This document shows positions 1-64,000 of a stretch of DNA of 64,000 bases, one piece after another. Source of the stretch: Candidatus Thiodiazotropha sp. 'RUGA' (GTDB lineage Bacteria > Pseudomonadota > Gammaproteobacteria > Chromatiales > Chromatiaceae); the NCBI GenBank assembly GCA_016842065.1, contig JAEPDS010000021.1, positions 1 through 64,000 of the forward strand. The letters are read 5' to 3'. Each line of letters starts with the position of its first letter. The stretch's first letter is position 1. The position numbers and the translations under genes were made by a program. Under the pieces are notes generated by a model. That model was not told where the DNA came from. It ran no database searches and saw only the letters and a list, made by a program, of their open reading frames with translations.

Positions 1-33
1 CGTTGTTAATAAGTACGAAAAACACACTGTACA

Positions 34-288
34 TCATGACACCTCACTCATGAGGTACCGGATTGATTCAATTGCCCGACCAACCTGGTGATATGACCAG
101 CATTGCCTGCAAAGGGAATGATTGACTCTGGTGGGGGTGAACCTGCTGCCGCAAACAATGCAATGACAAAAGGTAGTTTTGACTTCAGGGTTGGGAGTTG
201 TGCTATATTTCTCTTTGAGATTAACGCGCTCACTTGCCCCAGATACCCCGGTGCTGCCCACACCGGGAGGGGTATTCCTCTTACTCAT
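34..288 (-). CDS. Small zinc-ribbon-like protein of the integrated element
   Basis: An 84-residue protein of unknown function. It has two CxxC pairs about 18 residues apart (HCIVCG and CRQCW), which suggests a single zinc ribbon; the N-terminal 40 residues are polar and probably flexible. I start at the ATG at 288, because an AAGGGG ribosome site lies about 9 bases upstream; a GTG at 297 is also in frame. It follows the AlpA-like gene by 12 bases on the same strand and probably belongs to the same transcript. Small zinc-finger proteins of this kind are common in satellite and phage-like elements, but I cannot assign a role. Confidence 0.5.
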   Translation of the reverse strand: MSKRNTPPGVGSTGVSGASERVNLKEKYSTTPNPEVKTTFCHCIVCGSRFTPTRVNHSLCRQCWSYHQVGRAIESIRYLMSEVS

Positions 289-300
289 TAGAATCACCCC

Positions 301-558
301 TTAAGCTGCTTGTTCTGGTTTGTACTTATCAACCCAAGCCTGTGGATTTTGAACCCACTCATCGACTTCAGATTTTTTATATCTAATGCTACATACACCC
401 ACCTTTCTACGTGGGGGGAATATGCCTTTTTTCTCCCATCGATTTAAGGAAGTTCGGGAAGCATTGGCAATTGCCATAACTTCACGTTCGGTATAAAGGG
501 AATCCGGGAACTCGGTGGTGGTGGTGCCCGTTGGTTTTGAATGCGCTTGAGTTGCCAT
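301..558 (-). CDS. AlpA-family (MerR-like HTH) regulator of the integrated element
   Basis: An 85-residue DNA-binding protein. The core LYTEREVMAIANASRTSLNR followed by WEKKGIFPPRRK is the winged-helix layout of AlpA/excisionase-type proteins, which bind near att sites or activate integrase and excision genes in P4-like satellites. The ATG at 558 is preferred over an upstream start at 588 because a clear GCAGGAG site sits 6-8 bases before it. It lies between the zinc-ribbon gene and the 18-bp direct repeats at 625-706, which could be its binding sites; that link is inference. The family call is firm; the role (excisionase or activator) is not. Confidence 0.8.
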   Translation of the reverse strand: MATQAHSKPTGTTTTEFPDSLYTEREVMAIANASRTSLNRWEKKGIFPPRRKVGVCSIRYKKSEVDEWVQNPQAWVDKYKPEQAA

Positions 559-624
559 ATTCACTCCTGCTGTGTTCTCCAGTATCAAACAGCTACATGC
601 TGTTTCATGCTGATATTTGGCACG

Positions 625-706
625 GGCGTTTTCAGGCGTTCAAGCTTAATGGATAATAATTTTCACTTAATAATCAGCATGTTGTACAGGCGTTTTCAGG
701 CGTTCA
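625..706. repeat. Pair of 18-bp direct repeats upstream of the alpA-like gene
   Basis: The 18-mer GGCGTTTTCAGGCGTTCA occurs exactly at 625-642 and again at 689-706, 64 bp apart. Each copy itself contains the shorter unit CAGGCGTT, and the second copy is followed by one more AGGCGT. The pair lies in the gap between the leftward alpA-like gene and the unknown gene ending at 727. Spaced identical repeats here look like iterons or regulator sites (inference). Confidence 0.7.
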
Positions 707-726
707 GGCGTCTTTTAAGAAAATCG

Positions 727-1668
727 TCACCATTCGATGCGAATTCTTCTCAGAATTGTAGTTTTGAGAGAATCTTGTTTATGGGTCTTTCTGACTCGGG
801 CGTTAGCTTTAAACAGCTCCTCAATCTCCGGATTAGTTGAGTGTTCCCCATCTAGGATCTTGATCATAGTCGAAGCTACCTCCTCCTTGGTTGCCTTTCT
901 CCCAGTCCGATCACGAAACTCCTGTGCAAGGTGATTTGCAACCTCTTGCAATTCCTCATCATATTCAGATCTTTTCTGTTCGTTAGATTGTGTATCTGAA
1001 CTTTCTGTTCTCTGTTTCTTAGAGCGATCTTCAAGAACCTTAGCCAGTTCAATTGGGATGTCGATATTATTATGTTTAGCCCATTCTAGGAGGTGAACAG
1101 GATTAATTAAGGAAGATTCTGACCTAAGCTCGCCAGCTATTACTGCCCTGTCGATTCGAAGGTGCATTCTCATGTACTTTTTTGGAAAATCATGCCTATC
1201 TTTATATGGCTCAATGCTATCTGGAGTTACTATTTGCGGGTCTTTTCTTAACAAGAGTGCGGCTGACTCAGCCGCAGACCATAAAGCAATCTGCACCCAG
1301 AGCTCATAATCTGCATTCGCTATATGTTCTTCGTATACCGGTTTATTGAGTCTTTCGTCGTACTCCTTGTCAATCCAGGTAATACCGTCACCTTCAAGAT
1401 CAATGTCTCCACGAATATACTTTTCATCATAGTCAGGATCTAGGTAAGTGACCCCATCACCTAGAAGGTCAATATCTTCACGGACTACCTTTTCGACATG
1501 TTTCTTATCTCTTCTTGAAGTAGCCATAGCATTAGGATCACGTTCTAGCTGCTTTATTGTAAGCTCCTCTTCTTTTTTCCTATTTCGTTTCTCCAAAAAG
1601 GATTCTTCCCCATTCCCCTTAAGCGCATCGAATTTCCGTTTATCAAAATCGTCATCTTTTGACGCCAT
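727..1668 (-). CDS. Large charged protein of unknown function in the integrated element
   Basis: A 313-residue soluble, highly charged protein that I do not recognise. The start at 1668 is chosen for the GGAGGG site 6 bases upstream; an in-frame start at 1695 lacks one. Residues about 60-105 contain an imperfect tandem repeat: REDIDLLGDGVTYLDPDYDE followed by RGDIDLEGDGITWIDKEYDE. The first 60 residues are Lys/Glu/Asp-rich and probably disordered. The last 80 residues (around RTGRKATKEEVASTMIKILD) look like a helical domain. It lies between the integrase and the alpA-like gene on the same strand, so it is cargo or a replication/maintenance component of the element. Codons are AT-richer than those of the chromosomal genes after 10 kb. 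Confidence 0.7.
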   Translation of the reverse strand: MASKDDDFDKRKFDALKGNGEESFLEKRNRKKEEELTIKQLERDPNAMATSRRDKKHVEKVVREDIDLLGDGVTYLDPDYDEKYIRGDIDLEGDGITWIDKEYDERLNKPVYEEHIANADYELWVQIALWSAAESAALLLRKDPQIVTPDSIEPYKDRHDFPKKYMRMHLRIDRAVIAGELRSESSLINPVHLLEWAKHNNIDIPIELAKVLEDRSKKQRTESSDTQSNEQKRSEYDEELQEVANHLAQEFRDRTGRKATKEEVASTMIKILDGEHSTNPEIEELFKANARVRKTHKQDSLKTTILRRIRIEW

Positions 1669-1763
1669 GACATTCCCTCCAATGTTCACCCTCAAATAAA
1701 GGCCAGATCAGGCTGACGAGGGAGTCAGCTTTTCGGTAGCGAGCCTAGATCTGGCATACTCTG

Positions 1764-3011
1764 TTAACTGGCGTTATGTATAGGGATCACCTTACCTTTG
1801 TTTCCGCCGATTAGAATTTGGTCTAATTTCCGTCCCCAGGCCTCCAGGGCATTACGTTTCTCAGCATCGTAGCTGTGTCGATCGTAGACAGCGGTTATAC
1901 CGCTTTCGACATGATTCAGTATTTTGGATACGACTAATCGGGAGATCCCTATGGATGTCATCATCGAAGCTGCCGTACGCCTCAGATCGTGTGGTACCCA
2001 GTGATTTACCCCAATATGCTCTTGATTTAACCTTACTGCATGATCGATAGCGGTTTCGAGAATGTGTTTTTTACCCTGTCCTCTCGGTGAGGGAAACAGC
2101 CAGATTGATTTCTTGGACTCTTTCTTGATCGGTTCAAGTAGTGAAACTGCCTGAGGTGAGAGTGGTACCCGGTGGGGTAAATTATTCTTGGATTTTTCAG
2201 CAGGGATCGTCCAAACCTTCCCCTCTAGATCGACTTCTGACCACTCAGCGGCAGCGACTTCCCCCTTCCGCTGTGCTGTAAGCAGTTGAAATTGCAGAGC
2301 TAAAGCCGTTCCTTTGGACATAGAAATCGGCTTTTCTTCGTCATTTCCTGATTTCAGACCTACCCGGTCTAATTCATTCCACAGAGTCTTAATTTCATCA
2401 GCACTCAGAGTTCGATCGCGTTGATTCTCCGGTGCCGGGGGCTTTACCTGCAGGCACGGATTAGAGGCCACAATGTCACGAGAAACGGCAAAATTGAACA
2501 TTTTACGAATAACGGCCAAAGTTCGGTTGGCCTGGATTGGTGCTCCTCGATCTACGATTCCATCCAGCAAAATGACCACATCTCGCCGGGTGATGTCTTT
2601 GGCTTTGCGCCTACCCCACTCTGAGACAACATCTCGATCAAGAGTGCTTTGGTCTTTCTTCCAAGATCGTTTTCTTGGCTTAGCCCACTTTTCGATGTAT
2701 TCCTCTACCAACATTTTCACTGTCGGTGCTCTTCTGTTCTCTCGCCTCTTCTCAACCTCAACCTTTCCAGGATCGATACCCTTTTCCAAGGCTAAAAGTG
2801 CCTTACCGTGTTCTGAATGCGCCTCAGCTACTGTCATCTTTGGGTAGCGCCCCAGTGTTAACCGCCTGGCTTTTTCCTGAAATCGATACATAAATACCCA
2901 GGATTTCACCCCCTTAGGAGTGACTCGCATACCAAGCCCGTTGCCTTCCCAGACTTCGTATCGTTCAGATTTTGGCTTTAAGTTCTTGATTTTTCGATCA
3001 GTGAACTTCAT
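1764..3011 (-). CDS. P4-type tyrosine site-specific integrase
   Basis: A 415-residue tyrosine recombinase that would insert and excise the element at a tRNA gene. The N-terminal 90 residues are the DUF4102 arm-binding domain (KFTDRKIKNLKP, LTLGRYPKMTVAEA). The core-binding domain follows at about 95-190. The catalytic domain shows the first Arg in LLTAQRKGE, the HxLRR box in PHDLRRTAAS, and the C-terminal LNHVESGITAVYDRHSY segment with the nucleophilic Tyr. Length is normal and no key residue is missing, so it should be active. It reads leftward, with its start 184 bp from the tRNA-Asn fragment at 3195-3242, the usual position for P4-type integrases next to attR. Confidence 0.95.
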   Translation of the reverse strand: MKFTDRKIKNLKPKSERYEVWEGNGLGMRVTPKGVKSWVFMYRFQEKARRLTLGRYPKMTVAEAHSEHGKALLALEKGIDPGKVEVEKRRENRRAPTVKMLVEEYIEKWAKPRKRSWKKDQSTLDRDVVSEWGRRKAKDITRRDVVILLDGIVDRGAPIQANRTLAVIRKMFNFAVSRDIVASNPCLQVKPPAPENQRDRTLSADEIKTLWNELDRVGLKSGNDEEKPISMSKGTALALQFQLLTAQRKGEVAAAEWSEVDLEGKVWTIPAEKSKNNLPHRVPLSPQAVSLLEPIKKESKKSIWLFPSPRGQGKKHILETAIDHAVRLNQEHIGVNHWVPHDLRRTAASMMTSIGISRLVVSKILNHVESGITAVYDRHSYDAEKRNALEAWGRKLDQILIGGNKGKVIPIHNAS

Positions 3012-3194
3012 TGCTGTTACCCCAGCGCTACCCCAAAAGCAATTAGGGTAGCATTTTTAACGTGGCACAAGGTAAAACGTCTTGAATCATGCTGATACAA
3101 GTATAACAGCAATTTGTTGTTAATATGGAGGTTTTTATATAGTAATCAATGATTCAGGCTGTATCACCAAGAGCCAGGATATACCAATACCTAT

Positions 3195-3242
3195 CGACTG
3201 TTAATCACTAGGTCGGCAGTTCGAGCCTGTCCCGGGGAGCCA
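3195..3242 (+). other. attR: 3' fragment of a tRNA-Asn gene
   Basis: This stretch reads as the 3' part of a tRNA: anticodon loop CTGTTAA (anticodon GTT, Asn), variable loop, a T-arm whose stems GGCAG and CTGTC pair around the loop TTCGAGC, the 3' acceptor strand and an encoded CCA. The 5' half is absent: the bases before the loop do not pair with TCACT and no acceptor 5' strand is present. A 3' tRNA fragment next to a tyrosine integrase marks the right junction of an integrated element. The intact tRNA-Asn should lie beyond the left edge of the window. Confidence 0.85.
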
Positions 3243-3250
3243 ATTAAAAC

Positions 3251-3283
3251 AAGCACTTAGGTTCATTCCTAAGTGCTTTTTTT
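3251..3283 (+). terminator. Rho-independent terminator of the original tRNA-Asn gene
   Basis: An 11-bp perfect stem (AAGCACTTAGG / CCTAAGTGCTT) with a 6-base loop is followed by a T-run. It starts 8 bp after the CCA of the tRNA fragment, so it is the chromosomal terminator of the tRNA gene, left behind at attR. Confidence 0.9.
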
Positions 3284-3859
3284 ATTTCCGGCGCAACCAT
3301 CTGTTGGTTTATATACTGGTCTCGCATCCCTAAACCCCGCTTGATCGCTTCGTGGTCTCAGGTCACCCATTTACTGAATAGCCGATAGACAATTTCTCCC
3401 CGTAGGCGTCAGGAAACTCCAATTGGAAATTGATTGCATTGATCTATCTGCTACATGCAGATCGGGGCTTCCTGTTTGACAGGCCGCTGGTATGGAGAGC
3501 CTGGGGTCAATATGACCATCAAATCACACGACTGAAAAACCATTAAATCCCACCATACAACAGCAGTATCTTTAAGCAATCTCTCAACTTCAGTCCCGAG
3601 CCATTCGATCGTGAGTCCAAGAAGAAACCCTGTGACAGACCGTTGAGCCCAAGACAGACTTGAACCACTGATGGTCAGTTATCTTCCCTGATCGTGACTT
3701 ATACTAAAGAACAAGAACATCAACTCCGAATTCAAGTTTGAGTTTGCGAATGCTGATGAACTTAAACAATTTGTCTAGACAAATATAAGAAACCTCCATT
3801 CATTGAAGCCAATTAAGATCAAACACAAAGTCATTTACTGCCAATCGAAGGAGGTACAG
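3284..3859. promoter_or_regulatory. Gene-free stretch with a 16-bp palindrome
   Basis: No convincing coding region in 576 bp. A perfect palindrome ATTTGTCTAGACAAAT lies at 3769-3784, 76 bp before the start of the secreted-protein gene, and could be a regulator site for it (inference). The rest shows nothing I can name. Confidence 0.35.
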
Positions 3860-4552
3860 GTGAGAAGGTTCTTTTCTTTACTACCTTTGTTAATCATTTC
3901 CTTTGTCTCTCCGGCAGATTGGAAGGTCGAGAAAAACAGAAACGACTCCTCAAAAACTGCAGACAGTATCGCTATCATCGAGAATGGGCAGGGTGATAGT
4001 TTCTCCTTGTATCGCATCTCAAACCGCGGTGAAGTTTGGGCCAGATTCAAACTCCACGGGGATTTTACTGATACTGCAGATTGGAATACGCCACCTATGC
4101 TGCGCATTGACAACAATAAACCGATAAGCCTGAGCAGACAGAAAGATCTGCAGGTAATGGGCGTAGGCGTCGATGCCTATAAAGGGCAACAGGGTCAGAT
4201 TGAATTTCTAATCTGGCATGGCAAGGAAAGCGAGGGACTCTCAGAGTTCTTGGCACAGATAATGGGCGGTAACAAACTGATCGTTAGATATTATCTAAGC
4301 AGTGGCAGTTACAAAGAGAGTACGTTTCCACTGACGGATGCGGAAACCACAATTTCAAGCGCGCTTAAGATCAGCAGAAAAGCAAGTCTTTCCACACCAC
4401 AAAAAACCACAACATTCAAAGAGTTTGTTCTGCTGGAGATAAAGCAGTGTTTACAACAGACAGCATCAACCAACACCTGCCTGAAGCGCATTAAAGAGTG
4501 TAGAAACAAAGCGGATAAAGAGATCAACAAGTTTAACAGCTGTTACCGATAG
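3860..4552 (+). CDS. Secreted protein of unknown function
   Basis: A 230-residue exported protein that I do not recognise. I use the GTG at 3860, because AAGGAGG lies 5 bases upstream and translation from it begins with a good signal peptide (MRRFFSLLPLLIISFVSPA). The mature part starts with DWKVEKNRNDSSKTADSIAI and is probably beta-rich; the C-terminal 50 residues contain four cysteines (CLQQ, CLKR, CRNK and the final CYR) that could form two disulfides in the periplasm. It is a single gene, with the opposing PilZ gene downstream. An earlier in-frame ATG at 3803 would place charged residues ahead of the signal peptide and is less likely. Confidence 0.6.
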   Translation: MRRFFSLLPLLIISFVSPADWKVEKNRNDSSKTADSIAIIENGQGDSFSLYRISNRGEVWARFKLHGDFTDTADWNTPPMLRIDNNKPISLSRQKDLQVMGVGVDAYKGQQGQIEFLIWHGKESEGLSEFLAQIMGGNKLIVRYYLSSGSYKESTFPLTDAETTISSALKISRKASLSTPQKTTTFKEFVLLEIKQCLQQTASTNTCLKRIKECRNKADKEINKFNSCYR

Positions 4553-4701
4553 CATTCAGAAAAGTTTCTTGATTACTCGGCCGGTAAAACCTGTTGCGTG
4601 CCAATCCGGCCAACGATCAAATCTGGCTGCCAGGACGTAAAAGAGTCACCTATGGAATGCAAACGAATGGGCAGGCACTCACTTCGTAACAGATAAGCCT
4701 G

Positions 4702-5061
4702 TCAATTAGCAACTGGTTTATCGAGGACCATTCTGAGCGGTATATCCATATCCCTCAGAAAATTGAAATAGGCACGCGTCGCCTCCCTGCTCATACCGAT
4801 GAGCATGACACCGCTCTGCTGACTATCCGTATAGACAACAAACCCCTGCAGTGTTTGTAACGCCCCATGCATCCATACTTTGATTAGAACGATATCGTTC
4901 GGGACAAGGGATGGTTTGTCAAAACGCAGAGAGAGTCCACCCAGACTTAAATCCTTTGTCACAGCGCTTCCGATTGGCTGCCCCCGTCGGATCAGATCCA
5001 CGTTCATGGATAGTCGAATACGCGGATAGTAGCGGTTCTCCACTGTCAACTCCTGGCACAT
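4702..5061 (-). CDS. PilZ-domain c-di-GMP-binding protein
   Basis: A 119-residue stand-alone PilZ domain. The two c-di-GMP contacts are visible: the RxxxR-type segment near the N terminus (ENRYYPRIRL) and the D/NxSxxG motif (KDLSLGGLSL). Single-domain PilZ proteins act as cytoplasmic c-di-GMP receptors that act on motility, polysaccharide or secretion machines. No partner gene is adjacent, so the target is unknown, but the window encodes two candidate c-di-GMP enzymes (49.3 and 55.1 kb). The first residues MCQELTVEN follow a poor ribosome site, so the start is less certain than the domain. Confidence 0.9.
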   Translation of the reverse strand: MCQELTVENRYYPRIRLSMNVDLIRRGQPIGSAVTKDLSLGGLSLRFDKPSLVPNDIVLIKVWMHGALQTLQGFVVYTDSQQSGVMLIGMSREATRAYFNFLRDMDIPLRMVLDKPVAN

Positions 5062-5682
5062 CGGACGATCAATCTTGTCTATTTCTTACAAAACCTGATA
5101 TCTACGCGAATAGTTGCTATTGACGACCTATTCCAAGGCTTGACTGCCAATAAGACGGGTTCGAGCCAAATACATACCCTTTTCTATTCGCCGGTCGTTT
5201 CATCAAAATATAGCGAATTAAACAGACTCTATAAGTATATTATGAATGAACTACACCATACTCCGAGTACGATATCAGAGATTCTATGACATAGGTCAAA
5301 AAGTCATTTAAAATCACACAAATTATTACAATCTGTAAATTTAACGACGCCCTAGTTATAACTTATTTATAATTTTTCACATTCAAACCAATACGCAGCG
5401 CACTGTAATTTCAACAGAAGATCTCATCTTAACCGATCACATTACTCATAATAATGGTTTTATAGGAAAAAAAGGATTTACGTCTCCAAAGAACCTCAAT
5501 CCTATTTGCCTTTCCTCCAAAACCCCAACAGAAACATGCAATATGCTGAAATCGAGAAAGCCGATTCAACGGTAATACGAAGTGAAAAACTTTCTAATAG
5601 ATTCTTTCTGACTCCAATAGTTCGCCAGATTTGAAAGATCTGAGCTGACCAACATTCCTGTTCTATTTCAAGAATCAAAACC
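5062..5682. other. AT-rich stretch without a recognisable gene
   Basis: 620 bp of AT-rich sequence. Open frames here are short and lack ribosome sites or recognisable motifs. I see no RNA gene and no strong hairpin. Confidence 0.4.
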
Positions 5683-6169
5683 ATGACAAAGGATATTAGA
5701 CAAAAGCAATCAAGAGCCCTTTCGTGGATTGTATCTCTATTGAATCAACATCAGATTTCATTTTTGATATGTGGCGGATTGGCAGCGATCGGTTATGGAT
5801 CCAACCGAAAACTGCATGATATTGATCTATTCGTTACGAGCAACCATTTCAACAAGGTTGTTTCACTGGGCGATGAATATATCAGCAAACCAGCTCAGCG
5901 TTATTGCGAAGTCACCGAAGGTTGGGATCTTGAGTATGTGCAGTTCGTATATCATGGCATCAAAATCGAAATCGGCAATCCAAATGGAGCAAAATTTTTT
6001 CAATCAAAAAAGTGAAAAGTGGACCTCCTTGGAATTGGACTTCCACGCCACTGAATTGAAGTCTCATTTGGGCACTGAGATCCCGCTGATGAACCGAGTA
6101 ACACTTATCGAGTATAAGACAAAGCTGGGGCGTCCAGTGGATCTGTTCGATATTGAAGCCATAAAATAA
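5683..6169 (+). pseudogene. Frameshifted nucleotidyltransferase-like gene
   Basis: The first part encodes a minimal nucleotidyltransferase fold: FLICGGLAAIGYGSNRKLHD and then IDLFV give the GG, GS and DxD-like metal-binding signature. The frame stops at 6015, but the natural continuation (FFNQKSEKWTSLELDFHATE up to RPVDLFDIEAIK at 6169) is in the +1 frame. Removing one T from the T6 run at 5995-6000 joins the two halves into one protein of about 161 residues. The family includes antitoxin/AbiEii-like and tRNA-modifying members; this one resembles the small DUF6036/AbiEii-like type (tentative). It is a decayed gene, a slip in a homopolymer, or a sequencing error. Confidence 0.7.
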
Positions 6170-6599
6170 AATAATCATAAGATGCTTTGTTAAACACCCT
6201 CCTGACTAAAATGCACCGCTGTCAGAAGATATCAGCCGTTTAGTTAACTCATTGAAGACATACTAATTTTGCATAATATCAGTTTCGATTGCACAGACCG
6301 CTGCGATTCATCTCCACTTCTTTGCATACAAAATATTCAAATCTTGCCAAACGACCATCTGATTAAATAGAAATTACTTATATTCCATTAACAGCACACA
6401 AAATAAGTAATTGGACATTTTTTCCCAAATATGGTCACATCCCAATATAACCATGTTTAAATTGTGTTTTTTACACTGTTTGATAACCACCTAACTGATC
6501 TCTCCACATTGACGTTAGGTGCTCATCTAGAGCGATACAATGGATTTGAAATATATCAACAAGGAAAACAGGACGTATATCTCCAACTCATCCCTATGC

Positions 6600-6629
6600 A
6601 ATCTTCATTCGGATATCCGAATGAAGATT
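6600..6629. repeat. 30-bp perfect palindrome in a gene-free stretch
   Basis: Bases 6600-6629 equal their own reverse complement with no loop (centre at 6614/6615, GGATATCC). It lies in the 750-bp AT-rich gap 6170-6918, where I see no convincing gene. There is no T-run after it, so it is not a typical terminator; a protein-binding site or a remnant of an inverted repeat is more likely. Confidence 0.8.
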
Positions 6630-6918
6630 TACGACATCATTCAGTTCACCGAACTTACCCGGACATTTAGCCATACAGTCATTGTATTCACACCTATTAG
6701 CAGGAAGACAATCTAGAAATATTTGTTAACAGGATTTGATATCGAAGTGCATTTGATAACTACAAACACTGGCGCCTTCAGTTAACAGTTGCTTCCCTGT
6801 TTCTCAGAGTTTAATAACGCAAAGGAGAACTTACACAATCGGAATATAACCTGCGTCAGCAAATCACTTGAAATATGAAGTTAATAATAATCATTCGAGG
6901 ATTGAAAGGAGTTTGATC

Positions 6919-8292
6919 ATGTCAAGATGTTCAATATTAACACTCACCAGTGCATGCTTAGTTTGCTATGGCCTTCCAACAGAAGTTTCAGCAGATACCA
7001 TTTATGCTTGTGTTCAAAAACAAAAGCAGAAGTATGATGACGATGACCATGAGCATGAGCACGAAGATAAGCATAAGAAGACAGGGCGATTACGGGTTGT
7101 AAGTGCTCCAGGTCAATGCCGAAGAAACGAATATGAACTCTCCTGGAGTGATGGTGGAAACATTGAGAGCAGAGTCAATCAACTGATTGGACGTGTAGAG
7201 GCCCTGGAACGAGCCTTGGGTATAATGAATGAACCACCCACAGTGGACGCCGGTGGTGATCAGACAATTCTTCTGAGTATGCAGGCGCTGTTCAATGCCA
7301 CCGCAACAGACGATGGTTTACTCGACCCCCTCACCTACAGTTGGGAGACCATAAGCGGACCAGGCAGCGTCTCTTTTTCCAATGCGTTTGATACGGCCAC
7401 AGGCGCAACATTCAGCCAGCCCGGGGATTATGTACTCCAACTGGCCGTTTCCGATGGCCTTGTGACGGTTACAGATCAAGTGAATGTCATTGTCTATCCG
7501 GATAATACACCACCATTAATAACGACCAATTCACCGCAGATTGTTGCAGCAAGAAGGTATCAGACCGGTAGTCCATGGACGCTAGAGTGTGCTTCTGTCA
7601 ACCTTGATACCGCTGTAACCGATGACGATCTACCCTTTCCTTTAACCTATGACTGGACAGTAGACTCGATTAATACGGGTCAACTCTGGTTACGACGCTA
7701 TAATATTCTTGACGCACAGTTCGACGCCCAACCCTCAGATTCCGTCAATTGGCCACTGACAATAACCGCGAAAAGCAATCAGGCCTATTCACACTACTAT
7801 TGGACCACTAATTACCTTGCTAGGACGGTTATTGTAGATCTAACCTTAACTGCCAGCGATGGTTACCATATGGTTCAAAGTAACCATAGTGTTGAGTGTT
7901 CTGCTGGTGCGAGTGAACCACCGGTTGTCGAGGCAGGAGCAGATCAGATTGTGACGGGATACAATACCCAGTATGGGTATACGTGTAGCGGTATTACGCT
8001 GTCTGCTACAGCCAGCGATGATGGCTTGCCCGAACCTCTGGAAGTAGGCTGGCATAGACGTGAAGTAACTCCATATTTAAATAGTGACTGGATATTAAAT
8101 GTCAATTTTTCCAACCGAGATGCATTGACAACATCCATTTCAATAAATGCTGAACCTCATCCAAACAGATCCAATCCCAGATCTGATTTAGTACCTGATT
8201 CAGTAACACAAACAATCGGTTTTGGTGCATCCGACGGTTGGCATACAGAACTGGATACGCTCAACATCACGTGTCAAAAACCGACTCCATAG
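6919..8292 (+). CDS. Secreted PKD/cadherin-like surface protein with an acidic-His stretch
   Basis: A 457-residue exported protein. The ATG at 6919 follows a GAAAGGAG site and opens a signal peptide ending near SADTIYAC. Residues about 37-52 are Asp/His/Glu/Lys-rich (YDDDDHEHEHEDKHKK), a possible metal-binding strip. A short coiled coil (ESRVNQLIGRVEALERALG) follows at about 86-105, then three PKD/Ig-like repeats, each recognisable by D-A-G-x-D-Q and the A-S/T-D-DGL-x-x-PL-x-x-xW pattern (ATDDGLLDPLTYSWE, VTDDDLPFPLTYDW, ASDDGLPEPLEVGWH). Such repeats mediate adhesion or protein contacts on the cell surface. There is no anchor or sorting signal at the C terminus. It is monocistronic with its own terminator. 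Confidence 0.75.
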   Translation: MSRCSILTLTSACLVCYGLPTEVSADTIYACVQKQKQKYDDDDHEHEHEDKHKKTGRLRVVSAPGQCRRNEYELSWSDGGNIESRVNQLIGRVEALERALGIMNEPPTVDAGGDQTILLSMQALFNATATDDGLLDPLTYSWETISGPGSVSFSNAFDTATGATFSQPGDYVLQLAVSDGLVTVTDQVNVIVYPDNTPPLITTNSPQIVAARRYQTGSPWTLECASVNLDTAVTDDDLPFPLTYDWTVDSINTGQLWLRRYNILDAQFDAQPSDSVNWPLTITAKSNQAYSHYYWTTNYLARTVIVDLTLTASDGYHMVQSNHSVECSAGASEPPVVEAGADQIVTGYNTQYGYTCSGITLSATASDDGLPEPLEVGWHRREVTPYLNSDWILNVNFSNRDALTTSISINAEPHPNRSNPRSDLVPDSVTQTIGFGASDGWHTELDTLNITCQKPTP

Positions 8293-8341
8293 TCGTCAGC
8301 ATTCAAGCTCATATTGAGTTATCCTAGTTTAAATAGTGTTT

Positions 8342-8373
8342 AAGCCCTGCCTCATTTAGGCGGGGCTTTTTTT
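8342..8373 (+). terminator. Rho-independent terminator after the PKD-like protein gene
   Basis: An 11-bp stem (AAGCCCTGCCT / AGGCGGGGCTT, one G-T pair) with a 5-base loop is followed by a T-run. It lies 50 bp after the stop codon at 8292. Confidence 0.85.
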
Positions 8374-8440
8374 GACGAATCACTCATTTACTAATTTACA
8401 GCTACACTTACAGAAACCGGTCTGTTGCCACTCTTTGAAA

Positions 8441-9250
8441 ATGTTTCTTTCTCTCTTAAAAAAAACCTATTTCACCATTTTTTGGATTTTCTTTGGCTAC
8501 GCCATTTTGTGTCTCTACTACTACCTCAATCAGGTCAACATCATATTTCCAGCAAGTCGGATCGATAACGACACATTATTTAATTTCACCATTGATCACC
8601 AGGAGCTCTATGTTGATGCCCCAGATGGCGCTCGGTTACATGGAGTACTCTTCAAGGCGAAAAAACCCAAAGGGGTGATTCTTCATTTTCATGGCAATGC
8701 GGAGAACATGCTCTCCATGCAATACGCAGCCGAACCCTTTGTCGAGCGAAACTACAGTTTTCTGGCGATGGACTACCGCAGCTATGGCAAGAGCAGCGGC
8801 AGTTTAAGTGAAGAGAATCTGTTTGCCGATGCCGCGCTGTTCCTGGGTCATCTGAAAAATTCTGGTTGGGAGAGCTCTGAAATCATACTCTATGGACGAT
8901 CGATCGGTACCGGTGTTGCGATCCAACTGGCATCAATATCCGACCTGCGTGGCATGATTCTTTATGCTCCCTTTTACAGCTTGACTGCATTGGCTGATTA
9001 CCACTTCCCCCTGCTTCCGGCTGAACTGCTGCTCAAATTTCCTATGGATTCCGCCGGCTATATGAACTCCGTCAAGCACCCTGTGCTGATCCTGCATGGT
9101 GCTGACGACCGGATCATACCGCTGGATCAAGCAGAAAGATTGGCCAATATCACAGGCAAGCTGATCGTGTTGGAAAATGGTCGACATAATGATCTCTATG
9201 GCCATCAGAGATTCTGGATTGAGATCGATAACTTTTTAGCCAGCATTTGA
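8441..9250 (+). CDS. Membrane-anchored alpha/beta hydrolase (BEM46/Abhd13-like)
   Basis: A 269-residue hydrolase with an N-terminal membrane anchor (about residues 8-30, FTIFWIFFGYAILCLYYY). The catalytic triad is visible: Ser in GRSIGTG, Asp in LHGADDRIIP, His in ENGRHNDLY. The oxyanion strand is LHFHGNAENM and the MDYRSYGKSSG segment is typical of BEM46/YhfR-like serine hydrolases. The active site would face the periplasm or membrane surface; the substrate is unknown (esterase or acyl-hydrolase). The ATG at 8441 is preferred over an in-frame ATG at 8372, which would overlap the terminator of the preceding gene. Confidence 0.85.
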   Translation: MFLSLLKKTYFTIFWIFFGYAILCLYYYLNQVNIIFPASRIDNDTLFNFTIDHQELYVDAPDGARLHGVLFKAKKPKGVILHFHGNAENMLSMQYAAEPFVERNYSFLAMDYRSYGKSSGSLSEENLFADAALFLGHLKNSGWESSEIILYGRSIGTGVAIQLASISDLRGMILYAPFYSLTALADYHFPLLPAELLLKFPMDSAGYMNSVKHPVLILHGADDRIIPLDQAERLANITGKLIVLENGRHNDLYGHQRFWIEIDNFLASI

Positions 9251-9471
9251 ATTTCACAATGTTCGGATGCTCTTACTATCCGATTTCGGGTAACAGCAAA
9301 AACAGACACAGACTTTATGGGATTTTAATTCCTAGTGCATTTTAACCTGCAAGCAACCGCTCAAACCTGATAGGCACCCCAGATAACCATAAGTATTTTT
9401 TAAATCTCTATCAATTTGTTCTTGATTCGAGCTCCATCCATTTCTCAAGATTGTTAACATCTAAAAAAATA

Positions 9472-9534
9472 TTGACTTGAGCCTCTTGATTAACTATTTA
9501 TTTGTATCTAATTAAACGCGCGTGCAGTTTAATT
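9472..9534 (+). promoter_or_regulatory. Promoter and inverted repeat upstream of the 82-residue gene
   Basis: TTGACT at 9472-9477 and TATTTA at 9495-9500 are separated by 17 bp, a good sigma-70 layout. Just downstream an 8-bp perfect inverted repeat (AATTAAAC...GTTTAATT, 9510-9534, 9-base spacer) sits where an operator would lie. The rest of the gap 9251-9642 is AT-rich and shows nothing else. Confidence 0.45.
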
Positions 9535-9642
9535 GCGCTATGATTTTTAAATAGGGAACATCAGGATACTTCAGCCTGCGCAGTAACGACCAATAAACGA
9601 AGTAACTGATTGAGTAATAATAATTTCCAGGGGAATGATGTT

Positions 9643-9891
9643 ATGTCATCAGAGAAACGGGTAGGAATGGGACCAGTCCCTCTTTCGCCTGAGATGTATA
9701 TCAACGAAAAACAAGTCGAGGGAATGTCGATCCTGAAGAAATTTGGCTGGAAACTGGTCTGCATCCGAAGACCGGGCTTCGGCCATGCACTTACGGTGCT
9801 CAAGAACAGTCAGGAAAGGGCAATTGGTGTTCTTGGTGAGGATGGAATACTCAGACTCACCCCTGAACTCAAGATCCGGCAAGCCAGTTAG
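9643..9891 (+). CDS. Small protein of unknown function
   Basis: An 82-residue soluble protein that I do not recognise. The ATG at 9643 follows a CCAGGGG site and is preferred over a TTG in frame at 9610. It contains a compact, probably folded core (EGMSILKKFGWKLVCIRRPG, then VLGEDGILRLTPELKIR), suggesting a small beta-rich domain. It has its own promoter-like region with an operator-like inverted repeat and faces the convergent Anbu gene, so it is probably transcribed alone. Confidence 0.6.
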   Translation: MSSEKRVGMGPVPLSPEMYINEKQVEGMSILKKFGWKLVCIRRPGFGHALTVLKNSQERAIGVLGEDGILRLTPELKIRQAS

Positions 9892-9965
9892 TGGGAATCA
9901 CTCAGGTTTAGATTCAATACCATGGCGAGATAACTGGATAGAGTCCCGCCACCCAGAGAGACCCG

Positions 9966-10766
9966 TTAGTCGATATTTTCGATGGAAGCGGGATTTTCAA
10001 TCTGATTAAGTTCCAGCGCTGTCTGGTACTCCGTGCTCTCCCATTCAAATCTCGGCAGACTGCTGAACGACTGGATCAAACCATTGGTCCAGGCTTGCTG
10101 CAGCTCCTTCAAATATTCTCCCTGCTCCTCAAATTTACAACGGCTGGCCAGTTGGAAATCCTCGGCCCGATAGAGTGACAGCTCATAGGGAGGCCCCACA
10201 GTGATATTGGACATGGTGGTTGAGCTGAGGGAGACCAGCGCCAGGCGGGCACAATCGTTCAAAGGCAGATCGTGGCTGAGCACCCGGTCGAGTACCGGCT
10301 TGCCATACTTGGTCTCCCCGATCTGCAGGTATGGGGTGCTTTTTGACGCCTCAATATGATTGCCTTGCGGATAGATCAACATCAAACCATGGGGTTGTCC
10401 CTGGATCTGCCCACCAATGATCAGCGAGACCTCACCACTGACGCCAGCTTGCTGTAACGCACTGTTGTGCTGCTGCTGCACCTGTTGACTGACCCGCCCC
10501 ACATAATCCGCTGCCTCGAACAGATACCTGGCGGAGAGCAGACTGTCGACTCCGCTTGGGTAGTCGATATCCCGCTGAATGATGTTGATGATCTCCTGGG
10601 TGGTGGCCAGATTACCCGCTGAGAGAATCACAAACAGACGATCCGGCGCCGGATTGAAGACATGCATCTTGGAATAGGATGTCACGTAGTCCACACCGGC
10701 ATTGGTACGGGAGTCAGAAGCGAACAACATGCCGTCGTTGACACAGATACCGAGACAATAAGTCAT
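9966..10766 (-). CDS. Anbu: bacterial proteasome-like peptidase
   Basis: A 266-residue Ntn-hydrolase of the Anbu (ancestral beta subunit) family, related to HslV and proteasome beta subunits. Start chosen at 10766: AAAGG lies upstream and removal of Met exposes Thr2 (MTYCLGICVNDGMLFASDSR), the expected nucleophile, followed by the conserved SDSRTNAGVD segment. A second conserved block is SLIIGGQIQGQPHGLMLIYP. Anbu self-assembles into rings; its physiological substrate is unsettled. It is divergent, across a 195-bp gap, from transglutaminase/DUF2126, ATP-grasp and alpha-E genes, the partners regularly found next to anbu. That setting points to a peptide tag or peptide-ligase pathway in which Anbu degrades or processes the product (inference from published gene-neighbourhood work). 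Confidence 0.93.
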   Translation of the reverse strand: MTYCLGICVNDGMLFASDSRTNAGVDYVTSYSKMHVFNPAPDRLFVILSAGNLATTQEIINIIQRDIDYPSGVDSLLSARYLFEAADYVGRVSQQVQQQHNSALQQAGVSGEVSLIIGGQIQGQPHGLMLIYPQGNHIEASKSTPYLQIGETKYGKPVLDRVLSHDLPLNDCARLALVSLSSTTMSNITVGPPYELSLYRAEDFQLASRCKFEEQGEYLKELQQAWTNGLIQSFSSLPRFEWESTEYQTALELNQIENPASIENID

Positions 10767-10961
10767 AAACCGACCTTTCTGTTTGTAAGAGTACCCGGGC
10801 ATCTTAATACAAATCTGAAATCCCTGGATACCGTTTTACCGGCTTCTAACATAATTAAATTTTTCACCTGGCTGGCATAAAAACTGCTCTATACCCTGTT
10901 TAAGTATTGAATCGGCTATCAATACCACCCGAGAGCACCAAACTGGAGCATCCAGCGCACC

Positions 10962-13900
10962 ATGTCAGTTCGCATCGCCATACAGCACCGTACCGAATAC
11001 CACTTTGATCGCCCGGTTAATCTTGCACCTCACCTGATTCGCCTGCGTCCTGCGCCCCATACCCGCACACCCTTGCACCACTATGCCTTGAAGATTGATC
11101 CGGAGAAGAAATTTCTCAACTGGCAGCAGGATCCTTTCGGTAACCATGTAGCCCGATGTGTGTTTCCGGAAAAGTCCAAGAATCTGACCATCGAGGTCAA
11201 TCTGGTTGCCGACATGGTGACCATCAACCCATTCGATTTTTTTGTCGAGGAGGCCTGCGAACACTTCCCCTTCAAGTACGAATCCCAGCTGAAGAAGGAG
11301 CTGTTTCCCTATTTCGAGTTGAAGGAGCGTGGGCCCAGACTGATGGCCTGGCTGAAGCGATTGAATGCGGATCCGGTCGGCTTCGGGTACCAGTCCCACG
11401 GTGAATCAAAAGAAGCTGAGGACGCGGATCAAGGTCCCCATATCGTCCACTACCTGGTCGAGCTCAATCAACGTCTGCAGCAGGATATCGACTACACCAT
11501 CCGCATGGAACCAGGGGTTCAGAGTTGCGAGCAGACCCTGACCAGAGCCAAGGGTTCCTGCCGTGACAGCGCCTGGCTGTTGGTTCAGATTTTAAGACAC
11601 CTGGGACTGGCGGCCCGCTTTGTCTCCGGCTACCTGATTCAACTGGTGGCCGATCAGAAATCCCTGGATGGCCCTTCCGGCCCTGAGGCGGATTTCACCG
11701 ACCTGCACGCCTGGACCGAGGTATTCATACCCGGTGCCGGCTGGATCGGTCTGGACCCCACCTCCGGCCTGTTTGCCGGTGAGGGACATATCCCCTTGGC
11801 CTGTACACCGGATCCGGTCAGTGCCGCCCCGATCGTCGGCGCCACCGATAAATGCAAAGTCACGTTTCACCATACAAACAGTGTGCAGCGGATCCACGAA
11901 GATCCCCGGGTCACCAAACCCTACAGCGACACTCAATGGCAGGCGATCCTCACTCTGGGTGACTTTGTGGATAAGCAATTGCTGTACGGTGACGTGAGAC
12001 TCACCATGGGGGGTGAACCAACTTTCGTCTCGATCGATGACATGGACAGCCCGCAATGGAACACCGCAGCCCTGGGTCGCCACAAACGAGAGCTGGCCGG
12101 GGTCCTGCTCAAGCGGCTCAAAGAGGCGTTTGCCACCGATGCCGTGCTCCACTATGGCCAGGGCAAGTGGTATCCGGGTGAGCCCCTGCCCCGTTGGGCA
12201 CTGACCTGCGCCTGGCGCAAAGACAAACAACCGGTCTGGCGTCACCCTGAACTGCTGGACCAGCCCGACTCAGCGAGCGAATACAATGTTCACCATGCCC
12301 AGTTGTTGATCCGGCATATTCAAAAGCACCTGAACCTGCTGGATGACCGCTATGTGGTACCCGGCATGGAGGATAACCTCTACTACCTGTGGAAAGAGGG
12401 TACCCTGCCGGCCAATGTGGATGCGCTGGACAGCAAGTTGAAGGATCCCCTGGAGCGGGCCCGCTTGCGCCGGGTCTTTGAACAAGGGTTACAGAAGGTG
12501 ATCGGTTACGCCCTGCCAATCGCCTGGGACTACCGGCAGGAGAGCTGGGTGAGCAATCCCTGGAACTTCCGGCGTGGCAATATGTATCTGATACCCGGCG
12601 ACTCACCGATGGGTTATCGACTCCCCCTGGACTCTCTGCGCTGGGAGAAGGCTGAGGATCGTCAGCAGATACATCCCCGGGATCCCTTTGATGAACGGCA
12701 GCTACAGCCGGAAATCAGGGATCGGCTGCGCCTGACACAAAGTGGTATCACCATCCCCCTGCCGGAAGCCCCCATGGCAGCCGATGATCCCTCGCTTTTT
12801 GATCAGGAAGACGAGGACGATGGCCAGGCTCTGATCCGTACAGCCTTGTGCGTGGAAGCCAGATCGGGACACCTGCATATTTTTCTCCCCCCATTGACTG
12901 AACTGGAACACTATCTGGATCTGGTCAATGCGATCGAGGCCGCTGCGGTGGAGACCGGTTACGGCGTGATCATGGAGGGTTACGAGCCACCCAAGGACCC
13001 CAGACTGGAACGATTACAGATCACCCCGGATCCGGGTGTCATCGAGGTCAACATTCAACCCAGCAGCAGTTGGCGGGATCTGGTACAACTCAACCAGACG
13101 CTCTATGAGGAGGCGAGACAATCCCGTCTGGGTACAGAGAAGTTCATGCTCGATGGTCGCCACTCGGGTACCGGTGGCGGTAACCATGTCACCATTGGTG
13201 CCGCCGATCCCGCAGACAGCCCGATACTGCGACGCCCACATCTGCTGCGCAGTCTGTTGACCTATTGGCAACACCATCCGGCTCTCTCCTACCTCTTTTC
13301 CGGACTCTTCATCGGACCCACATCCCAGGCCCCCAGGGTGGATGAAGCGAGGGACGATTCCTTGTATGAGCTGGGCATCGCCTTCAGCTCGATGCCCCCC
13401 GGGGAAACTCCGGCGCCGTGGCTGGTGGACCGGATGCTTCGCCATCTATTGGTGGATCTCACCGGCAACACCCACCGTTCCGAATTCTGTATCGATAAAC
13501 TCTACTCACCGGACAGCCCCAGTGGCCGTCTTGGCCTGGTGGAGTTCCGTGGCTTTGAGATGCCACCACACGCGCAGATGAGTGCACTGCAGATGTTGCT
13601 GTTGCGCGCTCTGATTGCCCGCTTCTGGGATAGCCCCTATGACCGGCCACCGGTCAGTTGGGGAACCGAACTGCATGACCGGTTTATGCTGCCCCACTTT
13701 GTGGCCCGGGATCTGGCCGATGTGGTGAATGATCTCAATCGAGCGGGTTATGCATTTGAAAATCCATGGTTCGATCCATTTCTGGAGTTCCGTTTTCCCC
13801 GCTACGGCACCATCAATGTGGATGATCTGGAGCTTGAGTTGCGCTTCGCCATCGAGCCCTGGAACGTGTTGGGCGAAGAGGTGACGGCCCAGGGGACTGC

Positions 13901-14345
13901 CCGGTTTGTAGACTCCTCGGTGGAACGGCTGCAGACCAGAATCAAAGGCATCACACCTGGCCGACACGCGGTCACCTGCAATGGCAGACCCTTGCCACTG
14001 CACAATACCGGCACCCATGGTGAGTATGTGGCGGGTGTTCGCTTCAAAGCCTGGCAGCCGCCTTCCGGATTGCACCCGACCATTGGCAGTCATGCGCCCC
14101 TGGTGTTCGATATCGTCGATACCTGGAACCGTACTTCCCTGGGTGGCTGCACCTATCATGTCGCCCATCCTGGTGGGCGTCATTATGAAAGCTTTCCGGT
14201 CAATGCAAACGAAGCCGAAGCCCGTCGCCTGGCACGTTTCCATGACCACGGCCATACCGGCGGCACCATCAATCTGACTGAAGAGAGAATCAATCCGGAT
14301 TTCCCCTACACCCTGGATCTTCGCTCTAACCCGGGAGGCTCATGA
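10962..14345 (+). CDS. Transglutaminase-like / DUF2126 fusion protein
   Basis: A 1127-residue cytoplasmic two-part protein. Residues 1-90 are the bacterial transglutaminase N-terminal region (IAIQHRTEYHFDRPVNLAPH). The transglutaminase-like core at about 165-300 shows Cys in AKGSCRDSAWLL, His in DLHAWTEVF and Asp in GLDPTSGL, so the Cys-His-Asp triad is complete. Residues about 330-1090 are DUF2126 (COG4196), which is proposed to be related to glutamine synthetase-like amide ligases and has conserved segments such as GQGKWYPGEPLPRWAL and HSGTGGGNHVTIG. Its last bases overlap the ATG of the ATP-grasp gene. Together with the ATP-grasp and alpha-E proteins it is thought to make or trim a peptide; the substrate is unknown. 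Confidence 0.92.
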   Translation: MSVRIAIQHRTEYHFDRPVNLAPHLIRLRPAPHTRTPLHHYALKIDPEKKFLNWQQDPFGNHVARCVFPEKSKNLTIEVNLVADMVTINPFDFFVEEACEHFPFKYESQLKKELFPYFELKERGPRLMAWLKRLNADPVGFGYQSHGESKEAEDADQGPHIVHYLVELNQRLQQDIDYTIRMEPGVQSCEQTLTRAKGSCRDSAWLLVQILRHLGLAARFVSGYLIQLVADQKSLDGPSGPEADFTDLHAWTEVFIPGAGWIGLDPTSGLFAGEGHIPLACTPDPVSAAPIVGATDKCKVTFHHTNSVQRIHEDPRVTKPYSDTQWQAILTLGDFVDKQLLYGDVRLTMGGEPTFVSIDDMDSPQWNTAALGRHKRELAGVLLKRLKEAFATDAVLHYGQGKWYPGEPLPRWALTCAWRKDKQPVWRHPELLDQPDSASEYNVHHAQLLIRHIQKHLNLLDDRYVVPGMEDNLYYLWKEGTLPANVDALDSKLKDPLERARLRRVFEQGLQKVIGYALPIAWDYRQESWVSNPWNFRRGNMYLIPGDSPMGYRLPLDSLRWEKAEDRQQIHPRDPFDERQLQPEIRDRLRLTQSGITIPLPEAPMAADDPSLFDQEDEDDGQALIRTALCVEARSGHLHIFLPPLTELEHYLDLVNAIEAAAVETGYGVIMEGYEPPKDPRLERLQITPDPGVIEVNIQPSSSWRDLVQLNQTLYEEARQSRLGTEKFMLDGRHSGTGGGNHVTIGAADPADSPILRRPHLLRSLLTYWQHHPALSYLFSGLFIGPTSQAPRVDEARDDSLYELGIAFSSMPPGETPAPWLVDRMLRHLLVDLTGNTHRSEFCIDKLYSPDSPSGRLGLVEFRGFEMPPHAQMSALQMLLLRALIARFWDSPYDRPPVSWGTELHDRFMLPHFVARDLADVVNDLNRAGYAFENPWFDPFLEFRFPRYGTINVDDLELELRFAIEPWNVLGEEVTAQGTARFVDSSVERLQTRIKGITPGRHAVTCNGRPLPLHNTGTHGEYVAGVRFKAWQPPSGLHPTIGSHAPLVFDIVDTWNRTSLGGCTYHVAHPGGRHYESFPVNANEAEARRLARFHDHGHTGGTINLTEERINPDFPYTLDLRSNPGGS

Positions 14346-15790
14346 TGACCATCAATCGGGAGTCTTTTGAAAACCATCCATTCTTCGATGAACTGATCAC
14401 TTCCAACGGTCATGCCAGAGGTTATGCCCGTAAACTGATCAGCTACCTGGGCAAGCTTGATGAGGGAGAGCTGGCATCCCGCCAATTAGGCGCAGAGTTA
14501 GCGCTCAAACAGATGGGCATCACCTTCCGTGTCTATACCGAAGAGGAGGGTTCCATCGATCGAGTCTGGCCATTCGATATCGTGCCCCGCCTGATCCCGA
14601 AAAAAGAGTGGGAGCGGACTGAATCCGGTCTTAAGCAGCGGGTTGAAGCACTCAATCTTTTCATTGACGATCTTTATCACAAACAGCAGATCATCAAAGA
14701 TAAAGTGTTTCCGGCCGAAGTGCTGGCGGACTCTGAAAACTTCCGCGAGCAGTGTATCGGCATCAATCCACCTCTGGGTATCTGGGCGCATATTTGTGGC
14801 AGTGATCTGGTACGTGACGACAAGGGTGAGATGTATGTGCTCGAGGATAACCTGAGAGTCCCATCCGGTGTTTCGTATATGTTAGAGAACCGACTGGTCA
14901 CCAAACGGGTCTTTCCGGAACTGTTTGAAACCTACAGTCCCCTGCCCATCGATGACTACCCATCCGAACTGTTCGATACCCTCTCTGCCCTGTCACCACG
15001 CCCGGGAGATCATCCTGAGATCGTGGTACTCACTCCGGGTATCTACAACTCGGCCTATTTCGAACATGCCTATCTGGCACAACAGATGGGATGTGAATTG
15101 GTTGAGGGTCGCGACCTGGTGGTGGAGAAGGATGATTGTGTCTATATGCGCAATATCGAGGGACTCTCCCGGGTGGATGTGATCTACCGCCGTATCGATG
15201 ATCTGTTTCTCGATCCGGAGGCATTCAATGCCGACTCCATGCTCGGCGTTCCCGGATTGATGCGGGCCTGGAAAGCGGGCAACGTCGCACTGGCCAATGC
15301 CCCGGGTGCCGGTGTGGCGGATGACAAAGTAGTCTATTCCTATGTACCCGATATCATTCGTTACTATCTGGACCAGGAACCCATTGTCCCCAATGTGCCT
15401 ACCTGGCGCTGTATGGACAAACAATCCTGTGATTATGTTCTGGAGCATCTCAAAGAGCTGGTGGTGAAGCCCGCCAATGAGTCGGGAGGTTATGGTCTGC
15501 TGGTGGGTCCGGCATCCACCCGGCAGGAGCGGGAAACCTTCAGTAAACTGATCAAAGATAATCCCCGTAACTACATTGCACAACCGACCCTGGCGATCTC
15601 CACGGTCCCCACCATCAGCAGTGGCCTGCTTGAACCGAGGCATGTGGATCTGAGGCCGTTCATCCTGAGCGGCAAGTCGATGGAGGTAACCACCGGAGGA
15701 TTGACCCGGGTGGCTCTGCGCAAGGGATCCCTGGTGGTCAACTCATCCCAGGGTGGCGGCAGTAAGGACACCTGGATTGTTGACAGTTGA
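14342..15790 (+). CDS. Circularly permuted ATP-grasp protein (COG2308)
   Basis: A 482-residue ATP-dependent ligase-like protein with DUF404/DUF407 segments. It has the signature ICGSDLVRDDKGEMYVLEDN followed by LRVPSGVSYMLENR, and the late block LVVKPANESGGYGLLVGP, which supplies ATP-binding Lys and the glycine loop in permuted order. ATP-grasp enzymes of this type form amide bonds via an acyl phosphate. The start overlaps the previous stop (ATGA), and the alpha-E gene follows after 34 bp, so the three genes form one operon. The usual length is about 470-490 residues, so the gene is intact. Confidence 0.93.
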   Translation: MMTINRESFENHPFFDELITSNGHARGYARKLISYLGKLDEGELASRQLGAELALKQMGITFRVYTEEEGSIDRVWPFDIVPRLIPKKEWERTESGLKQRVEALNLFIDDLYHKQQIIKDKVFPAEVLADSENFREQCIGINPPLGIWAHICGSDLVRDDKGEMYVLEDNLRVPSGVSYMLENRLVTKRVFPELFETYSPLPIDDYPSELFDTLSALSPRPGDHPEIVVLTPGIYNSAYFEHAYLAQQMGCELVEGRDLVVEKDDCVYMRNIEGLSRVDVIYRRIDDLFLDPEAFNADSMLGVPGLMRAWKAGNVALANAPGAGVADDKVVYSYVPDIIRYYLDQEPIVPNVPTWRCMDKQSCDYVLEHLKELVVKPANESGGYGLLVGPASTRQERETFSKLIKDNPRNYIAQPTLAISTVPTISSGLLEPRHVDLRPFILSGKSMEVTTGGLTRVALRKGSLVVNSSQGGGSKDTWIVDS

Positions 15791-15824
15791 TTGAGATGAG
15801 CAATGTTTATTTGAGGAGCGAGCA

Positions 15825-16769
15825 ATGTTATCCCGAGTTGCGGAGACCATATATTGGATAGGGCGTTATCAGGAACGGGCTGAAAACACCGCGCGCCTGA
15901 TCACCGTGAATACCAATCTGATGCTGGATCTGCCACCTAAGGTTGCGCCAGGCTGGGATGCACTCATCAAGCTGCTGGGTTGCTACGAGGCCTATCTGGC
16001 TCGTCATCCGGAGTTTACCGAACGCCGGGTGGCGAATTTTCTGATCAGCGATGAATCCAACTCCAGCTCCATCATCAGCACCCTCTGCGCATTGCGAGAG
16101 AACGCCCGCACCATACGCGAGATATTGCCACGGGAAGCCTGGGAGTCGATCAACAGTTATTATCAGACGGCCCTGGAGCGCAAACAGAGCAGCTTTTCCC
16201 GCCAGGGCAGACAAGCTTACCTGGAGCATATCATAGCCGGCTCACAGTTGATGACCGGGTTACTGGCCGGCAGTATGAATCACGACAAGGCCTACCGCTT
16301 TCTCAATTTGGGACGTAAGCTGGAGCGTGCCGATATGACAACACGAATCATCGATGTACGATCTGAAAACCCACTCCCGGAAGAGGCACCCGAACTGGCA
16401 CCATTTGAAGACATCCTATGGATGAGTATGTTGAAGTCACTCAGCGCTTATCAGATGTATCGACAACATATGCAGGTCAGAATCAATCGTAATGACGTTC
16501 TCCAGTTTCTATTCAAAACACAGGGTTTTCCCCGTTCAATTAGCTATTGCACGGAAAATATCCGTTTCAATATCTCCCGTCTGCCGAAAAACAGAACACC
16601 GTTAAAAGTACTGAAAAAGATCGATACCCGCCTGACAGAGATGTTGACGGATAAGATGGATAACAATGTACTGCATGATTTTATTGACGATTTGCAGATC
16701 GATTTCGGCACCCTGCATGAAGCGATTTCAAAAGCTTATTTCCCACCTGCACTGTTGTCAGCGGCATGA
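15825..16769 (+). CDS. Alpha-E domain protein (COG2307/DUF403)
   Basis: A 314-residue all-helical protein starting MLSRVAETIYWIGRYQERAE, the hallmark N terminus of the alpha-E family, with conserved ENARTIREILPREAWESINS in the middle. It has a GAGGAG ribosome site. The family nearly always accompanies the permuted ATP-grasp protein and is thought to act with it in the same peptide-forming system; no catalytic residue is established. It is the last gene of the three-gene operon. The Mrp operon starts 111 bp further on and may have its own promoter. Confidence 0.92.
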   Translation: MLSRVAETIYWIGRYQERAENTARLITVNTNLMLDLPPKVAPGWDALIKLLGCYEAYLARHPEFTERRVANFLISDESNSSSIISTLCALRENARTIREILPREAWESINSYYQTALERKQSSFSRQGRQAYLEHIIAGSQLMTGLLAGSMNHDKAYRFLNLGRKLERADMTTRIIDVRSENPLPEEAPELAPFEDILWMSMLKSLSAYQMYRQHMQVRINRNDVLQFLFKTQGFPRSISYCTENIRFNISRLPKNRTPLKVLKKIDTRLTEMLTDKMDNNVLHDFIDDLQIDFGTLHEAISKAYFPPALLSAA

Positions 16770-16880
16770 TTGACAAATGGAAGTTTGAGTCGCGTCATTG
16801 GGCTGTAACATAAAGATGATTTGATAACGAAATAGCGCGTACAATAGAACGCACAACCACAACGAAAGGTGACTCCGAGT

Positions 16881-17408
16881 ATGACGACGAAGTCCATACA
16901 ACGACCTGAACCCGGTTTTGTCCACGGACTGTTTCTCTACCTGCTTGTGTTTGCACTCTGGATGTTGTTGGTCGGCAATCTGGACACAGCGGAGATGGCT
17001 GCCGGAGCGGTGGTCGCTCTGATTGTCACCCTGGCAAGCCGACCTCACCTCAGCATCCTCACCGGGCTGATCATTTCACCAGCTGCCCTGCTTCCATTGC
17101 TACGCTACCTCGGCACCTTTATCGTGGCACTGGTTCAAGCCAACCTCGATATGGCCCGGCGCGTACTAAGTCCTTCACTGCCTTTGCAACCAGCCGTAGT
17201 GGAGGTGGAGACCAAACTCAAATCACCGTTGGGCCGTCTGATTCTGGCGAACAGCATTACCCTGACCCCCGGCACCCTGACTGTCGATGTTCAGGACCAG
17301 GTGTTGTTGGTGCATTGGGTGGACTGTCCCCCAGGCAGTGATCTGGCATCTACCACTCAGGCCATTACCAGCAAATTTGAACAACACCTGAAAGGCTTCG
17401 TGTTATGA
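16881..17408 (+). CDS. mrpE: MrpE/MnhE-like subunit
   Basis: A 175-residue membrane protein of the Mrp antiporter E family: two or three hydrophobic segments in the first 80 residues (GLFLYLLVFALWMLLVGNLD, AAGAVVALIVTLAS) and a soluble C-terminal domain with the family's SPLGRLILANSITLTPGTLT followed by VDVQ. It is the first gene of the antiporter-oxidoreductase operon. In Mrp-linked complexes (Mbh, Mbs) the E, F and G subunits form the sodium-translocating part. I start at the ATG at 16881; a GTG at 16869 is also possible. It overlaps mrpF by 4 bases. Confidence 0.92.
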   Translation: MTTKSIQRPEPGFVHGLFLYLLVFALWMLLVGNLDTAEMAAGAVVALIVTLASRPHLSILTGLIISPAALLPLLRYLGTFIVALVQANLDMARRVLSPSLPLQPAVVEVETKLKSPLGRLILANSITLTPGTLTVDVQDQVLLVHWVDCPPGSDLASTTQAITSKFEQHLKGFVL

Positions 17409-17668
17409 CATTAACCCTATTGGAGATCGTGGCACTGGGCTTGCTGGGTGCTGCGGTATTACTCAGTCTGTTGCGCCTGATCCTGGGCCCCACAACCCCG
17501 GACCGGGTGGTTGCCGCCGATACCCTGGCGGTGATAACAACTTCCGGACTGGTGATCCTCGCCGCCCTGCTGGGTAGCCCACTCTATCTGGATGTAGCGC
17601 TGATCTACGGCACCTTGGCGTTTGTCGGTGTGGTCGCCATCGCCCGAACGATTGAGGGGAATGGCTGA
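17405..17668 (+). CDS. mrpF: MrpF/MnhF-like subunit
   Basis: An 87-residue, three-helix membrane protein. The family core LRLILGPTTPDRVVAADTLA is complete; the conserved GPxxxDRxxAxD is thought to line the cation path. It overlaps mrpE by 4 bases and touches mrpG, so it is translationally coupled to both. Confidence 0.93.
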   Translation: MTLTLLEIVALGLLGAAVLLSLLRLILGPTTPDRVVAADTLAVITTSGLVILAALLGSPLYLDVALIYGTLAFVGVVAIARTIEGNG

Positions 17669-17985
17669 TGAGACTGATTGCCGATCTGTTTCTTGTTGTC
17701 GGTGCCGCCTTCACCCTGTTCGGCGCCATCGGACTGATCCGTATGCCCGATGTCTATAACCGTATCCAGGCAGGCACCAAGGCGGTCACCCTTGGGTCGC
17801 TCTGCCTGTTGATCGGTATTGCTCTGCTCTACCCTGCCTGGTGGTCGAAGTTGCTGGTGATCGGCGTGCTGATTCTGATTACCAATCCACTCGGCTCTTC
17901 CACCATTGCCCGGGCACTGCTTAAGGCTGGGGTAAAGCCCTGGAGCAAAGCCAGCGTAAGCCAAGCAGGAGAGGCTGACCGATGA
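17668..17985 (+). CDS. mrpG: MrpG/MnhG-like subunit
   Basis: A 105-residue, three-helix membrane protein with the MrpG signature FTLFGAIGLIRMPDVYNRIQ followed by AGTKAVTLG. It works with MrpE and MrpF in the cation-translocating module. Its start overlaps the mrpF stop, and its end overlaps the next gene by 4 bases. Confidence 0.93.
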   Translation: MRLIADLFLVVGAAFTLFGAIGLIRMPDVYNRIQAGTKAVTLGSLCLLIGIALLYPAWWSKLLVIGVLILITNPLGSSTIARALLKAGVKPWSKASVSQAGEADR

Positions 17986-18293
17986 GTGAAGTAGAACTTT
18001 GGATTGCTCTGATCCTGGGCATCATGATGTTAAGCAGTGCGGTGCTGGCACTGGTGGTGAAAAACCATCTCGCTGCGGTAGCGGCCGCCTCTGTGGTGTC
18101 GCTCGGTTTGGCGCTGCTGTTTGCCCTGATGCGGGCACCGGATGTGGCGATGACCGAAGCGGCCGTGGGTGCCGGTCTGAGCAGTCTGATCCTGGCTTTG
18201 GCATTGCGCCGCCTGGGCTTGTGGCAGATCGATAGCGGCAGCGAAAACAGTAATCTGCTGAGCGCTTCAAGCAAGGGGAAAGACGATGCGTAA
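17982..18293 (+). CDS. MbhD/DUF4040-like membrane subunit
   Basis: A 103-residue, three-helix protein with the DUF4040/MbhD signature: KNHLAAVAAASVVSLGLALL and MRAPDVAMTEAAVGAGLSS. In canonical Mrp antiporters this piece is the C-terminal part of MrpA; in Mbh/Mbs-type complexes it is a separate gene, as here. That split is one of the features that places the operon with the membrane-bound oxidoreductase family and not with a plain Na+/H+ antiporter. The Asp and Glu of PDVAMTEA are conserved and membrane-buried. Confidence 0.88.
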   Translation: MSEVELWIALILGIMMLSSAVLALVVKNHLAAVAAASVVSLGLALLFALMRAPDVAMTEAAVGAGLSSLILALALRRLGLWQIDSGSENSNLLSASSKGKDDA

Positions 18294-18972
18294 TCTCACC
18301 GGCCTGTTGTTTGCCGGCGGCCTGGGTTTCATGCTTCTGGCGATTGCCAGCGGCATCGATTTCGGCACTCCGCCGATGCGCATCGGCGAAGCGATACAGT
18401 CCGCCTCTCCCCAGGAGGTCGGTGCTGCCAATATTGTTACCTCAGTGGTGCTCGGTTACCGGGGTATCGATACACTCGGGGAGCTCGCCATCCTGTTTGC
18501 CGCGGCATCGGCCGCCGGACTGGTGCTGGGTCGTCGGCATACCACCACGGGCACACAGCGCAAAGGTGGATTCGTACTCTTTCACGGTGGGGCTTTGATC
18601 TTTCCCTTTCTGCTGACGATCGGCTTTTACATCATCTTTCACGGCCATCTGACACCGGGTGGCGGATTTCAGGGCGGTGTGATTCTTGCCGCAGCCTTTT
18701 TCCTGCCCTTGCTGGCCAGGCCCGGCGCGCGCCTGCACCACTCCATTCTGAGTGTCATTGAAGCCTTCGCCGGCGCCAGCTTTATTCTCATCGGGCTTGC
18801 CGCCCTGGCCGAGGGGCAGGCATTTCTGCAACCGATGCTCAATCAGGATACCCTTGGCTCGCTGATATCGGCCGGCACCCTGCCACTGCTCTATATCGCA
18901 GTGGGTTTGAAGGTCGGTGCCGAGTTGGCCAGCCTGCTCTCCAATCTGGCACAAACGGAGTCTGAACAATGA
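18286..18972 (+). CDS. MbhE + MrpB fusion subunit
   Basis: A 228-residue membrane protein with two parts. Residues 1-85 match the MbhE-like end of MrpA (IVTSVVLGYRGIDTLGELAI). Residues about 95-225 are the MnhB domain with its core IFHGHLTPGGGFQGGVILAA. The same order (MbhD, then MbhE joined to MrpB) is seen where MrpA has been split in oxidoreductase-linked Mrp modules. It overlaps the MbhD-like gene by 8 bases and mrpC by 4. Confidence 0.88.
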   Translation: MRNLTGLLFAGGLGFMLLAIASGIDFGTPPMRIGEAIQSASPQEVGAANIVTSVVLGYRGIDTLGELAILFAAASAAGLVLGRRHTTTGTQRKGGFVLFHGGALIFPFLLTIGFYIIFHGHLTPGGGFQGGVILAAAFFLPLLARPGARLHHSILSVIEAFAGASFILIGLAALAEGQAFLQPMLNQDTLGSLISAGTLPLLYIAVGLKVGAELASLLSNLAQTESEQ

Positions 18973-19448
18973 TCCCGGGTGTGACACTTGAACTGATCCT
19001 CTATGTCACCGCCCTGGGGCTGGTGATTATCGGCCTCGCCGGTGTGGTGCTCAGCAGCCACCTGTTCCGCATGGTGCTTGCGCTGGTGATTGCCGAAGCG
19101 GGAGCCAACCTGATGCTGGTACTCTCCGGCTATCGCTGGGATGCGGTGGCGCCAATCCTGATGCAACGAGCCGAACAGCCGGCGATGGTCGATCCGGTTC
19201 CTCAGGCCATGGTGCTGACGGCGATCGTGATTGGCGTCGGCATCCAGGCACTGGCTGTCAGCATATTGATTCGTATCCGCCAGCGTTATGGCAACCTGAA
19301 GCGTCGTGAAGTGGCGGAAAAAATGGATGCTGAAATAGCCGCCAGTGCGGGAATCCGCAGGGACATCAGTCAGGATGCCCCACTCGGTGAGCGTCCCCTG
19401 TCACCGCTCCCGGCTCATACCGCAGAATCCCGAGGAGGCGACGCATGA
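18969..19448 (+). CDS. mrpC: MrpC / NuoK-like subunit
   Basis: A 159-residue protein. The first 100 residues are a NuoK/MrpC three-helix unit, with membrane Glu in LVIAEAGANLMLV and the MrpC-specific VDPVPQAMVLTAIVIGVGIQ. The C-terminal 50 residues are a polar cytoplasmic tail (RRDISQDAPLGERPLSPLPA) not usual in short MrpC proteins. It overlaps its neighbours on both sides by 4 bases. Confidence 0.92.
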   Translation: MIPGVTLELILYVTALGLVIIGLAGVVLSSHLFRMVLALVIAEAGANLMLVLSGYRWDAVAPILMQRAEQPAMVDPVPQAMVLTAIVIGVGIQALAVSILIRIRQRYGNLKRREVAEKMDAEIAASAGIRRDISQDAPLGERPLSPLPAHTAESRGGDA

Positions 19449-20917
19449 ACAACCTGGTGTTGACCATCGCCCTGCCTCTGCTTGGCGCCTTCTTACTGCC
19501 TGTGGTAATGCGTCTCTCCCAGGCTCTCGGCTTATGGCTCGGACCGATCATTCTGGGTTATGGCTGTTGGTTGTTGGGTAATCTCTGGTTTAACGACATC
19601 ACTCTGCCACTGTCGATTGCGCTTGGCGGATTCGATGCTCCCTATGGCATCAATCTCTACCTCGACTCTTTGGCCCTGTTGTTTGCCTTTGCTGTTCAGC
19701 TGCTGGGATTGATCTGCTGGCCCTATGTCTTAAATCAGGATACAGCCAGACGACAGGCCCTGATGCTGCTACTGGTTGCCGCCTCCACTGGACTGGCGCT
19801 CTCCGGAGACCTGTTCAACCTGTACGTCTTTTATGAACTGGCAGCTGTGGCCACTTTCGGGCTGGTGGTTGCTTCCACTACCTCGGCAGCCTACGCTGCA
19901 ACCTTTCGCTATCTGATCCTGAGCGGTATCGGTTCCGTCTTGACGCTGCTCGGTATCGCACTGATCTACAGTCAGACCGGCACCCTCAACCTGGCCCATC
20001 TGGCGCAGCTGGCCCCGGAACTGCTGCACGACAGACTCGGATTGACCGCCTACCTGCTGATCCTGATCGGTATCGGTGTCAAAGCGGAGCTGTTTCCGGT
20101 CAACGCCTGGGTACCCGAGATCTACGCCACCGCCTCCAGCCGGCTCTCCGGCTTCCTTGCTGGACTGTTGTCGAAACTGGCACTGCTGATCATACTGCGG
20201 CTGCTGGTGCTGATATTTGATCAGCCGGAAGCGGTACAGATCATTCTCATTCTCGGTATTCTCGGTGTCATCAGTGGTGAATTCGCAGCCTGGCGTGCCA
20301 AGGACATGCGGCGAATGCTCGGCTTCTCCTCGATCGGTCAGCTGGGCATTATCTTTATCGCCCTCTCCTTACCGGATGAGCGGGGGCTGTTGGCCCTGCT
20401 GGCACTGTCGCTTCACCATCTGGTGATCAAAACCGGACTCTTCATGCTGGCTGACGGCTGGGGTGGGTCACTCGAACGGTTGACCGGAGCGGCCAAACGG
20501 TCACCGGTTGGTGCGGCACTGTTTACCCTGTTCGCCCTCTCCCTGGTTGGTGTTCCCCCGCTGCCCGGCTTCTGGGCAAAATTCACCCTGATCACCGAAT
20601 TGGCTGCTCAGAGTGAGCCACTCTATCTGATCGGTCTGCTGGTATTTCTCTTGGCCACGGTTATCGAGACAAGCTATCTGTTCCGCATCGTGGCGAAGCT
20701 CTACAGTTCTGCCGAGACCACCACCGAACAGCCTGAGTATCAACACTTGCCCGGTCTCTCCCTGGCTACGGCTTCACTCTTTGGCATCACACTGCTGGCG
20801 GCAACGGTACTGATCGCTCCCATCGGTGATGGACTGCAAGCGATTGCGGCGGAGGCAAAGAATGCCGAGCTCTACATACAAACCGTGATACCGGTAACGC
20901 CCGGAGGCCAATTGTGA
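19445..20917 (+). CDS. mrpD: MrpD / NuoN-like antiporter subunit
   Basis: A 490-residue, about 14-helix proton-conducting antiporter-like subunit. The ion-path residues are present: Glu in NLYVFYELAAVATFGLV, Lys in GVKAELFPVNAWVPEIYA, and Lys in HHLVIKTGLFMLADG. The block LGFSSIGQLGIIFIAL is typical of the family. It overlaps mrpC and the next antiporter gene by 4 bases each, which suggests equal amounts are made. The role is to carry protons or sodium driven by the attached redox module. Confidence 0.94.
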   Translation: MNNLVLTIALPLLGAFLLPVVMRLSQALGLWLGPIILGYGCWLLGNLWFNDITLPLSIALGGFDAPYGINLYLDSLALLFAFAVQLLGLICWPYVLNQDTARRQALMLLLVAASTGLALSGDLFNLYVFYELAAVATFGLVVASTTSAAYAATFRYLILSGIGSVLTLLGIALIYSQTGTLNLAHLAQLAPELLHDRLGLTAYLLILIGIGVKAELFPVNAWVPEIYATASSRLSGFLAGLLSKLALLIILRLLVLIFDQPEAVQIILILGILGVISGEFAAWRAKDMRRMLGFSSIGQLGIIFIALSLPDERGLLALLALSLHHLVIKTGLFMLADGWGGSLERLTGAAKRSPVGAALFTLFALSLVGVPPLPGFWAKFTLITELAAQSEPLYLIGLLVFLLATVIETSYLFRIVAKLYSSAETTTEQPEYQHLPGLSLATASLFGITLLAATVLIAPIGDGLQAIAAEAKNAELYIQTVIPVTPGGQL

Positions 20918-22791
20918 TTTTCAGCCTATTGGATGAGCTTTTGATCTTTTCGGCTGCCACGGTACTGGTTGCCCTGATACTGGGTCGCGGTCTGGCGGTG
21001 GGCTGGATGGTCACCATTCTCTATGGTGGGCAACTGCTGGTCCTGATCAAGATGGCCGCACTGGGTTATGGTGGTGATCCCATCGCCTCCGAGTTAAGCC
21101 TTTCGGTGATGGGACAGGATCTCTCCTGGCGTTTCGATGCCCTGAGCTGGTTCTTTGCACTGATCACTCTGGTGGCGGCACTGCTCACCAGTTGGTTCTC
21201 ATGCGGTGAGTGGGAGCGGAAATTCAAACAGCAGAGGGGCAATGTCTGGCTGTTTCATCTGGCGATGGCGTTGAATGTCTTCACCATGTTGATCCTGCTT
21301 GCCAGCGGCGATCTGCTCTCTCTATTCATCGGCTGGGAACTGGTCAGTTGGGCGGGCTTCCTGTTGATGGCCGTTGCCGGTGGCGTTGCCACCAAGGCGG
21401 CCATACGTTACATCACCTATGCGGTTGTCGGCGGGATGTCGATCTTCGGTGGCATTGCACTGGTCTATGCGGCGGCCGGTTCCCTGCAGTACGAAGCCAT
21501 ATTGATCGCAGTTGAAAAAATGAGTACCGGCCAGCTCTGGATGCTGGTACTACTCTTCGGCAGCGGTTTCGGCATCAAGATGGGATTGCTCCCCTTTCAT
21601 CTCTGGCAGGCGGCCGCCTATGCGGAAACCCCAGGTCCCGGCAGCGCCTTTCTGGGTGCCATCTCTTCCCGCATGGGTCTGTTTGCCATTCTGCTGGTTT
21701 TGGTGAAACTGTTTGGTATCGTCAACATCGACAGCCTCAAAATCCCCTTCACCCTCATCGATGCCCGGGATCTGCTGGCCTGGATAGCGGTATTCACCAT
21801 CATCTTTCCCACCTATACCGCCCTGAAACAGAATGACGCTCGCTATCTGCTGGCCTGGCACGGTATCGGTCAGGGTGGTTACATGTTGCTCGGCCTGGTC
21901 ACCGCCAACTCCCTGGGGGCCGCCGGTGGTCTGCTGCATGTGCTGAACTATGCAGCCTGTCAGGCGGCGCTCTTAATGGCAGTATTTGCCGTCATGCATC
22001 GTACAGGCACGGCTGATCTGAATAAGCTGGGCGGCTTGGTTGCACGGATGCCCCTCTCCTTTCTGGTGCTGCTGACCGGCATCATCGGCCTGGCAGGCCT
22101 GCCTCCGATGAACGGTTTCGTCTCCAAATGGCTGGTCTATCGATCACTGCTTGAAGATGGCATGCCACTGCTTTTCCTCGGCACCATCATCGGCACGCTG
22201 GGCACCATCCTGTCGGTCTATAAGCTGATTCACAATATGTTTCTCGGCCAGCTGAGAGTGGAACACGAACAGGTTCGCGAAGCCCCCTGGAGCATGATGA
22301 CTCCGATGCTGATACTGGCCGGCACGATCTTCGTCACCGGACTGCTGCCCGGCATCCCGCTCACTTGGGTAAGCGCCGCACTGCAGACGATTGGTCTCAC
22401 TGGTCCCGAGATCACCCTCGGCGGTATCGAATCCTCCAGTGGCAGCCTCGATATGATCTGGGTGATCGGCGTGCTGTTTGCCGGCTTCGGTATCGGTGCT
22501 GTGATCTTCTACTCCGCCGGACCCAGTAAGCGGGTTCATCAGCTCGACAACTATGCTGGCGGTCACTTTCTCACCGCCGATGTGCGCTACCAGTACAGTG
22601 ATAACTTCTACTCCGGCCTGATGCATCTGATCCGTGGCTGGTATCGTGGCAGTTTTCAATGGCTGGAAAACAGCATTACCTCACTGGTCGAGTTTCTCTC
22701 CCTTGGCATGCAGGGTATCTACCGCCGTGCCAACTCTGAATTCTATCTGTTAAGTACGGCACTCTTCATAATTGCCTGGGTGGTTTTCTAA
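20914..22791 (+). CDS. Second NuoL/NuoM-like antiporter subunit
   Basis: A 625-residue antiporter-like membrane protein, longer than MrpD because of a C-terminal extension with an amphipathic stretch and a last helix (LLSTALFIIAWVVF at the end). Conserved Glu is in LFIGWELVSWAGFLLMAVAG and conserved Lys in GSGFGIKMGLLPFHLWQAAA. The block that usually reads N-H-A-x-F-K-A is here NYAACQAALLM, so the central lysine position is Gln350. It corresponds to the MbhH/MbxH' position between the Mrp subunits and the NuoH-like subunit. It overlaps both neighbours (last base of the stop is shared with the next ATG). Confidence 0.92.
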   Translation: MIFSLLDELLIFSAATVLVALILGRGLAVGWMVTILYGGQLLVLIKMAALGYGGDPIASELSLSVMGQDLSWRFDALSWFFALITLVAALLTSWFSCGEWERKFKQQRGNVWLFHLAMALNVFTMLILLASGDLLSLFIGWELVSWAGFLLMAVAGGVATKAAIRYITYAVVGGMSIFGGIALVYAAAGSLQYEAILIAVEKMSTGQLWMLVLLFGSGFGIKMGLLPFHLWQAAAYAETPGPGSAFLGAISSRMGLFAILLVLVKLFGIVNIDSLKIPFTLIDARDLLAWIAVFTIIFPTYTALKQNDARYLLAWHGIGQGGYMLLGLVTANSLGAAGGLLHVLNYAACQAALLMAVFAVMHRTGTADLNKLGGLVARMPLSFLVLLTGIIGLAGLPPMNGFVSKWLVYRSLLEDGMPLLFLGTIIGTLGTILSVYKLIHNMFLGQLRVEHEQVREAPWSMMTPMLILAGTIFVTGLLPGIPLTWVSAALQTIGLTGPEITLGGIESSSGSLDMIWVIGVLFAGFGIGAVIFYSAGPSKRVHQLDNYAGGHFLTADVRYQYSDNFYSGLMHLIRGWYRGSFQWLENSITSLVEFLSLGMQGIYRRANSEFYLLSTALFIIAWVVF

Positions 22792-23687
22792 TGGCACCGA
22801 TCGAACTTTTCATTGAGCTGACCCTGATGCCGTTGATTGCTTTTATCGTCGGCATGATGATGGTGCTGATGATGCGGCGTATTGCGGCAAGGATTCAACG
22901 TCGTATCGGACCGCCTTTCTTTCAGCCGCTCTATGACATCGTCAAGCTTCACGGCAAACGCACGCAGGTCTCACACGGCCTGATTCATGACATCGGAATC
23001 GTCATGGCGATGGGCGGCTACATTGCCGCAGAGACTCTGCTACCGGTACCCGGTATGAACGGCATCGCGGAAAAGGGGGGACTGATCACCCTGCTCTATC
23101 TGATGATGATTCCGTCCCTCGGCCTGGCGTTGGGTGTCGGTCAGTGTGCCAATCCCAATGGCTCGATCGGCATCGCCCGCGCGCTGACTGCGATGCTGGC
23201 CTATGACATTCCCTTGGTGATCGTCATCTTTGGCGTCGCCTATGCTGCCGGCACCACCAATCTGGTGGAGATCATCGCCACACAGCAGGCTGGTGGCTTC
23301 GCAACCTGGGGGGTGGTTGAGATGCCACTGCTGGCCATCGCCGGTCTGATCGCCATGCATGCCTCTCTGGGTAAACAGCCTTTCGAGATCTATATCGCCC
23401 CGGCTGAGATTGCCACCGGGCCGATGGTTGAGATGAGTGGTAAGTATCTGGGTGGCCTGTTCGTGATGCAGTGCTTCCAGCTCTACACCACCTCGGTTCT
23501 CTATGTGAGTCTGTTCCTCGGTGGTGGTACCACCTGGTTCGATTTTCTGATCAAGAGTTTTCTGGTGCTGGCCATTCCAGTGAGTATCGCCTACCTGTTC
23601 CCCCGTTATCGCACCGAGGATCTGTTGCGTCTGATGTGGAAATGGCCGGTGATACTGGGACTGATCGGCTTGGCTTTCGTAATGTGA
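22791..23687 (+). CDS. NuoH-like membrane anchor subunit (MbhM/MbxM-like)
   Basis: A 298-residue, eight-helix homologue of complex I subunit 1. It shows the family motifs RIQRRIGPPFFQPLYDIVKL and AEIATGPMVEMSGKYLGGLF and acidic residues in the loop facing the redox module. In complex I this subunit forms the quinone channel; in Mbh/Mbs complexes the homologue links the redox arm to the antiporters. It is followed by a 136-bp gap before the NuoB-like gene, the only long gap in this part of the operon besides the repeat element at 25.1 kb. Confidence 0.94.
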   Translation: MAPIELFIELTLMPLIAFIVGMMMVLMMRRIAARIQRRIGPPFFQPLYDIVKLHGKRTQVSHGLIHDIGIVMAMGGYIAAETLLPVPGMNGIAEKGGLITLLYLMMIPSLGLALGVGQCANPNGSIGIARALTAMLAYDIPLVIVIFGVAYAAGTTNLVEIIATQQAGGFATWGVVEMPLLAIAGLIAMHASLGKQPFEIYIAPAEIATGPMVEMSGKYLGGLFVMQCFQLYTTSVLYVSLFLGGGTTWFDFLIKSFLVLAIPVSIAYLFPRYRTEDLLRLMWKWPVILGLIGLAFVM

Positions 23688-23823
23688 ATTTGCGCCCGCA
23701 GGCTGTGTGTGGCGAGTCCTTGTGAAACAGTGATTGGCTCTCAAGGAAAGTGAATACCGGCAATGCCGGACTGACGAGCCAGTAGCGAAACACTACGGGC
23801 AAGTTAACCCAACGACTTTGGTG

Positions 23824-24543
23824 ATGGTTATGAGCAGATTACAAAAGATACCGGTAGTCGAAGAGAAAAAGGGCAATCCCCTGGCCCGGGTGTTCGATGA
23901 TTTGGTGCGCTTCTGCCGCTCGCGCTCCCTGTTCATTCTCCACTACTGTACCGGCTGCGGCGCGATCGAACTGCCGCCGGCGATGACCTCCCGTTTCGAT
24001 ATGGAGCGCCTTGGCATTCAACCCATGGTCTCCCCCAGACAGGCGGATATTCTGTTGATTACCGGCTATGTCTCGATCAAAACCCTGAAACGGGTGATCC
24101 TCACCTATGAGCAGATGGGTTCACCGAAATATGTCGTGGGGATCTGCTCCTGCACAGTCAATGGCGGCATGTACTGGCAGAGCTATGCAACCGCGAAAAA
24201 ACTCGATGAATATATGCCGGTCGATCTCTATATCGCCGGTTGCATGCCGAGACCCGAGGCGGTGATCAGCGGTCTGCAGAAACTGATGGATCGTATCAAG
24301 AACGGTGAAGCCGACAGTTGGCAGGACTACTACCGCAACTATGACTACTACCTGGGCAATCAACAGAAGCTGTTCGGCGAGGATTGGCAGACTCCCACTG
24401 ACATCATCACGGAAGCGAAACACTATGAGCTGATGGGTGAAGGTACCCTGGGTCAACACACCCGCCTGCTGGAGCAGCATCAGCAACCCCTGGAGGCCCT
24501 TGAGATGCGCCTCGGCCACAAACTCAAGGAGCCGGTTGAATGA
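23824..24543 (+). CDS. NuoB-like [4Fe-4S] subunit
   Basis: A 239-residue small-subunit homologue of NuoB/MbhJ that carries the [4Fe-4S] cluster next to the catalytic subunit. Cysteine ligands are visible in HYCTGCGAIE, VVGICSCTVNGG and YIAGCMPRPEA: the CxxC pair, one Cys, and the C-x-P-R-P-E motif. The true start is uncertain: ATG at 23824 and 23830 fit the family best, while earlier in-frame codons give a non-conserved leader. The C-terminal 90 residues (QDYYRNYDYYLGNQQKLFGE onward) extend beyond the usual core. It overlaps the NuoC-like gene by 4 bases. Confidence 0.92.
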   Translation: MVMSRLQKIPVVEEKKGNPLARVFDDLVRFCRSRSLFILHYCTGCGAIELPPAMTSRFDMERLGIQPMVSPRQADILLITGYVSIKTLKRVILTYEQMGSPKYVVGICSCTVNGGMYWQSYATAKKLDEYMPVDLYIAGCMPRPEAVISGLQKLMDRIKNGEADSWQDYYRNYDYYLGNQQKLFGEDWQTPTDIITEAKHYELMGEGTLGQHTRLLEQHQQPLEALEMRLGHKLKEPVE

Positions 24544-25109
24544 GTCAGCAAGTCGCCCATTGGCTGGACAATCTCCTGAAGGAGATCGAAGGCATCGAAG
24601 TTCGTCGTAAAAGCAGTCGTCGGGTGCGGGTTGATGTACCGGCGGATGCCCTGCCCGCTCTGTTGGAACTGCTGCAGGGACGAGCCGGCTATATCCATCT
24701 TTCCGCGATCAGCTGTGTCGACTGGATCGACGATGGCGAGTTTGAGCTGGTCTACCACGTCTGGTCCTATGAGAGTCACTCCCTGGTATCGGCCCATATA
24801 CGCATTGCCCGTGAACCCGGGGTCTATCTCTCGGTGTATGACCTCTATCAGCCCGCCGCCTTTTTCGAACGGGATATCCACGAGATGTATGGCATCCACT
24901 TCGAAGGCAGTCCCAATATGGAGAAGTTCATCCTCACCGAATGGGACGGTCCGCCACCGATGCGCAAGGAGTTCGACAGCGAAGCCTACATCAACGAGCA
25001 CCTGAGCTGGCAGGAGTACAACCCGGAGTGGCTACAGGAGCTGGTTGCCGAAGGGGGTGGTGTAATCATCCCGCCGGAAGAGCAGCGCTTCAGTCAGAAG
25101 AAGAAGTGA
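24540..25109 (+). CDS. NuoC-like (30 kDa) subunit
   Basis: A 189-residue homologue of the complex I 30-kDa subunit. The family pattern is clear: YQPAAFFERDIHEMYGIHFE, then WDGPPPMRKEF close to the C terminus. It is structural and docks the NuoD-like subunit; no cofactor is expected. Immediately after its stop the operon is interrupted by an inverted-repeat element, then the NuoD-like gene follows. Confidence 0.93.
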   Translation: MSQQVAHWLDNLLKEIEGIEVRRKSSRRVRVDVPADALPALLELLQGRAGYIHLSAISCVDWIDDGEFELVYHVWSYESHSLVSAHIRIAREPGVYLSVYDLYQPAAFFERDIHEMYGIHFEGSPNMEKFILTEWDGPPPMRKEFDSEAYINEHLSWQEYNPEWLQELVAEGGGVIIPPEEQRFSQKKK

Positions 25110-25118
25110 AGAGTTTTT

Positions 25119-25283
25119 GGTCCGCAAATGAACGCGAATAAACGCAAATGTTATTGATGGTTATTGGATTGCAAATGTATCACCCACTACGTCAATTGTT
25201 CCCAACTGAAGCTAGGGACACTTGCTTTGTTATAAGCGAGCTTCTTAATACATATGCGTTTATTCGCGTTCATTTGCGGACCC
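25119..25283. repeat. MITE-like element with 31-bp inverted ends inside the operon
   Basis: The 31-bp segment at 25119-25149 (GGTCCGCAAATGAACGCGAA..., 31 bp in all) returns as its reverse complement at 25253-25283 with one mismatch. The 103 bp between the arms are AT-rich and code for nothing. Non-coding, about 165 bp, with terminal inverted repeats: it looks like a MITE or a repeated intergenic palindrome. It lies between the NuoC- and NuoD-like genes, where the other genes overlap, so it is an insertion. The RNA could fold into a long stem and change expression of the downstream half. Confidence 0.8.
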
Positions 25284-25308
25284 CAATTTCAAAAACAAGC
25301 GAAATCAT

Positions 25309-26451
25309 ATGAGACCTGAGAATTACGAAGCCCAGCGCCAGCCGCCGAGTAATGAGTATGAACTCAATTTCGGTCCGAACCATCCGGGTATCGAAGGCAA
25401 CTATGCACTGAAGGTAAAGCTGCATGGCGATATCGTGCTGGAGGCCAAGGCGGATGGCGGTTATCTGCATCGGGGTTTTGAAAAACTGATGGAGCAGCGG
25501 CTGTGGATACAGAACATCGCCCTGGTGCCTCGTATCTGTGTGCCTGACCCTTCACCGATGGAGCTCTGCTACTCGATGGCGGTTGAAGAGTTGTGTGGCC
25601 TGAAAGTCCCGCAACGGGCTCAGTGGTTGCGGGTGATGCAGTTGGAGCTGTCACGCATCGCAGCCCATCTGTTCACCTTTGGCGGTCATGCGGCGACCAC
25701 CGGTATGTACAGCACCATGTATTGGGGCGTGGCCGACCGGGATCTGCTGCTCGATCTGTTCGAGGAGTTTACCGGTGGTCGGGTCTACAGCATCTACAAC
25801 ATCCCCGGCGGTGTGCGCCGGGAGCTGCCTGAAGGGTTCCTGCAACGCCTGACAGAAACCCTCGACTACATCGAGTCACGACTGCCTGACTACGATAACC
25901 TCTTCTTCAAAAACCAGGTATTCGTGAAGCGCGCCAAAGGCACCGGTGTGATGTCCCGTGAGCAGGCCTTGGAGTGGGGTGTCACCGGTCCCAATCTGCG
26001 CGCCACCGGGCTGGCCTTCGATGTACGCCGGGATGACCCCTATCTGGTCTACGATCAACTGGCGTTCGATATCCCGGTTGAAGAGAGCGGTGATGCCTGG
26101 GCACGTACCCTGGTGCGCCGCAAAGAGTTGATGGAGAGTATCCGCATCCTGCGCCAGGTGGTGGAGATTCTGCCTGACATCCATGGTCCGATTCGGGCAC
26201 CGATCCCCAATCCACTGGCCTGGAATGTCCCTGCCGGGGAGACCTACACCCGGGTTGAATCCTCCAAAGGGGAGCTCTGCTACTACGTAGTCTCCAATGG
26301 CGGCCCCAAACCCTACCGGGTGCATGTACGTGGCCCCTCCTCCATGCATGCGGTACAGGTACTGGAGAAGATGTCGGTCGGATCGCGCATCGAGGACATT
26401 GCCCAGACCATGTTCTCCCTGGATGCCTGTCCGCCGGAAGTTGACCGTTGA
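25309..26451 (+). CDS. NuoD-like large subunit with half-lost NiFe ligands
   Basis: A 380-residue homologue of complex I NuoD and of group 4 NiFe-hydrogenase large subunits. Family blocks: NFGPNHPGIEGNYALKVKLH, GGYLHRGFEKLMEQR, and the C-terminal SLDACPPEVDR. In hydrogenases two CxxC pairs bind NiFe. Here the N-terminal site is RICVPD (Cys77, Asp80) and the C-terminal site DACPPE (Cys374, Glu377), so one Cys of each pair is kept and the second position is acidic. The His that NuoD uses for quinone (in GPxHPxxHG) is Glu29. The subunit is therefore unlikely to bind NiFe or to reduce quinone in the usual way, and resembles the Mbx/Mbs type (sulfane or unknown acceptor). The last residues coincide with the hydrogenase processing point, but no C-terminal extension follows. 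Confidence 0.92.
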   Translation: MRPENYEAQRQPPSNEYELNFGPNHPGIEGNYALKVKLHGDIVLEAKADGGYLHRGFEKLMEQRLWIQNIALVPRICVPDPSPMELCYSMAVEELCGLKVPQRAQWLRVMQLELSRIAAHLFTFGGHAATTGMYSTMYWGVADRDLLLDLFEEFTGGRVYSIYNIPGGVRRELPEGFLQRLTETLDYIESRLPDYDNLFFKNQVFVKRAKGTGVMSREQALEWGVTGPNLRATGLAFDVRRDDPYLVYDQLAFDIPVEESGDAWARTLVRRKELMESIRILRQVVEILPDIHGPIRAPIPNPLAWNVPAGETYTRVESSKGELCYYVVSNGGPKPYRVHVRGPSSMHAVQVLEKMSVGSRIEDIAQTMFSLDACPPEVDR

Positions 26452-26470
26452 GATCTATGGGTAATCGCTG

Positions 26471-28327
26471 ATGTCCAAACCGATTGATGATGCCAAACTG
26501 AGCAAACAGAACGTGACGATCGAGCATGAGGAGGCCGGCTCAATCCTCAGCCCGCTCAAGGCACTGCAGTTTTTCATGCGCAAACCGGTCACGGTTCCGC
26601 TGGAACCCCGACCGGCGGCAGACAACTACCGGGGCTTTCATCTTAACGATCATGAAAAGTGCATTGGCTGCAGTTCCTGCCAGAAAGTGTGTGACAACGC
26701 AGCCATCACCATGGTCAAGGTTCCCCATCTGCCGGAAGATCCGATCAACGGCGTGCGCAATCTTCGCCCGGCAATCGATTATGGCCGTTGCTGCTGGTGC
26801 GCCCTGTGTGTCGACATCTGTCCGACCAGCGCTATCTCTCTCTCCCGTGAATATGTTCATACCTGTACTCAGGAGGAGATCGACAGTTATTTCATCCTAC
26901 CGGATGAAACCGGTATCCATGGCGAGTACTACGGTGAGGGGTGGCAGAAGACCAATGACTCCGATCTGCTCGATCTGAACCGACAGCCGATGGCAGAGTT
27001 GGAAGCCGAGGAGCGAATCGACAACTTCAATGAGATCGTTGCCGGTTACACCGATCAGCAGGCGGTGATCGAAGCCTCACGCTGCGTTCAGTGCGGTATG
27101 TGTCACGACGCCTGCCCAACCCATATGGACGCGCCCGAATATATCCGTTCGATCTGGCAGGGCAACCTGGAGGACGCAGTGCGCTGGATCTATCAGAGCA
27201 ACCCCTTCTCCCATGTCTGCGGCCGGGTCTGCACCCATCGTTGCGAAGATGCCTGCTCGATCGGCCGACGGGGTGAACCCGTATCCATCCGCTGGTTGAA
27301 ACGCTACGCCATGGATTCGGTGGATCATGAACGGATCAAGCAGATTGCTGCGGAGGGTAAAGCGGACTATCTGAGCGGCAAACAGATCGCCATTATCGGC
27401 GCCGGACCGGCCGGTCTCACCACCGCCTACGACCTGGTTCGCAAAGGGCATCAGGTAACGGTCTTCGAGGCTCGTAAGGAAGCGGGCGGTATGCCCCGTT
27501 ACGGAATTCCCGAATACCGCCTGCCCTACGACATGCTCGACCAGGACATCGATGTGATCACCTCCATGGGGGTGAAGATCCAGACCGGTATTCAGGTCGG
27601 TAAGGATATCACTATGGCGCAACTGGAAGCGGACTATGATGCGGTGGTACTGGCCATTGGTCTGCATCTTGGTCGCTCCACCCGGGTTCCCGGTGCTGAC
27701 CACAAACAGGTGCGCAAAGCGATCGATCTACTGCGCAGAACCACTGACGATGAAGCGTATGAGATTCCACAGAAGGCGGTTGTCATTGGTGGTGGTAACG
27801 TGGCGATGGATATTGCCAGAACTCTCGCCCGTCAACAGCAACAGCAGTTTGGTCAGGTTCAGGTGACGGTCACGGCATTGGAAGAGATGAGCAACTTTCT
27901 GGCTGACCCGGTGGAGATCAAAGAGTGTCGTGAGGAAGGCATTGAGATCTATGATGCACGAGGCCCCCAGGCCTGCATCATCAAAAACAACAAACTGATC
28001 GGACTGAAGACCTGGAAGGTCCGCTCCATCTTCGATGAGCAAGGTCGCTTCGCGCCGGAATATGATGAGCAGGATGAGCAGATTCACGCCGCTGACATGG
28101 TCATAGAAGCGATCGGTCAGATGTCGGATAACAATCTGCTTGGTGACGACCTGACGGAAGCCCTGGAGTGGCAAAGGGGCCGACTCAGTATCGATGGACA
28201 GGGTCGAACCTCAGTCGACTGGCTATGGGCCGCTGGTGATTGCGTCAATGGACCGGATGTGGTCCATGCCATCGCGGATGGTCATCGCGTGGCTGCCAGC
28301 ATCGATGAGTGGTTGAATCAGCAATAA
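26471..28327 (+). CDS. NuoI-like ferredoxin fused to NfnB/GltD-like flavoprotein
   Basis: A 618-residue fusion. Residues 60-120 are a NuoI-type double cluster: Cys64/67/70/74 and Cys107/110/113/117. Residues about 180-290 match the N-terminal Fe-S domain of NfnB, GltD and dihydropyrimidine dehydrogenase, with Cys205/208/211/215 and Cys250/254/258/262. From about residue 305 follow an FAD site (AIIGAGPAGLTTAYDLVRKG) and an NAD(P) site (AVVIGGGNVAMDIA), ending with WAAGDCVNGPDVVHAIADG. In an ordinary complex I these jobs belong to NuoI plus NuoE/F/G; here one polypeptide gives electron entry from NAD(P)H through FAD and several [4Fe-4S] clusters to the NuoB/D-like core. The reverse direction is also possible. 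Confidence 0.93.
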   Translation: MSKPIDDAKLSKQNVTIEHEEAGSILSPLKALQFFMRKPVTVPLEPRPAADNYRGFHLNDHEKCIGCSSCQKVCDNAAITMVKVPHLPEDPINGVRNLRPAIDYGRCCWCALCVDICPTSAISLSREYVHTCTQEEIDSYFILPDETGIHGEYYGEGWQKTNDSDLLDLNRQPMAELEAEERIDNFNEIVAGYTDQQAVIEASRCVQCGMCHDACPTHMDAPEYIRSIWQGNLEDAVRWIYQSNPFSHVCGRVCTHRCEDACSIGRRGEPVSIRWLKRYAMDSVDHERIKQIAAEGKADYLSGKQIAIIGAGPAGLTTAYDLVRKGHQVTVFEARKEAGGMPRYGIPEYRLPYDMLDQDIDVITSMGVKIQTGIQVGKDITMAQLEADYDAVVLAIGLHLGRSTRVPGADHKQVRKAIDLLRRTTDDEAYEIPQKAVVIGGGNVAMDIARTLARQQQQQFGQVQVTVTALEEMSNFLADPVEIKECREEGIEIYDARGPQACIIKNNKLIGLKTWKVRSIFDEQGRFAPEYDEQDEQIHAADMVIEAIGQMSDNNLLGDDLTEALEWQRGRLSIDGQGRTSVDWLWAAGDCVNGPDVVHAIADGHRVAASIDEWLNQQ

Positions 28328-28346
28328 CAGCAGGAGTGGCATCGCC

Positions 28347-28850
28347 ATGTCTGAAGGTCATAGCAGCAGTTACGACAGACTGAAATCGAAAAAAAGCCTG
28401 GCGGAGATTCTGGATGTTGCAATCGAGTTCGAACGTACCGCCCGGGACTTCTACACGGACCTGATTCCTAAAGTCAGTAAACAGATCCGCTATCTGGTAG
28501 AGGAGCTGGCAGAAGAGGAGCAGCGCCATTTCGATCTGTTTACCGAACTGAAAAACCGTCCCGATCTGGAGAAGCAGGTTCAAACCCTGGTGGAGATCCC
28601 GGCAAGCGATAAAAAGTTCTCCGATGCCATCCACCTTCCGGAACTGGGTGACAGGCCCGACGACCAGTCGGTACTGCAATATGCGTTAGGTCGTGAACAT
28701 GCGGCCATGGAACAGTACCATGCACTCGCCGAGAGCACCGGGGATGGTCCGATCAAGGAGCTGTTTCAATTCCTTGCCAATGAAGAGACGGAACATAAGA
28801 ACCAACTGGAAAAGGTCTATTACGAAACCATTCACAGTGGTGGAGTCTGA
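28347..28850 (+). CDS. Rubrerythrin-like diiron protein
   Basis: A 167-residue four-helix ferritin-like protein. Iron ligands: Glu in IEFERTARDFY, ExxH in AEEEQRHFDLF, Glu in GREHAAMEQY, and ExxH in NEETEHKNQLE, the rubrerythrin pattern. It lacks the C-terminal rubredoxin domain, so electrons must come from a partner protein. It lies 20 bp after the fusion gene and is probably in the same operon; a peroxide- or oxygen-scavenging role protecting the Fe-S complex is likely (inference). Confidence 0.88.
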   Translation: MSEGHSSSYDRLKSKKSLAEILDVAIEFERTARDFYTDLIPKVSKQIRYLVEELAEEEQRHFDLFTELKNRPDLEKQVQTLVEIPASDKKFSDAIHLPELGDRPDDQSVLQYALGREHAAMEQYHALAESTGDGPIKELFQFLANEETEHKNQLEKVYYETIHSGGV

Positions 28851-28856
28851 TCGTGA

Positions 28857-29051
28857 TCAAGATTCCAGATTCGGTTTAATGATCCTGCCACCGGATCCAT
28901 TCACTTTCTCTCTGCAGATTTTCCTTGCAGCCACCATCATGCTTTTATAACAGGATCTACTGCTCTCACACTCTATCGCTTCCTGAAACAGATAAATGGA
29001 ACCCCACATAACCTGCAGGAGTACCGGACAATCAGGGTCCATCAGAATCAT
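28857..29051 (-). CDS. Possible small Cys-containing protein
   Basis: A 64-residue open frame, running against the operon before it and overlapping the next gene by 20 bases on the same strand. The central part ECESSRSCYKSMMVAARKIC is helical with regularly placed cysteines, which argues against a random frame, but I recognise no family. An internal ATG (MWGSIYL) is another possible start. Existence is uncertain. Confidence 0.35.
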   Translation of the reverse strand: MILMDPDCPVLLQVMWGSIYLFQEAIECESSRSCYKSMMVAARKICREKVNGSGGRIIKPNLES

Positions 29052-29280
29052 TCAAATTATTATCGGTCTTGAACTCTGCTTTGTCCGTCAGTCTGTTTTC
29101 GGATGCAAAGATCAAATTGACCATAATCACAGAAATACAACCAAGAAACAGTGCAACCGCAAAATCGCCCCCTCGCCATAGGCTGGCCAGTATCGGTACA
29201 CCAATAACCATGATGGCGATACCGCCTACCAGTATCAGAAAGCTCAATGGGCGATTGAAAGCTATGTACTTTTTTCTCAT
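29032..29280 (-). CDS. Small two-helix membrane protein of unknown function
   Basis: An 82-residue protein with two hydrophobic helices (FLILVGGIAIMVIGVPILAS and FAVALFLGCISVIMVNLIFA) and a charged tail. No clear ribosome site precedes the ATG at 29280. The well-formed helices make it more likely real than not. It overlaps the possible 64-residue gene downstream. The gap 29281-29738 holds a direct repeat TTTAGGTC at about 29449 and 29471 but no gene. Confidence 0.45.
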   Translation of the reverse strand: MRKKYIAFNRPLSFLILVGGIAIMVIGVPILASLWRGGDFAVALFLGCISVIMVNLIFASENRLTDKAEFKTDNNLNDSDGP

Positions 29281-29738
29281 TGCAGTTGTGATCTATTCGT
29301 CTAACGTTAGCGTTGACTGCACCTTTAGGTAGTAGCAACCGCCCCATCGACACGCTTCTCTATCGTGCCAGCTCTTTTCATCGACAGCTATCGACTATTA
29401 AAACCATTCAAGCAGGTGTGTAAAACACTGACCTTCTAATCCATACAAAATTTAGGTCATATCACCCACTTTAGGTCTTTTGACTCAATTGGGAACCCAA
29501 CTGAATAACATTTAATTTTTTTATTTCAATAACTTAATCCCTGGCCTTGAAATTGCTATTACCTGGAATGTCCGCCATGGAAAGCAGTCAGCCGGATATC
29601 GATTCGGACTCGGGAACAGAGATAAAAGTTCGATAACGTTACAACTTTATTCTGTGACTACCTGGAGCAATGAGGTGATTGATCATCCGGATGATGACCA
29701 TTACCAACCTTTTAACATGTACAGCAGAATTATAACTT

Positions 29739-31904
29739 ATGAAGTCTTTACCTAAACACAGTATCAACTTTGCACTCTTATCCCTCCTGACCGTAGCCAC
29801 CCAACCTTCCGCCGTCGCAGACGAAGCTGAAAACAGTGCCACGGATGAGGAGTTTGATGTCATCAGTGTTACCGCCTCCAGAATCGAACGAAAAACCAAA
29901 GAGGTTGCCGGCTCAATCGATGTCATCGACTCGGAACGCATCGAAAGTGAAAAGATGTTCAACATCAAGGATGCCATTCAGGGCAGCCCAGGCGTCTTGA
30001 TCAATTCCAAGAATTCAGCCTATGACAGCCGCCTGATTATTCGTGGCGCCGGGCAGAAAGCCAACTACGGTGTGCGGGAGATCATGGTCATCCGGGATGG
30101 GGTTCCAATGACAGATCCCGACAGCTTTTCCCGTTTTGATTTCATCGATACCCAGGATATCGAACGCATCGAGATCACCAAGGGGCCTGGCTCACTGTTT
30201 GGTGCCGGCTCTGCTGGCGGTACCATCCAGATCATCTCAAAATCAGTATTCGATACAGACAGTAACCGAATCAAACTGGGAGCCGGTGAATTTGGACAGC
30301 AGAACCTGCATGGACGACTGGCCGGTGATATCAATGACAGTAACGCCGCATCGATCACAGCGTCATATCGCAAAACCGACAACGACTGGCGGGACTGGAA
30401 CGAGTTTGAGTCCAAACAGCTGGCTCTGAAACACGGTTTTCTGCTGGACAATGGCGGCACTCTGGAGTCAGAACTGAGTTACCATGAAGCGGATCTGCAA
30501 CTGCCTGGCTCCATGGATGAAGACGAGTTTGAGAATTATCTGGATAGCGGTGAGCAGAAAGATACCACCAGCAGCCCCTGGCAACACAGTGGACGCTACT
30601 CCACCATCTGGTTTTTCAACTCCCGTTATGAACAGGAGATGGATAACCTCACCCTGAAGCCAAGGGTCTACGCTAATCAGTGGGATCACTACCATCCGGT
30701 GACCGGTGCCATCAATGACAATCCGGGTACGACTGTTTTCGGTACCGATCTCGAGATCACATACAAACATCAGCTTTGGGGAGAAAGCACTCTGGTCACA
30801 GGTGTGACAGCTCGCCGGGATAACACTGAAGGCGCGAAGAAATACACCTATGCCGATGTTGAGACGGCTCCACCACCGGCCTGGAATCCAACCGGACCAG
30901 CGACCATTCTACATACCAACTCCGATCGCGCCGGTGATCTGCTTGAAGAAGAGGATGCCACCAATACCCTGTATGGCTTTTACATCCAGGAGACCATGCA
31001 ACCGACTGAAAAAGTTAATCTTGAACTCGGCTTTCGTTATGACCGCAACAACTTTGACATCGATAACACCGCATTTGGTGAATACAGCTATGGCAGTGGG
31101 ACCTATACCTTCTTTGACACACCGGAAAAGACAAAAACCGATAAAACCTTCAATCTTTTCTCGCCCAAGCTGGGTTTGACCTATGCGATTGATCAGCGCA
31201 TCAATGTCTATGGTGTGGTTGCTCAATCGGGACAGGTGCCTTCCGAATCAGAGATTCAGAGCAATCCGAAACTGGATGCTGCCACAGCACAAAACGTTGA
31301 AGTGGGTTTAAAGGGGCGTGAGCAGGCGTGGTCGTTCGACCTGGCACTCTATCGCACCACAGTCAGTGATGAGATCGTTTCAACCCTCAATGAGGATCTA
31401 ACCACTGAGTTTCAAAATGCTGGTGAAACCTTGAAGAAAGGTGTTGAACTCAGCGGTCGCTACGATGTTACCAACAACATCTGGTTGGAAGGCAGTTTTG
31501 CTTACAGTGATTATACTTTTACCGATTTTGATGAACTGGTTCGCAGCGGACGCACTCAAACCCCGGTTGACCGATCTGGCAACCAGCTTCCCTATATTCC
31601 TCGCCAGCAATATGGTCTGGGATTAGGTTACAACCACCCGCTCGGCATAAAAGCGGTGATCCGCAGCAACAGCTGGGGAAGCTATTACGTCGATAATGCC
31701 AATACTGAAAAATACGATGGTTACGACTTCCTCACCAATCTGATGCTCAGTTATCAGACAGGATCCCATACGCTGGCTCTGAATGTGGAAAACCTGTTTG
31801 ACAAGCGCTATGCCACGGAAGTAAAGAAAAGCACCAGTGGCAATAAGACCTATTCGGCTGGCGCACCTCGTAATGCCATGCTCACTTATACCTATCTGTT
31901 CTGA
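29739..31904 (+). CDS. TonB-dependent outer-membrane receptor
   Basis: A 721-residue receptor. A signal peptide (to about residue 28) is followed by the TonB box region (EEFDVISVTASRIERK), the plug domain (about 45-160; VRDGVP-type segment VIRDGVPMTDPDSFSRFDFI, RIEITKGPGSLFGAGSAGGT) and a beta-barrel ending in aromatic residues (MLTYTYLF), as required for outer-membrane assembly. It heads an operon with its own ExbB-ExbD-TonB, a polyferredoxin and a CcdA-like protein. The ligand is not evident; iron-siderophore receptors rarely have such redox partners, so a redox-active metal such as copper is one candidate (inference). Confidence 0.93.
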   Translation: MKSLPKHSINFALLSLLTVATQPSAVADEAENSATDEEFDVISVTASRIERKTKEVAGSIDVIDSERIESEKMFNIKDAIQGSPGVLINSKNSAYDSRLIIRGAGQKANYGVREIMVIRDGVPMTDPDSFSRFDFIDTQDIERIEITKGPGSLFGAGSAGGTIQIISKSVFDTDSNRIKLGAGEFGQQNLHGRLAGDINDSNAASITASYRKTDNDWRDWNEFESKQLALKHGFLLDNGGTLESELSYHEADLQLPGSMDEDEFENYLDSGEQKDTTSSPWQHSGRYSTIWFFNSRYEQEMDNLTLKPRVYANQWDHYHPVTGAINDNPGTTVFGTDLEITYKHQLWGESTLVTGVTARRDNTEGAKKYTYADVETAPPPAWNPTGPATILHTNSDRAGDLLEEEDATNTLYGFYIQETMQPTEKVNLELGFRYDRNNFDIDNTAFGEYSYGSGTYTFFDTPEKTKTDKTFNLFSPKLGLTYAIDQRINVYGVVAQSGQVPSESEIQSNPKLDAATAQNVEVGLKGREQAWSFDLALYRTTVSDEIVSTLNEDLTTEFQNAGETLKKGVELSGRYDVTNNIWLEGSFAYSDYTFTDFDELVRSGRTQTPVDRSGNQLPYIPRQQYGLGLGYNHPLGIKAVIRSNSWGSYYVDNANTEKYDGYDFLTNLMLSYQTGSHTLALNVENLFDKRYATEVKKSTSGNKTYSAGAPRNAMLTYTYLF

Positions 31905-31916
31905 GGATGAACACTC

Positions 31917-32714
31917 ATGAAACCATCTAATTTGGCAATCATGCTGGCCACCTTGCTACTGCCCCCGACCGGGGCAGTCGTTGCGGAAGAGGAACAGAAC
32001 CTCAAAAGCAAAAAGCCCGCAGCCTCTCATGGCCACCGGGGAGCCAAAACCTTTCATATAGACAATCTTGATGGCGCTAAGATCACCTATATACAACCCG
32101 ATCTCTCAAGCCAAACCATCACTCCGGTAATGGGCAAAGTCACCATGCCGGTGAGCGGTGTGGACAACTATCATGCCCTGGTAGTGGAGAAGGATTGGGG
32201 TGACCACAAAGAGGTGATCATTCGTTACCAGTATATGTTCGGACGTCCCAGTAAACAGAACCCTGTCCGACTGACTGCTGCACAAAAAAGCGAGTTTGAG
32301 ATTGTTCCGGATCCACTGCCGAGAGAGCACTACCGCTACCACAGTCAACAGACCTGGGGGTTCCTGGCACGATACCAGGGAGAACTATTAAGTAATCACC
32401 CTTTGACACTGACCACCTCAAACGGCAGTGAGCAGACTCTCTATACAGACGAACATGGCCGGGTCACTTTCCAGATTCCGGATGATTTTCCTGGCCTGAC
32501 AGAGGGCGAAAGAAGTAAGCAGACAGCACAACTCACCATCAGTGGTGAGTATCAACAAAGCGATACGAACCACTCCACTCAACTGGTTGCCGACTACCGG
32601 GTCAATCCCAGCCACTGGCAATCCACAGAGTTGGGGCTGTTGGTGTTGGGCATAGGCTTTCTCGCTGGTGGCTATCTGGGACAAAACCTGAAGAATCGGG
32701 ACAAAAAAGCATGA
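31917..32714 (+). CDS. Periplasmic protein with a C-terminal membrane anchor
   Basis: A 265-residue protein with a signal peptide (MKPSNLAIMLATLLLPPTGA), a His-containing linker (AASHGHRGAKTF), two beta-sandwich-like parts, and a C-terminal helix (LGLLVLGIGFLAGGYLG) with a basic tail, so it faces the periplasm. The second half resembles carboxypeptidase-regulatory or DUF4198-type domains of metal-uptake proteins (weak). It lies 12 bp after the receptor gene and overlaps the polyferredoxin gene by 4 bases. A role in binding the receptor's cargo in the periplasm is plausible but not shown by the sequence. Confidence 0.6.
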   Translation: MKPSNLAIMLATLLLPPTGAVVAEEEQNLKSKKPAASHGHRGAKTFHIDNLDGAKITYIQPDLSSQTITPVMGKVTMPVSGVDNYHALVVEKDWGDHKEVIIRYQYMFGRPSKQNPVRLTAAQKSEFEIVPDPLPREHYRYHSQQTWGFLARYQGELLSNHPLTLTTSNGSEQTLYTDEHGRVTFQIPDDFPGLTEGERSKQTAQLTISGEYQQSDTNHSTQLVADYRVNPSHWQSTELGLLVLGIGFLAGGYLGQNLKNRDKKA

Positions 32715-33763
32715 GCACCTTGAATCTTTCCGTGATACGCAAACTGGTGCAGATCAGTGCCTTTGTCTTTTTCGTTTATGGAGGTCTGATTACCGGTTAC
32801 TACCTGGAAGAGAAACTCAGTGGCGCCCTGCCCGCCCTGAGCTGCGCTTACGATTTCCAGGGTTCGGATCTCTGTACCCTGATTCCCATCCAGCACCAGA
32901 TGGATCACCGGCTTGGTGAGACCATTGCCAAAGGGGGTAACCTGTTGATGGGTGTGATGCCCACATTGATTACCCTGGGCACCTTTTTAGTATTGTTTGT
33001 GATACTCAACAAGGCTTTCTGCGGTTGGCTCTGCCCCCTGGGTACATTCCAGGAGCTGCTGCAGATGATCGGTCAAAAGATCGGCTTACAGCGTCAGGAA
33101 TCACTCTCCAAATCCCTGGTTGCCAAGGTTCGCCCTGTAAAATGGTTTATTCTGGTGTTGCTCGTCTTCGGCTTCCCCTTGCTGACGGGTATGGGGATGT
33201 TGAACCATGACCTGGGAGACCCCTTCTGCAAGATATGTCCCAGTCGAATCCTCACCACGCTGGCGACCGGCAGTACCGAGCAACTTCATGTCGATACGGC
33301 AAATGCCACCACCATCACCCTGACGTTATTCGCTGACTTTCTGTTCGGACTCATGCTTGCATTGGGATTGACGCTGCGCCAACCCTTCTGCCGCATCTGT
33401 CCGATGCTGGCGCTGCATGCCGTGTTTCGCAAAATGGGATTGTTACGCTTGATCAAAAATGCATCCCCACGATGTGACCGCTGCGGACTTTGCGCCAAGG
33501 CCTGTCCAATGGACATCCATGAAATCCATACTGACATGACCAGTCGGAATGTCACCTTTGAAGACTGCACACTCTGCGGACGTTGTGTCGAGTTCTGTCC
33601 AGACAAGAATGTTTTACAACTTAAATATGCATTCATACCCCTTTTCAGTGCTGACCCTCAGTATTTCAAAAAGCGAAAAAAGGCGCAGACCAATTGGGAG
33701 AAACAGAACCTGATCGCCTGGTTTGGCAACAAAGAGAGTAAACGCAGGGCTGAACCCTCATGA
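32711..33763 (+). CDS. NapH/NosR/CcoG-like membrane polyferredoxin
   Basis: A 350-residue inner-membrane protein with about five helices. Two Cx3CP motifs near membrane segments (FCGWLCPLGTFQELL, FCKICPSRIL, with a third FCRICPMLAL) are as in NapH/NosR. The C-terminal cytoplasmic part has two ferredoxin sites: CDRCGLCAKACP and CTLCGRCVEFCP. Such proteins pass electrons from the cytoplasm or quinol pool to periplasmic partners. Being inside a TonB uptake operon, it could reduce the imported metal or its carrier (inference). It overlaps both neighbours by 4 bases. Confidence 0.88.
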   Translation: MSTLNLSVIRKLVQISAFVFFVYGGLITGYYLEEKLSGALPALSCAYDFQGSDLCTLIPIQHQMDHRLGETIAKGGNLLMGVMPTLITLGTFLVLFVILNKAFCGWLCPLGTFQELLQMIGQKIGLQRQESLSKSLVAKVRPVKWFILVLLVFGFPLLTGMGMLNHDLGDPFCKICPSRILTTLATGSTEQLHVDTANATTITLTLFADFLFGLMLALGLTLRQPFCRICPMLALHAVFRKMGLLRLIKNASPRCDRCGLCAKACPMDIHEIHTDMTSRNVTFEDCTLCGRCVEFCPDKNVLQLKYAFIPLFSADPQYFKKRKKAQTNWEKQNLIAWFGNKESKRRAEPS

Positions 33764-34473
33764 TCCCGATCGAGCCTGTCAGCCTGAGTTTTGGTTCAGC
33801 CCTGCTGCTGGGACTCAGTTTCGGATCAGGGCCCTGCACCATTGCCTGTCTCCCCTATCTGGGACCGGTATTTACCGGTAGTGACCAACATGACTGGGGT
33901 GCCTGGCGTACTCTGTTGCCCTTCTCACTCGGGCGGATCTCCGGATACACCTTGCTGGCAGCAGCCGCAGGCTGGGCCGGACTCTGGGTGGAAGACCTGG
34001 TGGCCGAACCCTGGGTACGCTGGTTCCTGGGTGGCGCGACCATTCTGGTCGCACTGTCGATTATTTTTCGTCGCCAGCCCAAAACCTGTAAATCCGCCTG
34101 CCAATCCAGTCAATCGGTGACGCCAGAAGCACTGACCTCAAGCCTGAAACCCCATTCCCTGAGCAAAAAGAGTCTGCCGGGCAGTCTCTATCTGATGGGC
34201 TTTGGCATGGCACTCAATCCCTGTGCCCCCCTGACCACCCTGATACTTGCAGCAGCTACCAGTGCCAGTCTTCTCAATGGTGCAGTTTTGGGCGCTGGAT
34301 TCGCCATGGGTGCAGTGTTTCTGCCCACCCTGGTATTTGCAACAGGTCTTGCCCACTTCGGCCAACAGATCAGACTCCATTTGAGTCGCCACCGACTGGC
34401 TCTCGAAAACACCAGCATCGGTCTCCTCATAGTGATCGGTTGTGCCACAGCCTTTGGATGGATTACCCCATGA
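33760..34473 (+). CDS. CcdA/SafE-like membrane protein
   Basis: A 237-residue, six-helix protein of the CcdA/DsbD-gamma/UreH-like superfamily. The two symmetric Cys-Pro regions are SGPCTIACLPYLGPVF and MALNPCAPLTTLILAAA, which suggests thiol-disulfide transfer across the membrane or metal transport. A Lys/Ser/Cys-rich loop (KTCKSACQSSQS) separates the halves. It is coupled to the polyferredoxin before it and to exbB after it. Alternatives are a sulfite-exporter-like or metal permease; the retained Cys favours redox. Confidence 0.75.
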   Translation: MIPIEPVSLSFGSALLLGLSFGSGPCTIACLPYLGPVFTGSDQHDWGAWRTLLPFSLGRISGYTLLAAAAGWAGLWVEDLVAEPWVRWFLGGATILVALSIIFRRQPKTCKSACQSSQSVTPEALTSSLKPHSLSKKSLPGSLYLMGFGMALNPCAPLTTLILAAATSASLLNGAVLGAGFAMGAVFLPTLVFATGLAHFGQQIRLHLSRHRLALENTSIGLLIVIGCATAFGWITP

Positions 34474-35129
34474 ATATAGAAGAACTGATTGCAAAAGGAG
34501 GACCGGTGATATGGATTCTCCTTGCTTACTCATCAATAGGTCTGGCCATTGTGTTTGAACGCTACCTGTTGTTTATCCGTCTGCGTCGTATACCCAAAGC
34601 CTGGCTGTTGAAACTCGGCCAGCTTCTTGATTGTAAAGACCGCGCACAACAGATTGCGGAGTTAAAGGGACCTGAAGCCCGTATCATTCAAGCCATGGTT
34701 CAAGCCGATAGCGAAGGAGTCAAAGACCTGCAAGCGGTCGGCAGCCGGGTACGCGATGAAGAGGTTCAGCGGATGGCGTTCGGTCTGCGAACCCTATCGA
34801 TCCTTGGCAACACCGCACCTCTACTTGGCCTTCTGGGTACCATTACCGGCATGATAAAGGCCTTCATGGTGATCGAACAGGCTGGCGGAAAGGTGGATGC
34901 CCAAGCCCTTGCCGGAGGCATCTGGGAAGCCATGACCACTACAGGCGTCGGTCTTGCTGTAGCGATACCTCTGCTGTTGTTGCTGCACTTTCTGGAAGGC
35001 AGTGTGGAAAGGCGTGCACTATCGATGACCCGCTGTATCTCTCTGCTACTGGAGCGTCGCCCATCAACCATCAGCCAGCGGGAGGAGCCTCAGACACCGC
35101 ATTGGGAGAATATTACCGATGGCGTATGA
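34470..35129 (+). CDS. exbB: ExbB-like proton channel subunit
   Basis: A 219-residue MotA/TolQ/ExbB protein with three membrane helices and the conserved block FGLRTLSILGNTAPLLGLLG followed by TITGMIKAF. It powers TonB by proton flow together with ExbD. The ATG at 34470 overlaps the previous stop (ATGA); earlier in-frame starts would lengthen this overlap without need. Confidence 0.94.
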   Translation: MNIEELIAKGGPVIWILLAYSSIGLAIVFERYLLFIRLRRIPKAWLLKLGQLLDCKDRAQQIAELKGPEARIIQAMVQADSEGVKDLQAVGSRVRDEEVQRMAFGLRTLSILGNTAPLLGLLGTITGMIKAFMVIEQAGGKVDAQALAGGIWEAMTTTGVGLAVAIPLLLLLHFLEGSVERRALSMTRCISLLLERRPSTISQREEPQTPHWENITDGV

Positions 35130-35520
35130 GTATCGCAGACACTCCTCCCACGTACTCAACCTGACTCCGCTGATCGATATCGTCTTTCTTCTGCTGGTTT
35201 TTTTCTTGCTGACGGCCCATTTTATCGAGGATGAGGCAATCGACATACAACTACCAGAGGCAATCAGCAGTCAACCAAGCGAGGATCATGAGCCGTTGGT
35301 GATTAGTCTGCTGCCCTCCGGTGCAATCGCGCTTGATGGTGTAGCCACACCGCTGGATCAGCTCGAGGATAGTCTGAGCGCCATGCTTCATGCGAACAGC
35401 AAGCGGGTGGTCCAACTCAAAGGTGACCGGACAGCCCAGTTTGGTCAGGCGATCAAAATCATCGACGCCGCCCGACGTGCCGGCGCAGAATCTCTGGATA
35501 TCCTGACAGACAAACCATGA
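35119..35520 (+). CDS. exbD: ExbD-like subunit
   Basis: A 133-residue ExbD/TolR protein: one N-terminal helix with the proton-carrying Asp in LTPLIDIVFLLLVFFLLTA, then a periplasmic domain ending in AARRAGAESLDILTD. It overlaps exbB by 11 bases and tonB by 4. Confidence 0.95.
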   Translation: MAYEYRRHSSHVLNLTPLIDIVFLLLVFFLLTAHFIEDEAIDIQLPEAISSQPSEDHEPLVISLLPSGAIALDGVATPLDQLEDSLSAMLHANSKRVVQLKGDRTAQFGQAIKIIDAARRAGAESLDILTDKP

Positions 35521-36194
35521 TTGCCGGCAGACCGTTAAGATACATTGCCGCCATTGCTGTTTCTCTGGGTCTGCATATGATCATGGTTACCAGCTGGTCT
35601 GAGATGCGCATAGAGCATGCAAAAATCGCTGATCCGAAATCCAATCCCCTACTGGTTCAAGTAAGCTTTACTCAACCAACACCTGAAGCAGTGCAACAAA
35701 ATCCGGTTGAGAAAAAAGTTGTAAAACAGCAGCCTCCCAAGCCAAAAGCGAAACCCAAAGCCAAAAAGCGTCCCAGAAAAAAGATTGTAAAGGCCGAAAA
35801 ACCAACACCCAAGAAAAAGCCGCAGCCAATCATCGAAGCAGCACCGGTTGAACCGAGCAAACCAGAGGCAGTTGCACAACCGGCCCCAGCGAAAACCCAA
35901 CCCAAAGCGCAGTTGCTGGAGATCTATCTGGCAGAAATCCTCTCCAGTATTGAGCAAAAGAAACGCTATCCAACCCTGGCGCGCCGTAAAAACATTGAAG
36001 GAAAAGTCCGCGTCAGATTCAAGCTGTCCTGCGGTGGTGATATCACAGAACTTGAAATTCAAGGGGCCCATGGCCTGTTACGAAAAGCTACCAACAAAGC
36101 CATCAAGGCCGCACAACCTTTCCCGAAAATTCCGCAAGCATTACAGTGCCCTCTGCCCGTGACATACGCTATGGCCTATTCTCTGAAGCAGTGA
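35517..36194 (+). CDS. tonB: TonB energy transducer
   Basis: A 225-residue TonB protein: N-terminal membrane anchor (YIAAIAVSLGLHMIMVTSW, with the expected S-H pair), a Lys/Pro-rich spacer at about 60-130 (repeated KPKAKPKAKKRPRKK-like text), and the C-terminal TonB domain (YPTLARRKNIEGKVRVRFKL ... ELEIQGAHGLLRKATNKAI). It carries energy from ExbBD to the receptor encoded at the head of the same operon, making this a self-contained uptake system. Confidence 0.95.
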   Translation: MIAGRPLRYIAAIAVSLGLHMIMVTSWSEMRIEHAKIADPKSNPLLVQVSFTQPTPEAVQQNPVEKKVVKQQPPKPKAKPKAKKRPRKKIVKAEKPTPKKKPQPIIEAAPVEPSKPEAVAQPAPAKTQPKAQLLEIYLAEILSSIEQKKRYPTLARRKNIEGKVRVRFKLSCGGDITELEIQGAHGLLRKATNKAIKAAQPFPKIPQALQCPLPVTYAMAYSLKQ

Positions 36195-36292
36195 CTCAGC
36201 ACCTGGTATCAGAGATGGGCTTTTTTGGCATGGTTAGCGGGTTGAATACACCTTTTGACCCTGTTTCAAAGGCTCCTTAAGAATCACAAGAC

Positions 36293-36324
36293 AAAAAAAA
36301 CCCGCATGAGGGGAAACACGCGGG
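36293..36324 (-). terminator. Rho-independent terminator of the multihaem cytochrome gene
   Basis: On the minus strand, ACCCGC and GCGGGT form a stem around a 12-base loop, followed by eight T (the A-run at 36293-36300). It lies 22 bp past the cytochrome stop codon, between the convergent tonB and cytochrome genes. Confidence 0.8.
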
Positions 36325-36346
36325 TAAGGGTAAAACTACCTGATTC

Positions 36347-39226
36347 TTAATCGTGGTTTATTTCATTCTCATGGCACTCGACACAGCCAACCATATAACC
36401 TTTTTCAAAGGTGGCACTGTTTCCATCCGGACAGAATGCCGTGCTTGAATCACACTCCAGATCCCGGGTAACAGCCATGCGTGAGAGCACCGTACCCAAG
36501 CCATCTGGACCGTGGCATGCCTTACACTCATCCGAGTTACGCTCTGCCATATCGCCATGGCCGCCATCAGCGAACCGGGTATTGCCGACGGGATGCATAC
36601 CGTGCGGACCGCCAAGGGTATTTCCTAAATCCCCTTCGTGACAGGTACTGCACTCAATGATGGTTCCTTTATGACCCTGCAGCTGATTGGCCGCCACGTT
36701 GTCGTTGGCTGCATCATGTTTATTCGGCCAGATACCATGTGTCGCGCCGTGACAAGCTTCGCAAAAGATTCCTTCATGACCCACACTGACACGATAGAGC
36801 ATGGGATTACCGACGCGCGGGTCATCGGGCCCGGTCACCGCCGGGTTATCTGCCTCAATGCTGTTTTCAGCAAATCGCTTGTTGCTTGGAACAATCGGTG
36901 TCGCCTTGGCATCATCAGACAGATAGGCTTTGAAGAGTCTGATGTTGTCCGGATTGCTGTCGGTATCGGCTGGATTTACAACAGTACCGGGCATACCGGC
37001 CATATTGTCCATGGCATCACCAGTATGACAGGAGCCACAGCCCGGCTCATTGGCCCAGGGCACACGGGGTTGCTGTGGATCGGCAGTCGTATCGTAGAAG
37101 TTGCCGCCAAGCACAAAGTCTCCTGGATTATCCGGAGTCACCTTATCGGTAAAGTCCTTACCTACCTGCATCATATCGCCATGACAGTCCTGACAGAGCA
37201 TACCGCCATTCGACATGGCACCGCGCAGACAATCGGTACGTCGACCGGGATGACACTGGTAACAGGTCTCCTGCAGCACCTCACGACGCTCCTGATGATT
37301 GGCGACAACACCAAACTCATCCTTGATCGCATCCGGCATGTCAGGAAAGATCAACGTACCACTCTCATCAGTGAGACTGCCGTGGTGACTGTGCATCACA
37401 TTCGACATACTCTTCACCGAGATCTGATTACGACCATTGGCAAATCCGCCATACGGGTCGAACTCCGGACCCAACGGACCCAGCTGCGCAAGATCGAGTG
37501 CCGGTGTGTAGTGACACTGTTGACAGACCACTGGAGTCTGATTCTCCAGATCGGTGCCGTGCTTCTGATCATGCAGACGGACCAGGTTCAGATCCGTTGC
37601 ATACTCCTTGCTGACTTCATCCGGCACCATCTCATACATCGGATCATCCAGTGATGAGGCGACCTCGGTTAAAGCGGCCGTTGCAAGACCGTTACCACCA
37701 TCCACATCCGCCCCGTGACAGGCACCACAGTTGGCTTCACCGGAGATCGGTACCACGGTATCCACCGAGGCCAGAACGGTCTCACCCTGCTTGGCCTGGA
37801 CACGATACAGCGGCCATGGGTTTTCCAGGCCGAAATCATCAAATGCACTGATGGGTATACCAGGCGCTTCAAACCAGTTCACGCCCTCTACCACATAACC
37901 GAACTGGAAGTTCCTATCCAGTCCAAGGGCAGGAAACATATCGATGAAGAAAGGCTGATCCGTGACAAAAGCCTCGAACTTCTCGAGCGCATTTTCCACG
38001 TAGGGACCATGACGACCTGGCATTGCCTGTTGCTCAGCAGAGAGAGCGAAATCCCCCAGGTAGAGTTGCTCAACATTGGGCATCGGCAGACCCAGGTCAA
38101 GAATACCTTCAACCGGCCCGGCCGGATAAAAAGCCGGAAGGATGCCGGGTGGATAGAAAGGATCGTAGGCATCCCGGGCCACATCCCAGAAGTTGGTCTT
38201 GAAGACCTCACCGGTGGTTGCATTCCTGCTCGAATAGGCTGGGCCGGATTGGGCTGAATTCAGACCAGTTGTAATGATCGGATCCTGTGGATTTGAAGCC
38301 GCTGAATAGTAAACTTCCACATCGTTGGGCCCCAGGATCTCCGGCTCGAGACCGCGCCTGATCACTGTCGCGTGGAGTACATTGAACGGTGGCAGGATGC
38401 TTGAAATGCGGGTATCGAAATCCCCGCAGTGCATGCCCAGGTCATTGACTGCAAATACACGGTAATCGCTGGTATTGATTAGCGGCTGCTCTGGAACCGG
38501 GTCACCGGGTATACCGTTCTGGCTGGTTGAATTGATCGATAGGGCCGTTGGCTGACCACCCTCCTGAATCGATGCTACGGTGATTACTTCGGTAGCAGCG
38601 CCTTCGCTATCCTTCACGCTAAGCATCACCTGAAAGATACCGGCTTCGCTATAAACATGGGATGGGTTGGCTTCACTACTGGTGTTACCATCACCAAAAT
38701 CCCAAAGATAAACCAGCTCACCCATTTCCGGATCACTGGACCCTTCACTTGAAAAGTCGACCGCCTCATCCGGGCTACCTGAATAGGGCCCATTGGCATT
38801 CACTATCGGCGGCATATTGCCGTCGCCACCGCCCATATCACCGTTACAATTATCAGGTGCATCCTTAACGCGCATCTCATCCATGGCTCCGTCAGCACTG
38901 CGTTTTGCACTGACTTTACACGGAACTTCTGCGTCATCTTTTATCTTGATCTTGAAACGCCAGTCATCATCCTTGGAAACAACACTCTCTATAACATCCT
39001 CGGTTGCTGCATTCATGAGCACAACTTCGAGATCTTCTCCACCCTTGCCTTTTACAATCAGCCGGTTCTCCTCATACTTCCAAATCGCTTTTTTTATCGT
39101 GAAGTATTCATCCTCACTTTCACTTTTACTTTCGCTTGCAAAGAGCGTGTTGGAAGTCAGCGCCAGAAACCCTACAGGCAAGAAGGTATAGAAGATCGCC
39201 CTCGTCCATTTCTTTGCTCTGTTCAT
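36347..39226 (-). CDS. Exported nine-haem c-type cytochrome with a PKD domain
   Basis: A 959-residue secreted protein. A signal peptide ends near LFASESKS. Residues about 140-225 are a PKD domain (VNANGPYSGSPDEAVDFSSE; VYLWDFGDGNTSSEANPSHV). The C-terminal half carries nine CxxCH haem sites: CGACH, CQQCH, CYQCH, CQDCH, CGSCH, CEACH, CSTCH, CKACH and CVECH. No lipobox is visible. Proteins of this layout work as periplasmic or outer-surface electron carriers. It lies 134 bp downstream of the sensor kinase on the same strand and may be controlled by it. It converges on the TonB operon. Confidence 0.9.
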   Translation of the reverse strand: MNRAKKWTRAIFYTFLPVGFLALTSNTLFASESKSESEDEYFTIKKAIWKYEENRLIVKGKGGEDLEVVLMNAATEDVIESVVSKDDDWRFKIKIKDDAEVPCKVSAKRSADGAMDEMRVKDAPDNCNGDMGGGDGNMPPIVNANGPYSGSPDEAVDFSSEGSSDPEMGELVYLWDFGDGNTSSEANPSHVYSEAGIFQVMLSVKDSEGAATEVITVASIQEGGQPTALSINSTSQNGIPGDPVPEQPLINTSDYRVFAVNDLGMHCGDFDTRISSILPPFNVLHATVIRRGLEPEILGPNDVEVYYSAASNPQDPIITTGLNSAQSGPAYSSRNATTGEVFKTNFWDVARDAYDPFYPPGILPAFYPAGPVEGILDLGLPMPNVEQLYLGDFALSAEQQAMPGRHGPYVENALEKFEAFVTDQPFFIDMFPALGLDRNFQFGYVVEGVNWFEAPGIPISAFDDFGLENPWPLYRVQAKQGETVLASVDTVVPISGEANCGACHGADVDGGNGLATAALTEVASSLDDPMYEMVPDEVSKEYATDLNLVRLHDQKHGTDLENQTPVVCQQCHYTPALDLAQLGPLGPEFDPYGGFANGRNQISVKSMSNVMHSHHGSLTDESGTLIFPDMPDAIKDEFGVVANHQERREVLQETCYQCHPGRRTDCLRGAMSNGGMLCQDCHGDMMQVGKDFTDKVTPDNPGDFVLGGNFYDTTADPQQPRVPWANEPGCGSCHTGDAMDNMAGMPGTVVNPADTDSNPDNIRLFKAYLSDDAKATPIVPSNKRFAENSIEADNPAVTGPDDPRVGNPMLYRVSVGHEGIFCEACHGATHGIWPNKHDAANDNVAANQLQGHKGTIIECSTCHEGDLGNTLGGPHGMHPVGNTRFADGGHGDMAERNSDECKACHGPDGLGTVLSRMAVTRDLECDSSTAFCPDGNSATFEKGYMVGCVECHENEINHD

Positions 39227-39358
39227 AGACTTGATAACCTTGGTAGTCGTTTGTTTACACAGGTTTTACGCCTATATGCAATACATCTGAAAAGCCAGAT
39301 GCAGGCTTCATGCACGACATGCGCGGTGAAACAACTAAAGCAAAAATTAGCAGTCTAT

Positions 39359-39377
39359 ACTTAAGATTGTCTTAAGT
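39359..39377. other. 19-bp palindrome overlapping the sensor-kinase stop codon
   Basis: ACTTAAGA-TTG-TCTTAAGT is an 8-bp perfect hairpin exactly over the stop of the kinase gene, in front of the cytochrome gene. It has no T-run, so it may be a regulator-binding site or an RNA stem setting the ratio between kinase and cytochrome. Confidence 0.4.
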
Positions 39378-40710
39378 GGGGAAGGAACAGGTTCACAATT
39401 AATCCGTGTCCATCTTTGCGATCCTGTAAGGTGATAATTCCCTGATGTAATTCGCAAATTTCCTTGACAATAGATAAGCCCAATCCACTCCCTGATTCAG
39501 TCTCTCCAGGGAGTCGGTTCAAGCGTTCAAATACCCATTTTTTCTTATCATCCGGAATGCCCGGACCAGAGTCCTCTACAGCAAGTTCAACACCCTTATA
39601 GTGATTCTTTATGAAAACGGAAATCTTGTTTCCACCGGGTGTAAATTTCATCGCATTGGTCACCAGGTTACTCAGCATAATTGCGAGCATTTCCCGATTG
39701 CCATTCAACTGTATCTGATCATCGGCGATCAGCTCCATTTCAACCTGTTTCGTGAGTGCCATTGGTGAGATATCGGACATCACCTCTTCTGCTACAGAGA
39801 CCAGATCGAATACTTCAAACTGCATTCTTATTTTTTCCGGCTCTATCGATGCGAGTATCAATAGTTGATTCACGACATGATTAAGATGATTCAATCCTTT
39901 GTTGATTTGAGCCAATCCCTTTTCACGCTCTTCATCAGTACGACCAGTAACACTCGATTGCATCTGCACCAGCATACCGGCAATCGGGGTGCGCAACTCA
40001 TGGGCCACGTCAGCGGTAAAACGATTATTCCGCTCAATCGAAACTTTAAGCCTTGTCAGCAGTGCATTCAGCTCATCGACAAGATCTGCCACCTCTTCTG
40101 GAATATGCTCCGCTGTGACTGGATTAAGATAGTCATAATCCCGTTCACCAATCAGTCGCGATACTGAGCGTAGCGGTCTGAATCCCTGCTGTATGATGAA
40201 CCAGAGCATGCCTGAAAGAGGGAGTACGATCAGCAGTGGTTTCACCACATCCTGAACGAATGAACTGACCAGTGCTTCACTGACAGCATGACCTCGGGCA
40301 ACATGAATCCGATAGTTGTATTCTGGAATATTAAGGGTGTAGACCCGCCAACCTTCACCATCGAATTCACTATCTGAATAGCCGTCTTGAACGGATGAAG
40401 TAAGCACATTATCTGGTGTCCCAGGCCCCTGAATAACCAGTTTATTGTCATCGGACCATACCTGAAGCAACAAGGGAAAGTCGTATCCCGACTCACTCAA
40501 ATTGATCTGATAATCCTCAAGGTCGAGCTCTTCAAGCTCATGCTCCGTAGCAACAGCCAACAGCTCTGCCACCAACTTCAGTTCCGCATCGTAGACCAGA
40601 TTGATATCCAGGCTGGTTCGCCACCAGGTAAAGCCAAAGGTAGCACCCCATAACAGCAAAATGGAGAAGGAAATCATCACCAACAATCGCAAGCGAATAG
40701 AGCGGATCAT
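39361..40710 (-). CDS. Membrane sensor histidine kinase (QseC/CusS-like)
   Basis: A 449-residue kinase: helix 1 at about 8-28, a periplasmic sensor at 30-160, helix 2 (LLIVLPLSGMLWFIIQQGF), HAMP, the phosphorylated His in TADVAHELRTPIAGMLVQMQ, the N-box NLVTNAMKFTPGGN and the G-boxes VEDSGPGIPDDKKK and GSGLGLSIVKEICELH. All key residues are present. Its partner regulator is upstream on the same strand, with a 385-bp gap in between. The multihaem cytochrome follows, so that gene is a likely target. Confidence 0.92.
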   Translation of the reverse strand: MIRSIRLRLLVMISFSILLLWGATFGFTWWRTSLDINLVYDAELKLVAELLAVATEHELEELDLEDYQINLSESGYDFPLLLQVWSDDNKLVIQGPGTPDNVLTSSVQDGYSDSEFDGEGWRVYTLNIPEYNYRIHVARGHAVSEALVSSFVQDVVKPLLIVLPLSGMLWFIIQQGFRPLRSVSRLIGERDYDYLNPVTAEHIPEEVADLVDELNALLTRLKVSIERNNRFTADVAHELRTPIAGMLVQMQSSVTGRTDEEREKGLAQINKGLNHLNHVVNQLLILASIEPEKIRMQFEVFDLVSVAEEVMSDISPMALTKQVEMELIADDQIQLNGNREMLAIMLSNLVTNAMKFTPGGNKISVFIKNHYKGVELAVEDSGPGIPDDKKKWVFERLNRLPGETESGSGLGLSIVKEICELHQGIITLQDRKDGHGLIVNLFLPHLRQS

Positions 40711-40753
40711 TATTTCACCTCCCCCGGTTCAACAGTTTATCCCGATGCCTCAA

Positions 40754-41011
40754 TCAGTCATCCAGAAGATGTCGAGAGTACCTTGATTCAGGCATGGTTG
40801 ATCCACAAATGGTCCCTTGGCGAATTGCACGTCGAATTACAAGCTCTAACTTGCATCCCTGTTTGTAAGCTGGTGGAACAGCGATGCTGTATCCCGGTTC
40901 TTTATTGTAATCTGTAAGATAATCAGCCAACGTTGCCTCAGGTTCATGTGCGACGGACAACATCAATCGATCACATAGTGGTCTGCTCAAACCACTCCAT
41001 CGATACGACAA
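40754..41011 (-). CDS. Possible small protein between regulator and kinase
   Basis: An 85-residue open frame in the same direction as the two flanking signalling genes, filling most of the gap between them. Composition is protein-like (LADYLTDYNKEPGYSIAVPP, CKLELVIRRAIRQGTICG) but there is no signal peptide, membrane helix or motif I know. It may be real or may be a relic. Confidence 0.3.
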   Translation of the reverse strand: MSYRWSGLSRPLCDRLMLSVAHEPEATLADYLTDYNKEPGYSIAVPPAYKQGCKLELVIRRAIRQGTICGSTMPESRYSRHLLDD

Positions 41012-41095
41012 TCCGATTTGGAGTTCTTATTATCAGTAATGACTTCAATCCGCTTGCGAATTATTCTTACATAGATTATTGCTGTTGATTGTTAT

Positions 41096-41785
41096 TTATC
41101 GCTTCGCGAGCAGACCAGGTTTCTCAATCACATATCCGACACCTCTCACAGTACGAATCGGATGATCGCCCAGTTTCTTCCGCAAATGATGGATATGCAC
41201 CTCTATGGCATTGCTCTCCACATCATCTTCCAGACAATAGACCTTTTCACTCAGCTTGCGGCGTGACATGACTCTGCCCATGTTCTCCATCAAGCTATGC
41301 AGGATATCGAACTCTTTTGCGGAAAGTGATATTGCACTGTTTTGAATGGTGACAGTATGTGCAGAAGGATCCAATACCAAATCACCATGCCGAAGCATTT
41401 CCGGCTCCTGGCCACTATGGCGTCGATGAAGTGCACGAATCCGGGCGCATAGTTCATCGATATCGAAAGGCTTGACTACATAATCGTCAGCGCCGCCATC
41501 CAGAGCCTTTACCCGATCGACCACCTCGGAACGAGCGGTCAATACAAGCACCGGAATCTGATTGCCTTCAGATCGCAGTCTGGCCAGCACTTCCAGGCCA
41601 GATAGCCAGGGAATGTTCAGATCGAGTAACAGAACATCATAATGAACACTTTTAACCGATTTCATCGCGGACAACCCATCGCGAACCCAATCGATGCTCA
41701 TGCCACGGCGCTCCATCACCGTTTTGATGCCATCCCCCAGCATCTCATCGTCTTCAACCAATAACAGGTTCATATCGACTGACAT
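41096..41785 (-). CDS. OmpR-family response regulator
   Basis: A 229-residue regulator. The receiver has the acidic pair (LLLVEDDEMLGDG), phospho-Asp in VLLLDLNIPWLSG and Lys in YVVKPFDIDEL; the winged-helix domain ends RTVRGVGYVIEKPG. I place the start at the ATG at 41785, preceded by GGGGGA; an in-frame start at 41956 would add 57 non-conserved residues. It is transcribed with the kinase towards the cytochrome gene. No promoter in 41786-42137 stands out. Confidence 0.93.
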   Translation of the reverse strand: MSVDMNLLLVEDDEMLGDGIKTVMERRGMSIDWVRDGLSAMKSVKSVHYDVLLLDLNIPWLSGLEVLARLRSEGNQIPVLVLTARSEVVDRVKALDGGADDYVVKPFDIDELCARIRALHRRHSGQEPEMLRHGDLVLDPSAHTVTIQNSAISLSAKEFDILHSLMENMGRVMSRRKLSEKVYCLEDDVESNAIEVHIHHLRKKLGDHPIRTVRGVGYVIEKPGLLAKR

Positions 41786-42137
41786 ACGTCCCCCGCGCAA
41801 CAATATGCCACTGACCGAGCAGAGAGGCTCCTTCCTGGACTCAACCCAAACAACATTTGAGTGCCCTTCACCCGGCATTGAATTTGTGCCGTCCCTCCGA
41901 TTACACGACAAATCTATGGCATACCTAATGTGAAATACCACGTAATAGCATAGCAAGCCAGCTGGACAGCAGGGTTAATATTGGGAATTATATACCAAAA
42001 ATGTGTAAATTTATAATATTAGAAACGTGAAACAGACCACACTACGAACCCCGTTCCCACAGATCGACGCCAAAATAAGGCCCTGGCTATCAATAGGACT
42101 CAACTATATCAAACAATTTGAAGATTAGCAGAACCAA

Positions 42138-42491
42138 TCAAACCAGCAAGAAGAAGGCGATCGCCGCCGCTGTAACCAGGCTGATCGTTGTGGGCAGGGT
42201 CACCAGCATAACGCCACTGCCCAGCATCAAATAGGCCGTCTCCACCACCAGAATCCCCATTGCGATACCTAAGGCCCTCGGCGTCTGCATCCACTGGGTC
42301 ACCCCGGCCAGGGAGATAAATGCCAATCCCAACAAGGCGGCCCCCATCATCCCCGCAAATGCCTGATTCACCGGCTCGTTGCTGAAAAAGCCGACAATCA
42401 GATAGGGATCCACAATCAGAATCACCCCCCACAGTGTCAACATCACGATCGCGAGCACCAAAGACAGACGCTGCAAAACTCGGTTAGGCAT
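42138..42491 (-). CDS. Four-helix membrane protein of unknown function
   Basis: A 117-residue integral membrane protein with four hydrophobic segments (LVLAIVMLTLWGVILIVDPY, GMMGAALLGLAFISLAG, LGIAMGILVVETAYLMLG, TTISLVTAAAIAFFLLV). A strong GGAGGGG site precedes the ATG at 42491. I do not recognise a named family. It is divergent from lexA but about 300 bp away and so probably independent of it. Confidence 0.7.
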   Translation of the reverse strand: MPNRVLQRLSLVLAIVMLTLWGVILIVDPYLIVGFFSNEPVNQAFAGMMGAALLGLAFISLAGVTQWMQTPRALGIAMGILVVETAYLMLGSGVMLVTLPTTISLVTAAAIAFFLLV

Positions 42492-42741
42492 AACCCCTCC
42501 CTAATTATCTTTTAATTATCATGGAATTATAGAAAATTTCTCGACCGAATAACAGGGATAGTTAGCGTTTGCCCTACCACCCGACATTAATACGTGATTT
42601 CAGAGGCTTGCACTGCAAGCCAATTGCAGACTCTGATCCTGCTTGCCGCTCTCCAGGCACACCTGTCCACCCATGACTTTGCGCCACACTGATTCCGTCA
42701 TCAATCAGGTAACAACAGAGCAACAGCTGGAGATACCTTTT

Positions 42742-42794
42742 GTTCTCATAATGTTCTATACTTCAAACACTGCAGATTGGAACTTTTAGAGAAC
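42742..42794. promoter_or_regulatory. Two inverted GTTC-N7-GTTC operators (LexA boxes)
   Basis: On the plus strand GTTC-TCATAAT-GTTC lies at 42742-42756. On the minus strand GTTC-TCTAAAA-GTTC lies at 42780-42794, ending 5 bases before the lexA ATG. Both match the direct-repeat LexA box known from alphaproteobacteria (GTTC-N7-GTTC), not the CTGT-N8-ACAG box of E. coli, which I do not find here. A TATACT -10-like hexamer (42758-42763) falls between them, so binding would block the promoter and the ribosome site. Confidence 0.75.
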
Positions 42795-42799
42795 AGCAT

Positions 42800-43399
42800 A
42801 TGCTCACAGCCACACAACATAGAACTCTGGCTTTTATCCGCCGCTACATGAAACGGCGCGGATATGCCCCATCACTGATTGAAATCGCCGAGGGGATCGG
42901 CATTACTTCCAAAGGCACCGCTCACCGCCATGTACAGGCACTGGCCGAAGCTGGGCGCATACGCCTGATTCCAGGTCGCAAGCGGGGTATCGAACTGGTG
43001 GACGACGAGGAACAGTCCAAATACAGTCTGCCCCTGCTGGGCAGCATTGCCGCCGGCCAACCGATCGAAGCCATCGTCGGGCAGGAGCGTCTCGATCTGG
43101 CCGAATACCTGGCCGGCGCCAACCGCTACGCCCTCCAGGTCAAAGGCGACTCGATGATCGATATCGGCATCCTGGATGGAGACCTGGTGATTATCGAACG
43201 CTGTGACACCGCCCCCGACAATGCCATTGTCGTCGCGTTGATCGATGACCAGGAGGCCACGTTGAAGCGCCTCAAGCGACTCAAAAGCGGTCGTATCAAG
43301 CTGATTGCCGAGAATTCTGAGATTGACCCCATGATCTACGCCGCAGACCGGGTAAGGATTCAAGGGGTACTGGTCTGTCAACTCCGCCAGTACCACTAA
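42800..43399 (+). CDS. lexA: LexA repressor
   Basis: A 199-residue SOS repressor. The N-terminal winged helix has EIAEGIGITSKGTAHRHVQA as its recognition region; the S-K-x-x-x-H-R spacing is closer to alphaproteobacterial LexA than to E. coli LexA. The cleavage site is Ala-Gly in LLGSIAAGQPIEA, the nucleophile is Ser in VKGDSMIDIGI, and the general base is Lys in EATLKRLKRL, so it can self-cleave with RecA. It precedes dinB by 37 bp and is probably autoregulated through the two GTTC-N7-GTTC sites. Confidence 0.95.
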   Translation: MLTATQHRTLAFIRRYMKRRGYAPSLIEIAEGIGITSKGTAHRHVQALAEAGRIRLIPGRKRGIELVDDEEQSKYSLPLLGSIAAGQPIEAIVGQERLDLAEYLAGANRYALQVKGDSMIDIGILDGDLVIIERCDTAPDNAIVVALIDDQEATLKRLKRLKSGRIKLIAENSEIDPMIYAADRVRIQGVLVCQLRQYH

Positions 43400-43436
43400 C
43401 CCGCCCTTAGCAGCAGCGCCTGTTAACACGACGCCC

Positions 43437-44705
43437 ATGCAACTTGACGACACACGCCCGGACACCTGCTGGTCCCGCGCTATTCTCCTGGTGGACATGA
43501 ACGCCTTCTTCTGTAGCGTGGAACAGATCGACCATCCCGAGCTGCAGGGGGTTCCAATCGGTATCACCAATGGTGCTCAAGGAACCTGCATTATCACCAG
43601 CTCCTACGAGGCCAGAACCTTTGGAGTACGTACCGGTATGCGCTTGAAAGAGGCGCAACGGCTCTGCCCCGGATTCAGACAGGTCCCCGCCAACCCGCAA
43701 CGCTATGCAGAGATCTCATCCCGCATCATGAAAGCGCTGGCCGAGATCACCCCCGACCTGGAGATCTTTTCAGTGGATGAGGCTTTTCTCGACGTCAGCC
43801 ACTGCCAACGCCTGCTCGGTACCCCCCAGCGAATCGCTCACCAGGTCAAGCGGGCCGTATCCGAAGCATCCGGGGGCATGGTCTGCTCAGTCGGTGTGAG
43901 TGGCGATAAAACCACCGCCAAATACGCGGCAAAACGGCAAAAGCCCAACGGGCTGACCCTGATCCCACCCAGCCAGGCCCGTGCCACACTGGCTGACATA
44001 CCGGTCACCGAACTGTGCGGTATTGCCCGGGGAATCGGTCGCTATCTGGCTGAACGGGGCGTCTACACCTGCGCTGACATGCAGCGCCTGCCGATCGGCG
44101 AAATCGGACGCCGCTTCGGCAACCCGGGGCGACGCATCTGGCTGATGGCCCAGGGGCTCGACCCCGAACCGGTCCAAACCGATGTCGACGCGCCCAAGTC
44201 CATCGGACACGGCAAGGTCATGCCCCCCAATACCAGGGACCGGGAGATTATCGACACCTTTCTGTTACACATGACGGAAAAGGTGGCGGCGCGGCTGCGA
44301 CTGCATCAGTTTCGCGCCAGCCACTTCTATATCGGCCTGCGGCTTGAGGGCGGTTTGCTGAGCCGCAAATACCATAGTGACCCACCTACGGACCACGGCC
44401 CGGATATTCTCGCGATGTGTGAGGACCTGCTGAACAACCATTGGGCAGGTGAAGGCTGCTTTCAGGTCCAGGTCACCGCCCTGGACCCCAAACCGACCGG
44501 ATACCAGAAAGATCTCCTGAAACCTGCACAACAGCAGCGAGAGCGTCTCGACCAGGCGATGGATGAGGTCAACCAACGCTACGGAGAGTTTACGCTCGCC
44601 CCCACCCGTCTGCTCGGCCGCTCCAAAATGCCTAATGTGATCGCGCCGGCCTGGAAGCCCTTTGGCCACAGAGAGACGATTCTGATGAATCACTCTGAAT
44701 CCTGA
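43437..44705 (+). CDS. dinB: DNA polymerase IV (DinB, Y-family)
   Basis: A 422-residue Y-family translesion polymerase. Catalytic carboxylates are in LLVDMNAFFCSVEQ and in FSVDEAFLDVS; the steric region reads SSYEARTFGVRTGM. The helix-hairpin-helix and little-finger domains follow (SIGHGKVMPPNTRD). It has no obvious C-terminal beta-clamp peptide that I can name. It is co-transcribed with lexA and a reduced SRAP-like gene, giving a compact SOS unit. Confidence 0.94.
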   Translation: MQLDDTRPDTCWSRAILLVDMNAFFCSVEQIDHPELQGVPIGITNGAQGTCIITSSYEARTFGVRTGMRLKEAQRLCPGFRQVPANPQRYAEISSRIMKALAEITPDLEIFSVDEAFLDVSHCQRLLGTPQRIAHQVKRAVSEASGGMVCSVGVSGDKTTAKYAAKRQKPNGLTLIPPSQARATLADIPVTELCGIARGIGRYLAERGVYTCADMQRLPIGEIGRRFGNPGRRIWLMAQGLDPEPVQTDVDAPKSIGHGKVMPPNTRDREIIDTFLLHMTEKVAARLRLHQFRASHFYIGLRLEGGLLSRKYHSDPPTDHGPDILAMCEDLLNNHWAGEGCFQVQVTALDPKPTGYQKDLLKPAQQQRERLDQAMDEVNQRYGEFTLAPTRLLGRSKMPNVIAPAWKPFGHRETILMNHSES

Positions 44706-44727
44706 ACCATAATCCTGATCTGACAAG

Positions 44728-45180
44728 ATGTGTACCGCGGTCTACTACACTTTTAACAATCAAGAGTTTCGTACGGCATTTGCCGATTCCCGAGCCTGCC
44801 TGCCGGTGCGAAAAAAACAGGGTGATATAGCACTCCTGCCCTGGGGCAGAAGAAAACAACAAGCTGGCAAGCTGCCACTGGGCGGATGGGCCAGACTTGA
44901 CGCGATCTATGGTGGACATTGGGATCGCTGGCGTCCACTCCCTGTGAAGCTCGAGATCCGCCAGTTCATGGAGATCGATTTTGAAGGAGCGCGTCGTTGG
45001 TTCGATGTCACCTCCGGTAAGTGGATCCAAGGCTTGATCGCTCATGGGCAGCATGAACGTCGCGTCTATGTCGTCACCATAACGCCGGAACTGGAAGACT
45101 CAGAGTATCAGCGCTGGCCGAGAATACTCAGTGCTGGCAGTCGCTCAAAGTCGTTGATCACAAACCATTTTGATCAATAA
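44728..45180 (+). CDS. Reduced SRAP/YedK-like protein
   Basis: A 150-residue protein beginning Met-Cys2, like SRAP (HMCES/YedK) proteins, which use Cys2 to trap abasic sites. The pattern LLPWGRRKQQAGKLPLGGWA, FMEIDFEGARRWFDVTSGKW and RRVYVVTITPE follows the order of SRAP strands (WGL-P-W, GFYEW-like, F-I-T-T). However, it is much shorter than YedK (222 residues), and the late His of the family (HxRMP) reads YQRWP. It follows dinB by 22 bp in the SOS unit, which supports a DNA-damage role. The assignment rests on motif order and context. Confidence 0.55.
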   Translation: MCTAVYYTFNNQEFRTAFADSRACLPVRKKQGDIALLPWGRRKQQAGKLPLGGWARLDAIYGGHWDRWRPLPVKLEIRQFMEIDFEGARRWFDVTSGKWIQGLIAHGQHERRVYVVTITPELEDSEYQRWPRILSAGSRSKSLITNHFDQ

Positions 45181-45226
45181 TCCGGTACAAATCAGGGAAC
45201 TGCTCGGTTGGATTAATCACTTGATT

Positions 45227-45781
45227 CTATGGGTAGGATTCTGACAACAGTCGATTAACCTGCGTGACTGACTCTTCACTATCCCACTCCACAGGGCCGA
45301 TCGCCTTAAATCTCAAAACGCCTTGTTTGTCGATCAGAAAGCTGCTGGGATAAACCTTGACACGCCAATCCTGAGTCACCGATTTATCCACATCGAGCAG
45401 CACGGGAAAGTTGAATCCCAACTGACTGGCAATACGTGCAACCCGATTTCTGTTCTCATTGACATTCACAGCTAGCACCTGCAGATCATCGGTTTTCATT
45501 TGTTCAGCAAGCCTGATTAATGAAGGCATCTCCTCGATACAGGGTGGACACCAACTCGCCCAGAAATTAATCAACACCACCTTCCCTTTCGCTTCAGAAA
45601 GATTGTGCTGCACTTGGTTAAGGTCACTCAATTCAATTTTTGCCGGCATAGCTGGCGGCTTGACCTCTTCCAACCATCCTGCGTTTCCCAACTGACAGAA
45701 CAGAAACAACAAAACCCCAAACATCAGCGCATAACCCTGCCTGGTGATTGTTAGATTGGCAAAATACCGAGTTACGACCAT
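45227..45781 (-). CDS. TlpA/ResA-like periplasmic thioredoxin
   Basis: A 184-residue thiol-disulfide protein: N-terminal membrane/signal helix (YALMFGVLLFLFCQLGNA), then the thioredoxin fold with the active site FWASWCPPCIEEMP and the cis-Pro in VKVYPSSFLIDKQG. It would act as a periplasmic reductant for haem-binding cysteines or other disulfides. No cytochrome-maturation genes are adjacent. It is convergent with the SRAP-like gene. Confidence 0.9.
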   Translation of the reverse strand: MVVTRYFANLTITRQGYALMFGVLLFLFCQLGNAGWLEEVKPPAMPAKIELSDLNQVQHNLSEAKGKVVLINFWASWCPPCIEEMPSLIRLAEQMKTDDLQVLAVNVNENRNRVARIASQLGFNFPVLLDVDKSVTQDWRVKVYPSSFLIDKQGVLRFKAIGPVEWDSEESVTQVNRLLSESYP

Positions 45782-46244
45782 CTCATACTCATTTATTTCA
45801 TGATACCAGGGTGGTTATATTACACCGTTTATTTTATGCCAGCTCAGCGTTTCCCCATGAGATAGTCTTTAACAGTAGCAGGTTTTTAGCTTGTTCCAGC
45901 AGCATGAGTGAATCGCATGAAACACCTTACTTCTATTTGTCAGTCATAAAATTCTTAAAGTTTTTTCAGTCAACGTCGATTACTGACTATGAAAATGGAA
46001 TCAATTATAGAAATAGGGAGTCTCTGATAACTTCAAACCGGTGCGACCAAAAGCAGTTCTCGTGAAACACCTCTGTTGACGAACATATCAGCGGTTCTTC
46101 AAGGAAATCTTCTGGATTCCAGACAAGTTGTAGCAATTTAATAATGCCTACAGGCGGCTTGTAGGGACTCAACAACATTACCTGACTGAAAAACAAATAT
46201 AACAGGTAATGAATTGTTTTATAGGGTAATTCCAGGAGCACGAC
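45782..46244. other. AT-rich stretch without a recognisable gene
   Basis: 463 bp before the chemoreceptor gene. Open frames on both strands are short and lack motifs; the region just before 46245 contains CCAGGAG, the ribosome site of the chemoreceptor. I see no repeat or RNA gene. Confidence 0.4.
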
Positions 46245-48641
46245 ATGCAAGTTGTCTCGATATTTTCATCGATCAAAACCAAACTATGGCTTGGTTTTGG
46301 GCTGGTTCTGTCACTCTTTTCAATCAGCACAGCAGTAACTCTTATCAGCCTTGACGGGGTTAACAGTGATGTTGAGAAGGTCGTCACAGACAGTCAACCG
46401 ACCCTTTTATTGGCGAAAGATCTCACCTTCCATATAGAACAGGCCACCGCATCACTTGGTTTCTTTATGGTAACCAAAGAAGCGTACCACCTGCAGAATT
46501 ACACGAATGCCCTAAAAAACTGTAAAGCGATGTTACAGCAACTGAGACAGGCATCTGCACGCAGCCCTGAGATTGATTTCAGTCACTCTTTGAATTCCCT
46601 TAGAGAGGATATTGGCGCGTTTGAAGCAACGGCCGATGTGTTGCAACAAAAGACCTCATCCTTCGAAAAGAACTTTCCTGGAATCGATTATGCAAATCAG
46701 CATATAAACCCGATCAACCGCACGGTGATGCAACTGGCGTCTCAAATGATTCTGGCTGAAATGGATGAAGATGCATCTGAAGAGCGAAAACAGCTACTCG
46801 TTGATCTGAGCGAATTACGCTATAGCTGGAGCCAGGTCATTAATGGGGTTAGAGGATATCTCGCTTTTAGAAGCAGCAACAACATTAACAATATCGGCCT
46901 TTATATGACACAGGCCGAATCCCTGCTGCAAAATCTGCTCGAGATGGATGACCTTTTGACATTGGACCAATACGACTCAATCACTGGCATAGCAGAGAGC
47001 GTAACGGCTTTTAAAGACCACTATGCCAAACTGCTTGAGATCCATGGTGGAGACGAGTGGCGTAGCGATGCTGCGCTGGTACGTAACAACCTTCATGTTA
47101 ACCTTCAGTCGATCCAAGGCAATCTATCCAGCCTTGTTAGTCAGCTTCAATCCTCAATCAACCAAACCAGCGCCTCATTAAGAGATAGTACTCAGTTTGT
47201 GTTTGAACTGGTGATCGCGCTGTTTATACTTGGTTTAACATTAGGCATTGCAATAAGTTGGTTTATTGCCAAATCCATATCCAAACCGATCATGGAAACT
47301 GCGACTACAATGCAGAACATTGCAGATGGAGATGGCAACCTGATGATTAGCCTGGATCAGTCCGGTCGTGACGAATTAGCCCAACTGGCTGGTTGTTTCA
47401 ATGTGTTTGTGAGTAAAATTCGTGACTTGATCAAGAAGACCGCTCACTCTACTGAATCTGTCATAGAATCAGTAGCTCAAACCTCAGACAACACCAATCA
47501 GATAATCAAAGGCATACTCAATCAAGAAGTACAAACTGAACAAGTAGCAACAGCAATGAGCCAGATGACCGCTTGTATCAGTGACGTGGCTAAGAATGCA
47601 TCGATCGCAGAACACTCCGCTTTAACTGCAAACAAGGAGGCTCATAATGGATGTACTATCGTTCGGCAAACGTCGGTTGCAGTAAAGGAATTGGCCAACG
47701 AGGTAAAACTCGCAGAAGAGTCTATCCTCAACGTTGAACAGGAGAGCCTGAGAATTGGTGGCGTTCTTGATGTCATCAAGAGCATTGCAGAACAGACCAA
47801 TCTGTTAGCTCTGAATGCAGCAATCGAAGCTGCCCGCGCTGGCGAGCAGGGTCGAGGATTTGCCGTAGTCGCCGATGAAGTGCGCAGTCTGGCGACCCGA
47901 ACCCACGAGTCGACAGGTGAGATCGAGAATATGATTCAGTCGCTTCAGAACGGCACTCAGGAAGCGGTATCCGTCATGTCAGCTGGCCGGGAAAAAGTCA
48001 ATTTAAATGTTCAATTGACCGATGACGCACTAAAATCACTCGGTACGATTAATCAAGCCGTTGAAACAATCAGTGAGATGAATACTCAAATTGCCACGGC
48101 TGCAGAGCAGCAGTGTACCGTTGCTGAGGAGATAAACAAAAACATCTGTAGCATCAAGGACAGCAGTAAATTGAACGCGGATGAGGCCAACGCGACAGCC
48201 ACTACGGTCAATTCACTGGGCAATTTGGCTTCCACCCTACAGAGCGTAATACAACAGTTTAAGTTCTCAGGCGATAGTGGGCTTGACTTCAGTGCAGCAA
48301 AATCGGCGCATCTGGCCTGGAAAGCCCGGCTTCGCTCATTCCTGGATGGCATGTCATCACTCTCTCACGAAGAGGCAGTCTCCCATCATGACTGTGTGTT
48401 GGGCAAATGGTACTACAGTGATGGGTTGGACCAATATGGCGATATTCCTGAAATGCGTTCAATAGAAAAACCACACCATGAACTGCATGAATTGATCAAG
48501 AAAATTATTGAAAAAAAGGAGAGTGGTCACATTCATGAGGCAGAAGCGCTCTATACTAAGATCGCCCCCCTATCCTCGACAATCATAAATCTGTTGGAAC
48601 AGGTTGAGAGATCAATTGATCGCGGTGATAAAGCAGCGTGA
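46245..48641 (+). CDS. Methyl-accepting chemoreceptor with a C-terminal CZB domain
   Basis: A 798-residue chemoreceptor: helix 1 (residues 10-33), a helical periplasmic sensor of about 280 residues, helix 2 ([20 protein letters not shown]), HAMP, and the signalling hairpin tip [20 protein letters not shown] followed by [12 protein letters not shown]. The last 110 residues form a chemoreceptor zinc-binding (CZB) domain: [25 protein letters not shown], and HHELHELI give the three His and one Cys zinc ligands. CZB domains sense zinc or oxidants such as hypochlorous acid. No che genes are adjacent, so it must feed a distant pathway. Confidence 0.93.
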
Positions 48642-48650
48642 GTGAACTGA

Positions 48651-48713
48651 GAGGATGCTGCTTATGAAGTTTGGGTGATACCCTTAGAAACGTTTGAGCA
48701 ATACAGCATCCTC
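48651..48713. repeat. 10-bp inverted repeat after the chemoreceptor gene
   Basis: GAGGATGCTG at 48651-48660 returns as CAGCATCCTC at 48704-48713. There is no T-run, so it is a weak terminator candidate. The remainder of the 678-bp gap (48642-49319) shows no gene that I can support. Confidence 0.5.
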
Positions 48714-49319
48714 GTGTTGCAACGGTCATACCCTGTTTTCAAAAATTGTCGGCCACTCAGATGAGCTCCCATGGATGGGACTGTTAGCGATAAACAGATT
48801 CAAACATCTGCCTCAGGACACCGAGTGTCTCACTGTTACACTGGGTATTTAACATTTTCCAGTTAAAACACTCTTTTTGCGTCACCCGATTCTCCATTCC
48901 TGTTTGGCCACAACAGGTTTCTGAATCTAAATCATGCAACCCCTATCATACTTGACTTTAAAGCTTGGTAATTTTAAACAATTTGTGACGGAATTGAACT
49001 TGAGTTAGACTGTGGTCCTTCAAATATACTGTTTTCGTATCGCCTTGTCCCAGCGATACTGACTGGAATGGCCCTTTCCCCGCCTCCTAACATTAGAGTT
49101 CTTCAACTGATGATTATCTTGTATGGCCATTCAATTCGCCTCAGATAAAGTGAAATTTGTCATATTGGATAAGTCGATGGTATGTAAACAGATGTATAGG
49201 ACCTATACCCTACTCCAGGGTATCAAGCTTGCATCAAAACTCTAAATGCTTATCTGAAACTTTTTACGTTCAGTCAGACGGATAGTTCACTCTCAAGAAT
49301 ACCAGGTTTTTTATTGTCC

Positions 49320-51032
49320 ATGGATGAATTCACCACCAAACAGATCATTGGTGCCCTCACAGAAGGTATTTTTATAACTGACTTAAGACTACGTATTGTA
49401 GAAGTGAATCCTGTCTTTACTGAAGTCACAGGTTACAGCAGGGATCAAGTGATCGGAAAAAAACCAAAGTTATTTTCCTCGGGTCGCCACAGTGAAGAGT
49501 TTTACCAGTGCATGTGGAAAACCTTGGAGGCGACTGGCAAGTGGCAAGGTACGATATGGAACCGCAGAAAAAATGGTGAGGTATATCCTCAGTGGCAATA
49601 TATAACGACACTTAAAGATCCTGACGGTAAGTCAACTCACTATATTTCCGTTTTTTCCGATATCAGCCATCGGGACTCAATTGATAATCAAATTCATCTG
49701 CTTGCCTACTACGATAACTTAACCGGCCTACCAAACAGAGCGCTTTTTACAGATCGACTTAATCTTTCCTTGACACAGGCTACCAGAGACAAAGGAAACG
49801 TGGCTCTTTTCTATCTTGATCTGGATCGTTTTAAACAGATTAATGATGCATTAGGTCACTTCACCGGCGACAAACTTTTAAGTGCCATTGGTTACAGATT
49901 ACGCAATAGTCTAAGAGAGTCAGATACGGTAGCAAGATTGAGCGGTGATGAATTTGCTGTCATAGTCTCATGTATAACCAGTACGGATCACGCAGAAACA
50001 GTTGCTCAAAAAATACAGCACTGTTTTAAATCCCCCTATACCATCGACCACAGAGAGTTACAGATCTCTGTAAGTATCGGCATTTGCCTTTTTCCAGCGC
50101 ATGCGAGGGATAGTGAATCCATGCTAAGGCTAGCAGATTGCGCGATGTACCGCGCCAAGGAAATTGGAAGAAATTGCTATTCATTCTTTTCGGAAGAGAT
50201 TGCCAAACAACTCCAACAGAGAGTTACTATCGAAAACGATCTTAGACATGATATTTCAAGCGGCGACTTGGAGTTGATGTATCAACCCCAAATTTGCTTG
50301 AACTCCGGTAAAATTGCCACCTTGGAGACAAAATTACAGTGGAGACATGCAAAATATGGCGATATCCCCCCATCACTGTTCTTGCCGATTGCTGATGATA
50401 CTGGATTATTGCTGCAACTCAGTTATTGGACTTTTAAAACCGCTTGTCGAGAGATTGATAATTGGCGAAAAAAGTATGCTATCAATGTAAATATTGCAAT
50501 CAACATATTCAGCATACAGGTCGAGTCCAGCATGTTAATTGAAACCATCAAAGAAGTGCTGACTGAAACCGACTTGCCTGCCAATTCAATAGAACTTGAA
50601 GTTACTGAAGAGGAAATCATGGAAATGACTTCGGATGAGTTTGCTGTTTTTGATGAGCTGAACAAAATTGGTGTACATATTGTAATCGACAATTTTGGTA
50701 CTGGTTATTCCTCTCTTAATAACATCAAACGAATTGGTGTCAGAAAACTGAAGATCGACAGCTCTTTTACAGAAAAAATCAAAAAGGATTGTGCTAGTAA
50801 CCAGATGATCGAAACCATAATCAATATGGCTCATAATTTAACCATGTCAATAACCGCTGAAGGCGTTGAAAGCGAGTTTCAACGAAAATATCTGTCGAGC
50901 CTTAATTGTGATTATGTACAAGGCTACCTGGCCGGCCCACCCGGCAAGTTAGATAATTTGATAACCATGCTTCCTGAGAACATCAATTTCAGTATGAAAA
51001 AAGCAGATGGTTATGGAAACAGCCAATGTTAA
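49320..51032 (+). CDS. PAS-GGDEF-EAL protein with altered EAL residues
   Basis: A 570-residue cytoplasmic c-di-GMP protein. PAS is at about 5-115 (IFITDLRLRIVEVNPVFTEV). The GGDEF domain at about 135-290 has SGDEF in VARLSGDEFAVIVS, with an RxxD inhibition site five residues before. In the EAL domain at about 305-555 the signature is changed: EAL reads ETK (LETKLQW) and DDFGTG reads DNFGTG, so one metal-binding Asp is Asn; the Glu of ELEVTEEEI and the final QGY block remain. Phosphodiesterase activity is therefore doubtful and the domain may act as a receptor. The start at the ATG at 49320 is preferred over a TTG two codons earlier. Confidence 0.9.
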   Translation: MDEFTTKQIIGALTEGIFITDLRLRIVEVNPVFTEVTGYSRDQVIGKKPKLFSSGRHSEEFYQCMWKTLEATGKWQGTIWNRRKNGEVYPQWQYITTLKDPDGKSTHYISVFSDISHRDSIDNQIHLLAYYDNLTGLPNRALFTDRLNLSLTQATRDKGNVALFYLDLDRFKQINDALGHFTGDKLLSAIGYRLRNSLRESDTVARLSGDEFAVIVSCITSTDHAETVAQKIQHCFKSPYTIDHRELQISVSIGICLFPAHARDSESMLRLADCAMYRAKEIGRNCYSFFSEEIAKQLQQRVTIENDLRHDISSGDLELMYQPQICLNSGKIATLETKLQWRHAKYGDIPPSLFLPIADDTGLLLQLSYWTFKTACREIDNWRKKYAINVNIAINIFSIQVESSMLIETIKEVLTETDLPANSIELEVTEEEIMEMTSDEFAVFDELNKIGVHIVIDNFGTGYSSLNNIKRIGVRKLKIDSSFTEKIKKDCASNQMIETIINMAHNLTMSITAEGVESEFQRKYLSSLNCDYVQGYLAGPPGKLDNLITMLPENINFSMKKADGYGNSQC

Positions 51033-51322
51033 TAATCGATTAATATTTTTATGAGCAGGATGACTATACTGTGAATTTGATATGTAATAATTCACGACCA
51101 CACCAATACAGCATTACAGATTAAGTTCGAGTTTAAAAAATCATATTATCGATATGAGAATCCCATTGAAGCTAATGTATTCACTTCAGTATCCATGTAC
51201 TCGACTGATTAATTTCTCCTAAAGTATATTTTGATGACTGAGCAAATCCCAATAATATCCAACACAAACAATAGCAACATTCTTGATAGATGTTTTTTTG
51301 GTTCAGCTCTGGAGCATATAAC

Positions 51323-51886
51323 ATGACCCAGAAAAAACTCCTGTTAGTTTCAAGTAGTGAAAAAAACTTAGACAGACTTAGCAAAATCCTGGTCAATGCA
51401 AATTTTGAAGTAAAGACAGCAGAATCCAAGGAAAATGCTCTGCTGATATCTGATCATTTCACACCGGATCTGGTTTTGCTTGACAACACTTATTACAATG
51501 ATGACGGATCAGATTTAACTCAGAGACTTTTCGAATCAGGTATACTATTTTTGTTCATCTGTCAGCATGAAATAGAAAGGGTATCGTTAACTTCTACTAA
51601 TCCGGACAAACTGCTCGATCTTCTACCTGACATCAATATCACTTTAAAATGGGCTACTGATATAAGACGCTTGAAGGAGACAGAACAGAGATACAGTAAG
51701 GCTATTCAAACAGGTAGAGTTGTTGATGTCGTAATTGGTATTCTAATGGAACGACACAATCTGCAACGGGAATCTGCGTTTGAGTTATTACGCCAAAGAG
51801 CCAGATCAGAAAGAGTTCAATTGCGCATTCTTGCACAGGAAATACTGGATGCAGAAGAGAAAATCAATGCGGTCACGCCAAAATAG
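51323..51886 (+). CDS. ANTAR-domain protein with a degenerate receiver
   Basis: A 187-residue protein. The C-terminal 65 residues are an ANTAR RNA-binding domain (QTGRVVDVVIGILMERHNLQ followed by RESAFELLRQRA). The N-terminal 115 residues look like a receiver, but the acidic pair is replaced by serines (LLLVSSSEKNL) and the lysine region is not conserved; only the central Asp (VLLDNTYY) remains. ANTAR proteins bind paired hairpins in leader RNAs and prevent termination; this one probably is not switched by phosphorylation. It has a GGAG site and lies 290 bp after the PAS-GGDEF-EAL gene. Confidence 0.88.
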   Translation: MTQKKLLLVSSSEKNLDRLSKILVNANFEVKTAESKENALLISDHFTPDLVLLDNTYYNDDGSDLTQRLFESGILFLFICQHEIERVSLTSTNPDKLLDLLPDINITLKWATDIRRLKETEQRYSKAIQTGRVVDVVIGILMERHNLQRESAFELLRQRARSERVQLRILAQEILDAEEKINAVTPK

Positions 51887-51908
51887 CCTATTTTATTTTC
51901 AACTCAAA

Positions 51909-52082
51909 CTATCTTTTTTTCCAAAGTGACAATCCTACTGTCACTAATCCTAGCGCTATGCCCGTAGAAAGAACCATTCTCGCCAACCACTCTGGCCAGG
52001 CCGGATTCGGCGTAATTAATGCAAAAATTCCAAGCACAGTCATCCAAAATGCAATTTTAGTCAATAGGGCCGCTTTTAACAC
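51909..52082 (-). CDS. 57-residue membrane protein
   Basis: A small open frame starting with GTG at 52082, with GGAG five bases upstream. It encodes two hydrophobic helices (AFWMTVLGIFALITPNPAWP and VLSTGIALGLVTVGLSLW) and a basic end (KKR). The good ribosome site and clean helices suggest that it is real. It is convergent with the ANTAR gene and lies downstream of, and in the same direction as, the secreted-protein gene 52136-52657, so the two may form a unit. Confidence 0.6.
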   Translation of the reverse strand: MLKAALLTKIAFWMTVLGIFALITPNPAWPEWLARMVLSTGIALGLVTVGLSLWKKR

Positions 52083-52135
52083 TTTTACTCCGGGAGCTAA
52101 ATTTTAATTTTATCGTCAGTTGGTTCAATGATACT

Positions 52136-52657
52136 TCAATTGAGTATTTTTCTCTGCTTAGTTACATCGCTGAGATTACCTATATTCATCATTGTGAACG
52201 TATAATCCAAAACCTGACTATAGTTCTCAATCAACAAATCCAATCGATTGTTCAGTTCAGTTCTCACATACCAGATTTTTTGCCTATTCGCTACATAAAA
52301 AGCCTGATAATGGATAAGTATCTTTTTTCCAGATTGATCAGAGGTTCGCCTCATTGTTGTTATTACCGATAAGCCTGGTATTGTTGTCAATTGCACATGG
52401 TATTGATCATCTATTCTGATGAGTCTTTGCTTGTCTTTGTCCGTAAACATATAAAACTGCTTTATTGCCCTCTCCTCATTGTTAACTACTGACGAAGAGA
52501 TGTTTACGGTAATATAGTCTCCTCCTGACAAACCATATAACTTAAGAATGTACATTCCCTCACTTTCCAGAGAGAGCCACCTGTTATCCGCCGCTACTAC
52601 AGCCATCGATGATAATAGCGCCGCTATACTTACTATGAGTTTCATCCTTGATTTCAT
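52136..52657 (-). CDS. Secreted protein of unknown function
   Basis: A 173-residue exported protein: signal peptide MKLIVSIAALLSSMAVVA cut near AADNRW (from the second Met, 12 bases in; the first Met is the annotated start). The mature part is probably all-beta, with no cysteines and no motif that I recognise (GGDYITVNISSSVV, YHVQLTTIPGLSVITTMRR). It sits in an AT-rich block; the 243 bp before it show no gene. Confidence 0.6.
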   Translation of the reverse strand: MKSRMKLIVSIAALLSSMAVVAADNRWLSLESEGMYILKLYGLSGGDYITVNISSSVVNNEERAIKQFYMFTDKDKQRLIRIDDQYHVQLTTIPGLSVITTMRRTSDQSGKKILIHYQAFYVANRQKIWYVRTELNNRLDLLIENYSQVLDYTFTMMNIGNLSDVTKQRKILN

Positions 52658-52900
52658 AATTCTGATCTAACTACTCTTGATTAGGGTTAATACCCGATTA
52701 TGGCATTACACTTACTAACTGTTTTTTAAGATATTTTACCCCTATCTACACTTAACACTGTGTTTAGTAAGTTAATTTCCTTAGTCTCAATAATACATGG
52801 ATAGCCGGTGTACTGTAATGTTATTCATCACTATATCCATTTATAATAATCTCTTTCGTTATTAGTTTAGTGAACTTTTTTATTTAAAATCCATAGTCTA

Positions 52901-53527
52901 ATGAGTTGGAAGCAACATTTATATTATATACATGATCCCATGTGCAGTTGGTGCTGGGCGTTCCGTCCTACCCTCAATCGCTTGCTTGAGAAGTTGCCTT
53001 CCGATATACCGGTAAGTTTTCTTTTAGGCGGTCTGGCACCAGATTCTGATCAGCCAATGGATGTTGATTTGCGCAGAAAAATAGAGGAGACGTGGAAGAT
53101 AATTCAAACCAGACTTCCTGCTACTGAATTTAACTTCGATTTCTGGACGAATAACACACCACGTCGCTCAACATATCCGGCATGCAGGTCTGTCATCGCA
53201 GTGAGAGAGATAGAGCCTACTAAAGAAAAAGATATGATTTACGCCATTCAACAGGCCTACTACCTGAAGGCGATGAACCCTTCCGAATCACATCTATTAG
53301 AAGAACTTGCTGGTAAACTCGGAATCAGCGACACTGTGTTTTCAAAAACTTTTTACAGTGACGCCACGAACCATCAACTCCTTGATGAAATCGAACAATG
53401 CAGATCTATGGGCGTCCACAGTTTCCCCTCACTGGTATTCAAAGCGGACAATAGTTACCGGCCTATCTCAATTGATTACCAAAATGAAAATACTATGTTG
53501 GAAGCCATCTTTCAGATCTGTAACTGA
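52901..53527 (+). CDS. DsbA-family (FrnE-like) thioredoxin-fold protein
   Basis: A 208-residue protein with the DsbA-type insertion fold and active site HDPMCSWCWAFRP; the cis-Pro is in GVHSFPSLVF. There is no signal peptide, so it is cytoplasmic, like the FrnE/YwbO and 2-hydroxychromene isomerase-like branch. Likely a disulfide isomerase or oxidoreductase; the substrate is unknown. It lies 78 bp before the methyltransferase gene on the same strand. Confidence 0.87.
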   Translation: MSWKQHLYYIHDPMCSWCWAFRPTLNRLLEKLPSDIPVSFLLGGLAPDSDQPMDVDLRRKIEETWKIIQTRLPATEFNFDFWTNNTPRRSTYPACRSVIAVREIEPTKEKDMIYAIQQAYYLKAMNPSESHLLEELAGKLGISDTVFSKTFYSDATNHQLLDEIEQCRSMGVHSFPSLVFKADNSYRPISIDYQNENTMLEAIFQICN

Positions 53528-53605
53528 TGTTAATTTGACATAGCATCCTCTACGTCTCTGTTATAAACTTAAGTATTTATAATATCAACTTACATTTCGC
53601 GGCAT

Positions 53606-54202
53606 ATGCAAGATAACACTAAACTGGATAAACTTAGAAAGGATATCGTATTTTCAGCCGATTTAGCGGGTGAGCAGTTTATCTTCCACTCTACATGGGG
53701 CATATTTTCGCCTAAGGAAATTGATGCTGGCACACAACTCCTGGTTAATCTTCTCGAGATAGAGCCTGGAGATAGCTGCCTAGATCTGGGTTGCGGATAT
53801 GGCCCCATTGGACTGTATATGGCACGGCGCGCCTATCAAGGTGAAACCTTGCTGGTTGATAAAGACTTTATGGCAGTAGAGTACGCTAATGCCAACGCCA
53901 AACGCAACAACCTAACAAATGCAAAAGCAATTTTAAGCAATGCTTTTGAGCATATAGATTCGCAAATCGAGTTTGATGTTATCGCCTCAAACATTCCTGC
54001 CAAAGTCGGTAAAGAGATGCTATCACTTATACTCAATGATGCTTATTCGAGACTTAAGCCTGGAGGTAAGCTCTATGTAGTCACCATAAACGGTTTACGT
54101 CAGTACATGAAACGCAATCTAACTGATGTTTTTGGTGACTACAAAAAACTGAAGCAGGGAAAAACCTATACCGTCGCACTTGCACGCAAGCTAACAGACT
54201 AA
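53606..54202 (+). CDS. Class I methyltransferase (RsmC/small-domain type)
   Basis: A 198-residue SAM-dependent methyltransferase. Motif I is CLDLGCGYGPIGLYMARRA, motif II has the acidic LLVDKDFMAVEYA. The catalytic NPPF-type segment of rRNA guanine methyltransferases appears as SNIPAKVGKE, and the end reads LKQGKTYTVALARKL. It is about the size of a lone MTS domain; E. coli RsmC has an extra N-terminal half. RNA N2-guanine methylation is likely, but the altered NPPF makes the exact substrate uncertain. Confidence 0.85.
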   Translation: MQDNTKLDKLRKDIVFSADLAGEQFIFHSTWGIFSPKEIDAGTQLLVNLLEIEPGDSCLDLGCGYGPIGLYMARRAYQGETLLVDKDFMAVEYANANAKRNNLTNAKAILSNAFEHIDSQIEFDVIASNIPAKVGKEMLSLILNDAYSRLKPGGKLYVVTINGLRQYMKRNLTDVFGDYKKLKQGKTYTVALARKLTD

Positions 54203-54208
54203 ATTGAG

Positions 54209-54976
54209 CTAAGCTGGTTTTCCAGATAAATTGCCCAACACATGCGCCACTGCAACCATTCCAAAAGTTGCTGTTACCGTCATTACAGAACCATACCCCG
54301 CACAATTCAGATCACTCTGAAACCCCTTGCCTGATTCCAAGCAGGTCACATCAACAGGCGCGTTCTGTTGTTCTGTAGAATATACACATGGCACACCAAA
54401 ACGCCTTTTCAAATTAACTGGAAAGTTGTACTTTTGCCTGAGTAGTTTTCTGGTTTTTGATAGTAATGGGTCCTGCTCACTGCGACTTAGATCTATTTTA
54501 CGAATTTTTGTCGGATCAAGTTGCCCACCAGCGCCACCAACAGTAATTATGGGTATTTTTTCTTTTTTACAGTAGGCTATCAATGCCGCTTTTGTACGGA
54601 AGCTGTCAATGCAATCAAGTACATAGTCGAAATCCTTACAAAGTAACTGTTGCAGATTTTTCTCCTCAACAAACTCTTCAATACAATCGACTCTACATTC
54701 TGAATTGATCTGCCCTACCCTTTCAGCAAGAACTTTCACTTTCGCTTTACCGAACTCACTCTCAAGCGCCTGAAGTTGTCGGTTGATATTTGATTCTGCC
54801 ACATGATCCAAATCATAGAGACTTAGGTTACCAACTCCACTTCGTGCGAGTGCTTCCACTACCCAGGATCCTACTCCGCCTACGCCAATGACCGCTATAT
54901 TTGAACTCCGTATACAACTGGTTCCCTGTTGACCGTATAAGCGTGAAATACCTGAAAATCGCCTAGTGTAATCCAT
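54209..54976 (-). CDS. tcdA: tRNA threonylcarbamoyladenosine dehydratase (TcdA/CsdL)
   Basis: A 255-residue E1/ThiF-family enzyme that cyclises t6A to ct6A at tRNA position 37 using ATP. The nucleotide loop is IAVIGVGGVGSWVVEALARS, with the conserved RxxRQ-type segment NINRQLQALES, the Asp-rich DYVLDCIDSFRTKAALIAYC, and VGGAGGQLDPTKI. Length is as in E. coli TcdA. It is convergent with the methyltransferase gene (6 bp gap). Confidence 0.93.
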   Translation of the reverse strand: MDYTRRFSGISRLYGQQGTSCIRSSNIAVIGVGGVGSWVVEALARSGVGNLSLYDLDHVAESNINRQLQALESEFGKAKVKVLAERVGQINSECRVDCIEEFVEEKNLQQLLCKDFDYVLDCIDSFRTKAALIAYCKKEKIPIITVGGAGGQLDPTKIRKIDLSRSEQDPLLSKTRKLLRQKYNFPVNLKRRFGVPCVYSTEQQNAPVDVTCLESGKGFQSDLNCAGYGSVMTVTATFGMVAVAHVLGNLSGKPA

Positions 54977-55070
54977 TCACAATCACCTAATGTCATGTAG
55001 TAACTGAACTTATAAAAAGAGTGTAGTAAGACATGGCATGCAGATATACATCAAAACAACCGAAGTAAGC

Positions 55071-58004
55071 TTAATTAATTCTCTTTACTAAACTCTGTAA
55101 CTCTTCGATGAATTGATCATGCATTGAGATCAACTCCTCCAATCTTTGTTGCGCATGCTCCCGATTGCCACTACCTGACAAATTTCTTAGCTCCTCAGCC
55201 AGAAGGTGAATATGCTCATGAATTTCTCTAAGTTTACCATACTGCTCCAAATGTCCATATTTGAAGTAGCCAGCACCATGAAACCAGCGACCGAAGGGGC
55301 AACTGTTACTGTCTAACAAACTCCGAGTGGATTGTGAATCAGCCTTGGTTATGGCTTCTATTGATTGCGTTAGCCACTGTTGATGGCCAATAACTGCTGA
55401 TTCCACATCTCTACTACTGTCTATCTCCAGTCTCTTATTCAAAGATTGCCACGCTGTGTTGTTGCGCCACTCTTCTCTCCAGTGGGTAACATCCGCTGCA
55501 GGCATCGGTCTAGCTATTCCGTAGCCCTGACCCAACTGGCATCCAAGCCGTAATAAGGCCGCACCATGTTCTAAGCTCTCAACCCCTTCAGCTATTACTG
55601 GATGATGAAATGCGAGAGCCAATCTAACGACACTCTCGACAATCGCTAAGTCTTGAGGATCCTCCAACATATCACACACAAAGCTTTGATCTATTTTTAA
55701 TGTGTTTACAGGCAATCGATGAAAATAGGTTAGTGATGAATAACCCGTACCAAAATCATCCAGTGTTATCTGTACACCCATTTCCTGGCATCGTAACAAG
55801 GGTTGGATTATCCGGCTTAAATCCTCGATGGAAGTTGTCTCCAAAATCTCAAGCTCTAGCTTATTCGCAGGTACAGTGTCATATTTTATCAGTGCCTCCT
55901 TCACATGATGAACAAAATCCGCATGTTGAAGATGATGCGGACCAATATTTACACTAACCGTTAAGTCCATACCTTGGGATTGCCAGAGTTGCTGTTGCTC
56001 CAATGCTCTGTCTATTACCCATTTGCCCAACTCGATCTCTAGATCCGTATCGGTCATAATATGCAGGAAAGAGCCTGGCGCCAGCATACCCTGCTCTGGA
56101 TGGAACCATCTTAATAACGCTTCCATACCGATCACCTGACCAGTGTACATATTAACTTTTGGCTGATAATAGAGGACAAACTCGTTATCTGTAATTGCTT
56201 TACTGAGACGATCATAGTTTTCTCGATAGGCTTTAACCTGCCTATCCTGTTCAGGATCGAACAGATGGATACAGCTCTTACCTCGATCCTTTGCTACATA
56301 CATTGCTTGATCGGCATGTCGCAGCAGTAAATCCGCATCGGAATCATCTGAGGGATAGAGTGTAAAGCCAATACTGGCAGACACGACTAACTCAATATCC
56401 TGAAGAATGATAGGCTCTTCAATCACCTGCATGACACGTTGCAGAATAAATTCACAACCTTCCTGGCTTTCAAGTTCCGTCAGTATAATTACAAATTCGT
56501 CACCACCTATTCTAGAGACGGTATCACCACCTCTGACGGTATGTTCCAGTCGTTTGGCAATTTCAACAAGTACCAAATCACCGGTGTCATGCCCATATTT
56601 GTCATTAATTGGTTTAAAGCCATCCAGGTCCAGGTAGCAAACCGCTACCAGGTGCCCCCTCCTTTTCGCTCTTACTATGGCCTGATTCAATCGATCCGAC
56701 TTCAAGAGGCGGTTTGGCAGTCCTGTCAAGGAGTCATAATGCGCGATTCTGTCTAGTTCTGCTTCAGCTTTTTTTCGATCGGTAATATCGTGGATGATAG
56801 AGTAGAGTACCTGTTTCCCTCCCCAGTCAATCGGCCCTGAGTGCACCTCAACGTCTCTAATCTCTCCACTTGCCAATGCGTGCTGAAAGTAGAAATGATT
56901 TCTTTCTTCCCTTTTTGCCAGATCCATCTCATGGGCAATTTCAGCATCCGTCAAAACATTAATATCTCCAATATTCTTATTCAACAACTGATCAATATGG
57001 TAGCCATAGTAGACTTCTGCAGCATGATTTGCTGCCAGAATCTCTCCACTACCCGGATCAATCGTCAACATAACCGCTTTACTTTTTTCGAACAACATCC
57101 TGAAGCGCTCTTCACTGTTTCTTAGCGCATCGGATAGCTCTTTCTCTCTCTCCAGTGCTTCACTGAGACCTGCGTTGCTCTTTTTCAGATCCTGATTGAT
57201 GTCTGCCAACTCTCGAGTACGTATCTCGATTCGCTGTTCTAGTTCACGTCCAGATTGTTTCAGCTCTACTATCTGTTTTTGCAGAATTCCACCCATCTCA
57301 TGCAAGGAATACGATAGCCGTCCAATCTCATCTTTACTTCGAATGGCTGTTTTCGAATCAAATTTGCCATTAGCAATCGATTCAGCATAACCAGAGAGCT
57401 GTTTAACGGGATCAATGACAGATCGCCGTAAGAAGAGATTTAGTAATAAGGCAATTACGACAAATGTAACCAGAACATTGATTATTATTTGTGCAATAGC
57501 CTCTTCCACTTTCTGGTCAACGATTGAGGATAGAAAGCCGAGCCTGACAACACCAACATAGTCTTCATCATGATCGAATAATGGTATTGATACATCATAG
57601 TATCTTTCACCATCGAATCGATCATAAATCTGCCAGATTGGTGATTTTACTTTAAGAATCTTTTCTGCTACTGGATCCGTAAAGTGATACCCGATTAAAC
57701 TCTTGTCACTGTGGAATAGGACAACTCCAAGCTCATCTGTAACACCTGCATATGCGATGTGACTGTTCTTCTTGACCACTTCCACCAGTTTATTATCCAT
57801 ACCTGAAAGTGAATCAAGCGGCAGTCCTAAAGCAAGCAATTCAGTTAATAGACTTTCAATGCTATATCCGATGCCAAAACTGCCTGTTAGCAATGCATCT
57901 GTGTATTTACTACGAAAACTGAGTACATTAAGCATGGAACTGACTAAAAGCGATATAGCCAGGATGCCGATTGTAATTAAAAGAATTTTTCTACTAAGCC
58001 CCAT
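55071..58004 (-). CDS. Membrane Cache-HAMP-PAS-GGDEF-EAL-CZB protein
   Basis: A 977-residue c-di-GMP enzyme: helix 1 (ILLITIGILAISLLVSSML), a Cache-like periplasmic sensor to about 170, helix 2 (IINVLVTFVVIALLLNLFL), HAMP, a coiled coil, PAS at about 300-410, GGDEF with an intact SRIGGDEFVIIL and an RxxD inhibition site, and EAL with intact GMEALLRWFHPEQG and LDDFGTGYSSLTYFHR, so both activities are possible. The last 110 residues carry a CZB-like zinc site: GHQQWLTQS, SCPFGRWFHGAG, and EIHEHIHLLAEEL. The gene of an orphan substrate-binding protein lies just upstream on the same strand. Confidence 0.92.
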   Translation of the reverse strand: MGLSRKILLITIGILAISLLVSSMLNVLSFRSKYTDALLTGSFGIGYSIESLLTELLALGLPLDSLSGMDNKLVEVVKKNSHIAYAGVTDELGVVLFHSDKSLIGYHFTDPVAEKILKVKSPIWQIYDRFDGERYYDVSIPLFDHDEDYVGVVRLGFLSSIVDQKVEEAIAQIIINVLVTFVVIALLLNLFLRRSVIDPVKQLSGYAESIANGKFDSKTAIRSKDEIGRLSYSLHEMGGILQKQIVELKQSGRELEQRIEIRTRELADINQDLKKSNAGLSEALEREKELSDALRNSEERFRMLFEKSKAVMLTIDPGSGEILAANHAAEVYYGYHIDQLLNKNIGDINVLTDAEIAHEMDLAKREERNHFYFQHALASGEIRDVEVHSGPIDWGGKQVLYSIIHDITDRKKAEAELDRIAHYDSLTGLPNRLLKSDRLNQAIVRAKRRGHLVAVCYLDLDGFKPINDKYGHDTGDLVLVEIAKRLEHTVRGGDTVSRIGGDEFVIILTELESQEGCEFILQRVMQVIEEPIILQDIELVVSASIGFTLYPSDDSDADLLLRHADQAMYVAKDRGKSCIHLFDPEQDRQVKAYRENYDRLSKAITDNEFVLYYQPKVNMYTGQVIGMEALLRWFHPEQGMLAPGSFLHIMTDTDLEIELGKWVIDRALEQQQLWQSQGMDLTVSVNIGPHHLQHADFVHHVKEALIKYDTVPANKLELEILETTSIEDLSRIIQPLLRCQEMGVQITLDDFGTGYSSLTYFHRLPVNTLKIDQSFVCDMLEDPQDLAIVESVVRLALAFHHPVIAEGVESLEHGAALLRLGCQLGQGYGIARPMPAADVTHWREEWRNNTAWQSLNKRLEIDSSRDVESAVIGHQQWLTQSIEAITKADSQSTRSLLDSNSCPFGRWFHGAGYFKYGHLEQYGKLREIHEHIHLLAEELRNLSGSGNREHAQQRLEELISMHDQFIEELQSLVKRIN

Positions 58005-58142
58005 AACGAGTGACTTGGCTATACCTTAGTTAACATATGTCAAAGAGAAACTCAGCCCAGAGATCAAAGCAGCTACTTTAGGCAATCCATAATTTGAAAA
58101 GATCAACATTCTCATGTTTTTTGATGTTATCCTCATAGATGC

Positions 58143-59180
58143 TCATCGAATGATGTTTTCACCAGCAAGTTGCAAAATACCAACCGGTACATTTATGCCA
58201 AATTTCTGGGTTTTATTTAAATCAACAGCGTAGCCATAACGCGCTGGCCATCTAGGCTCGATAAATTCAATTGGCACACCATCGAACAGCTCATAAACCA
58301 TATCACCCAGCTGACGTCCCATACTCTCCTGGCAGGGAAATACAACGGCTGTAGCACCCCAGGAAGCAACGACATCTTTCTTAACCAAGCCAATCAATGG
58401 TTTCTCACCGTAAGCCTCTACAACCTCTGCAAAATGCTGTCTCGCGCCTAACTGGTCATTGGGTTTTAAAAAGGCATCTACCCGATCATTCATCTGCTTG
58501 ATAACGGGAATTGCCATCTTTGCCATCTGTTCATCTCCACCCTCACCCGTTATCAATGGCAAGGGATAAAAGATCACTTCAATATCACTAAAGGCAGGAT
58601 CATTTTTCAGAAGTGCTTTTATCCACTTATTGTAGCTTTGAGATTGAGGCATATTGGCATAGATCAATCCAACTCTACGTAATTCAGGCATTAATTGACG
58701 GAGAAACAAAAACCTTGACTTGACTGGAACAGGATAACTGACACCGGTGAAATTGACTTTTGGTGGTTGATCAAAGCTGTCAATAACACCAATACCGATA
58801 GGGTCTGTAGGCGCGCCAAATACAACTGGCACATCAGTTTCATAGAGAGTGTTTTTGGCGGCTATTGTGGCGACTGTGCCTCCAACATATACCACATCAT
58901 ACTTATTCGTTATTTCACGCTTTAGGATTTCAACACCCAAAGAGACACTGTTATCAATATAGTGATGAGTGATTTCCAGGTTTTCTCCTTGCCGATAGCC
59001 TCTCAGCGTCAGTGTCTCAATGAGCGAATTGCGAACATCCTCATAGGGACTTCCAGCTTGAGAATCCAGAATCAGCAGGCGATAAACTTTATCTATCTCA
59101 GGGGAGGAAAAAGCGCTAACGGGGCTAAGACAACCTATTATTGCCATCAAGACGCCAAGTGTGGCTTGTACTATGCTCAT
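58143..59180 (-). CDS. Orphan ABC-type substrate-binding protein (PF04392/TrpX-like)
   Basis: A 345-residue periplasmic protein with a signal peptide (to about residue 24) and the two-lobe fold of the ABC_sub_bind family: LTLRGYRQGENLEITHHYID, VVYVGGTVATIAAKN, VVFGAPTDPIGIGVIDS, GLIYANMPQSQSYNKWIKAL. There is no permease or ATPase gene nearby. The GGDEF-EAL gene follows after 138 bp on the same strand, so the protein probably delivers a ligand signal to that sensor's periplasmic Cache domain (inference from this gene pairing). Confidence 0.88.
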   Translation of the reverse strand: MSIVQATLGVLMAIIGCLSPVSAFSSPEIDKVYRLLILDSQAGSPYEDVRNSLIETLTLRGYRQGENLEITHHYIDNSVSLGVEILKREITNKYDVVYVGGTVATIAAKNTLYETDVPVVFGAPTDPIGIGVIDSFDQPPKVNFTGVSYPVPVKSRFLFLRQLMPELRRVGLIYANMPQSQSYNKWIKALLKNDPAFSDIEVIFYPLPLITGEGGDEQMAKMAIPVIKQMNDRVDAFLKPNDQLGARQHFAEVVEAYGEKPLIGLVKKDVVASWGATAVVFPCQESMGRQLGDMVYELFDGVPIEFIEPRWPARYGYAVDLNKTQKFGINVPVGILQLAGENIIR

Positions 59181-59739
59181 CTACCGTCTGCCAAGGTAGA
59201 AGTCATTGCTGTAGAGGTGCCGGCTGAACCTGGCAATCTCATATTGGATCATCTCTATCTGCTCCAGGTATCTCTACCAATCACAACCGTTTGCTGACAA
59301 GGATTTTCAACAGTATTTCCTTTAATATCAGCTAGCTGGGTCAACCAGCAAAATCTAGATACAACGGCATTCCCGATCCAATGGATTGCCACAAACAAAA
59401 TGAGCGGCAAAAACAGATGTTAGGCCTACTCATGAACTGAATTATACCCTACCACAGCAACATTTCACCCGGGATCCCCAGTAAATGCTGTATTTATAAG
59501 CATTTAAACCCTAATATTTCAGTTCAGAACGTTCTTTTCAACTGATAGAGCAAATCTAACCGAATAAATTAATTTTATGACTTAAGATTATAATTCCTAA
59601 TAAATTAGTAATATTTTCCTGTTCCGGTCAATTTCCTCCGTTACAACTTGTTACATCGGGTTACATCTCAGATAGGATCTTTAACACGCCTTATTCCAGA
59701 ATATTGACTGTGGCTCATAACATCTATCTGGAGACTATC
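59181..59739. other. AT-rich gap between divergent genes
   Basis: 559 bp separating the leftward substrate-binding gene and the rightward Spy-like gene. No open frame with support. TTACAACTTGTTACATCGGG around 59641-59660, with repeated GTTACA, could be a regulator target in front of the Spy-like gene (speculative). Confidence 0.35.
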
Positions 59740-60219
59740 ATGAGTAAAACAGTAATTATCATCGTCAGCCTATTGGTACTTTTGCTGATCAGTGGAGTCG
59801 CCATTGCACGTTACAAGGGTTTTTGTGGCAACTCAGAGGCAAGAATCGGCTGGATGGCAGAGAGATTGGATAAGCACTTGGATCTCACCGATAACCAGAG
59901 AGTTCACCTGGACAAGTTTCGCACAGAAATCATCTCCATGGCTGAGACTCTGCGCAGTGATCGCGAGATGTATGCAAATGAGGCTGCTGACCTGCTCAAT
60001 CAGTCAAGCCTCGACCGGCAACGTGCACATACCCTTTTGATGCAAAAACAGGCACAACTGGCGAGCATCAGCAGTGATTTTATCGATGCATTCGCTGACT
60101 TTAGCGACAACCTTGACCAGCATCAACGGGATAAATTGCAGACCATGATTCTGCACCACAAAGCTCACCGGCATTGCGGAGCGGGTTGTAATACCCCTGC
60201 AAAGCCAGATCAGGAATAG
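59740..60219 (+). CDS. Spy/CpxP-like periplasmic stress protein
   Basis: A 159-residue protein with an N-terminal membrane helix (VIIIVSLLVLLLISGVAIAR) and a helical body. The first LTxxQ-type motif reads HLDLTDNQRVHLDKF; the second one is degenerate (FSDNLDQHQRDKLQTM). The C-terminal HHKAHRHCGAGC segment could bind a metal. Such proteins sense or chaperone in envelope and metal stress. The start at 59740 follows CTGGAG. It precedes a Cpx-like regulator and kinase pair by 190 bp, the same arrangement as cpxP/cpxRA but not divergent. Confidence 0.8.
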   Translation: MSKTVIIIVSLLVLLLISGVAIARYKGFCGNSEARIGWMAERLDKHLDLTDNQRVHLDKFRTEIISMAETLRSDREMYANEAADLLNQSSLDRQRAHTLLMQKQAQLASISSDFIDAFADFSDNLDQHQRDKLQTMILHHKAHRHCGAGCNTPAKPDQE

Positions 60220-60244
60220 TGTGTGTTGATCGTTTCATCGATCC

Positions 60245-60277
60245 AATCGCCCTACTCCAAGCATTGATAGGGCGATT
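60245..60277. other. 10-bp hairpin between the Spy-like and regulator genes
   Basis: AATCGCCCTA and TAGGGCGATT pair exactly around a 13-base loop, 26 bp after the Spy-like stop. There is no T-run; it may attenuate read-through into the regulator gene. Confidence 0.5.
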
Positions 60278-60411
60278 TGATCATCTACACAATAGATTGT
60301 CGGATCAGAAACCGGGGTTGGATTTAACAGTGCGTGTTTGGGTGGTCTCTACCGATTAAGATATGCTTTGACCTGTAAACAGAAATCTTTGACTAATATC
60401 CGGATCGTTTG

Positions 60412-61086
60412 ATGCCTCAGATACTGCTTATTGATGATGACCAGGAGTTGGCAGCACCTCTCAGCGAGTATTTCTCCCGTTACGGGCTGAGCCTGACCTC
60501 CGCTATCACCCCATCCCAAGGTTTTGAATTCCTTCGAACTTCCAAACCTGACTTGATCGTACTAGACATCATGCTTCCTGAAATGGATGGATTTGAGGTC
60601 TGTCGTCAGATTAGAAAAAGCAGTGATATTCCGATCCTTATGCTTACCGCCAGAGGAGAGGTGATGGATCGTGTTATTGGCCTGGAGATCGGTGCTGATG
60701 ATTATCTGGCGAAACCCTTTGAGCCAAGGGAGCTGGTTGCCAGAATTCAGAATATTCTCAAACGCAGTCAGTCTCATTCCCCTCCTTCAGATACTCATGA
60801 ACTCGGCGATATTCAGCTGAATCAAGTGCAGCAATGTGCCTCGATTGACAACCGTAACTTAAATCTGACTCATCTGGAATATCTACTGCTTGAGCTTTTT
60901 GTCTTGCATCCAGGTCAAGTCTTCAGTCGGGATGAGATCCTAACTGCGATTAAGGGTGTGGAAGCTGATCTCTACACCAGATCAGTTGACATACTGGTCA
61001 GTCGTCTACGTCAAAAAATTCAACCACTGGACTATATCAAGACGGTATGGGGTTCCGGTTACCGTATGGTGGGACCAACCCAATGA
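60412..61086 (+). CDS. OmpR/CpxR-like response regulator
   Basis: A 224-residue regulator: receiver with ILLIDDDQELAAPL, phospho-Asp in LIVLDIMLPEMDG, Lys in YLAKPFEPRELVAR; winged helix with LNLTHLEYLLLELFVLHPGQ and the C-terminal KTVWGSGYRMVGPTQ. The ATG at 60412 is preferred over the TTG directly before it. Its stop overlaps the ATG of the kinase gene, so the two are coupled. The Spy-like gene upstream is a probable target. Confidence 0.93.
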   Translation: MPQILLIDDDQELAAPLSEYFSRYGLSLTSAITPSQGFEFLRTSKPDLIVLDIMLPEMDGFEVCRQIRKSSDIPILMLTARGEVMDRVIGLEIGADDYLAKPFEPRELVARIQNILKRSQSHSPPSDTHELGDIQLNQVQQCASIDNRNLNLTHLEYLLLELFVLHPGQVFSRDEILTAIKGVEADLYTRSVDILVSRLRQKIQPLDYIKTVWGSGYRMVGPTQ

Positions 61087-62387
61087 AACTTCGTCATAGA
61101 CTCAGTATCCGCTTGATTGTACTGTTTATAATTATCAGCATCCTGATTATATTCGTACTCAACACTGGCTTCCGCTATGGTATACGTGATGAGTTCAAGC
61201 GTCTGGCGGAACCTCATCTGGTCGAATATGTCGATCACCTGCAACAACAGGTTGGCACACCACCAGATATTCTCGCAGCTTCGGCATTGGCCGAAAGACT
61301 TAGCATCGATATTCAGATCAGTTCACCTGGTGAACGCTGGTCCAGCAGTGGCGATTTTCTCGATGAAGAGAGCCTGGATTTTCATCAACATCAACTTTCA
61401 AGCGGGCGTATAGTTGAGGTCAGTCATCAAGCCAGCCGTTTCATAATGCGGCTACAAGAAGGTAATATCACTGCCTTGTATATCACCAAACAGAAGTTCA
61501 ATAGCTCTCAATTACCCTTGATTGCCTCTGTCACCATCGCGGTTGTATTGCTTTTGATTGCACTGACCTATCACTTTGTTCGACGTCTTTTTCTGCCAAT
61601 TGAGACAATTCGTCAAGGAGTGGCCAATTTCGGTTCGGGAGACCTGAAATACCGTATCAAACTTCAACGTAAGGATGAGTTGGGAGAGCTGGCCCATAGC
61701 GTCAATACCATGGCTGATGAGATACAGGGCATGCTGGAAGCAAAACGCCAGCTATTACTGGCAATCAGCCATGAGTTGCGATCCCCTCTAACCCGAGTGA
61801 GACTCAATGCAGAACTTGTTGAACATGGTGAGCCAAGGGAACGTATCATCCAGGATCTGAAACTACTTGAGCAGCAATTAAACGAACTGTTGGAAACCGA
61901 ACGGCTGGAGTCCAATCATACCAAACTCGATCTGCAACTGGCTGATCCACTGCAGTTGATCGATTCGGTTACTAAGGAGCATTTTGCAGATAGCCAGTGG
62001 CAAAGTCACTTTGATGAGAATAACGGATCAATCCATTTGGACATTGCACGTATCAAGCTGTTAATCAAAAACCTGCTGGAAAATGCCAAGCGTCACACAA
62101 ACCAGCAACATGGAGTGGTGGAAATCCATAGCCATGTAACCAAGGAAGGCTGGCATTTTCGAGTCAAAGATCATGGAGCCGGTATTGCTGAAGAGCATCT
62201 ATCACACTTGACTGAGCCATTCTATCGAGTTGACAAAGCCCGCCAGAGATCCACCGGGGGATATGGGCTGGGACTCTATTTATGCCGGGTCATCGCAGAA
62301 GCCCATGGTGGACAGCTGACGATTGCGAGTCAAATGGGTAAAGGTACGCAAGTCTCGGTTACCATACCCCATATTAGGGCCTGTTAA
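61083..62387 (+). CDS. Membrane histidine kinase (CpxA-like)
   Basis: A 434-residue kinase: helix 1 (LIVLFIIISILIIFVLNTGF), a short periplasmic part to about 150, helix 2 (SVTIAVVLLLIALTYHFV), HAMP, His in LAISHELRSPLTRVRL, N-box LLENAKRHTNQ and G-boxes VKDHGAGIAEEH and GGYGLGLYLCRVIAEAHGG. All catalytic parts are intact. The last residues (after VTIPHI) and the stop codon are encoded by the left end of the repeat element at 62376, so the original C terminus has been cut and recapped there. Confidence 0.92.
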   Translation: MKLRHRLSIRLIVLFIIISILIIFVLNTGFRYGIRDEFKRLAEPHLVEYVDHLQQQVGTPPDILAASALAERLSIDIQISSPGERWSSSGDFLDEESLDFHQHQLSSGRIVEVSHQASRFIMRLQEGNITALYITKQKFNSSQLPLIASVTIAVVLLLIALTYHFVRRLFLPIETIRQGVANFGSGDLKYRIKLQRKDELGELAHSVNTMADEIQGMLEAKRQLLLAISHELRSPLTRVRLNAELVEHGEPRERIIQDLKLLEQQLNELLETERLESNHTKLDLQLADPLQLIDSVTKEHFADSQWQSHFDENNGSIHLDIARIKLLIKNLLENAKRHTNQQHGVVEIHSHVTKEGWHFRVKDHGAGIAEEHLSHLTEPFYRVDKARQRSTGGYGLGLYLCRVIAEAHGGQLTIASQMGKGTQVSVTIPHIRAC

Positions 62388-62660
62388 CACTAATCCAATT
62401 GGCCCTGTTGTGCCTGAAAAAGCGCCAATCAAGGCGCGAGGAGAGAGGTTTGGTGATTCCAAATGAACGACGAGCAACGCCGAGTGGCGCTTTTTCAGGC
62501 GCAACCCCCCATATTGATGTTGAAGAGGGGGCTGGGGCTATTTTTCCGCCCAGCGGCGTTATCATTCGCTCATGTAGAACAACTACACGTCGCTTATTCT
62601 GCCTTGCTGAACGAAAAAATAGCTCCAGCAGGGCCGATTGGATTCGTGTTAACAGGCCCT
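62376..62660. repeat. 285-bp MITE-like element with 32-bp inverted ends
   Basis: The 32 bp at 62376-62407 return inverted at 62629-62660 with two mismatches (core GGGCCTGTTAACAC). Inside, TGCCTGAAAAAGCGCCA (62411-62427) pairs with TGGCGCTTTTTCAGGCGCA (62485-62503), a nested stem. A third, partial copy of the end (CAACACTAATCCAAT) lies at 62663-62684, directly oriented. Open frames within are fragments without motifs. A non-autonomous mobile or repeated intergenic element is the best reading. Confidence 0.82.
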
Positions 62661-62688
62661 AAGGCCCGTCAACACTAATCCAATACGC

Positions 62689-64000
62689 TTAACCGGGCAA
62701 AGAGATTCCGGTTACTTTTTTGTACAGTGACACAGCATAAGAATCGGTCATCCCTGAGACAAAATCAGTCAAGCGTAACAACCGGGTATAGTCATCCTGT
62801 ACAGGTATGGCATCATCTCCAATAAATTGTTCAGGTATCAAGCGAATCATCATCTGACTTCTGGGGGTGGCGCTGGTACCGCGCTCAGCAACATCATCGA
62901 TAATTGGAATAAACCGTTCAAGCAGTTCACTGATGACTTGAAAACCGGCCGTCTCTATCTCGATAACTTCCGGTGCAATATAGATCTTCTCCCCAGCCAC
63001 CTGAATCAGACGATCCATCTCCTGGCGATGAGGAATAGAGCTCATCAAAGGTTCGTCAAATTCACCTTTGAGAATCGCCGGCTCATGATCCAGAAAACAG
63101 CTGAGAATCTCACTGATCGCTTTACTGATCACCTTCGCACGTAAAAACTCAACTTTTTCCTTATCGCCTCCAATGCGCTTCAGTCGGGATGTTTGAATCA
63201 AGGAGTCGCCTAAAATATCACTGTAGAGATCAAGCGCCTGCTGATAACTGAGATGTCCGAGACGGAATCCATCCTCGATATCGATGACCCGATAACAGAT
63301 GTCATCCGCAGCTTCCACTAAATAGGCGAGCGGGTGACGATGCCAGATAGACAACACGGGATCCCTTCTGATCAAACCAACCGCCTTGGCCACGGTTTCG
63401 AAATTCTCCTGATCCTGCGCTGTGAAGCCTGGTTTCTTGGCACTGACCCCATCAAAACGCCCTTTGCCGATGCAGGACTCTCTCGGGTATTTGGTGAATG
63501 CCGCCAGAGTGGCACAGGTCAATTGCAGGCCCCCCGGGTTATCGCGATTCTGCAATCTGGTAATCACCCGAAATCCCTGGGCATTACCTTCAAAATTCAG
63601 GAAATCCTCCCGTTGGCTGCCATTGAGCACTGCAACGCGCTGCCTGCCGTAGTCAGCGGTTTCCGCCCAATGGCGAATTGCATCTTCGCCTGAATGGCCG
63701 AACGGTGGATTCCCGATGTCATGTGCCAGGCAGGCGGCGGCACAGATATCACCAAAATCCGATGCCTCATATCCTTTCAGCTTGTGCCTGGCTATGATCT
63801 GCTCACCGACCAGGGTACCCAGGGAACGACCAACACTTGATGACTCAAGGCTATGGGTCAGGCGGGTTCGCACATAATCGATTTTGGAGAGGGGGAAGAT
63901 CTGGGTCTTGTCCTGCATACGCCTGAAGGCGGACGAGAAGACAATACGATCGAAATCCCTTTGGAAATCCGTGCGGGAAGTTGTGCTGGTCGGTTGATCT
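62689..64000 (-). CDS. dgt: dGTPase (dNTP triphosphohydrolase), 5' end outside the window
   Basis: At least 436 residues of an HD-domain dNTP triphosphohydrolase, which hydrolyses dGTP to deoxyguanosine and triphosphate. The HD metal site is visible: His in YVRTRLTHSLESSSVGRSLG, HD in ACLAHDIGNPPFGHSGEDAI, and a later Asp in YLVEAADDICYRVIDIEDG. The Met at 63918 (MQDKTQIFPL) is internal: the frame stays open to the right edge and encodes RTDFQRDFDRIVFSSAFRR before it, the conserved family N terminus, so the start lies beyond the window. The stop is 28 bp from the repeat element. Confidence 0.93.
   Translation of the reverse strand, partial: DQPTSTTSRTDFQRDFDRIVFSSAFRRMQDKTQIFPLSKIDYVRTRLTHSLESSSVGRSLGTLVGEQIIARHKLKGYEASDFGDICAAACLAHDIGNPPFGHSGEDAIRHWAETADYGRQRVAVLNGSQREDFLNFEGNAQGFRVITRLQNRDNPGGLQLTCATLAAFTKYPRESCIGKGRFDGVSAKKPGFTAQDQENFETVAKAVGLIRRDPVLSIWHRHPLAYLVEAADDICYRVIDIEDGFRLGHLSYQQALDLYSDILGDSLIQTSRLKRIGGDKEKVEFLRAKVISKAISEILSCFLDHEPAILKGEFDEPLMSSIPHRQEMDRLIQVAGEKIYIAPEVIEIETAGFQVISELLERFIPIIDDVAERGTSATPRSQMMIRLIPEQFIGDDAIPVQDDYTRLLRLTDFVSGMTDSYAVSLYKKVTGISLPG

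Follow-up and report, generated by a model that had tools for sequence, protein, structure and literature searches.

Positions 16881-28850 of the window, by which we mean the whole 64,000-nucleotide stretch of the Candidatus Thiodiazotropha contig analysed here, carry a set of genes that is, on balance, best read as a variant of the membrane-bound sulfane reductase family (MBS/Mbx), classed as a variant because its MbsN-type subunit is fused to an NfnB-like flavoprotein, predicted to be of the NADH type. With moderate confidence, we propose that the encoded complex is a Na+/H+-coupled NADH:sulfane-sulfur oxidoreductase of the MBS/Mbx type, with NADH-driven reduction its likelier use.

Gene order and its conservation

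The locus comprises 14 open frames on a single strand, thirteen operon genes and a rubrerythrin-like gene, with family searches recovering the order given in the preliminary description: MrpE, MrpF, MrpG, MbhD, MbhE+MrpB, MrpC, MrpD, NuoL/M-like, NuoH, NuoB, NuoC, NuoD, NuoI+NfnB-like, rubrerythrin. Most junctions had been described as overlapping by 1-8 bases, and nine of the 13 do so, the remaining four being gaps of 46 (NuoH/NuoB), 199 (NuoC/NuoD), 19, and 19 bases. The features are as follows.

16881..17408, + strand: MrpE-like (family search; alternative GTG start at 16869)
17405..17668, + strand: MrpF-like (family search)
17668..17985, + strand: MrpG-like (TIGR01300, above cut-off)
17982..18293, + strand: MbhD-like (PF13244)
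18286..18972, + strand: fused MbhE + MrpB (PF20501, weak at 22 bits, under the cut-off of 27; PF04039)
18969..19448, + strand: MrpC-like (family search)
19445..20917, + strand: MrpD-like antiporter subunit, MbsH equivalent (top PDB match 6u8y_H, 211 bits; next 148)
20914..22791, + strand: NuoL/M-like antiporter subunit, MbsH' equivalent (top PDB match 6u8y_X, 168 bits; next 126)
22791..23687, + strand: NuoH-like membrane anchor, MbsM equivalent (top PDB match 6u8y_M, 184 bits; next 70)
23734..24543, + strand: NuoB-like proximal [4Fe-4S] cluster subunit, MbsJ equivalent (6u8y_J, 235 bits, no gaps across 168 residues; next 126)
24540..25109, + strand: NuoC-like, MbsK equivalent (top PDB match 6u8y_K, 73 bits; next 42)
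25110..25308, no strand: 199-base insertion, a palindromic dispersed repeat between the nuoC-like and nuoD-like genes, outside the conserved operon
25309..26451, + strand: NuoD-like, MbsL equivalent (6u8y_L, 397 bits; Nqo4, 269; MbhL, 132)
26471..28327, + strand: fused NuoI/MbsN + NfnB-like flavoprotein, predicted to use NADH (family, PDB, and fold matches)
28347..28850, + strand: rubrerythrin-like di-iron protein, a conserved neighbour (PF02915)

By naming, we take the MrpE-, MrpF-, MrpG-, MbhD-, and MrpC-like proteins as equivalents of MbsA, MbsB, MbsC, MbsD, and MbsG. Family searches revealed no NuoE, F, or G among the 14 genes, in agreement with the earlier account, and no gene for an NfnA partner. 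In the rubrerythrin-like protein, residues E29, E57/E58, H61, E117, E147, and H150 are near-invariant across alignment rows spanning at least 85% of the window protein.

Among 65 named loci collected via the fused gene, 36 carry all 13 genes in identical order and a further 13 reach the locus edge with a visible part consistent with that order, placing the grouping far beyond chance; the rubrerythrin-like gene lies within 3 kb after the fusion in 61 of the 65. Because the order holds over whole loci, we dropped the idea that a simple Mrp antiporter happens to lie next to an operon with which it has no connection. Four of the 16 remaining loci (L050, L055, L079, and L080) likewise end at the locus edge, L049 retains the NuoB-, NuoC-, and NuoD-like genes and the fusion with different genes upstream, and L076 has the genes from MrpE to NuoL/M-like, with those for NuoH, NuoB, NuoC, and NuoD unmatched before the fusion. 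The other ten (L065-L068, L070-L072, L074, L083, and L085), with titles naming Parabeggiatoa, Venteria, Thiomargarita, and Thiotrichaceae, show the fusion with none of the other core genes directly upstream, although L072 ends 0.6 kb before the fusion and is not judgeable in this respect. Strains kept as isolates are among those named in the locus titles, Parasulfuritortus cantonensis LSR1 and also Lamprocystis purpurea DSM 4197 being examples.

A survey of recurrent neighbours outside the 14 genes (ORFs of at least 90 residues, clusters present in at least three loci, 17 near-duplicate loci dropped), judged by eye rather than by family search, revealed no gene with a sulfur role across 53 loci, which counts against our preferred reading. 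The biggest neighbour clusters resemble reverse-strand shadows of the operon, and the remainder resemble local or signalling genes.

Core subunits, chamber, and flavoprotein

Compared by subunit type, the chains of Pyrococcus MBS (PDB 6u8y) are the top solved relatives, over complex I and MBH, of seven out of seven subunits, with only the NuoI-type part of the fused protein counted (6u8y_N at 82 bits, the second-best chain of this type at 50), as NfnB-type chains outscore it over the rest. The Mrp module, two MbsH-type pumps, and a core of MbsM, J, K, L, and N are all present, the small Mrp subunits being recognised by family models only. A tree of the NuoD-like subunit, put forward earlier as a check, groups MbsL with the type I proteins (including that of the window) and a divergent subtype, type II, with support of 100/99, apart from complex I and MbhL/HycE. 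This tree holds 47 rows, among them 21 of type I (a chosen subset including the window), five of type II, and 14 of canonical NuoD; it contains no Fpo, Ehr, or Thermotoga rows, and long branches were flagged. As judged from their sequences, a single characterised family, MBS, and not an unplaced one, is indicated by the NuoD-, NuoB-, NuoC-, NuoH-, NuoL-, and MrpD-like parts alike. The expected plan of an Mrp antiporter and complex I-like module with a fused pyridine-nucleotide flavoprotein, related to Mbh, Mbx, and Mbs, is thus borne out by family searches and PDB matches.

The chamber is MBS-like, since the quinone-binding His/Tyr pair is replaced and the proximal-cluster loop has the length found in MBS. 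The quinone-site residues H38 and Y87 of Nqo4 correspond to E29 and V78 in all 51 type I rows (the Thiodiazotropha group supplying 14) and are likewise absent in MBS. Two of the four Ni-ligand cysteines, C77 and C374, are kept (51/51 type I rows) and correspond to C85 and C385, retained by MbsL. The loop from S to D spans 25 residues, as in MbsJ, compared with 28 in MbhJ and HycG, and this length holds in 44/44 type I rows (one counted by eye) and 5/5 type II rows. Cluster-loop length, retained MbsL cysteines, and replaced quinone residues are therefore all alike in MBS and the window operon. Type II has lost the first Cys of the loop pair in 5/5 rows, exactly the Cys that is a non-ligand in MBS; its NuoD has T at the E29 position and lacks C374 (5/5), with an RICV motif containing C77 in three of the five and the other two unmatched by that pattern. 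The predicted NuoB model is too poor for use (mean pLDDT 64, cluster loop below 50).

Several charge-axis residues, however, count against our preferred reading, with MbsM E104 replaced by M in 48/48 rows and E193 by Q in 43/48, MbsH' K248 by R in 44/44, and MbsH E219 by K in 44/44. The position of MbsH H330 is mostly L or V (H in 2/44), with the MrpD-like His sitting instead at the H334 position. Alignment rows were dropped if shorter than 80% (quinone, Ni-ligand Cys, and YRR counts) or 85% (MbsM and MbsH') of the window protein.

Residues ~23-145 of the fused protein are NuoI-like, with room for two [4Fe-4S] clusters, and residues ~180-618 comprise a Fer4_20 domain, with room for two more, and FAD/NAD domains. 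The family model PRK13984 (NF010590) matches over positions 9-609 of 611 at 818 bits, under its curated cut-off of 946, which was passed in one of 14 named control genomes. The predicted structure, good in the FAD/NAD part and poor at residues 1-44, 130-139, 166-176, and 260-271, matches the NfnI large subunit (5jca_L, TMt 0.82). The C-terminal two thirds thus resemble NfnB/NfnL and DsrL in fold and Fe-S/FAD/NAD(P) layout, whereas a NuoI-type domain is fused on, the operon has no NfnA gene, and the YRR motif of NfnB and DsrL-2 is replaced. This NADP-binding motif reads ALE here, both Arg residues are missing in 63/63 rows, and YRR is also missing in six rows, L123-L128. Its loss leads us to predict NADH rather than NADPH as the nucleotide, so that of the donors suggested earlier, NAD(P)H or ferredoxin, NADH stands as a prediction and NADPH does not.

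Proposed function and competing readings

In the mechanism we propose, an MbsN/NuoI-type subunit carrying two outer [4Fe-4S] clusters would be fused to an NADH-binding FAD/Fe-S flavoprotein, with electrons passing reversibly between NADH, FAD, the fused protein's four [4Fe-4S] clusters, and the proximal [4Fe-4S] cluster that the NuoB-like subunit holds. The proximal cluster, predicted to be site-differentiated with three Cys ligands, would act within the NuoB/D/H chamber, where it would form or cleave the S-S bonds of sulfane sulfur such as polysulfide, this reaction being coupled to two antiporter-type pumps and the Mrp Na+/H+ module. The working potentials of NADH and sulfane sulfur are close together; the machine should therefore be reversible, and pumping by NADH-driven reduction would depend on low sulfide. 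In its likelier use, the complex would draw on NADH to reduce polysulfide or the sulfur store and would thereby conserve energy during a shortage of sulfide or oxidant, with reverse flow from sulfane or sulfide to NAD+, at the cost of the ion gradient, favoured when sulfide is plentiful.

A sulfur acceptor, one of the options raised in the preliminary description, is favoured both by the residues described above and by distribution, with the gene set recurring in other sulfur-oxidising bacteria. The fused gene occurs in 13/321 class and 6/398 phylum genomes, and dsrA in 102/321 and 53/398; taking both samples together, dsrA is present in every one of the 18 fusion-bearing genomes (Fisher p 1.9e-7 for the class and 4.3e-6 for the phylum). 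The test covers these two genome samples, with 23 further window-kin genomes with a match lying outside them, except G039, which is in the class sample. At the threshold used, 89 of the 102 dsrA-bearing class genomes show no fused gene, which is therefore not required for rDsr sulfur oxidation, another point against our preferred reading.

The complex is not unseen. A "putative Mrp-Mbx complex" is already named in a 2024 paper on the Riftia symbiont, which leaves its function or direction open (PMC11636981), and this is probably the same complex, as the short Ca. Endoriftia locus L080 has the fused gene, a nuoD-like piece, and the rubrerythrin-like gene. In the passages of the Riftia report considered here, neither a fused NADH module nor the spread of the complex is mentioned. 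Mrp-Mbx has first neighbours in common with the rTCA group, and so have the sulfur globule proteins, which speaks for our preferred reading; that most sulfur-oxidation genes neighbour CBB rather than rTCA counts against it (PMC11636981).

The best-surviving competitor, which we consider rather unlikely yet deserving of real weight, is the same complex running mainly in reverse, with the gradient pushing electrons from sulfide or persulfide to NAD+ and NADH for CO2 fixation bypassing the quinone pool. It would fit the occurrence of dsrA in 18/18 genomes with the fused gene, the lucinid-symbiont lineage of the window genome, and the small uphill gap in potential between sulfide and NAD+. Canonical NuoD, present in 13/13 genomes examined (the window genome, separately on contig C73, and 12/12 further class genomes), also speaks for it, complex I not being a missing function. 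In the Riftia symbiont, however, as far as those passages go, Mrp-Mbx goes with rTCA and an anaerobic group and not with CBB, rDSR, Sox, or sqrA (PMC11636981).

A converter between ferredoxin and NADH, either gradient-driven from NADH to ferredoxin, so as to supply nitrogenase or the enzymes of rTCA, or Rnf-like from ferredoxin to NAD+ with pumping, is improbable. Nfn is the best fold match, and the same passages of the Riftia report give first neighbours shared with rTCA, a user of reduced ferredoxin (PMC11636981), but rnfC is already present in 16/18 genomes with the fused gene, nifH in only 7/18, and the conserved MBS-type cluster and chamber would be left with no substrate. A ferredoxin supplier dedicated to nitrogenase was dropped on the nifH count.

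Somewhat less probable still is a variant of complex I that reacts with quinone and has a replacement for the NADH module. The operon shares homologues of NuoB, NuoC, NuoD, NuoH, NuoI, and NuoL/M with complex I, but has Mrp E, F, G, and B instead of NuoE, F, and G. The overall plan, a complex I-like chamber, and a NuoD-like protein over the PRK06075 cut-off (445 bits against 360) are all in keeping with this reading, whereas the quinone-site His/Tyr pair is replaced in every type I row, the tree separates the NuoD-like protein from complex I NuoD, and canonical NuoD is present in the 13 genomes examined. Ordinary complex I was dropped on the quinone residues, the tree, and the separate canonical NuoD. 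A [NiFe]-hydrogenase-like (MBH) complex shares the Mrp-linked layout and C77 and C374, but was dropped as scarcely credible, with two of the four Ni-ligand cysteines lost, C374 also gone in type II, and MbhL far down the match list (132 versus 397 bits).

Relation to MBS and MBX, and significance

The 13 operon genes match the 13 subunits of MBS from Pyrococcus furiosus (PMC7684303), seven having been compared and the other six matched by Mrp/Mbh naming only; MbsE, like the MbhE+MrpB fusion here, is described as giving helices to both membrane modules (PMC7684303). The window complex differs from MBS in the extra ~440 residues of NADH-type flavoprotein on its MbsN-type subunit, in the rubrerythrin-like gene that follows, and in its hosts, those sampled being dsrA-bearing Pseudomonadota and the host of MBS an anaerobic sulfur-reducing archaeon. 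For MBS/Mbx, ferredoxin as donor and an unfused MbsN would be expected, in contrast to the MbsN-type part fused to an NfnB-like flavoprotein here. The MBX cluster of Thermotoga maritima presumably includes a flavoprotein gene. This MBX is a bacterial 13-subunit homologue of MBS, with ferredoxin predicted as donor and the mbxA transcript shown to rise with sulfur (PMC9431562).

In evolutionary terms, the authors who described MBS see it as linking Mrp, MBH, and complex I (PMC7684303). A complete MBS-type complex with an NADH arm, tied to dsrA, would represent a further route by which a core of this kind became joined to NADH, through a flavoprotein unlike NuoEF. Furthermore, the link between the sulfur store and NADH in sulfur-oxidising autotrophs, an old question, becomes testable on one operon. 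We raise as a tentative possibility that the link is direct, ion-coupled, and quinone-free, with one reversible machine tapping or refilling the sulfur store and setting the NADH level. If so, it would offer cheaper reducing power for CO2 fixation at high sulfide and energy from stored sulfur in anoxia.

Operon layout and kinship with the sulfane reductase

The gene order given in the preliminary description holds, with 14 co-oriented open frames matching, in NCBIfam and Pfam, MrpE, MrpF, MrpG, MbhD, MbhE+MrpB, MrpC, MrpD, NuoL/M-like, NuoH, NuoB, NuoC, NuoD, a NuoI+NfnB-like fusion, and a rubrerythrin-like protein. Most genes had also been said to overlap by 1-8 bases, which is true of nine of the 13 junctions, the remaining four being gaps of 46, 199, 19, and 19 bases. 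The features concerned are:

Window 16881-28850, + strand: the operon of 14 open frames
Window 25110-25308, between the nuoC-like and nuoD-like genes: palindromic repeat element with perfect 24-base arms at 25123-25146 and 25255-25278
Window 26471-28327, + strand: fused gene (NuoI/MbsN-type domain and NfnB-like flavoprotein)
Window 28347-28850, + strand: rubrerythrin-like gene

The full 13-gene order is kept in 36 of 65 named loci, with 13 cut by an edge and 16 in neither group, and a rubrerythrin-like gene lies within 3 kb after the fusion in 61 of the 65. Operon order is also retained in the divergent type II loci (L123-L126 and L128; the clade of the window being type I), with MrpD and the NuoL-like subunit of L123 in a single 1045-residue frame. 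Among recurrent neighbours beside the operon, no further gene with a sulfur role was found by eye. Three other Thiodiazotropha loci carry a 121-residue ORF between the nuoD-like and fused genes, directly before the latter (L025 9632-9997, L027 9639-10004, and L032 9635-9997), which may encode a four-helix-bundle protein. In the Thiomargarita nelsonii locus L071, the fusion and rubrerythrin pair follows genes that by eye appear chemotaxis-like, with a nuoH-like gene 6-7 kb downstream, and in L085 the nuoH-like gene is similarly placed; as this gene lies apart from the fusion, the genes of the complex are scattered there. The palindromic repeat folds as RNA at -75.6 kcal/mol (z -8.85), has 46 forward and 44 reverse matches in the genome at ≤3 mismatches (control 0 and 1), and may affect expression of the genes downstream.

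Comparison of seven of the 13 subunits by sequence with all solved structures, taking the best chain of the matching subunit type, gives 6u8y in each case: NuoD-like (6u8y_L, 397 bits; Nqo4 269, MbhL 132), NuoB-like (6u8y_J, 235; next best 126), NuoL-like (6u8y_X, 168; 126), NuoH-like (6u8y_M, 184; 70), MrpD-like (6u8y_H, 211; 148), NuoC-like (6u8y_K, 73; 42), and the NuoI-like domain of the fusion (6u8y_N, 82; 50 for the second NuoI-type chain), the remainder of which gives higher scores with NfnB-type chains. The chains of 6u8y are annotated only as NADH dehydrogenase subunits; we take the structure to be the membrane-bound sulfane reductase (MBS) of Pyrococcus furiosus. A tree of the NuoD-like subunit, one of those proposed in the preliminary description, separates it from Nqo4, MbhL, HycE, and the canonical NuoD that these genomes also carry, and joins type I, type II, and MbsL (100/99; 47 rows, without Fpo, Ehr, or Thermotoga). 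The tree program flagged long branches, MbsL included, so that the position of MbsL beside type II (95/77) is unsure. A third NuoD-like protein in L115, L116, and L117 (genomes G229, G108, and G187), 28-29% identical to that of the window, groups with HycE and ends in CNKSVNGSYSG or CNKSVNGAYSG, which is not a Ni-ligand motif.

Active-site chamber and pump subunits

By its structural description, MBS lacks the Nqo4 quinone residues His38 and Tyr87, retains two of four Ni-ligand cysteines (Cys85 and Cys385), and has a proximal cluster ligated by three cysteines owing to a loop three residues shorter than that of the hydrogenase MBH, leaving one iron free for action on polysulfide (PMC7684303). 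The window operon resembles MBS in loop length, in the same two retained cysteine places, and in replacement of the quinone His/Tyr. Glu29 and Val78 occupy the His38 and Tyr87 places, and Cys77 and Cys374 those of Cys85 and Cys385, in 51/51 type I NuoD-like rows, while Cys72, Cys75, Cys140, and Cys170 of the NuoB-like subunit are present in 45/45, the rows including the window and close kin (Thiodiazotropha-group loci 14/51 and 11/45). The cluster loop, counted from S to D, spans 25 residues in MbsJ and the window and 28 in MbhJ and HycG; it is 25 in all 44 type I rows (43 by script, and L078, with A for the S of the pattern, by eye) and in type II (5/5). In type II the first of the paired cysteines, equivalent to the one that is no ligand in MBS, is gone, as is Cys374, and Thr stands at the Glu29 place (each 5/5), and the RICV motif with Cys77 is matched in 3/5. 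We read the retention of the three ligand cysteines while others drift as the strongest sequence evidence presented here for MBS-type chemistry.

Judged from alignments of the NuoL-like, NuoH-like, and MrpD-like subunits to their 6u8y chains, the pump residues are mostly conserved, but the charged axis does differ at several positions. The NuoL-like subunit has Glu142, Lys222, His342, and Lys405, with Arg253 at the MbsH' Lys248 place (all 44/44), and the NuoH-like subunit has Glu199, Glu206, and Glu214 (48/48), with Gln at the MbsM Glu193 place (43/48) and Met at that of Glu104 (48/48). In the MrpD-like subunit Glu131 (43/44, one gap), Lys379 (44/44), and Lys244 (42/44, Arg in two) are kept, Lys213 stands at the MbsH Glu219 place (44/44), and His325 at that of His334 (43/44), the His330 place being mostly Leu or Val (His in 2/44).

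The fused flavoprotein and the rubrerythrin-like protein

The fusion matches the NCBIfam model NF010590 (PRK13984, putative oxidoreductase) almost end to end at 818 bits, below the cut-off of 946, and curators therefore already know a similar architecture, without an assigned function. Sequence matches over its C-terminal 440 residues are to NfnB/NfnL, GltD, and dihydropyrimidine dehydrogenase, and the fold that best fits its AlphaFold2 model (mean pLDDT 77.5) is that of 5jca_L, the large subunit of NfnI (TMt 0.82). All 17 clustered cysteines, enough for four [4Fe-4S] clusters, occur in 63/63 rows (15 from the Thiodiazotropha group). The NADP phosphate is bound by a YRR motif in NfnB, and a preference for NADP(H) is reported for YRR-bearing DsrL enzymes (PMC7596348, PMC6405883). 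The corresponding place in the fusion, in a register taken from alignment with NfnB-type sequences, reads A-L-E, with Arg at neither of the two places in 63/63 rows and Glu at the last in 60; YRR is also absent from six further rows (L123-L128). Use of NADH is therefore predicted.

The rubrerythrin-like protein has a conserved di-iron ligand-like pattern (Glu29, Glu57/Glu58, His61, Glu117, Glu147, and His150), and a family search gave no rubredoxin match. PRK12775, a GltD-like domain fused to a ferritin domain, matches it weakly, a hint that flavoproteins of this kind may supply electrons to di-iron proteins that scavenge peroxide or O2. In L127 (genome G620) a single open frame runs through the fused flavoprotein and the C-terminal part of the rubrerythrin-like protein, and the NuoI-like start appears frameshifted; the gene is either truly fused or decaying.

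Distribution and likely direction of the proposed reaction

The window is part of contig C21 in a genome of 4.77 Mb that also encodes nifH and a separate canonical NuoD. Two distinct dsrA-family genes (C23:52896-54095 and C4:153942-155144) were also observed there, as were four rnfC matches above cut-off (C14, C64, C98, and C37), one near full length and the others partial. Among named organisms, the fused gene is closest to those of a Stewartia floridana clam symbiont (99%) and Ca. Thiodiazotropha taylori (98%), and it is found in 20 of 21 other genomes of the genus, being absent from G017 and in two pieces in G011. In the class sample it occurs in 13 of 321 genomes (E ≤ 1e-180), all among the 102 with dsrA (TIGR02064), the other 89 giving no match to it at this cut-off; in the phylum sample it occurs in 6 of 398 (E ≤ 1e-150), all among the 53 with dsrA. 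The association (Fisher p 1.9e-7 in the class, or 6.5e-7 by genus, 12/12; 4.3e-6 in the phylum, or 3.2e-5 without the window genome) treats related genomes as independent, and TIGR02064 dsrA may be of either direction. Together the samples hold 18 different genomes with the fused gene, of which 16 carry rnfC and seven nifH. Canonical NuoD is present in all 12 class genomes with the fused gene other than that of the window, and in 11 the MBS-like NuoD adjoins the fused gene (on another contig in G314). Named hosts include tubeworm symbionts, Lamprocystis, Thiohalocapsa, Thiobacillus, Parasulfuritortus, Gallionellaceae, Parabeggiatoa, and Thiomargarita, many other loci being from MAGs bearing only broad names.

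A putative Mrp-Mbx is already in print for one symbiont (PMC11636981), the only paper in which a literature search, with subscription papers mostly outside it, found that term. In the portions of text covered by further searches, subscription papers again mostly excepted, there was no description of the NADH fusion, an MBS-type cluster in these bacteria, or a link to dsrA. Reviews from the Adams group may treat bacterial Mbx.

In the proposed complex electrons would pass from NADH to FAD, and through four clusters and the proximal cluster to sulfane sulfur, with coupling of the chamber to both pumps and to the Mrp module. NAD and sulfur/sulfide have standard potentials of about -320 mV and about -270 mV, respectively. 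By our own estimates, NADH-driven reduction could pump about two ions at low internal sulfide, and at millimolar sulfide the reverse reaction would be possible with a normal gradient. A Thermotoga study describes MBX as a predicted 13-subunit sulfur oxidoreductase, with mbxA transcript up with sulfur (PMC9431562). For the Riftia symbiont, MBX is listed by the authors with complexes whose function or direction they leave open. The putative Mrp-Mbx has first neighbours in common with rTCA, and so have hydrogenases, V-type ATPases, dissimilatory nitrate reduction, and sulfur globule proteins, those of rDSR, Sox, bc1, and F1-ATPase being shared with CBB (PMC11636981). Because Mrp-Mbx groups with rTCA, and rDSR, Sox, bc1, and F1-ATPase with CBB, we lean towards the reductive direction, in which the complex would work as an NADH-driven sulfane reductase.
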